Shown here: positions 1 through 64,000 of the stretch, piece after piece
Layout: each line of letters starts with the position of its first letter
Position numbering within the stretch: position 1 is the first letter of the stretch
Assembly: GCA_023053575.1 (NCBI GenBank)
Contig: JAKZAP010000015.1
Span: forward strand, 17,432,055 to 17,496,054
Source: Branchinecta lynchi
Lineage: Eukaryota > Arthropoda > Branchiopoda > Anostraca > Branchinectidae
Direction: 5' to 3'
Length of the DNA: 64,000 nucleotides
Program-made: the position numbers and the translations under genes
The notes under the pieces: generated by a model
What the model was told of the DNA's origin: nothing
Database searches by the model: none
Seen by the model: only the letters and a program-made list of their open reading frames with translations

Positions 1-570
1 ATACCACCAACATACCCTAATCATCGGTCATTCGCATGAGTGATAACGACGCTAGAAGACCAACTTTCCGATCGATTGATTGATTGTCTTAATTCTCTTA
101 AAATTCCAGAGGCGAACAATCATTCATGAAAAAATTACTTCCTCCTCTAAAGAACCTGGATATTATTTTTTAAAATAATTCCACCTTTTCTTTCTTCAAA
201 AGCCTGACACTAGTATTTACTTTTGTCCTGAAAATGTGGCAAGAAGAAATGCTATTAAAACCACGGAAACGTTTCTAGGAATTAAAAACCTTGGAATGTT
301 CATCTGTCTTAAAAAGTAACAGAGGGAACTTCCTATAGTCTTACGTGTTCTGTTATATTTATTTTGTTAGCATGTCCGCGCCTCAAGGCTTTAGTGTAGA
401 TAAACTACTACTACTATTGAAAGAAGTATTTATTGCCAGAATTTAGCTTTTTCTACATACTCTCTGCTGCTAGCTCTTCTGACAACATCTACGTAGTTTT
501 AAATCGCGCCACTTGATGAAGCCACGGCCGTATAATCAGGATTCGAGCTAGCTACATGAATGCGGAAGAT
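1..570. other. no feature recognised
   Basis: AT-rich sequence without an open frame, repeat match or RNA signature that I can see. Confidence 0.5.
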
Positions 571-578
571 ATACACTG

Positions 579-763
579 CGGAGCCGTGTCTAGGGGGGGG
601 GGGGGGGGTTAGGGGGTTGACCCCCCCCCCCGAAACATACAAAAATAGTCATTTTATAGGTTTTCCCTCTGATCCATGTCTTTTCTTGTGTTTTTTTCCG
701 ACCCGCAGGCAACCCCCCCGACAGGCACCCCCCCCCCGAAATAAATTCCTGGATACGGGCCTG
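579..763. mobile_element. hAT-like MITE with poly-G/poly-C ends
   Basis: The left end is CGGAGCCGTGTCTAGG and the right end CCTGGATACGGGCCTG, imperfect inverted repeats of the hAT CAGGCCCGTATCCAGG type. Imperfect 8-bp direct repeats flank it (ATACACTG at 571-578, CTAGACTG at 764-771; 6 of 8 match). Long G and C tracts make up the interior. A truncated inverted relative lies at 23836-24004. Confidence 0.6.
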
Positions 764-767
764 CTAG

Positions 768-905
768 ACTGTCAGAAGTTTCATAACGGATAACACAAGG
801 ATGCGCGGCTCCAACATAACACGCTTGGGATGTCATTTTCTATGATTTTGCAAATGTTATGCCCTGAACGTTGTGCATAACAAGAATCATTGCCAAGAAG
901 AGCCG
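768..905 (+). repeat. partial CACTGTCAG-family MITE
   Basis: The left terminus ACTGTCAGAAGTTTCATAAC with the AAGGATGCGCGGCT motif matches the complete copies at 31430-31668 and 31721-32078. The right terminus is missing. Confidence 0.5.
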
Positions 906-1586
906 AAAACCGGTGAAAAAGCATCTGCTTCAGAGCAATGCACCATATTATCCAGTGACTTAAATTTCGTTAATTGACAACGGTTTAGGTTAGGACGACG
1001 ATACCCGTTGTGCTGAGTTAACTGATGCTGCGTACGGATCAACTGGTTCCCACAATCCCCTCCACTTGGTTTATGGGCGACTGGAACCAAGTTGCCCTTC
1101 ACTCAATCCAACCGCATGAGTGTCTCATCAGTATTAAGACAAGACTTGATACGGTTATACTTCCTCCCGTTTCGGCTAAAAGTTATTGGGAATCATTCAG
1201 TCACCACACGGAATTATGGGTTTCGCTTCTACGAGCCCAACATGAATTTTCGCGTGGGAGCTGTGAAACTACAAACCTTATGAGTTTGGCGTTAGTGTGT
1301 TTGAGCAAGGTACAAGATATGAACTACATTTCACAATAATTAATTAAAGTAAAGTCATTAGAGACTCTCTGAGAGCTCAAATGCAGTCTTTGGCAATTTT
1401 AATCACGCTATGTGTGTTACGTATTACGCGAAGACAGAATCTGACCTACGTCAATTCATATTTTAACATTTCACGTCTGAGCGCTTGCACACTTGATAGT
1501 GGAGTGTTCCTTGGAACACTACTGTGAGCGCTATCGCAGCTTTCGGTTTTCACCGTTTCTTGTGGAGCTCCTAACTCGTGAAAGTA

Positions 1587-2290
1587 TCAAGTTCAAATTT
1601 GGTACACTTGTGGGTATTGGGGTCTAGTTGTGCCTTTTGGGGGTCCCACCCCGACCCAGAGGCAAATGTGCCCAGATTGCCCAGTGAATAATGTTCATAA
1701 CTTGACCAGAACTGGACATAGGACGATGAAGTTTCTTGAAGGTGTAGATCCTAGGGCTGGGAAATCGCTTTTAAAGTTGCACCTCCCCCACCCACCCCGT
1801 TCATGGGCAACCTGGACCAGATTGCCCAGGAGTAAAGTTCGTTACCCGTGACACGAATCAACAGGTATCAAGTTGAAACTTGGTAGGATTGTGAGCATTG
1901 GGGTCTCTTTTTACTTAGTGCGGGTACCACCCCCCACCACCACTTGGTTCAGGGTGAATTGGGCCCAGATTGTCCATTCTTTAATGTTTTTAACTTTGCA
2001 TTAACTGGAGATAAGGCGATGACATTCTCTTGTGCTTTTGGATCATAGGGGCTGGGGAGAATCGAACCATCCCAACCCTCCCCGTTCATGGGTAAGTGGG
2101 CCCAAATTGCCCATGAAGAAAGTTTTTGACCCGTGACTGGAATCAAACTCTAAGCTGGTAAACTTGAGGAAAAAAGGTGCAAATACGCATTTGTATAGGT
2201 CAGACCCCCCCCCCCCCCCTTCCCGTTCATGGGCAGCTGGGCCCAGGTTTCCCATGAGTTAAGTTCGTCTATGATAGGTCTCAAGTCCAA
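1587..2290. repeat. degenerate tandem repeat, unit about 282 bp
   Basis: The phrase ATCAAGTT(C/G)AAA(T/C)TTGG recurs at 1587 and 1869, and TTCATGGGCAA..GG.CCA.ATTGCCCA recurs around 1800, 2085 and 2228. A further diverged piece lies at about 2660-2820. Contains no gene. Confidence 0.55.
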
Positions 2291-2329
2291 CTCTTATATA
2301 TTTGGGGAGACATATCTATGGATGAGGAT

Positions 2330-2655
2330 TTGGTGTAACAGTGACAAATAAGACGACGCGACGTACTTTAATTACCTTGCTAATGGAAAAGAGGTTCAAG
2401 GGGTGGGCCTGACTGACAGACCATTCAGTGTTCGAACTCAAGCTATTCGTGGAAGATCTTCAGCATTTATTTGGATTTATACTGGCGGTTTGTTTACATT
2501 TTAAGCTTTTAAACTGGGATGATTAGAAATTAGATTATTTCGATACTTGTTTGGTTATTGGGGATGAGAAATGTCTTGGTTCTAAAGCTGTCTGTATAGA
2601 AAATGCGATAAACACTTTACTTTTACACTCCACGTCTGAGCGCTTGCGCACTTGA
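2330..2655 (+). repeat. dispersed repeat, copy 1 of 2
   Basis: Direct copy of 5640-5952. Shared phrases include CTTGCTAATGGAAAAGAGGT, GAACTCAAGCTATTCGTG and GTCTTGGTTCTAAAG. No open frame is conserved between the copies. Confidence 0.6.
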
Positions 2656-3009
2656 TAACTTGACAATAACTGTAGATTGGCTGATGACATTTCTTGTGCT
2701 TTTAGATCTTAGGGCTGGGAATATATATGTGAAGTTGAACCACCCTTCACGCTCATGGGCAAGTGGGTCCAAATTGTCCATGAGTTAAGCTTTTGACCCG
2801 CGACTGGACGCTGTTGGTTCTTGGTTCTAACGATGTTTGTGTACAAGAATTGACAAACATTCTCCTTTAAAACTCCACGTTTGGGCACTTGCGCACTTGT
2901 TCTTTTTATAACTATTATGACCGTTAACCGTTTCTTTCTTATCAGTTATTCAAAACTACCGAAACTACTTTATAATTACAAACAACCAACAAATTTAATG
3001 TATTGGGAA

Positions 3010-3900
3010 CTACTAAAGACCATTGTTTATTCTTTGCCATTACCTTTCTCTTTAGCATCGTTGCCCTTCATAAATCGACAAGATTAGGTTCATTCGAAGA
3101 CTAGACGTAAATTACCATGCTTCACTTTTACGATTCACTTCGGACAACAGGGAAGCGACGTATTAGGAATGCGTGCTAGGTGCAATTTGACTAATTCCTT
3201 AGTCCTAGCAGTCAACAGAGGCGATTCCGTCTCGCGGTCAGTTGAGCAGAACATTGTAAATTTCCATGATTAACGATCAACAATAACATATTAATGAAAC
3301 TATAATTGCTACTACTTTGTAGGGTTTCCCGACAACACGAATCTTACGTCAGCTAACACAAGGACATGGGCTGAAGAGATGATTAGTTCGAAGCTAAAAC
3401 AGCTGGGAGTGTCGGAATCCCAATATCGGTTTTCTTGACCGAAACGTTAAAGGAGCCGTCGCACTGTACAAAACAATCTTGCAGTATCTGCTACTGGGAT
3501 TAAACTTGTCTCTAAAAAGATAAACTTATCTCTAATTCGGATTAATCTTATCTCAGTAGAGATAAGATTCCAGTAGCAAATGCTGCAGTTAGATTTAATC
3601 CCTACTCGCAAAAACTTTGTACAGTGCGTACCTACAGCCTAGTGACAAGGCATCTACTTCCGTAATTGCATTCATTGATTATTAAGCCCCGAGACCCAAA
3701 TTTCATTATAAACTCGCGAACGAAACCTCAAGACTCACTATTTTCCATGCGCATTACACTCCCGAAGTGTGTTAGCGTATCATGCTATTTTTTATGCTGG
3801 TTATTTGAATTTTGCCGAGACTTTGCTAGAAGTCAATAGCTTACAAGCTAAAACAGGATCTTAGGAGTCCATCGCATCATTATTTTTTTGGCTGAAACGT
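3010..3900 (+). repeat. ~0.9-kb dispersed element, copy A
   Basis: Matches 7395-8220 in inverted orientation along its whole length (GCCATTACCTTTCTCTTTAG, GACAACAGGGAAGC, CTTCCGTAATTGCATTCATT, GGTTATTTGAATTTTGCCGA). Both copies carry the same TA MITE at the same place. Shorter relatives lie at 9130-9260 and 40745-40870. Confidence 0.6.
3462..3626. mobile_element. TA-type MITE (CACTGTA family)
   Basis: Terminal inverted repeats CACTGTACAAA/TTTGTACAGTG bound it. The interior is itself palindromic (CTACTGGGATTAA, ATCTTATCTC). Other copies: 7605-7771, 32432-32661, 48643-49038, 50105-50338, several followed by TA. Confidence 0.65.
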
Positions 3901-4309
3901 TAAAGTAGTTATTCCGGAAGTGTCCTTGAAATTCTTTAGTGTCTACACTAATGATGATGATGTTTTTATTGATCCACCAAATTTGATGATAATACGATAA
4001 ATGATTATATAAATACACAAAAATAGACCAACACTAAAGCAAACTCTAATCTATCGGAACGACTAAATAAACAACAACACATGAAAACGGCACAGGCAGA
4101 TCAATACCGCAAACAATGACAAAAACTTTAAACAAATTAAAAAAAAAAAAAAAAATCAATACAAATAATTTTAAACTCAGATGTTTCACAACAGATAACA
4201 CAGGGGTGCGCACGCAGAAGAACCGAAACACTACCTGAAAAATATCTGTTGACTTTTTTGTTTGTCATCATGATATTTGAAAAATCATCAGAAGATTTTC
4301 TAGCGGTGC

Positions 4310-4763
4310 TTAAAGTTTAACTGAAAAGCCAACTTATTTTTGTATCATTTAGTCCAAACACTGAATTATTTGGGTTCTGCTGCGGGATTTTTTGATTGTC
4401 CACTTTTTGTTCTAGTAGCGACGTTTAGGGTTTCTACGGCCACAGTGCAAATTCTACTATGACACAAAATTTGAATCTCAACACAAACGCGGATTTCAGA
4501 TGGCTGTGGTGAGCTTGATAAAGACTGCTTAGTTTCTGAAAAAAAAAAATACTCTAAAATCTTTTTCGTCAAGTATACAACGCAAACTGAAGCACACGAG
4601 GTACCACAAATCTATTCAAAAATTCAGTCCACTATTCAAAAATCGATTATTAGTGATGGCCGAGCAACGAAGTAACGGATGTTCATCAGGTCTTCAAGCC
4701 TCTTAAGCGAATAATTGATGGGTAACTTTTGTCCTATCTCAGTCCTTTTCGGTCAAGACTTAA
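4310..4763 (+). mobile_element. TTAA-ended MITE
   Basis: The left end TTAAAGTTTAACTGAAAAG is intact; the right end is worn (CTTTTCGGTCAAGACTTAAG). Interior phrases (ACTTATTTTTGTATCATTTA, TTCAAGCCTCTTAAG) match the other copies at 13421, 30921, 32858, 34172, 38816 and 44330. TTAA at both limits is the signature of piggyBac-type insertion. Confidence 0.65.
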
Positions 4764-5635
4764 GACTGTGGCATATCAGTCAATTTGTATCGTTTGTAAG
4801 ATCATAAGATCTGACATCCTAAGGGTTATATGTTGCAAATGCACATCCTTGTTTTCTTGTGTTGCGAGAGCAACACTTTGGTTTTGTCGTGAATTTTTTT
4901 TGTTTTCCTAGCAGGCTACCCCGAATTCCGCTTAATCCTAGAAAATGGCAAGCGTCTAGCTTTTGCGGTTTTGAAAGTGTGGAGCTTAGGCCGGATTGAC
5001 AAATATAAAATAATATTTTCGAAAGCTCCGTAGAACTATTGCCTGGGCCAAAAAGGACGGTTTTTGCTTGTAATTAAGCCAGAGCCTACAGTGTGTGAAG
5101 GGAAGTGGAGTTGTATAGCCTATGTCAGAGGGGACTATCTGAAGTTATGCAGCCAAGCTTTCGTTCCATCAAACCCTATTTCTGCTTTCGAGTGGAAAGC
5201 TCCCTTATAGCAGACAGGCAGACAGGCACCAGTTCTAAATTGAAGATGGACTGAACTGTATAAGTGCTAAATATGTGCGACAGTTCCCTCTCCCCACAGC
5301 CAATATATCTACTTTGAGTAATAAATATAAAACTTTACAGAATAAAAAAAGGTAATTTTTTCACGGGTCCAAAAGTGCTGCCATCTATTGTTCCTACCCG
5401 TTTCTGTTCGTAATTTCAGCTGAGTTTATCATTCCATTTCTTACATTTGGGAGTGAGGAAGAGAAATGATATCAGATGTGCCTCTTAAACTTTAAAAGTT
5501 CTCTCACTGCTAAAGAAACTAGAGCTTACTCTTTGCTCCTTTGCAAGTGGTGATTTTAGAAAGTTGGCCTAGGGCATCAACCTTTGAACTAATACAGATG
5601 GAATTTTTTGTTCGATGAAGTGCCGTTTTTAATGA
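4764..5635. other. no feature recognised
   Basis: AT-rich, with only incidental short frames. Confidence 0.5.
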
Positions 5636-5639
5636 ATTG

Positions 5640-5952
5640 TGACAAAGGGGGTATTAGACTGCCACGATTTGGTTTATTGCCCTAGTTATTATCTTGCTAA
5701 TGGAAAAGAGGTTTAAAAGGTCGGATTGCCTGGCAAACCACTGTTAGAACTCAAGCTATTCGTGAAGATGTTCAACATTTCTTCGGATTTATACTTGCGG
5801 TTTGCTTACATTTAAAGCTTTTAAAGTGGGATGATTACAATTAGGTTATTTCAATACTTGTTTGTTTACTGGGGATGTGAAACGTCTTGGTTCTAAAGTT
5901 GTGTATATAATGTGTGATGAACATTTTACTTCGCATTCGCACTTGTTTTACT
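5640..5952 (+). repeat. dispersed repeat, copy 2 of 2
   Basis: Direct copy of 2330-2655, diverged by scattered substitutions and small indels. Confidence 0.6.
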
Positions 5953-6051
5953 TGTAAGCAAAAATCGACTATTTGACCATAATCATTTTTGACGATGAAG
6001 GGCTTGTAACTTTTGCTACTTGGTACTATTAATCCTATTATTTGTTTCTGG

Positions 6052-6307
6052 CAGAGGCGTTACTAGCCAAAGTGTTCGGGGGGGGGGGGGGGGGGGGGGG
6101 CGAGGCATTTTCCGACCGGCTGGTAATTTTTACCTACCTACTTTTTCCGCCAAAAAAACGACTGTTTTCAACAAAAAAATTACATTTTGAAAAAAATCGA
6201 CTGGTTTTCAGAAAAATCCACTGATTTTCAAAAAAAACGACTGTTTTAGTGAAAAAAAATAAACTTTTTTGACGTCCCCTCCCCCCACCCTAGTCGTGAC
6301 GCCTCTG
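6052..6307. mobile_element. hAT-type MITE with perfect 8-bp target duplication
   Basis: Terminal repeats CAGAGGCGTTACTAG and CTAGTCGTGACGCCTCTG are flanked by GTTTCTGG at 6044-6051 and 6308-6315. CAGRGGCG ends and an 8-bp duplication are hAT hallmarks. The interior has a G run (6079-6100) and a series of short CGACTGTTTTCA-like phrases. Confidence 0.82.
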
Positions 6308-6835
6308 GTTTCTGGTGTATCTGAATTGAGAACAATTTGGTACTATGTCTATCACGGGGAGATGGATTTGTAAATAGGAATCCGTTGCTAGAAGGGGTTC
6401 ATAAGGGAATAGAAACTAATGCAAATTGGCGCACATTTTATTTGATCTCTTTAAATCTGAGGGTAAGAAATTAGTCTCCATGGTCTATAACTGTAACTTA
6501 GAACTATGTCTTTGAGGGTTTGACAACTTTAGTGGTAAGGTACACACTCAAACAAAGAATAGGCGGAACCTAACTGTGAAACAATTCAGGGACTTGTAAC
6601 TAATAACCGGCGATTACACCATAATCGTCTTCGACGATGAGGGGCTTCCGAATTTACCTAGTATGTGTATGTGCACCTGTTTTGTTTCGGTGTTTTTGAT
6701 GAAAAAAGAAGTCTGATTCCTGTCGTCGTTCAATGATCGGTTGCTAAAGCATTGTCATTTTCATGAGACGCTAGATGATAATGTAACACAACGATACAGT
6801 ATCGCAATATTTAGTAGAGTGGCATCCATGGTATT

Positions 6836-6935
6836 TTCAATCAATCAAACAATCAATCTATTTATTACCCGTCAAGAGAAACAATGGAGGGCGTGTAGCC
6901 CTAGTGACGGAGTACAACAAAAAAAGGAAAGATAA
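6836..6935 (-). repeat. antisense retroelement 3' tail
   Basis: A CAAT-repeat stretch is followed by CTATTTATTACCCGTCAAGAG and a phrase ending GACGGAGTACAACAA, resembling the 3' tails at 11214, 19300, 33710, 37925 and 63380 read on the minus strand. Confidence 0.35.
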
Positions 6936-7394
6936 AACAACAATGAACGAAAAACTTGAGCTTTTGAACTAAAAAGTTATGGATGGCTTTATAATACCAA
7001 CTAGGTTATATACGATAATGTTCCAAGTTTCCACTAGTCACAATGTCTACGATTGAGAAGGTTAAAGCTCAACTGGCTGCAAAGTCAATTTAGTGCTTCC
7101 GATATTCTGTTTTTTTTTTTCAAGGCTGAGGGATAACCATGTGATTACAGATTGTGTCATTAGTTCAAACAATTGGAACACACCATTTTGAAAAACCCCG
7201 ATGGGTTGACAAATTCAGTATTTAACCGTTAGCGAAGTGTTGCTTTTGCAACACTTTAGTCGACGAAGCCAAACAAAGGTTGCTGTAACACTTCACGTTG
7301 CCCACAGTGTAGGCATTGCAAAAATGGGAGGACGCTCCCGAAATAACTCCTCAAGGCACACCTCGCCTAATTTGCTGTTGGTTCCAACTCAAAA

Positions 7395-8220
7395 TCTCGG
7401 CAAAATTCAAATAACCAGTTTGATGCACCAGCAGCTTGATACGCTAACACTCGTCAGAAGCACAATCCGCATGGAAAATAGTGAATCCTGGCAAGGGCAA
7501 AGGCTAGTGACGTGTCGTTCGCGGGTTTAGAATGTAACGTGTGAAATTTCGGTCTCTGGCTTAAGATTCAATGAATGCAATTACGGAAGTCATTGCGTTG
7601 TTACTACTGTAAACAAAAATCGTGCAGTATTTACTGCTGGGATTAATCTTGTTTCTAAAAAGATAATCTTATCTCTAGTTCGGATCAGTTTTATCTCAAC
7701 AAAGATTAGATTAATCAGTAGCAGCTACTGCAGTTAACTTTAATCCTTACTCGGAGAAACTTTTTACAGTGTAGGCTATAGATACGACGGCTGTTTTGAC
7801 GTTTCGGTCAAGAAAAACGATGTGTCGGAATCCTACAATCGCAGCCGTTTTAGCTGGTAATTAATCAATTCTATAGTTCATGTCCTGTTGTTAGCTGACG
7901 TAAGAGTCTTGTTGTTCGGAAACCCTACCAAAGTAGCAGCAATTATAGTTTCATCAATAGGCTAGTCACAGTCTTTAATCTGTAATATGTTTTGCTCAAG
8001 TGACCACGAAACAGAATTGACTTTGTATATACCGCTAGGAGGAATAACGAAGTAGTCAAATTGTACCTAATATACATTCATAATGTGTAGCTTCCCTGTT
8101 GTCCAAAATGAATAGTAATGTCAGGCATGGTAATTAGTGGGCATAATCAGTAGATATATGAAAGACAGCGATTCAAAAAGAAAAAGGTAATGGCAGAAAA
8201 GTAGTATAGTTTGGAGTAAT
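7395..8220 (-). repeat. ~0.9-kb dispersed element, copy B
   Basis: Inverted copy of 3010-3900, including the internal TA MITE. No coding frame is shared between the copies. Confidence 0.6.
7605..7771. mobile_element. TA-type MITE (CACTGTA family)
   Basis: Ends ACTGTAAAC and TTTTTACAGTG followed by TA; interior as in 3462-3626. It sits at the equivalent site of inverted copy B. Confidence 0.6.
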
Positions 8221-8225
8221 TCGCA

Positions 8226-9940
8226 GGATAGTTTTGCTCAGTTCTTTTCGTAATTACAAAGTAGTTTCTGTGTGGGCTAGTGTTAGTACATAACTCATTA
8301 GAGATAAGTCACTGTAGACAAAGTTTTGTCACCTCAGTTGTCACATAAAACAAAATTTACGGGTTTATTTAGCGATTAGCCTGGCCTTTGCTTTTTCTCT
8401 GCCGTTTGGAAAAGGAAATGTCGCTCCTTTTTTCATGATTCTGAAAAGAAACAAGGCCAACGGTTGGATGGGGTCGCAAAGTGGAATATTTATTAGAAAT
8501 TGGGGTCTTTTAGATTACTGCCCTTCACCAGATCCCGTAAAAAAAAAAAAAATCCCCAGGTCAGATTATACAGATAGTCGTCAAACTAAGACCGCACTAC
8601 CAACGCTGGTAAAAAAAAAAGGCGTTTATCTATGTCTATATCTATTCTTTCTTTTTTTCATCTATTGTATTCGAGAATCTTGTTGTTTCCGAAATTTCCG
8701 GTTTTGATTCGATTTTGATCATACCATTTACCCATAGCAGAAGAGAGGATTCAGTCTTCATTATCTTTATATCAACAGGAATAACCTGCCAAAGAGATTT
8801 GATGAAACCAATCTCCGGAACTAATAAGCTGGTATGTGGATTCAGCATGTATATGACCGCTATATCGAATCTTTAATTGACGTCAGAACAATGCGTCAAT
8901 CAGCCACGTGTGGCAGAAAGGTAGCTTACCTTGGAAAGTCAAATAGCTGTCCGACAGGATTTTCGACATCCTAGAACAACTTGACTGCCAGCTTTAATTA
9001 ATAAAACGCGCTTTATTTTGGACGAAAAATTGGCTGATTTTAAGAAATCCGACTGTTTCCAAGAAAAATCATCTGTTTCCAAGCAAAAACTTGCGGACTA
9101 GCAGACAACATTGGGAGTGGCGTCCTCCACTGCGTGACGCTAACAATACCTCACTAATCATTGCACTTGCCACGATTTACCATTTTCCAGGTGCATTATG
9201 CTCCCGACGAGTTCTCGCGCATCATGCTACTGATGCATGTTACCGGTTATCTTAACCTTGAGCGAGTTCCACCCTACTTACCGTAGTTACTACGCATGAC
9301 GTCACGAATTCCTGTTTTTTTTCGTCAAGGCTGGAACGATTATTCTATTTTCCAGCATGATCTCATGCCACTGGCGAATCCGACCAATCACGTTTCAGAG
9401 ATGCGTAGTTACTACGCTTACCACTCTCCGGAGCATGGTAAGCAAATAGTAACTATTAGTTACTATTTCGAGAAGGTTGGAACGGTCAGCGTAGTAACTT
9501 TTCGTGAGGATGGAACGGAAATAGTAACTAGTAGTAACTATTGTTAGAAGGGTGGAACACGCTCCTTGTCTAGTTTTACTTGAAGTCCAGGGGAGTGGGG
9601 GAAGACTTAAAACAAACAAACGGGATATTGGAAACTTAGTGCGATTTGTGCTTTTATACATATTAAAACCATCAAAGTGTCTTGACTGCTCCTTTCTAAA
9701 AGCAGCCGTCGATAGATGAAGGATTGTGAGATATCCCCACAATCCGCACATGCCTGTCACAGAGTAAAATGATAGTAATATTCATAAGATAATTGCACCA
9801 AAAAGGTTTCGCCTTTTTAAAACCTGTCTTTTTGTCGTGCCATTTGAAATCCTAGTTTTTGTTTACTTTATTTGTATTTATTTTTTTGTTGTTACGTGGT
9901 GATGTGTAGGTCGGTTGTATTCGTGAGAACGCCAATTTAG
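8226..9940. other. mostly unrecognised; two repeat fragments
   Basis: 9130-9260 is a fragment related to 3010-3900; 9390-9560 has repeated TAGTAACTA-type palindromes and matches 45303-45390. The rest shows nothing. Confidence 0.45.
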
Positions 9941-9942
9941 GA

Positions 9943-10253
9943 TACCAGCTAGTCTCGCACCCAAGTTGAAATCAGTTCAACTTTTCAGGGTACTAGCCAA
10001 TCAGATTATTTTGGAGAATATTGAGGAATATTCTGATTGGCTAGTTTCGAACCAAGCCCAGTAGATAAATTCACATCCACTCCTTGCTGTCTTGAAAACC
10101 AAAAGTGAATTTAGGTCATTGTTCTTCGGTCTGACGTGGTTCAGCGATAGTCAATCGGAACATACCTGAGAATTCCCCTAAGTAATGTGATTGGCTAGTA
10201 CCCCGAAAAGTTGAACTGATTTCAACTTGGTTGCGAGACTAGCTGGTACCCGA
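9943..10253. mobile_element. inverted-repeat (fold-back) MITE
   Basis: Ends begin TACCAGCTAGTCTCGCACCC and close with the complementary GCGAGACTAGCTGGTA; the ~59-bp arms share AAGTTGAAATCAGTTCAACT. No second copy in the window. Confidence 0.6.
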
Positions 10254-10500
10254 AACTGGGACAAGTATCGATTGCAAACGGCAGAAACCCAGCTAATTCT
10301 CGGTCTCAGAGCGATTTCCGGAACTGGCCGGTACCGAGTATTAGTTAAAACCCGTTGTGAATGGGCCTTTATTGTCCACACTTAGGGATCAAGCTTGACG
10401 GACTAATAATAATATAATAATAATATTTACTTGTGACCCACTGTACAGATTTAAGATAGTGGAGTAATGAAAGAAAAGAAAAGAAGAAATAAAGATAGTA

Positions 10501-10940
10501 CAGGAGTGTTGCATGAAGCTGCCACCCTAAACTCCTATTTTGCGGAAATGACTTAGGGAAAAAGAGTAAAGGTTGAAATAAAATTCAGTGGAGTATCCTG
10601 AAAGGAAGCTTAGAACCTCCGCTTTCTGCTGGTACAATAGTTTACTTGTAATTGTTCAAGACTAAACTGGAGAACACAAAAGAATATAGGCACCCAAGTG
10701 ATCATGAAGTCGCCCACTTTGCTAAAAATGGTATTTTGCTACATGGTGAAGTTAGAAGCCAGCTGTTTGGTCAGAGAGGTTCCTTGACCTTTTGCAAATA
10801 ACAAAATTTGCTGTTTTCTTGGAATTTGCATGATTTTTCTGGGGGTGGCAGCTTCATGATCCAAGGTGGCAGGATCATGTTCCATATCCAATTGGGGGGT
10901 GGGCGGTGCCATAGTAAGGGCAGCTTCATGCAACACTCCT
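10501..10940. mobile_element. TA-type MITE with 23-bp perfect terminal repeats
   Basis: CAGGAGTGTTGCATGAAGCT then GCC at the left is matched exactly in reverse complement at 10919-10941, with TA immediately outside both ends. The interior has several GGTGGCAG/TGCCACC phrases. It interrupts an antisense retroelement-tail-like stretch. Confidence 0.65.
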
Positions 10941-11204
10941 GTACAACATATCACACACAACAACAAAAAAGCACTCAATGAAAAAGCCGGATGAGGCCGT
11001 GGTGCGCACCTAGGCGGAAACAGGCATCAGCACCAAGCTTGACGGACTCATCTGTCCTGTTCCGGTCAAACATCTGGGGATTGAGAAGCAGGATCGAATT
11101 GCTAGTCCCGATTGTGGAACGGCTCTTTTGTACGTTTGTTAGTTAGTCAGTATCTACGTTCGCCACCTATACATGTATTAGTCCTTATAACCAATATAGA
11201 ACAA

Positions 11205-11642
11205 TCATCTACTAGTAAGTAAGTAAGTAATTTATTTATAACCCGCCGTTTTCAGAAAGCGGGGTAAATGAAGAAAGTAAATAAAACACATAAACATACA
11301 CAAAAAGACTTAATTTCAATCGTCGGCCAGGAAGCAGTGTAGAAGGTCGTGCGCTGGTTGGGTTCTGTTGTCAATGATTTTTGATAGCGACGAAGAAACA
11401 TCCAAAAGGGTAACACTTGCATCTTGAATTTTGAACTTCTCCGTCAAAGTATGGTTATGGCATAATTTCGACAAGTGGAGCAGGTGCTTTGCATATTTAA
11501 AATAACATGATCTCATCTTTTTTATCTCCTTCTTCCGCAGAACATGAATCGTGTGTACAACTACTGTAAAGAGACAGAAACCCGAACGAACGGTGTCCAC
11601 ACCTCTATAAACATGTAAACCTGTACCATTGTTGATAAACAA
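11205..11642 (-). mobile_element. LINE 3' end, truncated
   Basis: A TAAG repeat (11214-11228 on +) marks the 3' tail on the minus strand. Upstream is an open frame of about 108 codons ending at 11316, containing KMRSCYFKYAKHLLHL. It aligns by eye with the frame in the LINE relic at 63492-63719 (RVYFRFAKFLLSYPSWTRN), so both are the C-terminus of the same reverse-transcriptase family. 5'-truncated. Confidence 0.55.
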
Positions 11643-12112
11643 ACGGCATTAACTCCGACAGGTTCTCGCTTTGCTCGGCTACGTTTTAACCTATTACATG
11701 TAGCCTATTATAAGTACAATATCTTTATGAAGCATTCGCTTAAAGTATCTTCTGTAACTATACTACCAACGCAGCCTACTCCCGCGATGACTCCATACAT
11801 CCTTAAAGTTGGAGACTCGAATTTCAGACATAACATTAAAAACTTCCCAGCGGCAACTGACTTATTTTAAGACTACCGCTTCTTTTTTTATATCCTGCTA
11901 CAGACGATTGTTTGTGAGAAGCTCATTCGTTAGAAACGTTCGATTGTATCTGTTTTTCCGAGATTTCACTTGAAGTCAACGAGTGTTGAAACAAGTAAAG
12001 CCTTTTCTCTTCTCTACTCTACTTTTCTCTAGGACTTGTTTCTACTTTGTTAGTAAAAACAGTCTAGTTTTAGAGTATTCAACCATTTCAGAATGTTGGA
12101 GCATCAAAACTA
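11643..12112. other. no feature recognised
   Basis: No coding or repeat signature seen. Confidence 0.45.
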
Positions 12113-12604
12113 AAGGCGTTTTTCAGTGCTCTCACAAAGAGTTTGTGGGTCGATTGTTGCTCGAAAAGAGCGTTTCCCATGGTCTTTGGTGCGGCCCACA
12201 AGTGCGTTTTCTCGACCAGTAGGATTTTTGTTTTTCGCTTTGTCGCTCAAATTCGATAAACAACTGCCGAGGGGACTGTCGATTTTGTGGCTCGTTTTTG
12301 GCGGGAAGTTCAAAGTTAGCAGCAAAATAATGTCAAAACTATGAAATTAGATACTTTCTGAAGCATGTAGACATAAATCTGGGCATCATTTGTGCACAGA
12401 ATGGTAAGGACGAAAGTCTTAACTTCTGTTTGTTGACATATTATCTGAGATTTATATTTATTTTCAGAGATTTGATTTTACCGCCCTAAAAACTTGTGCC
12501 AACTTGTGGCCAACTTGTGGCTCGAGTGTGGCACACAACCGTGTTTCCGCGATAACCACTCAGAAGTGTGTGGCCCACAACTGTGTCGCGGAAAAATGCC
12601 TTAA
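12113..12604. mobile_element. inverted-repeat element
   Basis: Ends AAGGCGTTTTTCAGTGCTC and the complementary GCGGAAAAATGCCTT; subterminal GTTTGTGGG/CCCACAA phrases are repeated. Non-coding; open frames here are incidental. Confidence 0.5.
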
Positions 12605-13160
12605 ATCGTGCGAGCGGATCTTTAAATATGATGCTTGTTGTAGGATTCGTTCTCACTTAGCCCTTTCTCTCTTGCTACATTATTCCTAGCAATTAGCCCA
12701 AAGTCAATGAGCATAAGAAAAGTTAGTTCAGTAGCGAAGTAGTTAAGGACGCGAGGTCGGTTGACGCTCGCGTCAGAGCGAAATTGGAGGGAAAGCAGAA
12801 CACACCTATATTACCTATGCTGGCTTGATTATTAATGTCTAACTCTGAGGTAGGTTACTGAGCGAAGAGCGAGTTCAACTTATCTTTGTTTGTCCGGTCG
12901 GACGCATTTCTGTCCGAATATAGAGATTTGTTTATTTCTTATTATAGAAAAGGTTACGAACGCCATAGTACGGGAAAATCCCAACAATGCTCAGTGCAGA
13001 ATCGATTTGCAGCCGCAGAAGGCCGTCATACCCCTTCGTATTCTTATACCTTCTTTCTTCAGATAAGAATCACTCACTTTTTCCGACATACTGAAGATGA
13101 AGCTGTTCTGTCTGGACGGTTTTTTGTTTAGCTCATATTACCAGTTTTGTTCACACGATT
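12605..13160. other. upstream region of the 13162 exon
   Basis: Two strong acceptor-like sites (TTTATTTCTTATTATAG ending 12946, CCTTCTTTCTTCAG near 13070) lie here. A frame after the first reads ENPNNAQCRIDLQPQK before a stop. It may hold exon sequence I cannot resolve. Confidence 0.3.
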
Positions 13161-13161
13161 C

Positions 13162-13416
13162 ATGGCTGTTTCTTGGTCCAGGTCAAATTCTTGTTATGCC
13201 GGTTTTGGGGGATTCAATAAAGTCAATGACCTTTCCACAGGGTTTTCTACCGTCAGCAAAGGAAGCGAGGGTCGACAAAGCAGTGCCGACGTTGATGATG
13301 ACCAGTCGGATCTTGACCACCCGCCAGCGAAAAGACAAGTTATTGAGCCTCAGTACCGAAAAGTATCAGCCGTTACCGAGAAGTCATTCTGGGAGGCTTT
13401 ACGGAGGCAGGAACAG
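13162..13416 (+). CDS. probable coding exon of unidentified protein (possibly N-terminal exon of the CREB3-like gene)
   Basis: An open frame runs from an ATG at 13162 to a clear splice donor (CAG|GTAATT, GT at 13417-13418), giving 85 codons that end in phase 0. The protein is polar and acidic (SSADVDDDQSDLDH), followed by a short basic PPAKRQ segment and ending FWEALRRQEQ; the codon use looks coding. An alternative start is a splice acceptor at 13180-13181 (TTGGTCCAG). I recognise no domain. It lies upstream of and on the same strand as the CREB3-like exons, so it could be their N-terminal part, but its phase-0 end does not fit the next recognised exon at 30637, which needs a phase-1 partner. 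Either an exon whose length leaves remainder 1 when divided by 3 is missing between them, or this is another gene. The TTAA-type MITE at 13421 begins four bases after the exon/intron border. Confidence 0.42.
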
Positions 13417-13420
13417 GTAA

Positions 13421-13881
13421 TTAAAGTTTAACAGAAAAAGCCTCATATAGGACAATCTAGTTACCCATCACTTATTCACTTAAAGAAGCTTGTAAACCGG
13501 GCGAAAATGCGTTACTGCGTTGCTCCACTAGTCACAAATAATCAATTTTCAAATAGTGGAATTTCCTTGCCTGATTTGTATGCTCTATGCGCTTGAATGT
13601 GTGTTGTATGATCGACGAAAACAATTTACGAAAAAATAAGTGTTCACGCAGTCAGCTACCTTCCGTGAGCCGATGACTGGCCACTGAAACGCCGCGTATT
13701 TATTGATATTCAATTTTTCTGCGTCACAGTAGAAATTTGCGTTGTGAGGACGACCGTAGATATTCTGCACGTCATTGTAGAGTGAATAGTGAAAAATAAG
13801 AAAATCCCTTAACACAATCCAAAAAATGGTGTATTCAGTTAAATGATACAAAAATAAGTTGACTTTTCAGTTAAACTTTAA
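13421..13881 (-). mobile_element. TTAA-ended MITE, complete, at a splice donor
   Basis: Ends TTAAAGTTTAAC and CAGTTAAACTTTAA, 461 bp. Its outer TTAA begins at 13421, four bases into the intron after the exon ending at 13416. Confidence 0.7.
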
Positions 13882-14799
13882 AGACCTAATCCAACATTCT
13901 GTTCATCTTCTCTTACTGATCGGAAGCCACTAGTTTATTTAGATTTGAACTTGATTTTTTGGTGTTTTGGCTCGAGAAAGAACCCACGCAGAATGTCTCT
14001 TTTCGAGAAGACGAAATTTTCCACGTTTGATAAGCAAAGAGCAACTTAACTGGTTAATTTGCTTATGTCTTCAGAAGTACCACACTGGTCTTGGTTTTTT
14101 AATTTATTTGTATTCCTAATAATAAATTGTATTCCTAATTTATTATTTGATCCTTAGCTCCTAGTGCCGTAACCCGTAAGGGCTGTCCCGGATAATCGGC
14201 TGAGATCTAGTCCACACCGAATTATTTCAAACATAGGAACTTTTTTTTTTTTATTTGCTCATTGTTCGACGGTGTTACCTTCATAGTGGCAGTACGGATA
14301 GTTATCGTTGTGTGAGTGGTAGAAAGACCATTTTTTGTGGTCCGCTTTCAGCTACATTAACACTGTTTCGGCTGTTCACGATTCCATTCCTGCCGGATGT
14401 GGAAAAATAGTTCCTAACAGAGGAAGGTACAGCGAAGGTACGGAAGGCTTAACAGAGGAAGCCCTTGTTAATGTATGTAATAGCTTTTGTTCTCCCTATG
14501 CTGGTAACCTTTCTGAAATTTTTTTACTGTGAGACGAAAAGATTTAAAACAAAATATTTTTAGGCCTATAAAATGTGTCCGGACTGTTTATTTTTTCTTC
14601 TAAGGTTGTACTAGCCAAATTTAGTTACAGTACATCTCATTTTGTTCATAGAAATACCTTCTCTTCGAAAAAGTTCTATTTTCCCAATATCTCGTAGACT
14701 ATATTCCATAGGGTAAAACAAAAGGCATAATAAGCAAGAACGGTCTTATAAAGGAACTGCTTAGCTTACCACGCCAATTCAGTCATCTTTCTCAATGCT
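13882..14799. other. no feature recognised
   Basis: A 65-codon frame near 14335-14532 has an acceptor-like CCGCTTTCAG but no partner in phase. Otherwise nothing. Confidence 0.4.
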
Positions 14800-15330
14800 T
14801 TGAAATATTTGGGTTTACCCCTTAAAGCACAACTTTTACTAGAAGTGATCTTTTCCCTATGAAATGAATAAGAAAAAACTTATTTGAAAATACCATTACT
14901 TTCCACCTAAAACTAGTGATTCTCTTGTTAGCGCTTGTCGACTGTACCCACCCTTCCTGCTCTCCCACGCGGTGGCTGGGCACATTTGAAAATTGAACGT
15001 GCCTTGGTTAAAAAGTGGGAAAACTAAGCAAATAGAAGAAGTAATAAACAGAAGATGATGACATGCTCTGTGTGAAAGAGTTGCCAGTGGACGTTGAAGA
15101 TTGCGGCAAACTATTTGTTGTTCGGCAGGAAAGCTAGGCAAGGCCGAAAGAGCGCTAAAAATTCGTAGTTACGAAACGAAACAATGGAGAAAGGTGGGAA
15201 TTTTAGAAGCTTATGGTTTCATATGGGAGCTAATATGTTATAAAAGGCAGAATAAGCAAGAGTGGTCCTTTAACCATATTATAGACTACATTCTATATCG
15301 ACAAGAAGCCGAGTACCAATGTTAAAAAAA
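14800..15330 (+). repeat. dispersed repeat family R1, copy 1
   Basis: Shares GTTAGCGCTTGTCGACT, TTTGAAAATTGAACGTGCC and GAAACAATGGAGAAAGGTGGG with copies at 24490-25400 and 47530-48025. No intact coding frame. Confidence 0.55.
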
Positions 15331-15717
15331 TCAAAAAAGTATCGACTGTGTCTGAAAAAGAAGACTGATCACGCAATCACACAACTGAGTATACTGGGTG
15401 AGAATACCGGTTGGGTCATTGACGCTTTTTAGTGGTGAAAGGTAGGGAACACGAGACTCGAGAAAATGACAGGATGTCCTGTACCAATTTGTCAAGTTAC
15501 GCAACGAAAAGAGGAATGTACGGTACATAAATTGGGGAAAGGTATCTGCTGCTACAAATAGGTATTTTGCTCATGATACACATTCACCGGCTTGACTGCA
15601 AAGTCAACTAAAATAAAATTACTCACGACCCATACTTTTTTAAGACAAGGATCATCAACAATTTTGAAAAGAAGGACAAAGTATTAAACACGAGAGATAA
15701 GGACGACCTCATCTATG

Positions 15718-16030
15718 TGTATGAAAAGCAGGGGGTGTAGGCCCCCCCCCCTGAAGATAGCCCCCCGGCCAAAAAAAATATGTACCGAACCCCCTCCCGA
15801 CGACCCTCCTCCCTGTACCAAACCCTCCTGGCAAAAAAACGTCCCCCCCCCCACCCCCCGAATGGAAATACATAGAAAACCACAAAATCGTAATAAAATC
15901 GCAGTTTGGACCGCAATTATCGCTGGACACTCAAGTTAAATATAAATGCGTGACACCAGGGGCGTCACGCAAGTTAAGTCAAGATAAATATAAATGCGTG
16001 ACGCCAGGGGCGTCACTATGGGGGGGGGAC
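15718..16030. repeat. poly-C tracts and a doubled 30-bp motif
   Basis: Several C runs of up to 11 bases (15739-15880) are followed by two copies of AAATATAAATGCGTGACRCC AGGGGCGTCAC at about 15938 and 15987. The GGCGTCAC ends resemble hAT termini but no complete element can be drawn. Confidence 0.4.
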
Positions 16031-16099
16031 TCCCCCCTAAAGGACTTGAAAAAGTACTTTCTTCGAGCGAAGCCCGTCGAAAGTTTACTAGTTTGTCGG

Positions 16100-16720
16100 A
16101 GCGGAACGCCGGTAAACACAGATAAACTAAATTTCGTATACTTTTATAGGGCGTCGGTAGACTCGTCGGCACAACTGGTTCTTTTTACACGCAAGAAATC
16201 GAATTCTGCAAGTATTCTCTTGACAAAACACAAGAATAAATCGAATTCTGTATGCTTTTGTCGGGTTTCGGGTGTTCTCGTTGACACTTCGGGTTCTTTT
16301 TGGGATCCCAAAAAGTAAGTGAAGGGATACCTATGACATCGCAAATGCTGTCCGTTTGTCTGTCCGCACGATAACTGTCGACGGGACTGAGATATTTTGA
16401 TGAAACTTGGTGGGAGAACCCTTTGGGTCAAAGTACAGGTCAAGTTCGAAGATGGGCTCCATAGCCCTACATCTGAGGGTGGGGAAGGATTTTCAAATTA
16501 AGGGACAAACAAAAACATTTTTTGAAAGCTATTGAGATAGTTGATTTAGGGGTAAGGAGACATGCTAAATCCGAATATGAAAGTTATTTTCTCGCCGGAC
16601 AAGTAGTTCACCTGGAACCCGGCAAAAACAGGATACACAATTTGTCGATCAATTTTCGGCTATAGCAGTCCCTCACCTTTCTTCACACTAGTTAAGCCTT
16701 GCGCGTGGATGATGATATTA
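16100..16720 (+). repeat. 5' part of the GGGATCCC element
   Basis: GGGATCCC at 16302-16309 is followed by the family leader (AGGGATACCTATGACATCGC, TGTCCGTTTGTCTGTCCG, GAGATATTTTGATGAAACTT) and the start of an array unit (CGGACAAGTAGTTCACC). Truncated compared with 19501-20589. Confidence 0.55.
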
Positions 16721-16736
16721 TCTATGAATGTTGGAG

Positions 16737-17320
16737 AGAGCTAGTGTAATCGAAGGTCGAAGGGGTGGGTATATGTTGTTCAAACTTAGTAGGGGTTGAC
16801 ATATATTGTTCAAGCTTAGTATGAGGATTCATTGGCAAAGTACAGGTCAAGTTCGTAGGTGGGTCCTTTGGTCCTATAGTTAGAGGCAGAGGAGGTTTGT
16901 GGATTGTGACATTCATTTGTTTATTCTATGGACGTCGGTGAGAACTAGTGTAATCGAAGGTCGAAGGGGTGGGTATATTTTGTTCAAACTTAGTAGGGGT
17001 TGATATTTTATTTATTTTATTTATTTATTTATTTAACTTCGACTACGGCTTCTAGAGCCATTACACATACAACACATAAAAACAACAACAAAATACATTT
17101 AAGATTGCGAGCCTTCTACGCAGCAAGTGTAATATATTGTTCAAGCTTAGTATGAGGATTCATTGGCAAAGTACAGGTCCAGTTCGTAGGTGGGTCCTTT
17201 AGTCCTATAGTTAGAGGCAGAGGAGGTTTGTGGATTGCGACATTCATTTGTTTATTCTATGGACGTCGGTCAGAACTAGTGTAATCGAAGTTCGAAGGGG
17301 TTGATATATAATGTTCAGAC
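16737..17320 (+). repeat. tandem ~200-bp duplication with an inserted retroelement tail
   Basis: The phrase AACTAGTGTAATCGAAG recurs at about 16740, 16942 and 17273. Unit 2 is longer because about 130 bp (16998-17129; ATTT repeat, CTTCGACTACGGCTTCTAG) sits cleanly between AGGGGTTGAT and ATATATTGTTCAAGC, which are contiguous in unit 1. The insert is an antisense retroelement 3' tail. Confidence 0.6.
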
Positions 17321-17657
17321 GAGGAAATATATTGTTCAAACGAGGATTTTACAGTACAGATACAAGCGCACAGAGGTACAACATAAGAAATGGATTATTA
17401 AAATGATGGGAAGTAAAGATTTTAAAGAAATAAGTATTATTGGGAAGTTCCTGAGGTTAGCTTTTAAACACCAGAAAGATTTCTTCTGATGGGGAAATTG
17501 TGTTTTTAGTGCTAAGAAAGTATTCAGTGTAAACTAAAAATATTAATAGTGTGCTAGTGTGTATATGCGCATGTAAGATTGTTTACTTTTTGTTTCGTTT
17601 GTTGCATGATGGCCGGATGGCTTTAATGTGCAAATAAATCATTCATTCATTCATTCA
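17301..17657 (+). mobile_element. LINE 3' end, truncated
   Basis: An open frame ends KDFKEISIIGKFLRLAFKHQ near 17486, the LGKFL..AF pattern at the C-terminus of several non-LTR reverse transcriptases. A short 3' UTR (GATGGCCGGATGGCTTTAATG) and an ATTC-repeat tail (17640-17657) follow. The 5' part is absent. Confidence 0.5.
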
Positions 17658-17755
17658 TATCACATGGAAATTCCGAAATCAATTATTCCTGAATAGCGGA
17701 TCAAGCTAGAAACCGGAAAGTTAATAATTAAGCTCAATTTTTTTTTTTTTTTCAA

Positions 17756-18055
17756 CAGCTTTTAGCTTGCCCACTTTGTGAGAAGGAGGAAGAAAATTTG
17801 GACCGTTTCCTCCGCAGATGCCCGAAATTTTCTGACTTAAGGAAAATTTATCTAGAGGGTGTGATTTTATCACTTCCTGAAATTTTGAGCAATAGTAATC
17901 CTACCGTTATTACTCGAGTGGGCGTGTACATAGATAAATCTTTAGAGTTAAAAAGGAGTCTGATTGTTTAAGTTATATTTTTGTTTTTGTTTGTTTGTGT
18001 ATATGGCCCGTGGGCTTTTGAAATACACTAATCTATCTATCTATCTATAAACGAA
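17756..18055 (+). mobile_element. LINE 3' end with zinc-knuckle-like C-terminus
   Basis: Seventy codons from 17759 to TAA 17969-17971 contain CPLCEKEEENLDRFLRRCPK, the CxxC...C motif at the C-terminus of many LINE ORF2 proteins (a histidine is usual where R stands). A 3' UTR and a TCTA-repeat tail (18033-18048) follow. The 5' side abuts a T run. Confidence 0.7.
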
Positions 18056-18226
18056 CTATTATAAAGTATGCTACACAAAAGAACATTTGAACACACTGTT
18101 TTTATTCTTTAAGCATGAAGTCGATACTTTGACCGCATGAAGCGCATTATTTTGTATTATTTACTTGGTTCCTTCAAAACTGCAGAGGGATATACAAAAC
18201 TTTAAGCGACAAAAAATCAGTCAAAC

Positions 18227-18604
18227 CAGGAACCCATACATTTCCTGTAATGACCCGCCATTCATGGGGCGTGTCAATAAGATATTTCTGATGCGCTCTT
18301 GACCGAGCGTCAGAAAGTTCGAGAAATACCCACGGGAATAAAATACCCGACTATCCAGATAGACAAAAATTTTTCGCAGCTGTCATGCTGAACTAGGGAT
18401 ATTTCTCTGTAATGGAAGAGTATCCTGGATCTTTTGTCCTAGCTTAGGTACCTGGTACCTTAGGTACCTTAGCAAAAACACCGATTCTACCCAAGCGGAA
18501 TTTTTGGAAACTAGGTGAGGCTCGGGCAACACAGCAGCACAGAAGCATAGGAAATGACAAGCCCCCTAAATGACGAGTCATTACAGGAAATGTATGGGCC
18601 CCTG
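18227..18604. mobile_element. inverted-repeat MITE with 7-bp direct repeats
   Basis: Ends CAGGAACCCATACATTTCCT and AGGAAATGTATGGGCCCCTG are complementary apart from two or three bases and extend inward (GTAATGA). GTCAAAC at 18220-18226 and 18605-18611 flanks it. The CAGG ends suggest hAT. Confidence 0.6.
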
Positions 18605-18704
18605 GTCAAACTCACAGACACTGAAATAAATATAAGCCACTGACTATGCCTGAAACAAATTAATCTACTAAATTCAGACAATGTTACACGGATACGTCAG
18701 CTAT

Positions 18705-18764
18705 GATTCTTCATCAGCGATATTTCGGCCCTTCTTGGCAAGGGTCCTCGTCAGGCTGTCAATC
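18705..18764 (-). ncRNA. hammerhead ribozyme, opposite-strand partner
   Basis: The reverse complement carries the same 60-nt motif as 18902-18961: GATT...CAGC, CTGACGA, helix II with GCCAAG loop, GAAA, ATATC, GCTG...AATC, with no core change. It forms the left arm of the inverted-pair element at 18673-19028. Confidence 0.78.
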
Positions 18765-18901
18765 CTCTGGTTCAACTTCGGGGAAGGAAACAAACAGGAG
18801 TTTTTGGGATGGAAAAGAATATTGTCGGCCTTTCTTATGGAAATTTTGAATGGTAAAATGCAACAAACAGGTTTGTTTCCTTCCCCGAAGTTGAACCAGA
18901 G

Positions 18902-18961
18902 GATTGACAGCCTGACGAGGACCCTTGCCAAGAAGGGCCGAAATATCGCTGATGAAGAATC
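18902..18961 (+). ncRNA. hammerhead ribozyme, type I, minimal helix III
   Basis: All core elements are present. Helix I proximal strand CAGC (18908-18911) pairs with GCTG (18948-18951), and distal GATT (18902-18905) pairs with AATC (18958-18961), separated by an internal loop. The core CTGACGA is at 18912-18918. Helix II GG(A)CCCTT/AAGGGCC has one bulged A and loop GCCAAG (18919-18939). GAAA is at 18940-18943. Helix III is the self-complementary ATAT overlapping GAAA, with U16.1 and C17 at 18946-18947, so the predicted cut is after 18947. A helix III too short to fold alone is known from hammerheads of Penelope-like elements, which work best as dimers. Right half of the inverted-pair element 18673-19028. 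Confidence 0.8.
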
Positions 18962-19500
18962 ATAGCTGACGTATCCGTTGTAACATTGTCTGAATAAATG
19001 TTTCAAAGTCAGCTTGGGCTCAAAGAATATTAATCTACTAAACCTAAAATCAAAGATAAGACACCACACCAGGACACTTACTATTTACAAAAAAGGGAGT
19101 TTTGGGATGGACAAGAATATTTTCGGCCTTTCTTATGGAAATTTTGCATTTTACCATTCAAAATCTCATCAATCATAAAGTCAGTTTTGTCTTATATAAG
19201 TCCTTTGTTACAGATACCCGCTGATCATCCTGAGCCATCCCGATACTACCAAAGGTCAAGCCTCAGACGTAAGTAATCAATACTCGTTTATAACATGAAT
19301 TAATGAATGTTTTTATTGCCCGCTCAAAGACAAAATCATCGAAAGCGGAGTAAGGAAAGGATCCAAACCGAACAAAATCAGATATGTCTAGGTTTATGTT
19401 GTCTGAGCAACGTGAAGTGTTGCAGCAACCTTGGGCGTAATTTCTTCTAAGTTGTCAAGTCTTATAGCCTATATTTTGAAATGGGATAGCAAGGGTTTTT

Positions 19501-20589
19501 GGGATCCCAAACCGTAAGTCGAGGGATACCTATGACATCGCAGAAGTTGTCCGTCTGTCCGTCTGTTAGCACGATAACTCTCGAAGGGAGTGAGATATTT
19601 TAATGAAACTTTGAAGATTCTTCGGGTCAAGGGTAAGGTCAAGTTCTGTAAGGGAGGGGGTTCAAATTAAGGGACGAAAAAACATTTTTAAACAGCTAAC
19701 GTGATAGTTGATTATGAGGTAAGAAGGCATGCTGAGCAAGATGGTGAAAACCATTTTCTTGTCGGACAAGTAGTTCGTCCGGAATCCGGCGAAAACCGGA
19801 AAGTTTGTTAAAAGTAAAAGTCTCATTTGAAGTTGATTAAATATTCGATTTCGAGATAAGAAGACGTGCCAAAGACGATGGTGAAAACTATTTTCTGGCC
19901 GGACACATAGTTCGTCTGGAATCCGGCAAAAAAAGGAAAGTTGGTTAAAAGTAAAAGTCTCATTTGAAGTTAATTAAATGTCCGATTTCGGGATAAGAAG
20001 ACACGCCGAACACGATGGTGAAAACTATTTTCTCACCGGACAAATATTTCGTCTGGAATCCGGCAAAAACCGGAAAGTTGGTTAAAAGTAAAAGTCTCAT
20101 TTGAAGTTCATTAAATGTTTGATTTCGGGATAAGAGGACATGCCGAGCACGATGGTGAAAACTATTTTATCGCCGGACAACTAGTTCACCCGGAATCCGA
20201 CCAAAACTGTAAAATTTGTTAAATCAAACGTTTTATGTGAAGTTGATTAGATGACAGATTTAAGGGTAAGAAGAGAGTTTGAGTCTGTATATGTCAATCA
20301 TTTTTTACCCGGACATATAATTAGTCAAAATCCGGTTGTAACCCGAATTTTTTAAAGTCAAAGTTTTATTTAAAGTTGATTATATGTTCGGATAAGGAGA
20401 TACGCTGTATTCGTTTTTTTTTTTTGCTGGACTAGTAGTTCGCTCGAAATTCGAGCTTAATGGGAAACTTGGCAGATTAAAGCAGGAAGTTTTGAATAGA
20501 TATGGCTTATAGAGGTATATCGGAACTTGGCGAATCTGGCGAAGACAAGACCCAATTCTCTCGATCAAATATTAGATTTGTGGGATCCC
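19501..20589 (+). repeat. GGGATCCC element, full-length copy with 137-bp array
   Basis: Bounded by GGGATCCC at 19501-19508 and 20582-20589. A leader (GTCCGTCTGTCCGTCTG, then GAGTGAGATATTTTAATGAA) is followed by tandem units whose CGGACA box recurs at 19763, 19900, 20037 and 20174, exactly 137 bp apart, each with TCCGG(A)ATCCGGC..AAACCGG. A unique 3' part follows. An inverted full-length copy lies at 54725-55850. No coding frame. Confidence 0.7.
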
Positions 20590-20894
20590 TTGTTTTCCTT
20601 CAGAATACGATGATGACACATATTAGATGATGACAAATATTAGATTTGTGGGATCCCATCGACACATTTGGTCTTGTTTTCCTTCAGAATACGATGATGA
20701 ATTTACAGACTCTGGACATAAATACAAACTAATACAAACGTTTATTTACATTTTATATCTTTATCGAATATTCCTAAACTAATTAATATTTACGTGGAAC
20801 CTATTGAACTTGGTACTGACTATCGTCATGAACTTGAATATTCTACAAACTGAATATCTGTCTCTAATTAAGTGATTGTAAGGGCCTCTGAATG

Positions 20895-21088
20895 GGTCAT
20901 AAGTAATCGGAGGCATAACCGAAAGCTTGACCGAAAGCTGCCAATATTTTACGGTCTACGAAAGAGTTATGTGGAAAGCGCTCCCGCCTCCAGACATTAA
21001 TAACTTCAATAAAACCAATGCGTAAATTACAACTTCATTTAGTCATATCCCGATGCCCATCATACTCCAAATCGAATTTTTACACGTT
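20895..21088 (+). repeat. ~190-bp direct repeat, copy 1
   Basis: Matches 21737-21927 (CGAAAGAGTTATGTGGA, AATTACAACTTCATTTAGTC, TTTTACACGTTA). Confidence 0.6.
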
Positions 21089-21736
21089 AAATAAAACACA
21101 AATTGAATATAATATTATAAATATTCAGATTCAGATTCAGATTCAGATATTCAGATTCAGATATTTTTTTCCTTCACCAAAAAAACACAACTACATTGTA
21201 CCAAAAAAACTCAACAACCACATAAAAGACAAAATCCTGTGGGTGGCTTTATCTTCTAACCACCTTTTAACTTGAAATTATTCAATAAATAATGACATAA
21301 AAACTAATCTAATATATTTTCAAAGAAAGAAAAGAAAAAAGAGGTAAAGAAAGAGAGAGAGAAAAAAAGAATATAGGAAAGAAAAATGATTTCCTCGTCA
21401 CCTCGTATTCGACGTGGTAGAGCCAATCTTAAACTACCTAAATAAGAAACACCGATGATGTAAGTTGTTTCCGAACTACCAAAATGAGGTGCCAATTCCA
21501 TGACGTAGAACTTCGTTTCGCGAAAAAAAACTGAGACTAGCATCGCTTCGCTAGGATAACATGAGTGTACCTGTGGAAATTTTTTTTATAGAAGAAGCCT
21601 ATACAAGTAACAGCTGTGAGAAACAATTTCGCGTAATTTAAATTTCAATAACGAGGTTTGCAGAGTCGATGTCCGGACCTGCTCCTATCACCAACCTGCC
21701 CCCCTCTCCCCTAATACTAAGCCAACAATAGTTGTG

Positions 21737-21927
21737 TTTAGGTAATCAGGCACCATCGAAAGCTGCCAATAATTTACGGTCAACGAAAGAGTTATGTGGA
21801 CAGCGCTCCCACCTTCAGACATTAATTTAATTTAAATAAAGCCGATGAGTAAAATTACAACTTCATTTAGTCATATCTCGCTGTCCGGCATACCCCAAAT
21901 TGAATTTTCACACGTTAGCACATGAAT
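21737..21927 (+). repeat. ~190-bp direct repeat, copy 2
   Basis: Second copy of 20895-21088. Between them lie an ATTCAG microsatellite (21120-21160) and purine-rich low-complexity DNA (21320-21390). Confidence 0.6.
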
Positions 21928-21929
21928 TG

Positions 21930-22985
21930 TATGGCATGAACGGATCGATTCTTCCTTGAAGTGATACGCCTTATCATTGTGATAAAAACTAGAAAGAGTT
22001 TATGTTAAGCTCACACGAATCACCTGTCGACCATAAACTTGTAAAGGCCGCTCGTTACAGTCATATTATGTTTGGTCGAGAATAGACAGCTACTAGTATC
22101 TATTAGAAATAACAGAGTTTTTTATCAGATTGGCAGAGTAGACCCCGCGAAAATGTGTCTGTATAAGAATGGTGTGATCTTGAAGAACATTATGAACAGG
22201 TTACCTTACTTCTGTTTTATTGTATTTGTTGTTAGTTTTAGTACATAGCGGAAAGAAGCACATTTAATGTTTAAAGGACACTTCGCACTACAATGGTGTT
22301 TCTGCTCGGATGTTCTCAAATAGCTGAACACTTTACAGCGAAACTATGCTGCCGCAATACGGACTTCCTACACTGGAAGGAAACCCTTAACGCGTCAGTT
22401 GCATTTATTGGTTTTGTTTTTTGTGTTTGGTAGTTTCGGACTTTGATTTTTTCCGGATTAGCTGCTATTAAAATAATTATTCTGTTTTTGTTGTTGTAGT
22501 TTTTTAAAGGAATACGATTTCAAGAAAGTTTTAATGTAAGAAGTATAATAATTTGTTTTTAATAAGGTAAAATAGGGGTGAGAAAAAAAAGAAAAGAAAT
22601 TCTTTTGAAAATAAAAAGTAGAGATAGAGGATAGTGTAGGTGACGCTAATTAGTTAGGTCGGTCAAAATAATTAAAGGAAAGTTTTGTTTGTAAGACCGT
22701 TGGCGTCACCGAGGGTAAGTGGAAACGTAGTCTCCTTGCTAATCTATATTTGACGGTAATGAGGTAAAAGATATTAGGTGGCATAAAAAAACAAAACAAA
22801 AAAACAACGAAACTATGCTTACAGAATATTACACACGTCTTTGGCTGATTTTAGCATCTTTAAATGTCTCTTGCCTTGCACTAGAGTCTAACAGTGTCAA
22901 TCTCATTACTGATGGAGGAGATAGGATACACTTATACAGTGAAAAATCTAGGGAACGAGAATGGATGGAAATGCTACTGAAGTAG
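21930..22985. other. no feature recognised
   Basis: AT-rich; A-rich stretches at 22580-22610 and 22785-22810. Confidence 0.45.
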
Positions 22986-22989
22986 AATG

Positions 22990-23470
22990 AATCGCTATCA
23001 TATGTACGACGTGTCTTAGAACAAGTGTCTTATGTGTCGTTAGTGTCTTATGTGCAAAAATACGGAACCTGATCCCAGATGAGCTGAGAGGTAGGAGCTC
23101 TCTTGCGTCATTTAAAAACAAAGTAAAAAATCATTTATTAGCATTACAGAAGAATAATTAAATAAGGTCTGATAAAAAAAATAAAAAAATAAAACAAAAT
23201 ATGCTTAAGAATAAAATAATAATAACATTTTTTTTTTTATGATGGGGTGGCTTCCCCAGGGGTAAGGTGCAGGAAGGTAATTGGTTAGTTTTTTTGTTTT
23301 TTTTTTGAGAGGCAAGGTTGTGTCTGAGAGTAGGAACAGTGACCACTCTGCGTATTATGTTTAAAATGTAATGATTGTGGTTCTCGGTGTCCAGAAATGG
23401 ACTGAGTGTTTTGGTTATGTATGATTTATTTTGTATTTGTTAATAAACCCATTGAACTTGAACTTGAACT
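22990..23470 (+). mobile_element. LINE 3' end, truncated
   Basis: A frame ending near 23159 reads NLIPDELRGRSSLASFKNKV then KNHLLAL, the (W)N.LP.ELR...S..SFK..L motif closing many LINE reverse transcriptases. About 300 bp of 3' UTR and a GAACTT-repeat tail (23454-23470) follow. Upstream homology is lost. Confidence 0.68.
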
Positions 23471-23492
23471 AGTTTTGCTTTGCTAACGTTTT

Positions 23493-23696
23493 ATGCAAAC
23501 ATTATTTATGCAAACAACTGCTTATTCTCAATCTAATCTTCGACTGCTGATCCACTTGAATCCACCGTCTGTGGTGGATCCCCATGAGGACGACACCAGA
23601 TTTTCGGTATCAAACATTCCTGTTCTCAGTACTAACCAATTCGATGAAGATTGGAAAGAAAAAATAAAAAAAATGCAAAATTTTAGCAATCGTTAA
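23493..23696 (+). CDS. candidate open frame, possible alternative first exon
   Basis: An ATG-initiated 67-codon frame lies in the intron upstream of the 30637 exon. It reads coding-like: a PPSVVDPHEDDTRFSVSN segment, then an acidic and lysine-rich end (FDEDWKEKIKKMQ). A weak donor (AATC|GTTAAC, GT near 23692) would leave phase 1, as the 30637 exon requires. No acceptor in frame precedes it, so it could only be a first exon. It starts about 20 bases after a LINE 3' tail. No family recognised. Confidence 0.22.
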   Translation: MQTLFMQTTAYSQSNLRLLIHLNPPSVVDPHEDDTRFSVSNIPVLSTNQFDEDWKEKIKKMQNFSNR

Positions 23697-23835
23697 CTGT
23701 TTGCAAGTTCATATCTCAAAATCAGAAATATTCCATTGTTCATTTTGCACAGATAAGTTTTACTGCTAATCGTAAGAATCGAGGAATCCCGGCATGACCG
23801 AATCATTGAAATGAATAAGCGATTAGCAAGAGCCA

Positions 23836-24004
23836 GGACCGTATCCAGGAATTTTTTTCGGGGAGGAGGGGGGGCTTTCGGGGGGAGGGGTTTATTGCCT
23901 GCTGGTCGGACAAAAAAGTACAAAAAACACTCGGATCAGAGGGAAAAGCCTATAAAAATCATTATTTGCATATGTTGCGGGGGGGGGGGTCAATCCCCTA
24001 TTCT
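23836..24004 (-). mobile_element. truncated poly-G hAT-like fragment
   Basis: Begins GGACCGTATCCAGGAATTTT with long G runs, the inverted form of the element at 579-763; the other end is cut off by the hammerhead element at 24005. Confidence 0.5.
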
Positions 24005-24235
24005 TTGAGCCCAAGCTGACTTTAAAACATGTATTCAAACAATGTTTACAACGGATACGTCAGCGATATTTCGGCCCTTCTTGGCAAGGGTGATTACCGG
24101 TTTGTTTCCTTCCCCGACGCTGACCCAGAAGATTGACAGCCTGACGAGGATCCTTGTCAAGAAGGGCCGAAATGTCGCTGACGAAGAATCTTAGCTGACA
24201 TATCCGTTGTAAACATTGTTTGAATATATTCAGTA
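24005..24235. mobile_element. hammerhead retroelement, inverted pair with a damaged left arm
   Basis: The left arm (minus, from TTCTTTGAGCCCAAGC) breaks off after helix II near 24092. The right arm carries an intact + hammerhead at 24131-24190 (CTGACGA at 24141; GAAA then TGTC; helix II shows a C-to-T change leaving a G-U pair). It interrupts the poly-G hAT-like fragment just to its left. Confidence 0.65.
24131..24190 (+). ncRNA. hammerhead ribozyme copy
   Basis: The core CTGACGA...GAAA is intact. Helix I is GATT/AATC plus CAGC/GCTG. Helix II retains pairing through a G-U pair. Helix III is ATGT instead of ATAT, so dimer pairing would use G-U. Confidence 0.65.
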
Positions 24236-24489
24236 TGTAAATAGTTGTGTAACTATATTCAGTTTTAACAAGGTTTGTAAGTTGAAGCTCATTAAAGGTC
24301 AATGTAAATATTATTTTGTTCGGAAAATTTGTTTAATGTGTAACATGTAGCCTATACGAGTCTCCGTGCGTTGGTGTAACTTCTGATTTTGAGTTTAGTT
24401 AGTATCCAGTCTTGGTAAATAATAGTGAACATAAAAGTAGTATTAGTCTGTCAGAATCTATATGACAACCGTCTTTAATGTTGAGTCTG

Positions 24490-25400
24490 GTGCCAAAGGT
24501 AAATCGCAAACCTCAAAAACTAAAATTTATTAAAGCACATCTCTTACTAGAAATGATCTTTTTTACGTTGCAATGGATCAAAAAATCGTTTGTCAAAATA
24601 CACTCGCGACGTGAAGTTAGCGATTTTCCTGTTAACGCTGTCGACACCCAGCAATTTTGGCTCTCCGACTCGATTACTGAACGCAAAGTATTTGAAAATT
24701 GAATGTGCCGTGGTTAAAGGACACCTGTATGAAGAGTACCAAGTATCATCCCTATCTGTATGACGTCCGTTCACATTGCCTGCAGAAAACCCAATCCAAA
24801 TACGAAATACCATTTCCAAGCTATGATTGTTGCTCCATTTTGCATCTGTCCTTATTTCACTACCGAGCAATTTTAGAAATGAACAAATGTCTCCAATCAA
24901 CCCTTCTTCTGGAAATAGTTTAACCAGATAAGCCCAAAACGTATATCTAGAAGAAATTCCAATACGATCCTGCCAGCGCTGTACAAGATTTGAATGAATT
25001 GCGCTTTTTGTCTTGGAGTCTGCATGTGCAAACCTCCGGAAACAATCATCCCTATTCTGAAAACGTCACGCTCAGGAGAAGAATGCTCTCCGTGTCCATG
25101 TCTCTAAATGCATTCTCCATGGTGTTTTCAAGTATGGTTTCATTGTTCAGGTGTCCTTTAAACGAGCCTAAAACAGAAGCTAGACCATATCATCAAATAC
25201 ATAAAACAGCCCTTCGAAGCTTAACCTGTCTTTGTGCTTTGCGTTGACTTGCAAAACTTCACGTGGCGGCAAAAGTGCTAAAACGTCGTTGGTACAAAAT
25301 GTAACAATGGCGAAAGGTGGGATTTCAGAAGCTTATATTTCCATAAAGGATCTAGGGATAATGTAAAAGAGATAATACACAAAAAGGATCCCTTCAAGAT
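24490..25400 (+). repeat. dispersed repeat family R1, copy 2 (with a central insertion)
   Basis: Left part 24490-24730 (CTCTTACTAGAAATGATCTT, GAAAATTGAATGTGCC) and right part 25240-25400 (AACAATGGCGAAAGGTGGG) match copies 1 and 3, separated by about 500 bp of unrelated sequence. Confidence 0.5.
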
Positions 25401-25990
25401 TTTTTTGAAGACCTTTTAAGAGTAACTTCTGCGAGGGGGTGGGGGCACGTAAAGTTCTGCACAGGGTTTAATACGCACCTAGTTTTACTGAGACTTCTAA
25501 TCAAAAAATCCGTTTCAACAGTGGTTTATTACTTGTAACTGTGTAGATACGCGCAGTCTGGTGGCTTTTTCAGATCGTAAACCGATTCATTAATCATTTA
25601 ACAGTCCATTCCAACTTGTTTTCTTACATTCGGTGTCTTGTTTTTCGCCATGTTGGAAGCAGAAAGCACTCCAAATGCTTGCAGAGAACAAGACAAAGCA
25701 ATCTTCTGCTAATATATCAACGTTTTTTATTAGCGAAACTTATGGTCTCCCGTTCGACTACTTAGCAAAGAACAAAGAACAAAGACCGTGTTCTGAATAA
25801 CTAGTACACACATTTGTTTATTTAATGCAGAACTTAAACCTGAACTGTTATACGATTGTCCTTCTTAGTAACCAGCGTAACTGCCAATCCTCCAATCTCG
25901 ATCTGCCTTTAACAGTTGTTTTCATTCGTAATGGCTTGGAATCTGGGCAAAGCCGGAAATGTAGCCAAAGTATTTTTGATTTCGAAAGTC
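25400..25990. other. no feature recognised
   Basis: No repeat match or coding frame seen. Confidence 0.45.
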
Positions 25991-25998
25991 GATTAGAG

Positions 25999-26296
25999 CA
26001 GAGGCTCCCAACCTTTTCCGTACCGCATACCCCTAAATCAAGGTTCCAAAAGGTTGCGTACCCCCTTTTCCAGAACTTGAAAACAACATTATTTATTATC
26101 ATACATGATGAGGCATGCATGGATAGGAAAATACAAAATTGAATACCAAATCAATAAGAAATTTTTGAGGCTGCTTTGTAGCCAAAATTTGCTATAAAAG
26201 ACGATCGGTGAGATTTTGAAACTACAGGCCAAACCGACCCTTGCAAGGGCCTTGCGTACCCCTTTGGGTACGCGTACCACCGGTTGGGAACCACTG
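25999..26296. mobile_element. hAT-type MITE with perfect 8-bp target duplication
   Basis: Ends CAGAGGCTCCCAACCTTTTC and GTACCACCGGTTGGGAACCACTG (the CAGTGGTTCCCAAC type seen in Charlie/ZBED-like hAT families), flanked by GATTAGAG at 25991-25998 and 26297-26304. Both ends match the longer relic at 27113-28251, so it is probably an internal-deletion derivative. Confidence 0.82.
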
Positions 26297-26329
26297 GATT
26301 AGAGATTCGACACATGCAATCGACCTCCG

Positions 26330-27000
26330 TTCAGACGGAGAAATCTTGACTCCGAGTTTTGTTTTTTTGCCGAAGAAGTAATCCGCCCGGAATCCGGTCT
26401 AAACCGGAAGTTTTCGGTCAAAACTAAAAAATTTGTTTTCGGAATTCAATTAGAGACATATGAAATTCAATACATGCTGAGCCCATATCTTAAGTTTGGA
26501 GAAGCCGGTCAAACGGACAAATTTGAAGTAAAAATCTTATCTGAAACCAAAGTGTCGGAAAAAGGGATAAGAGACATATCGGATCGGCGCATTTCACTTT
26601 CTTCTCTGACCGGACCGATAGGCTATACAGTCGGAATCCGGCAAAACCCCGCAATGTTGATGTTTTTTCTGATTACTTGATCGAAGAATTTAGAGTGTCA
26701 ATACTGTCAATAGTGTAAGATGGCATGTTGAACCGAACTTTATTTTTCTGCCTGGTTAATACTACGAATGGAATCCGATGAAAATTCAGATTTTAGCTAA
26801 TTATCGTGTTACGCCTTAATCGGGTGTTTGGAATTTCGACTTAGTGATAGGAATAAATGAAAATCGATATTTTTGCTTCGTTTTCGCTAGGTCGGCCGGA
26901 TTAAAAGTCCGGTGAAAATGGAAAATTAGTCGGCTGTGATAAGTTTTTTTGCCCAGCTGCCTATTTGCAGAAACATCATTTACGGTATAATATTACCGGG
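26330..27000 (+). repeat. diverged GGGATCCC-family array
   Basis: CCCGGAATCCGGTCTAAACCGGAAG at 26385 and CAGTCGGAATCCGGCAAAAC at 26630 recall the 137-bp units, but spacing and leader are no longer regular. Confidence 0.45.
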
Positions 27001-27250
27001 TAACTGATACCACCGTGTTCTGATGATGAAACCGAAAATTTCGGGAAGATCAAAACCTCCTTCTGGATCCGAATATTTTCTCAGGTTTCGACTGGCACTG
27101 GCAGTAATCTCGGCTAGACCAGAAATTCCGCACCGCGTGCCCCTAATCAAGGTTCGAAAAGGTTGCGCACCCCCTTTTTTCAGAACTTGAAAAGACGATA
27201 TTTATTATCATAAATAACCAGGTCATACGTGTGTAGAAATATATACAAAA

Positions 27251-27466
27251 TCAATCAGACACTTGAGGCTGCTTTGTAGCTAAAATTGTGTCAAATTTCG
27301 GCTCGACGCAATTAACGGCAATATTTGTTAGAGTCAGCCTGTTTCTATGCTTGGTTGTGTTGTTCTCCGTGCTTTCACCAAGCTGCATCGGACACATTTT
27401 CGTTAGTTTAATTCGCAACCTCAATGGCAATACCACTTGTAATGTCTTCGATTCTTCTTGAAGCAA
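27251..27466 (-). pseudogene. hAT transposase, C-terminal fragment
   Basis: A minus-strand frame of 71 codons contains STENNTTKHRNRLTLTNIAV followed by EPKFDTILATKQPQVSD and a stop. This matches the end of ZBED5/SCAND3-like hAT transposases, where a dimerisation segment with T(K)xRNRL is followed by P.(F/I)..L...KQ.Q.S. The catalytic region is missing, so it cannot be active. Confidence 0.62.
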
Positions 27467-27587
27467 TTTTGTTTGACACAGGAAAAGATTCTACGGCAGT
27501 AGACTAACCTTTTTGGCATCAACTTTATTTCATTGACTTTCACTAGGGCTTATAATCAATAGGTGTCACGCACGTAAATATTCTTTG

Positions 27588-27745
27588 AGCCCAAGCTGGC
27601 TTTGAAACATTTATTCAAACAATGTTTGCAACGGATACGTCAGCTATGATTTTTCATCAGCGATATTTCGGCCCTTCTTGGCAAGGGTTCTCGTCAGGCT
27701 GTCAATCTTCTGGTTCAACTTCGGGGAAGGAAACAAACCTGTAAT
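27588..27745 (-). mobile_element. hammerhead retroelement, single unit, minus strand
   Basis: A single-arm copy runs from ATTCTTTGAGCCCAAGC to the GGGGAAGGAAACAAACC end. Its hammerhead is at 27648-27707 (minus), with intact CTGACGA and GAAA. It is inserted inside the hAT relic 27113-28251, so it is younger than that element. Confidence 0.65.
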
Positions 27746-28347
27746 AAATAACTGAAGCTTCTACCGACTATAAATATCTTATTAAAGTAAATTATCTTCA
27801 AATACCACTATAAAGAAAAAACTAGTCCTCAGATTTAATTTTTGACAACGACGCTGTTTTTGCTGCACGATTGGGGCGATGACAGGAAAGGGTTTTTTCT
27901 GCATTTTGATCAACTTCGGTTTTTTCATTAATAAGGGGCTGAAAACCAAACGCACGGTTTGGCAACACCCTTCCCCTTAAAGTGGTCGGCCATACGGTTA
28001 AAAAGAAATGAGTCGCACAAAGCACCGCGATTTTTCGTAGAAACACTTATTTTTTTTAAAAGCAGTTGACCAGCCAGTCAGTAAAAATTCCTTGCCCCTC
28101 AAATTTTTTTTTGCTAGTGATGCCTCTGCTGGCAATATTAAGCTTTCGTGAGTGAGGCGAGATTTTGAAGCTACAGACTAAATCGATGTTGGTACCTTCG
28201 CGTACCCCGTTGGGTACGCGTACCACCGGTTGGGAACCACTGGTCTCGATGAATAAGTCCAAAATCAATATTCCTAAATATTCTTTGAGCCCAAGCTGAC
28301 TTTGAAACATTTATTCAAACAATGTTTACAACGGATACGTCAGCTAT

Positions 28348-28407
28348 GATTCTTCATCAGCGATATTTCGGCCCTTCTTGGCAAGGGTCCTCGTCAGGCT
28401 GTCAATC
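28348..28407 (-). ncRNA. hammerhead ribozyme copy
   Basis: On the minus strand the full 60-nt motif is present, including CTGACGA, the helix II hairpin, GAAA and ATATC. Confidence 0.72.
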
Positions 28408-28462
28408 TTCTGGTTCAACTTCGGGGAAGGAAACAAGGATTACAGGTTTGTTTCCACCAGAA

Positions 28463-28522
28463 GATTGACAGCCTGACGAGGACCCTTGCCAAGAAGGGCC
28501 GAAATATCGCTGATGAAGAATC
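28463..28522 (+). ncRNA. hammerhead ribozyme copy
   Basis: CTGACGA at 28473-28479, GAAA at 28501-28504, TATC with predicted cut after 28508, and helix I GATT/AATC and CAGC/GCTG are all intact. Confidence 0.75.
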
Positions 28523-29229
28523 ATAGCTGACGTATCCGTTGTAAACATTGTTTGAATAAATCAATATTCCTAATTGGGGATCCCATTGAAACCTTTGTTC
28601 TTGTTTTAAGTAGCAACTTGAGCTGAGCTGCTGCACTAGCGAAACTGGAACGACATGCTGTCCAGTTAACCTCTAGAGATGGACAGGAAAGCTGCTAAGC
28701 ACCTGTCAGATAGTTAATCTGGCAACATTCTGCACTGCCCACAATCGTGAAAATAAGCTGTGTCTGCTATTATTCTCTTTTTGATGAATCTCCACAAATC
28801 AAAATGCATAATGTTTTGAAATCACAATAAAGGCCGTTAGGCTTAAGAAATACAGGATATAAGAAATGGACAACTTTTTATTTGCAGGCGAGTCCAAACA
28901 TGTTTCCTTTTTTTTAAATCAATCAACTGCAAGGTGGAAGATTGGAAGGTCATTAGCATGGAATCCAATAGAAAAAAAAGAAAAAAACAAGCAGCTTGGG
29001 GCTACCCACTCACGACACCTGTTGTACACCCTTTCTCGACACCGGCTTGCACCTGCCGAAACAAGGGATTCTGGCACCGGTGCCGGTTATAAATTAAGCG
29101 ATTCATTTCAAACGCTTCTGATCAAGCTGATTTTAATGTTCTAACACCGGGCACTTGCTGTATAATAAATTAGGAGTGTCTAGCCCCTTAACAAGCAGTA
29201 ACTACTACGGCACGCCTACTGTACTGAAA

Positions 29230-29450
29230 CGCCAGTTAAGCCCCGTTCACAAGTATAGCCAAGCCCAGATGTCTAGTCACGTGCCTATCATCACCGTTCA
29301 CACCCAGGCCTAGGCACAGATTTTAGGCCAGGCACGGAGTTCCAGGCTCTAGAACTAGGTGCCTGGCTACGCCTCAGCACGTGCCTGGCTACCCCTGAGC
29401 ACGTGCCTACGCATATGTGCTTGGCTAAGCATGCTTGTAAACGTGGCTTT
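29230..29450. repeat. GTGCCTGGCTA-rich repeat
   Basis: Tandem variants of CACGTGCCTGGCTAC with complementary GCCAGGCAC phrases in one 200-bp stretch starting CCCCGTTCACA. A related piece lies at 63250-63370 (CGTTCACACGCATGCCTGGC). Confidence 0.45.
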
Positions 29451-29640
29451 AGGCAATAACATCGAACTAGTAGAAGGGGGTGAATTTACTAGACGTGTAC
29501 GGGCCGGCAGCAAAAGATGGCGTAAATATAGTGTTACAACACCGTTGATTTCCACCCCGATGAAAAATTTATCTCAAAATAGTACTATGAATTAGTACAA
29601 AAGTTGCGTGCAGTACTACGATACTAGTACATGCTTCTAC

Positions 29641-29811
29641 CGATTACAGGTTTGTTTCTTTCCCCGAAGTTGAACAAGAGGACTGAAAGCCTGACGAGGA
29701 CCCTTGCCAAGAAGGGCCGAAATATCGCTTATGAAGAATCTTAGCTGATGTATCCGTTGAAAACATTGCTGGAATAAATGTTTCAAAGTCAGCTTGGGCT
29801 TAAAGAATATT
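29641..29811 (+). mobile_element. single-unit hammerhead retroelement with 13-bp target duplication
   Basis: A complete 171-bp single copy is bounded by TACATGCTTCTAC at 29628-29640 and 29812-29824. It defines the unit from CGATTACAGGTTTGTTTC to the CTTAAAGAATATT end. It shows that one arm alone can be mobilised. Confidence 0.78.
29681..29740 (+). ncRNA. hammerhead ribozyme copy with compensatory helix I change
   Basis: CTGACGA is at 29691-29697 and GAAA/TATC are intact. The proximal helix I strands are AAGC and GCTT instead of CAGC and GCTG, a paired double change that keeps the helix. Confidence 0.75.
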
Positions 29812-29884
29812 TACATGCTTCTACTTCAAGGCTACCGTGTTACTGCATACTACTATATGCTAGCATTAGCAAGACTGGATGCTA

Positions 29885-30099
29885 CAGTAGAGGTATGCTT
29901 ATGTGAACGTTTGTTGACAGTGGACTTTGCCATTTTCATGCACTTTCTGTGTCTAAAGCTAACTACCAGTTAGCTAAAGTAGGTAATTAAGGGCAGCGGA
30001 AAACACCTGTAAAGCTTTTTAGGATCTTCATTCTACCATTTAGCCGGAAACTGCACTGTTCACATTAAACCAACTGTTCACATAAGCATACCTCTACTG
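29885..30099. mobile_element. inverted-repeat MITE, 215 bp
   Basis: CAGTAGAGGTATGCTTATGT at the left and its exact complement ACATAAGCATACCTCTACTG at the right, with an internal spacer. GCAAGACTGGATGCTAC outside the left end reappears as GCAAGACAGGATGCTAC outside the right end. Confidence 0.55.
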
Positions 30100-30636
30100 A
30101 ACTATGGCAAGACAGGATGCTACTGGATACTACTACATAAGATTGGACCAGTCTGAGGTACATGACAGTATTCTTTGCTATTACATAGTATTACATGCAA
30201 CGTTATCGTACTACTACCATACTACTACGCAAGCTACAAATTTTTCATCGGGACGGTCGGGTTAAACTTTGAAATTTGAACACATTTGTGTTCATTGATC
30301 TGACAAAGTCCAAAACACGCCAGTAAACCCTGGGAAAGAGCGAGAAACGTCGCCCGAACGATAGCTCAGATTCTGTCTCAACCAATCAATGGACCTAAAT
30401 TTACGTACATTTGTTTTTTCTTTAGGAAGAGTCGGTAACGTTGAAACAGCTAATGGAAAAAAAAAATCATGCGCCCGGGGGGAGGATGCGGAGTCGCAGG
30501 AATTTCAAATACGGAAGATTTATCAAGAAATTTTAAACTAAAAATGGTTAAATAGGGAGAAAAATAGGGAGCCTGGGTCTTCCGCTGGCGCCCTTGAGCA
30601 TTCTTCTACACAAAATAAACTTTTCTTGTCTCTTAG

Positions 30637-30857
30637 ATCAAGAAACTCCACCGTCTTCAAGTGAAAGCGATTCCAGTCCGTCACCCCTTCCAGAAAGAAT
30701 CCAGGAGATTCAATCTCGCCGACCAACGTCATACTCTACGTTTTGCCATGAAATTGAAGGTTCAAGGACCCCTGTCGAAAAACCGAAGGTCTCTAAGGTC
30801 ATCATACCCTTGAAAAATCCTAACCCATTAATTTTGAAGTCGAAGATCACCCCTGGG
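30637..30857 (+). CDS. CREB3L: CREB3-like bZIP factor, internal Ser/Pro-rich exon
   Basis: The exon follows a good acceptor (TTTTCTTGTCTCTTAG, AG at 30635-30636) and ends at a near-consensus donor (GGG|GTAAGT, GT at 30858). It has 221 nt: two bases finishing a split codon, then 73 codons ending in phase 0. The peptide starts QETPPSSSESDSSPSPLPER, resembling the TPPSS..SDS motif between activation domain and bZIP of CREB3L1/CREB3L2, and continues with a Lys/Pro-rich stretch (VEKPKVSKVIIPLKNPNPL). Its phase-0 end joins the phase-0 start of the 36459 exon exactly, across a 5.6-kb intron. In CREB3-family proteins this region links the acidic activation domain to the DNA-binding domain. Assignment rests on the motif, strand, order and phase match rather than on strong sequence identity. 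Confidence 0.75.
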
Positions 30858-30920
30858 GTAAGTAAATGAGTCTATTTGGTGAATAGCTTGCAATGTTTCA
30901 TAAACTGAAAAAGATAAACA

Positions 30921-31361
30921 TTCAAAGTTTAACTGAAAAGGTAACTTTTTTTATGCTATTTAATTTAATTCACTGAATTATTTGTATTGTGTTAGGGATT
31001 TTCTTGATTTTTCACTGTCTGCTCTAATGTGGGGTTCAGAATACCTATGACCGTCTTTACAGCGCGAAGCTCTACGTAGAAAATTTGAATCTCAGTACAA
31101 ACCTGGCTTTTGAGTTGTCAAAAGTGAGCTTGGTGAAGTCGAGCTCAATGCGTACGTGAACACATATTTTTCACAAATCGTTTTCGTCAAGCATACAACA
31201 CAGATACAAGCGCATAGAGGTACTGCAAATCCAGCAGAGGAAGTCTACTGTATAAAAATTGATTATTGGTAAACAGCGGAGCAAAGACGTAAAGTATTTT
31301 CATCGGGCCTTCGAGCATATTTAAGTGAATATGTAATGGGTAACTAGATTGTCCTCTCATG
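30921..31361 (+). mobile_element. TTAA-family MITE, worn ends
   Basis: Left end TTCAAAGTTTAACTGAAAAG; the interior matches 4310-4763 and 38816-39235; the right terminus is no longer clear. It lies in the intron after the 30637-30857 exon. Confidence 0.6.
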
Positions 31362-31429
31362 GTGGGTTTACACACTGCGTAAAATCCGAGCGTATTTTAC
31401 GCATGTTTTGAGCTTGAAAAGATTTACTA

Positions 31430-31668
31430 CACTGTCAGAAGTTACATAACAACAACAGAAGGATGCGCGGTTTCGACAAATAACACTTTGGGATGTTATC
31501 TGTTATGTTTCTTTCGTTCCCGTTAGTATTTTTACCAATCGAAGGTGTTGTTGGAGATCTAGGCACGAAATAGTGTAAACTTAATTGATCATAACACCTT
31601 ATTTCTAAGTGAAAAGGTGCTATTCTTGAAAGTGTTATACGCTATCTGTTATAAAACTTCTGACAGTG
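31430..31668. mobile_element. TA-type MITE (CACTGTCAG family), copy 1
   Basis: Ends CACTGTCAGAAGTTACATAA and AAAACTTCTGACAGTG; subterminal GGATGCGCGGTTT and TAACACTTTGGGATG. TA precedes the left end; the right flank is CT. Confidence 0.65.
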
Positions 31669-31720
31669 CTTTGTTGGTCACTTTTGCCGCTGTGTCACCA
31701 TATCTCAGCTTAATGTTCTA

Positions 31721-32078
31721 CACTGTCAGAAGTTTCATAGCAGATAAAACGAGGATGCGCGGTTTAAACAGATAATGCGTAACAGATAACACTTCGGGTG
31801 TTATATGTTGTATTTCAAAATGCTATGCATAATAAGCGTTACCATCAGGAAGAATCGAAAAACCGCCAAAAAGAATCTGCTGAGTTTTGCGACATCATGA
31901 GATAAGGAATAAAGTTAGTAGATTCTTTTTTGGCTCTTCCTAACAAAGCTTGTTACGCTTAACATTTCATGCATAATGTTTTCAAACACAACAGATAACA
32001 TCCGAAGTGTTATCAGTTACGCAATATCTGTTGAAACCGCGCATCCTCGTGTTATCTGTTATGAAACTTCAGACAGTG
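31721..32078. mobile_element. TA-type MITE (CACTGTCAG family), copy 2
   Basis: TA on both sides (31719-31720, 32079-32080). The arms are long: CACTGTCAGAAGTTTCATAG inward to ACGAGGATGCGCGGTTT, mirrored at the right by AAACCGCGCATCCTCGTG. It lies about 50 bp from copy 1. Confidence 0.72.
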
Positions 32079-32431
32079 TATAAACTATTTAATAGACTCG
32101 TGTATACTTGGGGTAATAACATGCCTGAAATCAATTCGGTCGGGTAAATGAAGTTGTAATTTTTCGCATCGGCGGTTTTGAAAGGAGCAGCAAATGATTT
32201 GAGGCAGGGTGCTCCATTAATACTATATTATTCTGTCGTTCACCACAAAATACTTACCGGTTCAGTGAGTGCCCTAAACTATGAATGCGATTTTCTTAGT
32301 AGAAGTAAGGGACCACAATAATCTCAACTTATATTGATAAAATCTAAAACATCTTCGAAAGTTTACTCCTCCCTTTCAACTGAAAAAACGCAGGATTAAA
32401 TTCAGTCGCTCACCGATTATACATATGTTTA

Positions 32432-32661
32432 CAATGTAAAAAAAAATCTTGTAGTATTTGCAACTGGGATTAATCTTATCTCAGTAGAGATAAGATTAAC
32501 CCCAATAGCAAATACTACAGTTAACTTTACTGCTGGAGACACATTGTTGTTGTACCATAGTGTCGTTCTTTTGTTATTTATATGTTAGTTTATGCCGAAA
32601 GCTGAATTAAAAAGTTAATAATAATAATAAATAATGATTATTCGGAGAAACTTTTACAGTG
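32432..32661. mobile_element. TA-type MITE (CACTGTA family) with internal insertion
   Basis: Ends CAATGTAAAA and TTTTACAGTG, each with TA outside; the ACTGGGATTAATCTTATCTC palindrome is present. About 100 bp ending in an AAT repeat (32535-32640) is inserted before the right end. Confidence 0.6.
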
Positions 32662-32857
32662 TATAGTTGGAAAAATAATTGTTGTGTGCTTATTATCGTT
32701 TTCTGTACTAGACCTATTGGTTGTGTTATAACAAATACAATTTTTTCTTTTTTCCTTCTCTCCTTTTTATTAGTGCTTCATCTTTGCCGTTTTGGTGTTG
32801 TGATGGTGTATAAGAATGTGTAAAGAATGTATAACTGTTAATGATGCTGTTATGTTC

Positions 32858-33322
32858 TTAAACTTTAACCGGAATGGGCCAAGACAGAACACTCTAGTTA
32901 CCGCTCACTTTCACCTAAAGAGGCTTCAAGACCCGATGAAAATGCGTTACTTCACTGCTCCGCTATTCACGAATAATCAATTTTCAAATAGTGGAATTTC
33001 CTTGTCGGGTTGTTAGTACCTCTATGCACTTGTAAGTGTGCTGTACGCTTGACAAAAAAAGATTTACGAAATAGAAGTTTTTTCGCAGTGAGTTATCGTC
33101 CGTAAGCTGATCACTGACCACTGGAAAGCCGCATTTGTCTTGAGATTCATATTTTCCGCGTCATAATAGAATTTTGCGCTGCGAGGACGGATGTAGCCTA
33201 CATATTCTGACCGTCATACTAGAACAAATAGTAAACAAACAAAAAATTGAGACACAATCCAAATATGCGATGTGTTTAGTTAAATGATACAAAAATAAGT
33301 TGACTTTTCTGTTAAACTTTAA
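32858..33322 (-). mobile_element. TTAA-ended MITE, complete
   Basis: TTAA at both limits (32858-32861, 33319-33322). The right end TTCTGTTAAACTTTAA is intact; the left end TTAAACTTTAACCGGAA is diverged. Confidence 0.65.
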
Positions 33323-33464
33323 GTGTCTTCATTCGTGCCTTTTCCTTCTTTTATATTATTATCCGCTGGTTCCAAGAAGTGGATAAAAAATGAATAAAAT
33401 ATCCGTTCAGTCCAAGCCGACGTCGAATTCTTGTTGACTCCTCAAACCGATAAATCAGCTGTGG

Positions 33465-33495
33465 ATCCTTGCCAAGAAGGGTTGAAATATCACGC
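33465..33495 (+). repeat. fragment of hammerhead unit
   Basis: Only helix II and the following GAAATATC (ATCCTTGCCAAGAAGGGTTG then AAATATC) remain. There is no CTGACGA, so it is a dead remnant. Confidence 0.5.
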
Positions 33496-33699
33496 GAATA
33501 AGATTAGAACAGTTAACTAATTTTCCATTGATTTTTTGTTTTTCGCGACCGGTTATACACAAAGCCCATCACGTAATCGCCATACAATTTATCATCCTGT
33601 CGTCTGTTGATGCAAAGAGCATAAGAAGTTTTGACATTACAAGAAGAAAGGAATGTTTGCCAAAGGCCCGCCAAAGTTTGGAAAAGGTATTGCAATACT

Positions 33700-33870
33700 C
33701 TACATGAATGAATGTATTTATTACATGCAGCCTAGTAATAAGGCGTTTGCACCGTCCATACAAAAAGAAAGGTAAATGAACGCTTAACAAGAAACACAGA
33801 GGGCACACAAAACCTACAACAACAGCAAAAGATAAACGAACGCAAAACAAGAAACACACAAGGAAGCATG
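33700..33870 (-). repeat. antisense retroelement 3' tail
   Basis: GAATGAATGTATTTATTACA followed by the A-rich GAAACACAGAGGGCACACAA phrase repeated with variation; same layout as other antisense tails in the window. Confidence 0.35.
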
Positions 33871-34171
33871 GACCAAGTCCGAAACATGCCCGTGATCCGA
33901 GCTAGGAACGAGAAACGTCACCCAAGAGAATCCTCAGAACAGACTCGATCCTACGTAAACCAGTCAACAGCGTTTGTTGTGGGCAGGTAATGGTGAGGGC
34001 TCTAGCTCTTCGCTAGGCAAACGGCGATTCTTCCTCCGCACGAAGAGTTAGTCATCAAGAGTACTATAAAATTGCCGAAAGTGGCCATCGGTATGTAGAG
34101 GCACAACCTCCGTGACAACGGATCAAAATAATATGGGTTTGGTTTTGGAAAAAAAATCTAACCTAGTTTTA

Positions 34172-34860
34172 TTAAAGTTTAACTGAAAAGCCAACTTAGT
34201 TTTGTATCATTTAACTAATTACACTGCATTATTTTGATTGCGTTAAGGGGTTTGTTTTATTTTTCACTATTTGCTCTGTCGTGGCGTTCAGAATATCTAC
34301 GGCCTTCCTCGATGTTTCGCGATGTTTCGGCGATGTTTCGGCCCTTCTTGGCAAGGGTCGTCGTCAGGCTGTCAATCCTCTGGTTCAACTTCGGGGAAGG
34401 AAACAAACCTGTAATAATCAATGTAATAAAGAATTCTGTAATAAAGAATTTGTTTCCTTCCCCGAAGTTGAAACCAGAGGATATTTTTGTACCGACTGTT
34501 TTTTTTTTTTGGGGGGGGGGCGTCCCCCTTCCTCCCCCCCAGTCGTGATGCCCCTGAGGCGAGGAGAGTTTGAATGCTAAGCCCGGTAAAACAATGGCTG
34601 AAGAAAGCAGGAAAATGATGTCTTGCAAGGAATCTACCATATTTAGTATATTTTTTGGCAATGCTTACCTTTGTAGTTGGTAAATATTTCAAGCGTAGAG
34701 GGAAACGCACATGGAGGTACCACAATCCGAAAGAATAAGTTCATTTGATGAAATCGATTATCTGTGAATAACGGACACACGAAGTAACGCATTTGTGTCG
34801 GGTTTTTAAGCCTATTTAAATGAATGTTGTCTGTGACCTAAAATCTTGGATCGTCCTTGA
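34172..34860 (+). mobile_element. TTAA MITE split by later insertions
   Basis: The left part 34172-34305 begins TTAAAGTTTAACTGAAAAG; the right part resumes near 34690 (GGAGGTACCACAATCC, GGTTTTTAAGCCTATTTAAA). Hammerhead and poly-G material occupies the middle. Confidence 0.55.
34300..34560. mobile_element. rearranged hammerhead unit and poly-G fragment inside a TTAA MITE
   Basis: A minus-strand hammerhead core (about 34330-34377) with a changed first helix II base precedes an inverted piece of the GGGGAAGGAAACAAA end (34440-34475), a T/G homopolymer run (34499-34520) and a hAT-like end (CCCAGTCGTGATGCCCCTG). All interrupt the MITE 34172-34860. Confidence 0.5.
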
Positions 34861-34869
34861 CCTATAACA

Positions 34870-35875
34870 GATGGTGATTCGAGTGAAGCAAAAGCTAAAG
34901 ATTAGGTTAGGATTAGGAAGTCTTTGTCTTTGTAAAGACTGTAAACCGATTGGGTCCACTCCTGTAAACTGTAAATGTGTTTGGAGACGGTTTGCGAGGG
35001 TTGTTAGAGTTTAACCAAAGAGGTCTGAGATCTAAGATGATTTCTGGACGTACTGAAGTTTCTATTTCAAAATTAAGGCGACAAACAAAAAACACTGATG
35101 ACTGCACCAGAATAAACAGACGGCCTTAATTTCAACGCGAAGGTCTTTAGACACGGATCGTAAAACAATAAACACAGAAAACGATAAACCACAAAAAAAA
35201 ATCCTGCGCTGCAGCTGCGCTATAGCGATGTAAATTACTCATAATAAAAAAACGTATTGGCCGGTTTTGGCCAAGGTAGTAATAACATATGATATGATAT
35301 CTTACTGCTTGAAAGGCCCTCGAGTCATGGCAATGAAAAAGGAAGTACATTATACACAGGGAACAATTAAACTACACACACAAATTCTAACTACAAATAG
35401 ACATTCTTACAAATTATTACAAACGGCCGCCTCTATTCTAGAAACCTGGCTCTAAGCTCCATTGCCAACCTCATAATAGCCTGATAGACAAAAATCACAA
35501 ATTCACCCACAGTCTTACCATCAAGTCTTCATTCCACATGAACTGCCTAAGAATCTCTTGCTTTCATTTCATTAATTCAAGTTATTCAGAAAACAAACGA
35601 CTTACACTCTCATCCGCGCATCACACATGGAAAAAAAAAAAATAAACACGTGGGGTATTACTGACAGAACTGACAGAAAGTCTCCCCTACCTCTAGGTAA
35701 TTTCCCTCTAAGTACGATTCACTTAAATATACAAAAAATCTGTCAACAACCAGTCCTTCTAAAGCTAGTTGCACTCTGGGTTTCTGCTACGGTACCCTGG
35801 AATATGTCATTTACGGCATATGAAATCTCTACTTTCCATGTTTCATTCAAATCGCTCCGCACATTTCACCCCTAT
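34870..35875. other. no feature recognised
   Basis: AT-rich; A-rich patches near 35630. Incidental frames only. Confidence 0.4.
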
Positions 35876-35879
35876 GTGA

Positions 35880-37520
35880 GCCACACAATTCCCCCCCCCC
35901 CCCAGCTCCCGAATCGAATACGACTCGGACACATAAACGTTGCATCTCTGACGCCTTCTCTTCCCCTACATAAAGTTTGACCCAAAGGTTTGACCCGAGT
36001 TGGAGCACTTCTGCAAATTGACCGGATTTTCCCGAAAAATTCTCAGATTCGAGTGAAACTTGACAGATGGTAAGAGAAGATACATTACGTGTCCGAACCA
36101 GCTTCGGCCGCGGTACGGGAAGTTGGAGGGGGTAACGGAAATAGTGTGGCACGTCTAGGGGCCGAGGCGACACCAGAAATGCTCAGACTCGTGTGAAACT
36201 AGATCTCCTATTTCTAGGTCCGAACCAAGGGGGATCGAAGGGGGCATTTTGTGATGTTCTCATCTACGTTCTTGCATCATCTACTCGTCAGAAATGCCAT
36301 ATGAGCTCGCAACTCTTTTCATAAAGTGTACTCCTTCGGTCGTTTATAAAGATATCAACCAACTGTAGTAACTTCAGTTGCTGTAACATTGTACTAACTT
36401 CAAAATCAGTCTTGTATGGTGCCATTTCCGAGCATTTAAGCAGTTACTTTCTTTCCAGAATTCAGCCAGACAAGTTCACCTGACGGAAGAAGAGAGAAAA
36501 CTGCTCATTCAAGAAGGACTACCCATCCCAGTAAGATACCCACTTTCGAAAATGGATGAACGGAATTTGAAAAGAATAAGGAGAAAAATTAAAAACAAGG
36601 TAATTTTGACTAAGACATTCCCAAAATTTGGTCACAAGTGCTCCAACTTAAGAGCAAGGGCACAGTACCCCACCATTTGAATCTGATCGTAAAAATAAAT
36701 AAATCAGGTTTCAACTCAGCCGATTATCAGGGGGGTGTTGTGTCCTTGCTCCTTATGCACTTCCTCCATCCCCAACTATAATGGGTGGTAGCAGCAGATG
36801 CCCGAGATTACTTAGTTATGTGTCCGAATTGCACCCGATCATGAGAGGGTCGGAAATATTTTGACATGCGTAGGTACCAAACAGGGTTTTCTAGATTTTT
36901 CTTACGAGGTGAGTCTGGCATAAGTAGCAGAGGCTGGGGGGGGGGGGGTACCCTACATTTCTGGAAGTCCTCTGATTCCAGTGTAACTTGATGGGTTTTA
37001 AGAACAAATGCCATAGACGCGTCAGCCATGTTCCGAACCACAAGTGACCACGTTGAGGGGACTTGGAGGAGGCCCAGAAGTACCTATTAAAACAACGGGT
37101 AAGAACAGAAAGTCGCTTCAGATTGTTTGTGATAGGGAAGTGTTGTGATACCTGTAGAGACCAAACGAACGGTGGTCCGTCTGGTAGCGATGAAACTAGG
37201 ATTTTGACAAAACTTTGTCAGGATTAAGGTTATAGGCTCTAAATGAGCCATTAGAGGTCTGAACCAAGCACAAACTCCGTTGGACGGATGAAAGGGGATT
37301 TTTCAGAAGTTCTCAGAGTTGAGTGAAACTTGATGGGTGATATGAGCAAATGCTCTTGAAGTGACATTTACCTGTCCGAATCGTATCTGCTCTAGGTGTA
37401 GGTAGTTTGTAAGGGATACCAGATATTTTCCGTGAGTCTTGTGGCATGCGGAACTCTCCGACCGGGATTTAATCCGGATGGACCTTGATAGTTGGCGAGA
37501 GCAAATGTTCCATTTGGGTT
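35880..37520 (-). repeat. degenerate TCCGG-family repeat, minus orientation
   Basis: Repeated TTCTCAGA.T.GAGTGAAACTTGA phrases with C/G tracts, roughly 200-300 bp apart, are the reverse of the TTTCA.TCGAATCTGA units at 40900-41500. No gene other than the exon at 36459-36599, which lies inside this stretch and is free of the repeat phrases. Confidence 0.45.
36459..36599 (+). CDS. CREB3L: CREB3-like bZIP factor, exon with pre-bZIP block and start of basic region
   Basis: The exon lies between an acceptor (TACTTTCTTTCCAG, AG at 36457-36458) and a donor (AAG|GTAATT, GT at 36600). It is exactly 141 nt, 47 codons, phase 0 at both ends. It encodes the block that is diagnostic of the CREB3/OASIS family: [18 protein letters not shown], then a YPLSK segment, then the first half of the basic region, [13 protein letters not shown]. 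In this family the block immediately before the basic region is conserved from flies to mammals and distinguishes these proteins from CREB1/ATF1 and ATF6. The exon boundary directly after KIKNK splits the basic region as I recall from vertebrate CREB3L genes. The protein would bind CRE/UPRE-like sites as a dimer. Confidence 0.95.
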
Positions 37521-38148
37521 CCGGCTAATTTCTGGATTTAAGAAAATGACAAGAAGTTTCGTGGGCTGGCAGGGTAGAATGTTGGTGAAGGGTGAGAAGA
37601 TTTGAATGTCGTTTTAAACTTTGTTTCAAAGGATTCGTACCGGTCTTGCTAATAACCAGTGGTGAAGGGTAGTAAAAGAGGTTACGGCATTGTAGGATTC
37701 TGATTTCAAAATATATTGCTCTGTCACTGCTCTGCCGAGTTTCCAAGTGTGGTTCTTGCCAGTAATGATTGTAAAAGCCCCGGAGGCTTGACTATATATC
37801 TCTAAAAAGAGGCGGCGATAGAAAAAGACGTCGTAAAATGTTTAGGACATCTGCATAGGCCGCTCACGGAGTCACTTGTCTTGCCTGGTAATTTATGAAT
37901 GGTCATCATTGGATTTGAAAAAGTTGATTTATTTATTTATTTTTATTTATTTATGACCCGATGTTTAGTTATAGCAGAGTAAAAGAAAACAAAGTACAGA
38001 AAGCCTTGACTCGGAAACAAACCGCGATCTTCGTCCGGATTTGAGACACGCCAAACTTAACATTCGACTAGGCTCAGAGAAAGAACAAACAACGCACCAA
38101 AGCTGAAACAACCGCCGATCCACTCATCCGAGCGGTACCTGAATGCCC

Positions 38149-38363
38149 GGGCCTCACTACGGACACACCTGTTCGTAATTTGGTTTTTTAAGACCGGTGT
38201 TTAAGACGTTTTATGACATTCCTCTCTCATTGGTTGTTGGGTCTATCCATCTCAGATTCTATGAACGGGTTGAAGGAGGAACGTCTAAAAAACGCTAAAA
38301 ATCGGTCTTAAAAACGGGTCAAGACCAATTTACGAACAGGTGTGTCCGTGGTGGGTCCTGGGC
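38149..38363. mobile_element. palindromic MITE, copy 1
   Basis: GGGCCTCACTACGGACACAC at the left mirrors GTGTGTCCGTGGTGGGTCC at the right; the arms contain TTAAGACC/GGTCTTAA. A second copy lies at 51831-52056. Confidence 0.62.
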
Positions 38364-38815
38364 GGAAGTCATTTGGTTCGTACTTCGTAAACCATTATAA
38401 TGGTGACCTGGATAAATCGTCAATAAATCATTTTTGAATAATTTAATTCTGTAAGTGTTTTAAACTGGTTTTGACTTCCGCTGTTATTTTTATCATCGAC
38501 AAGAACATTAAGGTCAAATTAACTGAATTTGGAAGACACAAAGTAAACAGTAAACAAAACAACATAAACAAAAAAGTTAGCGTTCCTTTATCTACACACT
38601 AAGTACACATACGATTTGACTAAATGACTAATATGCACTAAATGGGTTCACGATTGAAAACCTGGCTGAGAATGTCGTGCTGGCAGTGCAAGACGTTGGG
38701 GAGTGCGAGAAGATCTGAATGTGAACGAAGAAGTATCTTGGTGCTGTCCTGAACACTGAAATCTGAAACCAATTTACTATCACGGAAGGGTTTTGGGAGA
38801 TAGCTGATCATAAAT

Positions 38816-39235
38816 TACAAAGCTTAACTGAAAAGCCAACTTATTTTTGTATCATTTAGCTGAATACTCTACATTTTTTGGATTGTGTTAAGGGATTTTT
38901 TTTATTTTTCACTATTTGCTCTAGAATGACGTTCTGAATATTTACCGTTGTCCTAATAACGCAAATTTCCACTATGACGCAGAAAATCTGAAGTATCAAT
39001 ACATACGCTGTCTTTCAGTCGCCAGTGATTAGCTTACGGAAGGTAGTGAACACTTATTTTTCGTAAATCGGTTTCGTCAAGCATACAACACAGATAAAAG
39101 CCCACAGAACATACAAATCAGACAAGGAAATTCCACTATTTGAAAACCAAGAATTCGTCAATAGCGGAGCTACGATGTGACGCATTTTCGCCGGGTTTTC
39201 AAGCTTCTTTAAGTTAAAGCACAATGGACACTTCT
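38816..39235 (+). mobile_element. TTAA-family MITE, worn ends
   Basis: Begins AAAGCTTAACTGAAAAGCCA; the interior matches the family through TCAAGCTTCTTTAAGTTAAA; the terminal TTAA is mutated. Confidence 0.55.
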
Positions 39236-39239
39236 AATG

Positions 39240-40710
39240 CCTTACTTTGTATTAAATGCTTCACAAATAAACAGTTCCGACTTCCTTTAGAAGGCGCTAC
39301 GAAAATCGGCCGTTTTCTTGTTATCCCTTGTCTTTAGAAGCTGGGATATCGTGGCAGGAAATTGAAACACTCCCAGCAATGCTTGATAGAAAAGGAAATG
39401 TTTGAGATGTCACCAAAGTCAAGCCGCAGATGCGATGCAATTTACCTGATTGTTCTAGTGTTTCCTCGGAAGTTCCATGGCCTAAAGTGCCTATTAAAAA
39501 TTTTTCTTTGTGGAATAGTGTTGTGAAGCTTGATTAGCTTGCTTTATAAAATGTACCAGAATATGCGATAAGCTTATAAAAAATAACATAGCTACAAAAA
39601 TCATTCATAAACAAATAACCTATTCAAATCTGAATTATACAAGCTGATTTATGCATAAAATAAAGATCTAGTAAGTATTATAAGAAACATCACTTTTATA
39701 TTTGCCCAAGCTATTAAATTGAGCATTTACTGGCCCAAAAAATTACGCTTTGAAATATCACAGAGAGGAAACTGTTGAAAAAGCTGCTGATCTAGGGAGT
39801 AAGCATTGTTCCTAGGTTGTTACAGAGTGGGATTGGGGTAGTTTGATGTGCCCATTGAACTTTAATAAATGATGAGTCACTAGATTGCCCTATCTGAGCT
39901 TCAGTTGAGCTTTAAGTTTCTCAGATTTTTTACATCTTTTTTCCTAAGGATGTGGTAAACTCATGAACAGCTGTGAATGACTGGTGTGCATAAGGAACTA
40001 TACAACCTTCGAGCACCTTACCTGAATATTTTCTCTTTAGGATCAATCAACCGTAACCAAACCGAATGGAACTTAATACACTTTTTACTACAGATAAGCA
40101 GGTGAAAGATAATGTATGTGGATTTGAAGTTGAGTACAAACAATTTCAGCGACTCGTAGCAACAGAAAAAATCTAAGAGGTTGTTATACGACCGAAACAA
40201 AGATATTCACATTTTGACAGATTTATCCCATATCCATCTTCCGAGAGTTTGTTAGCTAAAAGTTTCATAATTTTAGACAGAGTAGATTTTGTGCTTCTGA
40301 CTAAACTGATGCTCAGTGAGTCTAATTTGTCTAACTTCAAAGTCGGATCGGAGACAGGTTCATTAGCTGAAACTTTTCTACTTCAAAGTCGAAGGTGGAG
40401 CCGGGTTCGTTGATTGACATCTCCAAGGGCAGTAGAAAGTCCCTCAACGAACCCGGCTCCTATGAAAGAAAGCGAATCGAACGTATGTTTACCGCAGGGA
40501 ATTAGGGGCTTTCACAATAATTTTTTTTTTTTTGTACTTACTTTATTAATAAACACAATTGAACTCTTTACTATTTACATCTATTGAACTAATGGAAAAA
40601 CCTACGTTTTTGCTGGCGTGCAGTAGTAAAGGTTAACCATTTTCAACATAATAAATAACAAAAAAAGGAAATAAAAAAGAAAAAAAACAGACCAGAACAA
40701 GAGCTACGAG
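39240..40710. other. no gene; one strong hairpin
   Basis: Only the hairpin at 40397-40460 and a T run at 40522-40533 stand out. Confidence 0.45.
40397..40460. repeat. perfect 17-bp hairpin
   Basis: GGAGCCGGGTTCGTTGA (40397-40413) and TCAACGAACCCGGCTCC (40444-40460) with a 30-nt loop. No repeat family or gene is associated with it here. Confidence 0.55.
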
Positions 40711-40712
40711 CT

Positions 40713-43033
40713 CATATGGCACTTGTACGAGTAGGCTGTACAAGAACGACACGTCACTAATCTTTGCATTTGCCATATTTCACTATTTTCCTTGTTCGTT
40801 ATGCTCCGAAAGAGTTTTCGCGTCTCATGCTACTGATGCGTATAACCGGTTATCTGGATCTGGATATTTAGTTTCACTCATTTCTGAGCAGTTCCGGCAT
40901 CGTCTCGATTGTCTGTAGCAAATGCACATGACTGTTCAAACTTTCATCCCAATAAATCCATATGTTTGATCCCTAGACGTGCTACACTCTATCTCCACCT
41001 ACCGTGGCCGAGTCTGGTTCGGAATAAAAAAATTGACCACCTAAAGCATCTTCTTTTATACCATCTATCAAGTTTCACTCGAATCTGAGCATTTTTGGAA
41101 AGTTCCGGTACCCCCCCCCCCCCCCACCAACGTTGTTGGAGCCGGTTGGGGCCCAATCTCTGAATTCCCTGTTCCTGTCCATCAAGTTTTACTGAAATTG
41201 GAGCATAGCCTATCTGCAAGTTTCCAGTACCCCCCCCCCCCTACCTTGGCCGAATCCGGCCCGGACGCCAAATAACAAATCTAGGCCGCATAAACTCGGC
41301 CCTTTCGAATTTGTATCTCATTCGGTCCATCCGTTTGATTTTTGTGCATGTCAAAAGTCCCCCCACCCCCAATTCCCCTAATCGTGGCCGCATATGGTTC
41401 GAACGCATGTTTTACATGTCGAGGCCATCGATTCGTATCACCCATGAAGTTTCACTCGAATCAGACCACTCGTTTGCAATTTATAGAAGTTAATTTCCAT
41501 GTTTCTCTTCTCTTGCTCCCCAAAAAATGCTCGGATCTAGGAACGGAAGTTTCCAGAGGTATGCTATATCAGGTTCTTAAGTCAAGATAATTCGGGTCGC
41601 TAATATGCCTGCAAAGTTTCGTTGTCGTTTTACATCTGGAACTATTCTAACTCACGACTACCGGAATTCCAGGAAACCCCTCCAACTCCCCCCAAAGAGC
41701 CCCGAAACCACCTGGCTCCGTCAATTTAATCTAGGCCTAATGCTTGTTCCATCCATTAAGTTTCGTCCCAATCCCTCTGCTTTTAGAGTTTCTTGAGTTT
41801 TTCACCCCCCCCCCCCCATCCCCACAGGTATCGGACCCGACCCGGACGTGACACTGAACGTCCGAGGTGATAGCTCACCAGACAAGTTTCATTCAGATCC
41901 GATCACCCGTTCAAAAGTTATGCACGCCACTAGATTCCGGACACCCCATCCACCCACTCCCCCTACCATCGTCAGGTCGGGGAAACGGCTGTTCTCAAGT
42001 CAATCTGTTTGGATCCCTGACATACCTGCCAAGTTTCATCGCCCTAGGACATCAGGAAGTATGACGAACTCGCGGGATCGCTAGAAATCCGGACCTCCAC
42101 CCCAACTCCCACACAGTGCCCTGATCCGGTCCGGTTATGTCAATGACGTGTCTAGGACTTGTGCTTGTTTTTCCCACCAAGTTTCATCCCGATCCCTCCA
42201 CTCTAAGCGTTTCTCAAAATTTCCGGCTCCCTCCTCCAACTCCCCCCAGTGTCATCGGATCCAGTCCGGATTTAAAGTGAGATGTCTGAGACACGAGGTC
42301 ATCCTAAATATCAACTTTCATCAAGATCCGATCACCCGTTCGCTAGCTAAAAATACCTCAAATTTTGGCTTCACCCTCCCTCCACCCCCCACCCCCCCAG
42401 ATGGTCGAATCGGGGAATTGACGATTTCCTATTTAATCTGGTCGGGTCCCAGACATGCCTGTCAATTTCCATCATCCCAGCACATCAGGAAGCGCGGAAC
42501 TCGCGGGATCACTACAAATTCGGACTTCTCCCCCCCCCCAACTCCCCCAAAGTGAGCGTATCCGTTCCGGTTATATCAGTCTCGTGTCTAGGACTTTTGC
42601 TTGTACTTTCCACCAAGTTTCATCCGGATCCCTCCACCAAGTGTTTTCCAAGATTTCCGGTTTCCCCCTCCAACTCCCCCCAATGTCACCGGATCCGGTC
42701 TGGATTTAAAATGGAGGGTCTGAGACACGAATTCCTTCCATATATCAAGTTTCATTAAGATCCGATCACCCGTTCGTAAGCTAAAAATATCTCATTTTTC
42801 CTATTTTTTCCGGATTCCCCCTCCCTCCACTCCCCTCCAGATGGTCGGATCGGGGAATCGACCATTTCTAATTTAATCTGGTCCAGTTCCTGATATGCCT
42901 GCCAAGTTTCATCGTCCTAGCTTATCTGGAAGTGCCCGAACTAGCAAAACCGGGACCGACAGACCGACAGACCGACTGACGGACAGAAATTACAATCGCT
43001 ATATGGCACTTGAGTAAGCTCAAGTGCCATAAA
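40713..43033 (+). repeat. TCCGG-family element with ~438-bp higher-order repeat
   Basis: CAAGTTTCATC-type phrases recur at 42031, 42178, 42310, 42459, 42616, 42749 and 42903, so three ~145-bp subunits make a ~438-bp higher-order unit (42178 to 42616, 42310 to 42749). Each subunit has a C-rich CTCC(A)ACTCCCCC tract and GGATCCGGTC. The left limit TATGGCACTTG (40715) is mirrored at the right by CAAGTGCCATA (43021-43031). The right end carries the ACCGACAGACCGACAGACCG stretch. Open frames here are low-complexity and unlikely to be genes. Confidence 0.6.
43002..43031. repeat. perfect 13-bp hairpin at an element end
   Basis: TATGGCACTTGAG (43002-43014), loop TAAG, CTCAAGTGCCATA (43019-43031). It closes the TCCGG element and repeats the phrase found at its left limit. 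Confidence 0.6.
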
Positions 43034-44325
43034 AAACAACAAAAAACAACAGGTGACTCAATTAAGAACGTATGAGCTGCGTCATGAGCTGCGTCAGTCC
43101 TTTTACATCGCGAGAGCGTGTGTTCCATCCTGCAGGAAAGAGAAATGGCCAGTTCGACGCAGTATTAATTTTGTGGAGTAAAGACGGAGTTTAGACATAT
43201 TCAATAAAGACTAACTTTCGACATCGAGGTTGATAAAGAAAAATAACTTCTCTCGAACATATCTTCCTATGTTCCACAGGAAGTTATATTATGACAATTA
43301 CTTTTGTGGATGTTGTTACGACCTCGTATCATGCTCCAGAGAGGCTGATACGAAGCCGTATTAACCTCCGCAGGTGTTCATTGAGCACTTTTCATCAAAA
43401 ACTGAATTCATCCAGCGCTTTTCTTCAAATCAAATACTGAAAAATAGAAGCTGACCTCCAAAAAATAAATTATAAGCAATACTTTCAGTAAAAACATAAA
43501 AAAAATAATTAAGCAATTATATAAAAAACAAAATAAGAAATAAAAGAAATATTGAAAAATGACAGATCGTCTTACTCTCCTAGGTCATACCCTGTCACAG
43601 TCTGATTTCCACTGAAAATACAACTTGTCAACTGAAACAACGTCCTAACTATCCCTTGCTTTCCAACAGCTAGTTATTCAGCATTGATCACAGTCGTTGA
43701 TCTTAAATTTTTCCGGTTTTCTCAAGAGCCAACACGTGGTTTCTTATTGTCTACTTTTTACTTCCACGACCTCTAGAGTAGTCATTTTAGTAGATCTGTA
43801 GGAGGCTTTTACGACCGCTAGATGACATCTGATTCACAAAAAAGTAAAAGACTGTAGGTAGAAACTGAAGTGCTTGTGTCCCAACAGTAGTCATTTTAGT
43901 AGGTCTACAGAAGGCTTGGGTTGCTACTTTACTAAAATAAAATTTCCTACCCCATTAGCAAAACATACAACAAAAGAAGAATAAGTCCTACCTATAAATA
44001 TGTTCTGTTCAAAAGAGGTATAATGGTTAAAATACGTTCATCTCGGTTCATGTCAGAATAATAACCTCGAAAGCCACTTAAAAATATCAGCCTTGCCTTC
44101 GGCTCGGTAGACATTTTCAGAACCTTTCCTAGCCGAAATTTTCAATGGCCGTCTCAATGTTATATCAGCCTCGATGTCGGAAGTAAACCTTTATTAAATC
44201 GAGATGGAAATTGTCATTAACCTATCCACCCATAGGCTATGAAAATACTACCGAGCGGAGCGAAGTTGATATTTTTAAATGACGGACGAGATCGATTGTT
44301 ATTCAGAAAGCAAGCGAGATCGAGG
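43034..44325. other. no feature recognised
   Basis: Contains two copies of AGTAGTCATTTTAGTAG (43780, 43887) and otherwise nothing I can identify. Confidence 0.45.
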
Positions 44326-44329
44326 AAAG

Positions 44330-44779
44330 TTAAAGTTTAACTGAAAAGGGCAGAGAAGGGACAGTCTTGTTACCGCTCACTTATTTACTTAGAGAGGCTT
44401 GAAGACCCGATGAAAATGCGTTACTTTGTTGCTCCACTATTCACAAATAACATTTTCAAATAGTGGAATTTCCCTGTCAGATTTGTGGTACTACCTGTGT
44501 CGGATGCTTGACGAAAAGGATTTATGAATATTTTTGTGTTCAGGCACTAAGCAGTATTCGCCAAGCTTATCACCGCCCACTAAAAAGCCGCATCTGTGTG
44601 CCGATTCAAATATTCCGCGTCATAGTAGAATTTACGCTCTGGGGACAGCCGTAGATACTCTGAACGTCACTACGAGCGCAGATAGTGGAAAATAAAAAAA
44701 TCTCTTAGCAGAATCCACATTACTCGGCGTATTCAACTAAATGATACAAAAATAAGTTTGCTTTTCAGTTAAACTTTAA
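44330..44779 (-). mobile_element. TTAA-ended MITE, complete
   Basis: TTAAAGTTTAACTGAAAAG at the left, CTTTTCAGTTAAACTTTAA at the right; 450 bp, the best-preserved ends in the family. Confidence 0.72.
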
Positions 44780-44910
44780 CTGTCATATCGCCGGAGTCGT
44801 GAAAATACTAATTAAGCCAACGGTGAACTTCGACGGCGTTTGAAAACGGAAATCATGCAACCGGCTGAGTCAACGGCGAACAAAACTTCGATCACAAACG
44901 CAACTACTTT

Positions 44911-45302
44911 AGGCGTATTCTCGCTGACTCCGAGGACTCCACTTGGGGAGTCCCCGCGTGGTCGTGTGTCCGGGGTCCCCGCGATCGGGGAATGCTCCGG
45001 TTATCATCACCATCATCAGAAAGGACTCCCTTTTAGATTCGGAGGGGACTTGATTTTTGCTCGTGTTGGTGCAATGTAAAATTAATTAAAAACAATCGGT
45101 ATAAACGAAACCAAAATAAAGTGGATCCCGACTAATTTCGCCAGTTGCAAATTTTTTTTTTTTTTTAACAAAATCCATTTTGGAAGCATTCCCCGTGTTC
45201 TCGCTGTTTCTGTACGCGGAGTCCACGAGGAGTGACTCCCTCTATTCTCGCCGTTCCCTTCCATTCCAACGAGGAGTCCTCGGGGAACGGCGAGATGACG
45301 CC
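44911..45302. mobile_element. inverted-repeat element
   Basis: GGCGTATTCTCGCTGACTCC at the left is mirrored by GGGGAACGGCGAGATGACGCC at the right (with AGGACTCC/GGAGTCCT inside). The interior has multiple GGAGTCC/GGACTCC phrases and a T run. Outside its right end, a piece at 45303-45390 matches 9460-9560. Confidence 0.5.
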
Positions 45303-45439
45303 TTATTTTGAGAAGGCTCGGACGGTAAGCATAATAGCTTTTCATGAGGTTGGAAGGAAAAAAGAAATTAATAGTTAGTATTGAATGCAATAAATAAGCT
45401 CTCCAATTGTACCAGTCCAAATACTGAACTCATTATTCT

Positions 45440-45990
45440 AATAAGTAAATAACTTTGAAACAAACTATTACCTATCCATACCACAACGCCAACCTACAAT
45501 AAAACTTGCACAGTGCTCCATGGAAACCTTCAGGAATCTACCCAACCGATGCAACTCTTGGAGCACTTCGCTACCCATCAAATCTGTCAGAGACCCCCTT
45601 GAATAACCTCCTTGCCAAACACTTCTCTCCTTAGGTCCCCCGACTCGCTACAAAACAAAGCAAGTGTTCCATATATCTTCATCCATCTTTCCGCATAACG
45701 GGCAAAAAAAGGATCTGCAGAACCACACTTAACTTAACTTAACTTCTTCTCGCACCCACCGGTAAAGGATCTGCCCGAAAACTCAGCATCCACTTCATTT
45801 CATCATGCCTCAACCAACCTTAAAATAAAGCTTCTCCCCCCAGAAATTCTTAAACTGGGCATAAATCCTCAGAGAAGGGGTCGAGCTCACCTCCCATAGC
45901 CACTGCTGAATCTCCTGGTCCATTAACCTTGCCTTCACTACCCTCGTAGCCTCACCTACCTGAAAGTATTGTAAGAGGGGTGGAACATGT
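45440..45990 (-). mobile_element. LINE 3' end, frameshifted
   Basis: On the minus strand, successive frames give WLWEVSSTPSLRIYAQFKNF, then MLSFRADPLPVGARR, then CPLCGKMDEDIWNTC, then DLMGSEVLQELHRLGRFLKV. This is the usual order at the end of a LINE ORF2: (R)xYxxFK...E, FR....P..VG, CPxC...ED.xH..xxC, and a final L..LGRFL. Stops and frameshifts between blocks show it is dead. It ends about 55 bp before the CREB3-like exon at 46046. Confidence 0.72.
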
Positions 45991-46045
45991 TCACAGATTG
46001 GACTTTGCATGGGTTTCCTAGTTTGAATCTGTATTTCTTTTTCAG

Positions 46046-46257
46046 ATATCAGCTCAAGAAAGCAGACGGAAGAAGAAGGAATACGTCGATACACTCGAAG
46101 AGCAAATGAAACAACTTGAGAACGAGAATTTGAAATTGAAAGAACGCCTTAAAGTGTTTGACAAAACCAATCAAAACTTAATAAGTGAGCTCAAAAACAT
46201 GAAGCAACTGGTTCAAACTGGAAAAGTCGGATCTCAGTGTGTGCAATCTTCAACAAG
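46046..46257 (+). CDS. CREB3L: CREB3-like bZIP factor, exon with DNA-contact helix and leucine zipper
   Basis: The acceptor is CTGTATTTCTTTTTCAG (AG at 46044-46045). The exon opens in phase 0 with ISAQESRRKKKEYVDTLEEQ, the conserved CREB3L DNA-contact helix, and continues as a leucine zipper with heptad positions L17, L24, L31, F38, L45 and M52 counted from the exon's first residue. It ends ...VGSQCVQSSTR. The likely donor is AAG|GTGACG (GT at 46258-46259), leaving two bases of a codon; if it is not used, the frame ends at TGA 46259-46261. Full-length CREB3-family proteins carry an ER transmembrane segment a few residues past the zipper, cleaved by S1P/S2P to release the factor. No such segment follows here in frame, so a downstream exon is missing from view or this isoform is soluble. 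Confidence 0.95.
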
Positions 46258-46346
46258 GTGACGGATGAGTCCTGTTGCTTTTACATCGAGTAATTGCACT
46301 ATTTATTGTTTCTTCTTATTTTATTTGTTTTTTATTTGTCGCTCAG

Positions 46347-46382
46347 ATTGGAGAGTGGCGAGAGCTGATGCAACTTTTTTAG
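46347..46382 (+). CDS. possible small 3' exon of the CREB3-like gene
   Basis: A 36-nt segment sits between a good acceptor (TTTTATTTGTCGCTCAG, AG at 46345-46346) and a near-perfect donor (TTTTTTAG|GTAAGT). Joined to the exon ending at 46257 (two leftover bases AG), it reads R-LESGES then TGA, giving a short soluble C-terminus. A frame with no stop (WRVARADATFL) exists but would need a different upstream donor. It may be a poison or alternative exon, or chance. Confidence 0.25.
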   Translation: MGEWRELMQLF

Positions 46383-47050
46383 GTAAGTGATGTATCTGTA
46401 ATTGTGATGGCCTTAGGAGCACTTGTGTCATGAATTGATGTCTATCGTGATTTTGCTAATCTGGAATATGTCCAATATTCAGAATCATAGATCATAACAT
46501 TTTTTCCACTAGAAGCTCAGAACACAAGGGACATCTTGACGTCTACACTCGGTTCCAAAAAAATGTGATATGATTTTCGTTCTCCATTCAGTTAAACTAA
46601 AGTGCTTGAATTCAATCAAAAATTTGTTTGAACTAACTTTTTGGTGAAGAATATTGATAGGATACGGGTAGAGATGTGATGAGTGAAGTGATCGACAAGA
46701 CTTGGAGGGGGGGGGGGGGGGGAATTGCTTGAACCATTTCAGATCAGGATTAATCTCGCTGGAATACACAGCAGCTTTACTCAATTCAGTACTTGTGATT
46801 TTGTGGGGTAAGAAACGTCGTTTTAATATCATAGTAGGTGGCGGCAATTTCATGTCGGTTTCCAAGATGTAGACCAAGTCAGATTTTTTTCATCCTTTCG
46901 CAATACCCTTCTGTTGACCGCTTGCACTTTTGTTTGGCTTCCAATTTGACAGCTTCTTTCATATGCGACCCAAGTTATTGTGCGCATTCTGTATTTGCTC
47001 TAGCTAGCCATTCTGACATATGTAGGCCGTTGTACTTGCTGTACTTGTCG
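46383..47050. other. no feature recognised
   Basis: Includes a G run (46708-46722). No exon with a transmembrane segment was found. Confidence 0.45.
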
Positions 47051-47056
47051 TCTATC

Positions 47057-47424
47057 CAGGGGTGGCACGACTGGGGGGGGGGGATCCCCCCCCCCAATAT
47101 TGTCGGCCAGTCGGTAAAAAATAACCGAGTCGGCACGAAGCGCCGCGATCTTTCGTCAAAACAGTTAAATTTTGTTCATGAAAACAGTCGTTTTTTCTGA
47201 TAACCAGTCGATTTTTCGTCAAAACAATTGATTTTTTGTCATGAAAGCAGTTCTTTTTTTCTGAAAATTAGTCGATTTTCGTCAGAAACATTTTTTTTCT
47301 TCTGAAAATCAGTCGATTTTTTTCACAAAATATCGTTTTTCTGCAAAAACAGTCGGTAAAAATTACCAGCCAGTTGGGAAATGCCTTGCCCCCCCCCCAA
47401 ACATTTCGGCTAGTAAGGCCTCTG
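47057..47424. mobile_element. hAT-like MITE with G/C tracts
   Basis: Ends CAGGGGTGGCACGACTGGG and CGGCTAGTAAGGCCTCTG, like 6052-6307; the interior has the same GTCGATTTTTCGTCA-type phrases and poly-G/C runs. Flanking octamers CGTCTATC and CTCTTATC match only partly. Confidence 0.6.
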
Positions 47425-47529
47425 CTCTTATCTACTTGCCTTTTTTCACTTTCGTTCAGTCGTGTGCCATCATTTGATCATTTGTCGGAGGACAGGTTTT
47501 CGACGGCATAGGAGGGGTGGGGTTTCTTA

Positions 47530-48025
47530 AAGAACAACTCATACTAGAAATCTTTTCACGTTGAAATGGTGAAAAAAGCATCGTTTTTCGAATATACCAT
47601 CACTTTACACGTGAATATACGGATTTTCTTGGTAGCGCTTGTCGACTCTGTCCAGCCGTCCCGCTCTACGGTGCGGCGACTGGACGCGGTATATTTGAAA
47701 ACTAGACGCTCCGTGGTTCAAAAAGTGGGAAAACCAAGCAATTCCAGAACAGAAGATGGACCTGATGGCTTACCGTGTCATCCAAAATGCAAAACAATAC
47801 AAAACATTAAGCTAGTCGATATGGAATTTCCTTTTTTCGGATTAAAGAGTAAGTAAGCTTCTCGTGTCCTTATGTGTGAAAGATGTCGGCGGATATTGAA
47901 GCTCTCGGCGAAGCTTCCGCTGCGTGACTGGCAAAACTCGGCTCGGATGAAAAAAAAAGCTAAAAACTCGTAGGTACAAAACGAATCAATGACGAAAGTC
48001 GGGTATTTCAAAAGATTATAATCCC
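47530..48025 (+). repeat. dispersed repeat family R1, copy 3
   Basis: Contains ACTAGAAATCTTTTCACGTTG, GGTAGCGCTTGTCGACTC and AAACTCGTAGGTACAAAACG, matching the other two copies. Confidence 0.55.
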
Positions 48026-48429
48026 TTGACATTAGACATTAGACATTTTTTTAATTTCATCAAAAACACATAAATTAAGCAAACAATTTACGATTAGCGG
48101 CCACTTTTAAGACAAAAAATCCTGATTGTGGCCGTAAATCTAACCACCATGAATCCACTATATCATTCCCTTATTACCTTGGGTTGGGGAAGGGGGATAT
48201 TTTTTTTATTTTTTTTTAAATAAATACCTTTTCCTCCCATCACTTGCCTCCTACCCTTGAGCGAGCTATGGATGTAAAAATGTTCAAAACAAATTAAAAA
48301 AGGAAGAACAAATCAAATCAAGTATGATTAAAATTACGGTACTAAAATGTCTTGAAATCATTACCATTGCTTTAATCTCCGCCCGTCGGAAAGAACAATA
48401 ATATTATCAACAACAATAATATTATCGTG

Positions 48430-48645
48430 TTTTTTTTTAGTCCGAGTTGAGCACCTTGAAACAAATTCTTGTTTCTGACGAACAACATCTCAAAGATCGA
48501 TTTCCCTATTATATTCGGTACAAGGGCTTTTCAATTTGGTTTTGAACTGAAAGAGATTTTGTCATTATTTTGGTCATGTCTTTAAAATACTACTGTATAC
48601 CTATCGTCTAAACTACAAAGTACTTATATTTACGCAATTTTGGTG
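48430..48645 (+). repeat. ~216-bp direct duplication, left copy
   Basis: Begins in a T run followed by AGTCCGAGTTGAGCACCTTG and ends TACGCAATTTTGGTG; nearly identical to 49169-49385. Confidence 0.75.
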
Positions 48646-49038
48646 TAAAAAGTTTCTTCAAGTAAGGATTAAAGTAAAATGCAGGATTTGCTACTGGGAT
48701 TAATCTTATCTCTAATGAGATAAAATTAATTCAAATTAGAGATGTGATTATATTTGCTACTGGGATTAATCGTATCTGTACTGAGATAAAACTAATCCGA
48801 ATTAGAGATAATTTGGATAAAATTAATCCAAATTAGAGATAAGATTATATTTGCTACTGGGATTAATCGTACCTCTACTGAGATAAAAATTAATCCGAAT
48901 TAGAGATAAGATTGCATTTGCTACTGGGATTAACCTTATTTCTACTGAGATAATATTAATCCGAATTAGAGATAAGATCACTTTTTAGAGACAAGATTAA
49001 TCCCAGTAGCAAATAGTGCAAGATTTCTATTTACAGTG
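48643..49038. mobile_element. TA-type MITE with expanded internal tandem repeat
   Basis: The right end TTTACAGTG is followed by TA; the interior has four or five copies of a ~60-bp unit with GCTACTGGGATTAATCTTAT and AATCCGAATTAGAGATAAG. The copy at 50105-50338 has about two. Confidence 0.65.
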
Positions 49039-49168
49039 TAGACAACCAATCGGCAGTTTCGTACAGAAGCACACAGCCCAAAAGGGATTAAAAAAAATAC
49101 TGATCAACTGACTCGGAAAACTGATAAATTTTTACTGTGAGGCAACAACACGACTGGAAAACTGATTG

Positions 49169-49385
49169 TTTTTTTTTTAGTCCGAGTTGAGCACCTTGAA
49201 ACAAATTCTTGTTTCTGACGAACAACAACTCAAAGATCGATTTCCCTATTATATTCGGTACAAGGGCTTTTTAATTTGGTTTTTAACTGAAAGAGATTTT
49301 GTCGTTGTTTTGGTCATGTCTTTAAAATACTAGTGCATGCCTATCGTCTAAACTACAAAGTACTTATATTTACGCAATTTTGGTG
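49169..49385 (+). repeat. ~216-bp direct duplication, right copy
   Basis: Differs from 48430-48645 at only a handful of positions, so the duplication is recent relative to the other repeats here. Confidence 0.75.
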
Positions 49386-50104
49386 AAACGACGTGTTTAT
49401 CTGTGTTTCGTGTACCTGTTATTAGAAATTCGCGGGGATTTTTGAAGATTCATGGGTGGTGGCTGGACCCCTTTTGTGCTATAGTTGTTTACATTTGTAT
49501 AGTAAGGTTAGAAATGTAAGGAGAATGCATTGCGAAAAGCGTTTTCTATGGCTCACCGTACCAATTTTATATTTTGGTTTCTATGGTTCACTCTTTTTGA
49601 GGGGGGGGGGGGCTTCTATCTCTGCAACTGATTAGGGAAGCAAAAGAAAGCTTGAATACTCTTGATGACTATCTCTCCTTGCCGATGCAAAAAACCGGCC
49701 TCTCCGGGTAGCTAGAGGAAGAAAGGCAGAAGTGGTGTCACAGCTGCTGCCAAAGATCGCGGTGATTGATCGACACAGGATTTGAGTCGTACGGACACAC
49801 TTACTCCTTCTTCCTGAGGATCGCTGGCGCGTTTTTGACTTAGTCATATAGAATATTTACCAAGTAGAGGTTGCCCACAGATTTTCTCTAAGAGTAAGGA
49901 AGATAATTACGTTTTACCAAGAAAAAATAGCAAAACGTCTTTGGTCCCATGCAGCGACTATGAATACCCCGACAAAACTGAGGTATTGCTGAGCTTTGAG
50001 TTGATACCCGTTTACTGCTTCGCCGCTGTGCGTGTCAGAGGAAAAACAGTAGGAGGCATGGAGGACCCACCCTCCAGTGCGTCAGACGTGACGTCACAAT
50101 AGTA

Positions 50105-50338
50105 TACTGTAAAATGTTTCTTCAAGTAAGGATTAAAGTTAACTGCAGGATTTACTACTGGGATTAATCTTATCTCTACTGAGATAAAATTAACCCAAAT
50201 TAGAGATAAGATTATATTTGCTACTGGGATTAATCGTATCTCTACTGAGATAAAATTAATCTGAATTAGAGATAAGATCACTTTTTAGAGGCAAGATTAA
50301 TCCCAGTAGCAAATAGTGCAAGATTTGTATTTACAGTG
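50105..50338. mobile_element. TA-type MITE (CACTGTA family), short array
   Basis: Ends ACTGTAAAATG and TATTTACAGTG then TA. The sequence after the right end (GACAACCAAT) matches that after 49038, so flanking DNA was duplicated too. Confidence 0.62.
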
Positions 50339-50679
50339 TAGACAACCAATATGGAAAACCAATATACAAAAGTTACTCTCAAACTTTCTTCTCTGGGCTC
50401 TGCTGCGGCATAGCTATTTGTAGAGGTAACGAAGTGGTCTGTTCCGCGTAGCCCCTACCCTCTGCTCGTTTGCATCGGGCAGGGTATAGGGAATATATCG
50501 ACTCTGCATGGTCGTATTACAGAGATAGAGAGACGGATGCTCCTGTGATTATTTGTTCTCGTTTTACTTATTGATTTTTGAACAAAGCGGACCGAGTGAT
50601 CCATAGTCTTTCTGTAAAGCTGACCAGAAAATCATATACAAAAAATCATTAACTGATAAGTCAGCTAGAATGTTCTTCA

Positions 50680-50725
50680 GTCATATGTCGGCCCTTCTTG
50701 GCAAGGGTCCTCTTCAGGCGTGGCT
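50680..50725 (-). repeat. degraded hammerhead core
   Basis: On the minus strand the core reads CTGAAGA...GACA, so GAAA is lost. Helix II is kept. A dead fragment. Confidence 0.5.
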
Positions 50726-50885
50726 GGAAGAAACGAGCTGCGATCAAGAAGGGAACTATCTCTGAAGATATCCTTGCTAAGATGTACGTTTTAAGTCATT
50801 TTTTAAATTGACACATCATTCAGACTCTTTGTTGGTCATCGAAAAGTAGAGCAAAATAAAACTAGGGAGTAAGCGCCAAGACTTG

Positions 50886-51573
50886 AAAAAAGTGGCACAC
50901 ACTCGAATAGCAGCGACACTAGCATCACTATGCATCACTATTAGTACATATCGTCCCTACTGCAACATGCGTGCACCAGCGCTGTCTCCGATAGCTCCAT
51001 GTTCCGAAACAGCAGATAGATACAACCTCCGTGATTCCCAAATGTGTGCAGGTCGCATCTTAGCTGTACTAGAAACTTTCTTGACTCACTAAGTTTGCCT
51101 CACTTTGAACGCCAAATTACGCAGTGGGCGACGCTACGAGTCAGGCCCGTTTCCGAGACATGGAAAAAATTGGCCATGGCGCTACTCCCCAGTTTTATTT
51201 TGCTCTGCCAAAAAGCTTCAAATAGAGCCGGCTTCAGTAGACCCATTTTTGAACCGAATAGACACAAAACTCCGTCAAAATAGGAAGTTAAGATCGAAAG
51301 ACTTACGGTTCGAACCGAAGAAAACGGGGATCGACTGAAAACAAGCACGGCACTGCACACCATAGTGTAGGAGGCACGATTACTAGAAAGAGGCACACAA
51401 ATTAAAAGGCCTCTTTCAGACTTAAGAGTGAGAGTCAGGAATAGTGTTTGAACGATCCTTCGTTTATGCTCTGTAGCTACGAACTCTCACTTACTAGTCT
51501 ACTTCTGTTACTTGCTAATCTCTTTTCATTACTCGTGCCTTCTACGCCATGCCGTGCTGTGCCACTTTTTAGT
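50886..51573. repeat. possible inverted-repeat element
   Basis: AAAAGTGGCACA near 50888 and TGTGCCACTTTTT near 51560 are complementary; the interior has no recognised gene. Short termini only, so weakly supported. Confidence 0.3.
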
Positions 51574-51830
51574 TGATCCCAAGAAAACACTTTTACCGCA
51601 TATATTATATTTTGACAAAGTGTTTAAGTGTATATGTAGGCCTATCCGTGTTTTCAAAAGTATCGAAACCGCTGAGTTATGTGAATCCTATTGTAGTTAG
51701 TTTCAGCGAAATAAAATATTAATGTTGTACACTGCCTCAGAAAAATCTTTCACCTCACAGAGAGAAGAATTGGGAGACATACTGATCAGAGTTAAAATCT
51801 TATCTGTCATATACTTGAAACTGTTATGCC

Positions 51831-52056
51831 TGGGCCCCACTACGGACACTAGTTTTCGTAAATCGGTCTTGACCCGTTTTTAAGACCTCCTTCAACCTGT
51901 TTATAAGATCTGGGATGGATAGAGCCATCTCCCTTTTTTTATTTGTTTTGAACAACCAATGAGAGAGGAGAGTCATAAAACGTCTTATGAACTGGCCTTA
52001 AAAATGTCTAAAAATCAAATTACGAACAGGTGTGTCCGTAGTGGGGGGGGGCCCAG
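51831..52056. mobile_element. palindromic MITE, copy 2
   Basis: Ends TGCCTGGGCCCCACTACGGA and TCCGTAGTGGGGGGGGGCCC then AGGCA, with the same internal TCTTGACCCGTTTTTAAGAC phrase as copy 1. Confidence 0.62.
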
Positions 52057-52924
52057 GCATTAGTCGATTCAGCATTAACCGTATCTCCGGTTTTACAAGG
52101 ACCGACAGTTCTTTTCGCTATACACTTACCTACACGTCCTTGTGGAATCGTGATTTTAAAAACTTCGAACGCCCCTGTGACATTTGGTTGGTCACTAATA
52201 ATTATTTATCGATAAAATAACAGAAGTTTTTATCTTAGTTCCGAAAATATAATATACGTACAAGAACTCCCAGTTCCCCTTGGAGATTTGGATTTTGGTT
52301 AAGCGTCCTGGATACTGAGGTTTGGGATATCCGCCCTGTAAGAGGTTGTGTGCCAAAACCGACGGAGTTGTGGTAGCGGAGAAGCAGGAACGAAAGAGCG
52401 GTTTTGGAACAGCTGGAAAATAGAGTGGAGCCAAGCCAAGGCAACTGGAATATCTTCGATATTTTGTGAACCGGAAGATTAATATAGTAAGTTAAATCGA
52501 ACCACCAAAAGAAAGACTACGATCCCTATACGTCGTCGAAGAGTTTAGTCATTTTCCCACCGCTCGACGCTACCAAGATTAGGCTGCCTTAGGGCTTCGG
52601 GTCAGAACACCAAGTGAGCAAACACACATCATCCCCCCAACCCCCCGTGATGACAGTATACGCTCGGTACTCTAAAACTAAAATGCAACAAGGTTTAGTC
52701 ATGAATAAATTAAGTTTATATGATCGGTCAGGGGGGATTCCCACCTCCCTTCCTTTCACTAAGTCGAATCAGTCGGTTATTTCGGACTTCCAGCATCAGT
52801 CGTAAAACTGTCCCTGCCAAAGACAAGCCGAGTCGCTTAAACCAGGTCTCGTAACCTTGTTAGGTTGGAGACATGATTCATGGTGGCAGTAATTCGCCTA
52901 CCTGTTTAACTTCGGTCTTTTCAG

Positions 52925-53330
52925 ATTTTAGCCTATCAAAATTACAATAGGTTAGTTGTTAGAGTGTGGTCTGACTGGATAACATTAATAGACATTTTAT
53001 ACACACTAAGCGAGAGTGTTGGTCAAACTAGTGAAAAAGAAGGCAGGGGATTTTTAAACGTAATGGAAAGCCACCAGAATTCAAATTACAGGATAGAAGC
53101 AAACAAGTGTAGAACAATGGACAAATTTGATTACAAAGCGAGGTTGAAGTGCGCACACCGCTTATGAAGGACAAGGAAGATTTTAATATACAACTGAAAT
53201 TTATTTCCCATGAGGAGGGATTCTGCAGACGCTGGAAGAGCTCATTCGAGTCTGGAGGTAATTTTTTGGCCTCTATGCTGGTGTTAAAGCCCATCTCACA
53301 AGTCTTTCCGGATGTAGTTTCAATGTAGTT
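52925..53330 (+). pseudogene. unidentified repeat-encoded protein remnant
   Basis: After a good acceptor-like CTTCGGTCTTTTCAG, an open frame of 80 codons ends at 53167 (contains TLSESVGQTSEKEGRGFLNV); a second frame starting inside it continues HEEGFCRRWKSSFESGGNF to about 53330. The same two blocks occur in inverted orientation at 56780-57050 (KKEGMEFLNMLE; EGFYRRWSRSF), broken by stops. Conservation between copies at protein level suggests a former transposon gene. Family not recognised. Confidence 0.45.
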
Positions 53331-53800
53331 TGACGTACTTTTGTTTTAGTTATGAAAGTACATTGTGTCGAACTACACCCGGAAAAGACGCAACTCAAGT
53401 CTCGTTGGCGAATCGGCTGATTTTAAACATAACAAGTACAAGTCCGAATGTGTAAACTCCTATCGGACGAAGACCAAAAGTCTGTTGCGTCCGTAAATCT
53501 GTATTTACTTTTTGCTTAAAAGCACTGGCAAACCTGTTTTCCTCGTTTGTTTCTGAGAAGGCGTGTCTTTAACGTGAAAATTACTTATTTTTGGTACAAA
53601 TTCGGAAAAATCTACTTTTTGTCTACTTTGTTTTCGACGGTCACTGTTTTATTACTTTTTCTGACGGACAAATTTGTGATTTTATTGCTATTTTTTACTT
53701 TTCATTGGGATAGCAAAAAGTCACTCTGCTATTCGGCATTTCACAAAATTTCACCAGTGGCGCGAATCGTAGTATTCTCTATTTAAAAGAACGTTGTGTC
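53330..53800 (+). repeat. flank segment of the large inverted repeat
   Basis: Matches 55860-56750 in inverted orientation (GTGAAAATTACTT, GACGGACAAATTTGTGATTT, TAGTTTGACGTACTTTTG). Continues the remnant at 52925-53330. Confidence 0.55.
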
Positions 53801-53849
53801 ACTTCTTGGCAATTAGACTTGTAGTTGTTGAGATTTTAAACACAGCAAT

Positions 53850-54345
53850 GGCTAGAATTTCCACCAGTGTATCTCCTTATAATCCTATAAAGAACATCTA
53901 ATCAACTTTAAATAAAACTTTTGCTTTTAACATATTTTCCGGATTGGGCCGGATTCCAGACGAACTAGTTGTCCGGCGAGAAAATGGTTTTCATCATCAT
54001 GTTAAGCCTGTTGAATTGAAACATTTAATAACTTCAAATGAATTTTTACTTATAACCAACTTTCCGGTTTTTGCCGGATTCCGGACGAACTAGTTGTCCG
54101 ACGAGAAAATTGTTTTCACCATAGTGCTCAGCATGTCTTCTTACTTCATAATTGACAATCACATTATCTATTTACAAATACTTTGTTTGTCCCTTAATTT
54201 GAACCCCGTCCCGCACCCCTAAATGTAGCCCATCTACGATCTTGACTTTACCCTTGACTCAAAGAATTCTCACACCAGGTTTAATCAAAATATCTAATTC
54301 CCTTCGAGAGTTATCGTGCTTACAGACGGACGGACAGACGGACGC
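53850..54345 (-). repeat. 137-bp-type array, minus orientation
   Basis: TTTTCCGGATTGGGCCGGATTC and TTGCCGGATTCCGGACGAAC units lead to the leader motif (TCCCTTCGAGAGTTATCG, GACGGACGGACAGACGGACG) at 54300-54345. A G run follows at 54373-54386. Confidence 0.6.
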
Positions 54346-54724
54346 AGGTGTGACCCGAAGCACTCAGTCCAGGGGGGGGGGGGGGGTGAGACACCTCATT
54401 TCAATGACTCCTCGATCGCAATATACGACCCGCATGTACCGGCAAAATGAACTGTTGCCACTTCGCGGCAACGGAGCATATTCCCCGCAAACAAATAATA
54501 GAGCCGTGTAAACAAAATTTGTTTATACATACATTCATAACCTCAGCTTTACATTTCAGCTTTTGCTAAATAGGAAAGCTTCCAACGCCTGTACCCTGAG
54601 CAAATTAAAGCAAGCGCCGCAGGCGAAATTTGTTTAATCTGCCTTTTTCTGGCAAGATTTAACTCATTTCCGTACTTTAGCCTTTCAGATATTTCAAATC
54701 TAAACAAGACCAAAGGTTTCGATT

Positions 54725-55850
54725 GGATCCCAAAAATCTAATATTTGATCAGGACAATTGGGTCTTGTCTTCGCCAGATCCAGTCTTCGCCCTGCTTATC
54801 ATCAGAGAGAACCAAGTTCAGATATACCTCTATAAGCCATATCAAATTTGACGATACTGACCGAAACTTCCTGCTGTACTTCTGCCAAATTTCCGGTTTT
54901 GCCCGAATACCGAGCGAACTACTAGTCCAGCAAAAAAAAAGAAAATTCTGAAACGAATCCAGCGGATCTCTTTATCCCTGTAAAGAACATATCATCAACT
55001 TTAAATAAAACTTTGACTTAAAAAAAGTTCCGGTCAAAACCAGATTCCGGACTAATTATATGTCCGGGTAAAAAAATATTGTCATACACAGACTTAGCGT
55101 CTCGTCTTACCCCTAAATCTGTCATCTAATCAACTTCAAATAAAACTTTCACTTTTAACAAACTTTCCGGTTTTGGCCAGATTCCTGGCGAACTTGTTGT
55201 CCGGTGAGAAAATGGTTTTCACCATCGTGTTCAGCATGTCTTCTTACCCCTAAATCGAACATTTAATCAACTTCAAATGAAACTTTTACTTTTAACCAAC
55301 TTTCCGTTTTTTGCCGGATTCCGGACGAACTAATTGATCGGCAAGAAAATGGTTTTCACCATCGTATTCAGCATGTCTCCTTACCCCTAAATCAAACATT
55401 TAATCAACTTCAAATGACACTTCTACTTTCACGAAACTTTCCGGTCTTTGCCGGATTCCGGACCAACTACTTGTCCGACAAGAAAATGGTTTTCACCATA
55501 GTACTCAACAAGTGTTCTTACCCCATAATCGATTATCACATTAGCTGTTTAAAAATATTTTTTTTCCCTTAATTTGAAACCCATCACCACCCTCAAATAT
55601 AGGGCTACATAGCCCATCTTCGAACTCGAGCTGTACCCCTCCCCACCCTCAAATATAGGGCTACATGGCCCATCTTCGAACTCGAGCTTTACTTTGACCC
55701 AAAGGATCCACCCACCAAGTTTCATCAAAATATCTCATTGCCTTCGAGAGTTATCGTGCTTACAGACGGACAGACGGACAGACAGACAGACGGACAGACG
55801 GACATTTTTGCGATGTCATAGGTATCCCTCCACTTACGTTTTGGGATCCC
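54725..55850 (-). repeat. GGGATCCC element, full-length inverted copy
   Basis: Runs from GGATCCC at 54725-54731 to GGGATCCC at 55843-55850 in reverse orientation to 19501-20589, with the same unique 3' part, 137-bp-type units and leader. About 1.13 kb against 1.09 kb. Confidence 0.7.
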
Positions 55851-55859
55851 AAAAATCCC

Positions 55860-57060
55860 AAGCCTAATCGCCAAGTAAATGACATCTAGGCGTTCTAAAT
55901 AGAGTATACTACGCAATGGGCCACAGGCAAAATTTTGCGGAATGCCGATGAGAGCATCTTTTTTTGAACCGAACGAAAAGTAAACAATAGCTATAAAATC
56001 ACAAATCTGTCCGTCGAAAAAAGTGACAAAATAGTGGCCGTCGAGAACAAAGTAGATTTGTTCCGAACTAATAGCAAAAAAAGTAATTTTCACGTTAAAA
56101 ATACGCTTAGTCAGAAACAAAACAAGTTAATCCGGTTTGCTAGTGCATTTAAAAAAAAGAAATCGGGTTTACGGACATAACAAAGTTTTGGTCTTTACCC
56201 GACAGGACTTTACAGATTTGCACTTGACTTTTTATATTTATGAAGACGATACGTCGCCGACGAGACTTAAGTTGCGTTTTTTTTTCGGGTGTAGTTTCAC
56301 TGTAGCTTTGATGTACTTTTGTTTCATTATGAAAGTACAGTATATCGTTTTATTAGTCCATTCGACACGCTTTACTTTCATGACGAAAAGAAAGTACGAA
56401 AAGAAAAAAAAGAAATTACATCCGAAAAACTGCAACTGTTAAGTGGTTTGCATAATCTGATTCCTTCTGTGGAAAAAGAAGCCCCGATTCGTTGACGAAA
56501 CAAACTTTCGTCTTTCGCCCACCGGAACACTATATTTTTCCCCAATGCAGCATATTCAAGCAAATATGAAAGGTTTCAATCTGCCTCAGTCTTCATCTGC
56601 GACCTTGCCATAAAATTAGGTCCGAGTCTCAATAAGCGACACAACATGCTATATACAGCAATTGAAGAACGAGAAGTTCGCTTTCAGAATAACTTAAAAA
56701 TAAAAGAGATCATTTTCGAGTTGTCTGAGTGTCCTGATATTTTCATATGATAGTCTATGGAATTTTACGAAAGCTTTTCATATGTGCTTTAACACCAGCA
56801 TAGATGCCTAAAATCTACCTCCCGACAAGAATGACCTACTCCAGCGTCTGTAGAACCCCTCCTGTCCAGGGAAACGAATTTTGGATGTATGTTAAACTTT
56901 GTCCTTTTCAAGCGTTGTAACCACCTCAAATTCGCTTTGTAATTGAAGTTTTTCTACTGTTCTGGGCAGAATTGTTTTGCGGGTCTCCTGTCATATGAGT
57001 TCTGATGATTTTTCCAACATGTTTAAAAATTCCATGCCTTCTTTTTTTCTCACATTTTCT
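55860..57060 (-). repeat. inverted flank and protein remnant of the large repeat
   Basis: Reverse copy of 52925-53800; the remnant frames lie at 56780-57050 (minus). At 57065 the sequence switches abruptly to a + oriented leader and array. Confidence 0.55.
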
Positions 57061-57064
57061 CAAA

Positions 57065-57700
57065 AATGTCCGTCTGTCTGTCTGTGAGCACGATAAATCT
57101 CGAAGGGAATGAGATATTTTGATGAAACTTGGTGTAAGGGTTCTTTGGGTCAAGGGTAAGGTCAAGATCGTAGATTATAGCCCTACATTTAGGGGTGGGG
57201 AAGGGGGTTCAAAATAAGGGGCAAACAAAATATTTTAGAACAGCTACTGTGATAGCTGACTATGAAGTAAGAAGACATGCTGAGCACGATGGTTGAAACT
57301 AATTTATTATCGGACAAGTAGTTCGCCCGGAATCCGGCCAAAACCGGAAAATTGTTAAAAGTAAAAGTTTTAATTGAAGTTGTTAAGATGTTCGATGTAG
57401 GGGTAAGAAGACATGCTGAACACGATGGTGAAAACCTTTTTTTCGCCGGACAAGCAGTTAGCCCGAAATCCGGCCTAAACCGGAAAGTCTGTTAAATGTC
57501 AAATTTTTATTTGAAGTTGATTAGATGTTCGATTTAGGGGTAAGAAAACATTCTGAACACTTATGTGAAAAGTATTTTCTAGCCGGACAACTCCTTCGCC
57601 CGGAATCCGGCCAAAACCGGAAAATCTGTTAAAAGCAAAAGTTTTATTTGAAGTTGATTAGTTGACAGACTTGGGGTAAGAAGATACGCTGAATCTAAGG
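57065..57700 (+). repeat. GGGATCCC-family leader and 137-bp array, plus orientation
   Basis: The leader (TGTCCGTCTGTCTGTCTG, GAGATATTTTGATGAAACTT) is followed by units with CGGACAA boxes near 57310, 57446 and 57582, about 136-137 bp apart. No terminal GGGATCCC. Confidence 0.62.
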
Positions 57701-57995
57701 GGAGCTCGGGGTTGACACGGACACTAATTTTCCTTTTTCCTGCTAGGCCGCCATTTGTTGGCGGATTTACATCGTTTTTGTTGGCAAACGTGTAGAATGT
57801 CTGGGAGAATAGCTGGTAATTTTTTTCAGATTTGTTTCTACATCAGGTTTTTTAGTCAATTCTTTTTTTCTGTTTTTCAGTTTTTCGGAACCAACGCCGT
57901 ACCCATGGGTTTGGTTCGGACAGGCCCCGGGTTGGTTCGGACATTATTTTTAATGTACTATTTTGTAATCGACTTTATTTGAACATGTTAATAAG

Positions 57996-58306
57996 TTTAT
58001 TCAAACAATATTTACAGCGGCTACGTCAGCTACGATTCTTCATCAGCGATATTTCGGCCCTTCTTGGCAAGGGTCCTCGCCAGGCTGTCAATCCTCTGGT
58101 TCAACTTCGGGGAAGGAAAAAAATTAAAAACAAAGGATTACGGGTTTGTTTCCTTCCCCGAAGTTGAACCAGAGGATTGACAGCCTGACGAGGACCCTTG
58201 CCAAGAAGGGCCGAAATATCGCTGAAGAAGAATCGTAGCTGACGTAGCAGTTGTAAACATTGTTTGAATAAATGTTTCAAAGTCAGCTTGGGCTCAAAGA
58301 ATATTT
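57996..58306. mobile_element. inverted-pair hammerhead retroelement
   Basis: The left arm (minus; 58034-58093) has CTGGCGA, a change at a core adenine expected to inactivate it. The right arm (plus; 58175-58234) is intact. Imperfect direct repeats ATGTTAATAAG (57985-57995) and ATGTTAAAAAG (58307-58317) flank it. Confidence 0.7.
58175..58234 (+). ncRNA. hammerhead ribozyme copy
   Basis: CTGACGA at 58185-58191, GAAA at 58213-58216 and TATC to 58220; helix I CAGC/GCTG and GATT/AATC intact. Confidence 0.72.
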
Positions 58307-58796
58307 ATGTTAAAAAGTGGAAATGGTAAGACATTGCACCTCAAAAGTATATACAAAACTAAAGAAAACACAGGTTTCAATAGCCGAGGTTGCATTAACA
58401 TTAAAATCCTTCATTTGTACTTTCAGTTAACCTATCAATTCCAGGGGATGGTAACTTCAAACTTATGTAAGTAAAGATTCTACAGAAATATGATAAAAGT
58501 CCAACTCTTGCGCAGAAAGAATATATTCAAGCCCCTCAATGAGTTTTCTTTCATCGGACCTCCCTTCCTATTCGAATTTCCCGATAAGAGACACATTGGT
58601 CTTAACATTCTCCGAATGTCACAAGGACGAATTCGCGTTGTTTTACCTCCTTGAAAATATCGTAAATATTATATTCATTATATACACAAATTTTTATTTT
58701 TTTTCCTTTATTGTAGACAATTTTACTAATTAAGTTTCTCTGGTTGTGGCCAAATACTCTTTTTGTCGTTCATTTTCTCGATTTTGATAATTAATT

Positions 58797-59790
58797 TTGT
58801 TCACAAACCGAAGGATAAGAATTCTGATAATACCTTTTGTACCAGATCCGATCCAGACACCAAATAACAAATCAAGGCCGCAGGAACTCGGAACTGTCCA
58901 ATTTGCATCCCATTCTGTACCCCCTCGTCCAACTCTCCTAAACGTGCCCGCATGTGGTCTGGACGCATGTTTTGCTTCTCTAGTTCATTAGTTCTTATCA
59001 CCCATAAAGTTTCACTCGAATCTGACCACCCGTTCGCAACTTACGGGAGCCAGTGATTTCCGGATTTCCCTTCCCTCAACTCCCCAAAGATGGTCGGATC
59101 CAGGAACACAAGTTTTCTTAGAGCATTATGTCGGGTCGTTAAGTCATAATTATAAAATTTCAGCGTTCTTAGAATAGCTGGAACTATCCTAACTGGCGAT
59201 CACCGGAATCCCGGGAAACACCCTCCAACTTCCCCCAAAGAGCCCTGATACGATCTGGTTATGTCAATAACGTATCTAGGGTTAATGTACATTCTTCTCA
59301 CCAGTTCCATCCCAATCCTTCAACTCTAAGCGTTTTACGAGATTTTTGGTCTTCCCTTCAACCCCCCCCCCTCACAAGTATCTGATTCGACCAGGACCTG
59401 ACACGGAACATCTGAGACGATAGATCTTTCCACTTGCCAAGTTTCATTGAATTCCGATCACCCGTTCAAAAGTTATGCATGCCACCAGATTCCGGGCTCC
59501 CCATCCCTCCACTCCCCCACGGTGGTCGGATCAGGAAAGGAATATTACCAATTCACTCTATTCGAGTCCCTGATATGCCTTCCAAGTTTCATCGTCCTAG
59601 CACATCCGGAAGTACCGAACTATCAGGATCACCGAATTCCGGATCCCCCCCCTCGCCCCCTCCCCACAGTGCCTGAATCCTGCAAAGTTTCATCGTCCTA
59701 GCTTAGATGGAAGTGCCTGAACTAGGAAAACCTGGACCGAGCGACGGACGGACATAAATTGCGATCGCTATATCGCTATAAATTGCGATA
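58797..59790 (+). repeat. TCCGG-family element, second + copy
   Basis: Same phrases as 40713-43033 (AAGTTTCACTCGAATCTGAC, ACTCCCCAAAGATGGTCGGA) ending with a GACGGACGGACATAAATTGC stretch. Shorter, with a palindrome-like GCGATCGCTATATCGC at the end. Confidence 0.55.
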
Positions 59791-59888
59791 AACGGGAGAA
59801 TATGAACTGCTCAAGACCTGTCTCTCTGCCTATTGTTTCACTATCATCAAAAAGGAAAAGTGATCAGAGTGGTCATAAATGCCAGAGC

Positions 59889-61200
59889 GGATTGTCGACA
59901 AAACGTCCCCATTCGAACGTCCCCTGACGAAACATCCCCGAAAAAACGTCCCCGTGACAAAATGTCCCCATGACAAAATGCTTTCACTACAAAACGTCCC
60001 CGTGGCGAAACGTCCCCGATCAAAACGTCCCCTTGGCGAAACGTCCCCGGCTATAGAATTTTTTTTTCATCGCTGAAGGACAGCTAGGCATATCAGACTA
60101 CTGATTGCATCATTAGTTCAGACAAAAATGTTTTTGGAAAATAAACTTTTGAAAACCATGATGGTTGACTAGCATTTAAGCAATACTCAAGAAACCAACC
60201 AAAGTGTTGCCCCGGCTATAGCCATTTCTTAAATTACCCCTCGCACTATTTACTCTTCAACTTACAGTATTTTAAACAACTGAATACTTTAAAACTAGGC
60301 TTTGCTTGCAACAAATAATCCACGGTTTTAGCTGATTTAAGTTTTTTCCGAGATCCGTTGACTACAAAAACAGGGAAACATTTACATAACCGTTTTTCTG
60401 ATGGAAAAAACTTCTTGCAGACAACCGTCGACAGCTTGATAAACATAGATGGTATCAAACACGGCAAGTGAGAGAATCAGCGTGGTTTTGTTAGAGGGGT
60501 TAGAATGCACCTTACGAAATCGGGGTTTCCGGGTTTAGAGATATGTGGAGTAATTATGGAAGTAGGTTGCATTAGTATTATAGGTAAGACAGGTCCTTTA
60601 AGGAAAGCGCAAAGATTTAGTGTTTTATCTTTTATTTAATTAGTTTTTATGTGTGTTTAGTTCAGGCTGCGATATAACTCATTGATCTCGCTTTCGTTCT
60701 AAAGGATCAAAACCGTCTAGCCTAGATTAACTCTCTACCTAACTAATTGTTCTATCCGCTTTCGTTACCTTGCTTCACATGTCATTTTTAGCCAGCAGAA
60801 CGGCACTACGCTTATTTTTTCCTTTTACTTGTTTGACTTTCTTTGAGCCACAGCGGGCCTCCCCTTTCTCTGAGGACCATATTGGTGCTCCCCAGATTGT
60901 ACATGTTGCTTCAAAGACCTAGAAATGATAAGTTACGATTCAATTGCAAGTTGCAGGGCATACTACACGACATATTTTGACTGAAAACAATACATTTATG
61001 AAGCAACCAGGTCCTGTGTCCGATTTTTCCTATTTATTAGGAATTTTCTCACATCTGTAATGCACACTATAAAGTTGTATTACCTCGATCACGCAACTGA
61101 AGATCGAGGCGAACTTAAAAATATAGGCTTGGGGACGTTTTGACACGGGGACGTTTTGTCATGGTGACGTTTTGTCATGGGGACGCTTTGTCGGTAAGCC
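59889..61200. mobile_element. DNA transposon, non-autonomous, 8-bp target duplication
   Basis: GCCAGAGC at 59881-59888 and 61201-61208 flanks terminal repeats GGATTGTCGACAAAACGTCC (left) and, read in complement, GGCTTACCGACAAAGCGTCC (right), 18 of 22 bases matching. The left 170 bp holds about ten copies of (G)ACAAAACGTCCCC; the right end holds four in reverse. The interior has no transposase. GG ends with an 8-bp duplication could fit Merlin, MULE or P-type; I cannot decide. Confidence 0.75.
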
Positions 61201-61208
61201 GCCAGAGC

Positions 61209-63240
61209 ACTAGTGAAGTTCTCTGGTCTGTTTTGGCACCGAAGAGTTGCATCTATGCTGGTTCAGTCCTCGTGGAGGCAATCATACAGGTATAATCGCC
61301 TCCAGGAGCACATACGGGAAGCCTTTGAGATAAAAAAGTACGAAATAAGGACCTAGCTTTAAACAGAGATACTGAAGAGTTTCACATAACCTATTGTACG
61401 ACAGATTTCTAGAAAAGGATACCACCTTTTTAAGACCACCTCAAGCCCCACTTTGTGTTCACCCAAGCCTGCCAATTACTTCAAATATCCCTTCTAATGA
61501 TACCCAACCGAATATATACGCAGTCAGTCTTGCGAACAGACGAATTCGCTAGGCACTAAATAAGTAACTAAGCCATAAACACCCTTGGAGCATACAGAGC
61601 AAAGAGACTATTTCGCGAATTCTGCATGCATCGTTTTAACAGTCAAAAGTGGCCAGTTCTGTGGAAGGTTTGATTCGGAGTGCTTGTAAATTGCTGATGA
61701 ATTTTTGGAGTTGGCCGTTTACTGGGTGAAAGCTTCTTCGCTTTCCCAGGCGGACGGTCAAACATACAAACAGTAAATTGTAAATATGCACTGAATTCAG
61801 AATTCTAAATAATCACAGATTTGTACAAATACACTTTGAACACGCACATTTTATCTTTCGTTATTTGAATTTTATCTGCATGTCGTTCAATCCGCATCGT
61901 TCTTCTGGTTTTTAGTTACATGTCGTTTTATTGTTTGTTTGTTCCATGTCGTTTTCCTGTTGTTATTGTGGTGGATTTTATGATTTAATTTTGATATTTG
62001 CTGAGGACTGTTTGGCGGAAGTGCAACCGAAACATCAGAAATTGTATTTATCCCTCGCACATCATCTTAGAGAGATTACTAGCTGACCAAGACAAGAACC
62101 GAAAATCTCATTTTTTGTTGTTGATTCCCAAAGTAAAATATCGGCACGCAAACCAAATCCATTTTAAAATAAACACATTCACCCAATATCGCTTTCGCCT
62201 CTGAAAAATAAAACAAAAATGTCTCGAACTATCTCTATCAACGTGCCGCTTCTGAATTTCCTCGAATTCCTGGTCCCTAACCAGAGCAAATTAACAATAT
62301 AGAGTAATGCCAAGACCTATCCTTCCCATGCAACAAAAATGGGCCTCCGTCGCAGCGACGCCCAGCACGCTCCGCGAGAGAAGCTTCAGCAAACTGTTCA
62401 TGAATGCAGTGGCGGACATAGAAAATTCGAGCAATACTAAGATGCTGTGCAAACATCAAGGAAACAGGGACGTGAACAATTTTTTGCGCTCGTGGTACGG
62501 AAATTCATAACAGCATAATAGCGGGAGTTTACTTTATATAATTTTCTATTCAAGCAAACCATGAAAGAAAAAAAAAAAAAATGTAAGAGTTCTGCCATTA
62601 TAGGAAAAATTATTTACAGTACAAATCAGACTGGTTGATGCCTATGTCATTACGAACCTTGTTGACGCTTGACTACGGTAACTTGAATCATCAGCTTATT
62701 TTTAACTGAAGATATGTCGGCCAAAAAATGAACCTGTGCCGAAATATCTTTATTTGAAAAATAAGGTAATATTTTTCGTGGTCAAACTCAATTCGCAATC
62801 AGCTTGTGCTGAAATAATAATCATGCTCAAACTTGATGACGCTAAAATACAACATACAGATTTTCCAACGAAAACAAGAAATTGACCAGGACTACTTACA
62901 GTAGAATAAGATAGTTTGATATCTATAGAGGCTATGCGAAAACCAGAAACAAGGACGACGGCAAAACACGACCTTGTTGTATTTTACACAGGAAACTAGA
63001 ACTTGACGAAGACTTTCACAGTAAAAATCAGACCACTTGCTATATTCCCGAGCATTAGGAACAGCGAGTTTACCAAAGAAAACTAATTAGGAATTAAAAA
63101 GGATTGAAGCGATAATTGTTTCGCATTTGCGGGAGCTCTTAACCAATCACCGTCTTCCCATGTTTTTTCATAATCAGCATCTCCCACTGATACTGCATTA
63201 TAAAACGACAATTCTCCTATGAACATGTGAAGTGATCAGA
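61209..63240. other. largely unrecognised
   Basis: Apart from the weak frame at 62307-62510, no coding or repeat feature seen. Confidence 0.45.
62307..62510 (+). other. open frame with weak hAT-like segment
   Basis: A 67-codon frame has ATPSTLRERSFSKLF followed by CKHQGNRDVNNFLRSW. The TPST..ERSFS pattern occurs in hAT dimerisation domains, but the match is short and no terminal repeats are seen. Confidence 0.2.
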
Positions 63241-63374
63241 GCCAGCGCTCGTCAAGTCGCGTTCACACGCATGCCTGGCTAAGTACGGATGCCTAGGAAC
63301 GTGCTCAGGAGTACGAGTTTTAGACCCTGGAACTTCGTACCTGGGCCAAAATCTGTGTCTAAGTACTCAGTTCA

Positions 63375-64000
63375 ATTCAATTAAGTTTATTTATAACCCA
63401 TCTCAACAAAAGGAGGGCGAAGCGTCCTAAAGACGGAGTAACAAACAAAATAAATACAAAAAAGAAACACTAACACTAAATGCAAAAAACATCAGCAAAG
63501 ACGATTAAATAAATAGCGCTGACCACTGGTGAGACAACATTGATACAGAAGAATGAAAATCTGAAGCCGTTTATCAATAAAAGAAGTTGGAGAGATTTGG
63601 CGGAATTTACTTGTAAAAAAACTGTTTCTGGTCCAAGATGGATAACTGAGAAGAAATTTCGCAAAACGAAAATACACTCTGCGGACAGATAATTTCTGAG
63701 ATTCAGTAAAAACAGCCAAATGGGAGAGAGAGAAAGGAAATGGGGGACAGCTAGACTGTTATAAATTTTTGCCAGATTGAATCGATCCAGATGTTTGATA
63801 TTTGTAACTATTGAAGCGGACTCTAAGTTTTATCTCCAGATTTTCAAGGGACAACTTAACAGTCTCTTTTAGGTTCCTGTCTATTGGCATTCCAAGGTAA
63901 TGCAGCGTTTACAAGTACAGGAAAACTTGAACAGAATCCGATCTTGGCAACAAGATTACGTTTACACGCAGAGGGAAAAAAAATAATTCTTCAAACCAGA
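63375..64000 (-). mobile_element. LINE relic, 3' part, running off the window
   Basis: On the minus strand, YLGMPIDRNLKETVKLSLEN (near 63890) is the YLGxxID.NL motif after the reverse-transcriptase palm; further on, LAKIYNSLAVPHF resembles the (L)xxIYxSLVxPHL thumb motif, and RRVYFRFAKFLLSYP the C-terminus shared with 11205-11642. Frameshifts separate the blocks. The 3' end is an AATTG/AATTC-rich tail near 63370-63385. The 5' part lies beyond the window. Confidence 0.68.

Follow-up and report, generated by a model that had tools for sequence, protein, structure and literature searches.

A predicted minimal hammerhead ribozyme in the pLTR of a Penelope-like element of Branchinecta lynchi

Minimal type I hammerheads of Penelope-like elements (PLEs) have been proposed to act as dimers, and the role of hammerheads in PLEs was described as unknown in 2020 (both according to a summary in PMC7761336, which, like the other papers cited, is drawn on here in part). 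For the anole PLE, the sections consulted of PMC11167929 report that the ribozyme did not cleave in the absence of protein, that ribozyme mutants still inserted in vitro, and that public RNA-seq contained no read ends at the cut. Type I motifs can be very numerous in animal genomes, with over 6,000, both canonical and minimal, given for Acropora millepora in the corresponding part of PMC7229834.

In this study, a repeat was analyzed in a stretch of 64,000 nucleotides of Branchinecta lynchi DNA, which is referred to in its full length as the window. Judged from its sequence, the repeat is very likely the pseudo-LTR (pLTR) of an endonuclease-bearing PLE, and the motif within it the minimal type I hammerhead of that element, with predicted activity. 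Minimal, dimer-acting PLE hammerheads have already been described, and the present case is a new example rather than a new kind. Of interest are a cut predicted to fall before the ATG and a rule by which composite insertions carry one tail.

The hammerhead motif and its conservation

The first-pass annotation had read all conserved hammerhead core bases, together with pairing for helices I and II, within 60 nt at 18902-18961 (+), and the letters there are exactly as claimed. Helix I is formed by GATT-GA-CAGC pairing with GCTG-ATGAAG-AATC, the core comprises CTGACGA and GAAA followed by TATC, and helix II is the hairpin GGACCCTTGCCAAGAAGGGCC with one A bulged. The same annotation had taken helix III to be the self-complementary ATAT alone, which is how this stretch reads: in the monomer, only AUAU lies between the core and the cleavage site. 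The motif therefore lacks the helix III that forms inside one canonical type I motif, while the features of the minimal PLE form, namely, the core CUGANGA, GAAA, and UH with helices I and II, are all present. The cleavage position proposed earlier, after C18947, agrees with the sequence. Hammerhead activity of the motif, with cleavage, dimer action, and mRNA processing, is a prediction.

A strict scan of the 64-kb window, requiring the core bases, at least three helix I pairs, and at least two helix II pairs, identified 7 copies, against a mean of 0.17 in 30 randomized windows (first-order Markov). Five were on the plus strand and 2 on the minus strand, which bore out the claim that copies with an intact core occur on both strands. 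A looser search of the window, anchored on loop II, returned 16 rows, some of them spurious, and in 9 the core check was passed on the 5' as well as the 3' side. Across the genome (576 Mb), a perfect-core pattern modeled on the two pLTR families was matched 14,092 times, compared with 0 matches for the reversed pattern; when up to 2 mismatches were allowed, the corresponding numbers were 24,669 and 0. For canonical hammerheads, a pattern whose helix II is GTC/GAC occurred at background level, with 1 match versus 2 in the reversed control.

The core was perfect in 124 of 139 copies (47 of 61 distinct copies), all kept at 75% identity or more to one of two motif strings. Since this selection favors good copies, a comparison between families provides the stronger test, and it was conducted on one copy of each, L071 for family 1 and L077 for family 2. 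From CTGANGA to GAAATAT, that is, over the core and helix II, 34 of 35 positions were identical, and the sole difference lay at N7, a position that is free in hammerheads. Identity was 20/50 in the upstream flank, 25/51 from C17 to the ATG, and 31/36 over the first 12 codons. Conservation among the five segments was highest in the one containing the helix II hairpin. At position H17, family 1 has C (36 of 37 distinct rows) and family 2 mostly A (20 of 24 rows); a hammerhead allows either base. Helix I pair 4 was C-G in family 1 (35/37 distinct rows), and G-C in family 2 (18/24), whereas the window copy at 29691 has A-T. An uncompensated C-to-A change, giving an unpaired A-G, was present in another row of family 1. 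The self-complementary AUAU was present in both families. As the changes in helix I amount to few events, they are supportive rather than proof. At the level of sequence, the hammerhead reading is supported by the conservation between families and by the two-sided changes in one helix I pair.

The same data bear on the possibility that the repeat is a true PLE pLTR in which the hammerhead string has been kept for another reason, such as a protein-binding hairpin or a promoter, and RNA cutting has been lost. This is considered improbable, though it deserves some weight. It would fit the strong conservation of the helix II hairpin stretch and the absence of helix III from the monomer, as well as the findings that the anole PLE ribozyme did not cleave without protein and was dispensable for insertion in vitro (from the portion of PMC11167929 consulted). 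However, the conserved part is the catalytic core, the changes at N7 and H17 (A, C, and T) fall where a hammerhead tolerates change, and helix I pair 4 is changed on both sides.

Rfam hammerhead models expect a helix III. The covariance-model search suggested in the first-pass annotation was negative at every scale: no Rfam model of any kind matched at the gathering threshold in the whole window, and no hammerhead match was obtained at E values up to 1 in 18600-19100 or up to 10 in 18895-18970, and none with RF00163 genome-wide among the 72 of 91,239 candidates scored, where no control matched either. This outcome was weighed lightly because the models expect a helix that the motif lacks and because the controls were silent. 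The two regional searches otherwise returned low-scoring miRNA/snoRNA models, and a match to MIR5649 in 18600-19100 was rejected, as it represents the inverted repeat.

The minimum-energy fold of the 60-mer contained helix II and the inner 4 bp of helix I, and the fold that included the outer GATT/AATC pairs was 1.1 kcal/mol worse. Relative to shuffled sequences, folding was moderately better for the family 1 ribozymes (z = -2.07 and -2.15) and not better for the family 2 ribozyme (z = -0.27). As a separate observation, the start codon lies between AGCUGAC and GUCAGCU in each of the two pLTR families (L071:3808-3913, minus strand; window 18948-19050, plus strand), and a stem of these two around the inner 3' edge is possible, being part of the minimum-energy fold in 3 of 4 sequences (the fourth was folded without its first two bases). 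With z values of -1.03, -0.68, -0.22, and 0.70, none was clearly better than shuffles, and hence no claim is made on this stem.

The repeat as part of a Penelope-like element

The repeat unit was compared by BLAST with the window and with genome loci taken from a search in which 40 of 1,341 first-look candidates were scored. The 90 matches indicated a unit of ~172 nt with its 5' edge at q13/14 (42/90 matches) and two main 3' edges, one near q149 and the other at q184/185 (31/90). Some copies possessed a longer 5' flank, which in locus L033 leads to open-frame pieces with YVDD and GIYSIPCDCGKRYVGRT. When the RT piece of L033 was searched against the genome, 150 RT matches were obtained (150 of 751 candidates scored), 19 of which lay in an open frame of 863 aa, with a stop flagged in one of the 19. 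The run of RT matches at equal score (L042-L070 and others), along with the 19/150 in the 863-aa frame, suggests recent PLE activity.

Locus L071 is a tandem array of PLEs with a period of 3,019 nt and a pLTR unit at every junction, and the 863-aa frames in the tandem array begin MFQSQLGLKEYL. In the unit, the PLE frame begins ATGTTTCAAAG at q149, with an in-frame TAA directly upstream. It follows from this start that q149-q184 (36 nt) represents the first 12 codons. The PLE ORF is surrounded by pLTRs in both tandem and inverted arrangement. Full-length PLE copies contained the ribozyme, intact in most; at RT-bearing loci, 49 of 51 pLTR matches had no broken core in the part displayed and 2 were broken. 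In this count, 6 matches were covered from loop II onward, and loci that overlap enter twice. The distance from the predicted cut to the start codon corresponds to a leader of 50 nt in L071 and 50 to 51 nt in the window copies.

The 863-aa ORF was aligned with 11 homologues at 23 to 34% identity. Residues D505 and D506 of YVDD were invariant across the 12 aligned sequences, consistent with a PLE-type RT, as were Y710, C714, C716, Y720, G722, R731, E734, H735, H760, H767, and E789 of the GIY-YIG domain. The ORF thus ends in a GIY-YIG endonuclease with CxC and HH, features that mark PLE endonucleases. Pfam was silent on the PLE ORF itself, with no match for two 863-aa frames at E values up to 0.1 or for the RT and GIY-YIG pieces of L033, and therefore the domain evidence comes via the homologues. 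Among the 3 of 11 homologues scanned, RVT_1 was over the cut-off in all 3 and GIY-YIG in 2, the third (P0121) being just under it. Two window ORFs also gave no Pfam match. In a genome-wide search with PF01541, 2 of 4 candidates scored were over the cut-off (L039 and L040). At L039:688-795, pLTR-like pieces were observed ~0.7 kb from such a GIY-YIG match, which may represent the endonuclease end of a different PLE family.

Insertion architecture and the one-tail rule

The window contained 15 BLAST matches to the unit, all non-coding: ten of them form five head-to-head pairs, and the other five stand singly. The main features are listed in Table 1. The copy at 18902-18961 (+) and that at 18705-18764 (-) are the two arms of a single head-to-head insertion with ATTAATCTACTAAA on both sides, and over 108 nt each (18688-18795 and 18871-18978) the arms are 100% complementary. 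As part of a best explanation that is held with high confidence as a whole, the window copies are taken to be 5'-truncated, non-coding products of PLE insertion. Since the two ribozymes of an inverted pair in the window lie on opposite strands, no sense-dimer pairing would occur within one short transcript; cutting would need a second RNA, and these ribozymes are therefore probably passengers.

Table 1. Positions of repeat copies and associated features in the window
Feature	Position	Strand	Basis or remark
Minimal type I hammerhead	18902-18961	+	Core bases and helices I and II; ATAT as helix III; predicted cut after 18947
Second hammerhead, inverted arm of the same insertion	18705-18764 (core 18719-18754)	-	Strict scan
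Inverted pLTR arm without tail, ending near the PLE start codon position	18673-18795	-	BLAST
Direct pLTR arm with tail	18867-19028	+	Tail = first 12 PLE codons; ATG 18998-19000
Left target-site duplication, ATTAATCTACTAAA	18659-18672	No strand	Flank comparison
Right target-site duplication, ATTAATCTACTAAA	19029-19042	No strand	Flank comparison
Intact hammerhead core	24141-24176	+	Composite 23999-24229
Intact hammerhead core	28362-28397	-	Composite 28275-28561
Intact hammerhead core	28473-28508	+	Composite 28275-28561
Intact hammerhead core	29691-29726	+	Single pLTR 29642-29813; helix I pair 4 C-G to A-T, both sides changed
Intact hammerhead core	58185-58220	+	Composite 57996-58305; partner arm core broken (CTGGCGA)
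Single tailed pLTR, core bases intact, helix II mismatch	27572-27745	-	
Non-coding 3' PLE part upstream of pLTR 27572-27745	27746-27946	-	91% identical to RT-bearing L033
Head-to-head pLTR pair, both arms truncated	34326-34482	- arm 34326-34415, + arm 34449-34482	

Other features of the window were also observed. The spacer between the two arms (18792-18863) is 83% identical to 19090-19161, just outside the insertion; it could have been copied from the flank as filler, or it could be a repeat in its own right. Two 137-nt direct repeats, 83% identical, stand in tandem at 19704-19977, and an open frame at 36387-36680 (+) presumably resembles an exon of the CREB3/ATF6-type bZIP class.

Most PLE insertions were found to end either at the start codon or, 36 nt away, at codon 12; the segment between these two sites is termed the tail. 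An optional tail at one pLTR end, here of 36 nt and so within the 30 to 40 nt range, was accompanied by target duplication. Neighbors within 450 bp were analyzed in the window and at loci L010-L038, giving 30 head-to-head, 6 direct, and 6 tail-to-tail pairs. Both arms could be classified in 20 of the 30 head-to-head pairs, and all 20 had one tailed and one untailed arm. Because a tailed query had been used to select the loci, freedom from this bias is limited to 4 of the 20, the composites in the window, and one of these four had supplied the query. The remaining 10 pairs were other/tailed (7), other/untailed (2), and other/other (1). Among RT-selected copies, drawn from 29 of the 150 matches, there were 12 head-to-head composites, and all 9 that could be classified were one-tailed. 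For one of these 9, a reservation applies: an internal pLTR was taken as its tailed arm, and its outer arm (L068, to q187) has a tail too. The second family yielded 11 rows, 6 of them classifiable and all 6 one-tailed, some of the other rows being cross-hits to family 1. In total, exactly one tailed arm was counted in 35 of 35 classifiable composites, 13 of which had not been selected through the tailed query.

The flanks of the composites matched over at least 7 nt in 17 of 20 cases, versus 9% of shuffled (mismatched) flank pairs. The heads of the arms join at points that differ between copies, which suggests that each composite was made at insertion and not copied as a unit.

The first-pass annotation had proposed a Penelope-like or retrozyme-like element. 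The first part held: the repeat lies beside and between RT and GIY-YIG frames, and the signatures of pLTR, inverted partial pLTR, tail, and target duplication are present. The second part, with its expected circular RNA of ~170 nt, was not supported, as close copies are mainly head to head. Under a retrozyme explanation, small non-autonomous units of ~170 nt in tandem would spread via self-cleaved circular RNAs. The unit of ~172 nt does fall within the 150 to 450 bp range of animal type I hammerhead repeats (per the part of PMC7229834 consulted), and locus L024 contains two full tailed units in direct tandem. A tandem arrangement of ~170-nt monomers was nevertheless not the pattern of the copies: of the close pairs (<500 bp) among the 99 exact-match places listed, 9 of 10 were head to head and only 1 was direct, in line with the excess of head-to-head neighbors described above. 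The 3' part of the unit is also the start of the PLE coding frame, and copies run through the cleavage site rather than beginning there, with 42/90 matches starting at q13/14 and single matches near q97. A retrozyme is therefore regarded as very unlikely. A terminal-inverted-repeat DNA transposon (MITE) holding a hammerhead-like string by chance is scarcely credible, for while head-to-head arms with 7- to 16-nt matching flanks look MITE-like, the arms of classifiable composites differ by exactly one 36-nt tail, their head junctions vary between copies, and arms of this same kind border a frame with RT and endonuclease.

With the repeat read as a PLE pLTR, a sequence of steps can be proposed. 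Helix III would form when the palindromic AUAU of one transcript pairs with that of another, or when two units within a single tandem-array transcript pair in this way, and the dimer would then cut between UAUC and GCUG, 50 to 51 nt upstream of the PLE start codon. Cutting of tandem-array transcripts would in this way yield unit-length RNAs with a short leader and the whole reading frame kept. At insertion, both ends of the staggered target cut may prime cDNA synthesis on PLE RNA, with one start site used by one end and the second by the other, after which the two cDNAs would be joined head to head. The full form of this scheme, in which priming is obligately ordered over two sites (codon 12 at one end and the start codon at the other, never the same twice) and the ribozyme makes uncapped RNA 5' ends with a complete frame, is put forward tentatively. 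A PLE family with 19 of 150 RT matches in an 863-aa frame and a predicted cut before the ATG would be a good system for the study of ribozyme-made RNA ends, and the one-tail rule leads to a clear prediction of how the PLE reverse transcriptase handles two target ends.

Comparison with known systems

A strict count of one tail per composite was not found in the text examined of PMC3846280, PMC11167929, PMC7761336, or PMC7229834 or in literature searches, and the same applied to a hammerhead cut upstream of the start codon. Nor does the word hammerhead appear in the examined text of PMC3846280, the paper on the Penelope families of Adineta vaga (Arkhipova et al. 2013). The architecture reported there resembles that of the present PLE, with an inverted pLTR 37 bp shorter, a 31-bp tail that is optional on one inverted pLTR, and a 9-bp duplication. 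In A. vaga, however, the untailed pLTR holds 12 codons and the tail extends to 22, whereas the untailed end of the present element is at the ATG, and the example element is single copy, compared with the 150 RT matches scored here (PMC3846280, in part).

Short type I hammerhead repeats in animals are also known as metazoan non-LTR retrozymes (Cervera and de la Pena 2020, PMC7229834, in part). Retrozymes are tandem monomers, and those of invertebrates mostly have a stable helix III (PMC7761336, in part), while the present copies are mainly head-to-head pLTR pairs without helix III. The minimal PLE type I hammerheads (Cervera and de la Pena 2014; Lunse et al. 2017), as summarized in the consulted part of PMC7761336, are like the present motif in having no helix III and in residing in pLTRs.

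In the sections consulted of PMC11167929 (Frangieh et al. 2024), the Poseidon PLE of Anolis carolinensis (PAc) shares with the present element a frame with RT and GIY-YIG, an arrangement of pLTR-ORF units in tandem, a hammerhead where pLTR and ORF meet, and two RT start sites that bound a tail of 30 to 40 nt. The two elements differ in the position of the cut, which in PAc lies 26 nt inside the ORF and in the present PLE is predicted 50 to 51 nt upstream of the ATG, and in the RT start, which lies 111 to 118 nt into the ORF in PAc, while the tail of the present PLE consists of codons 1 to 12. Finally, no strand difference in start site was reported for PAc in vitro (PMC11167929, same sections), whereas the classifiable composites of the present PLE are strictly one-tailed.
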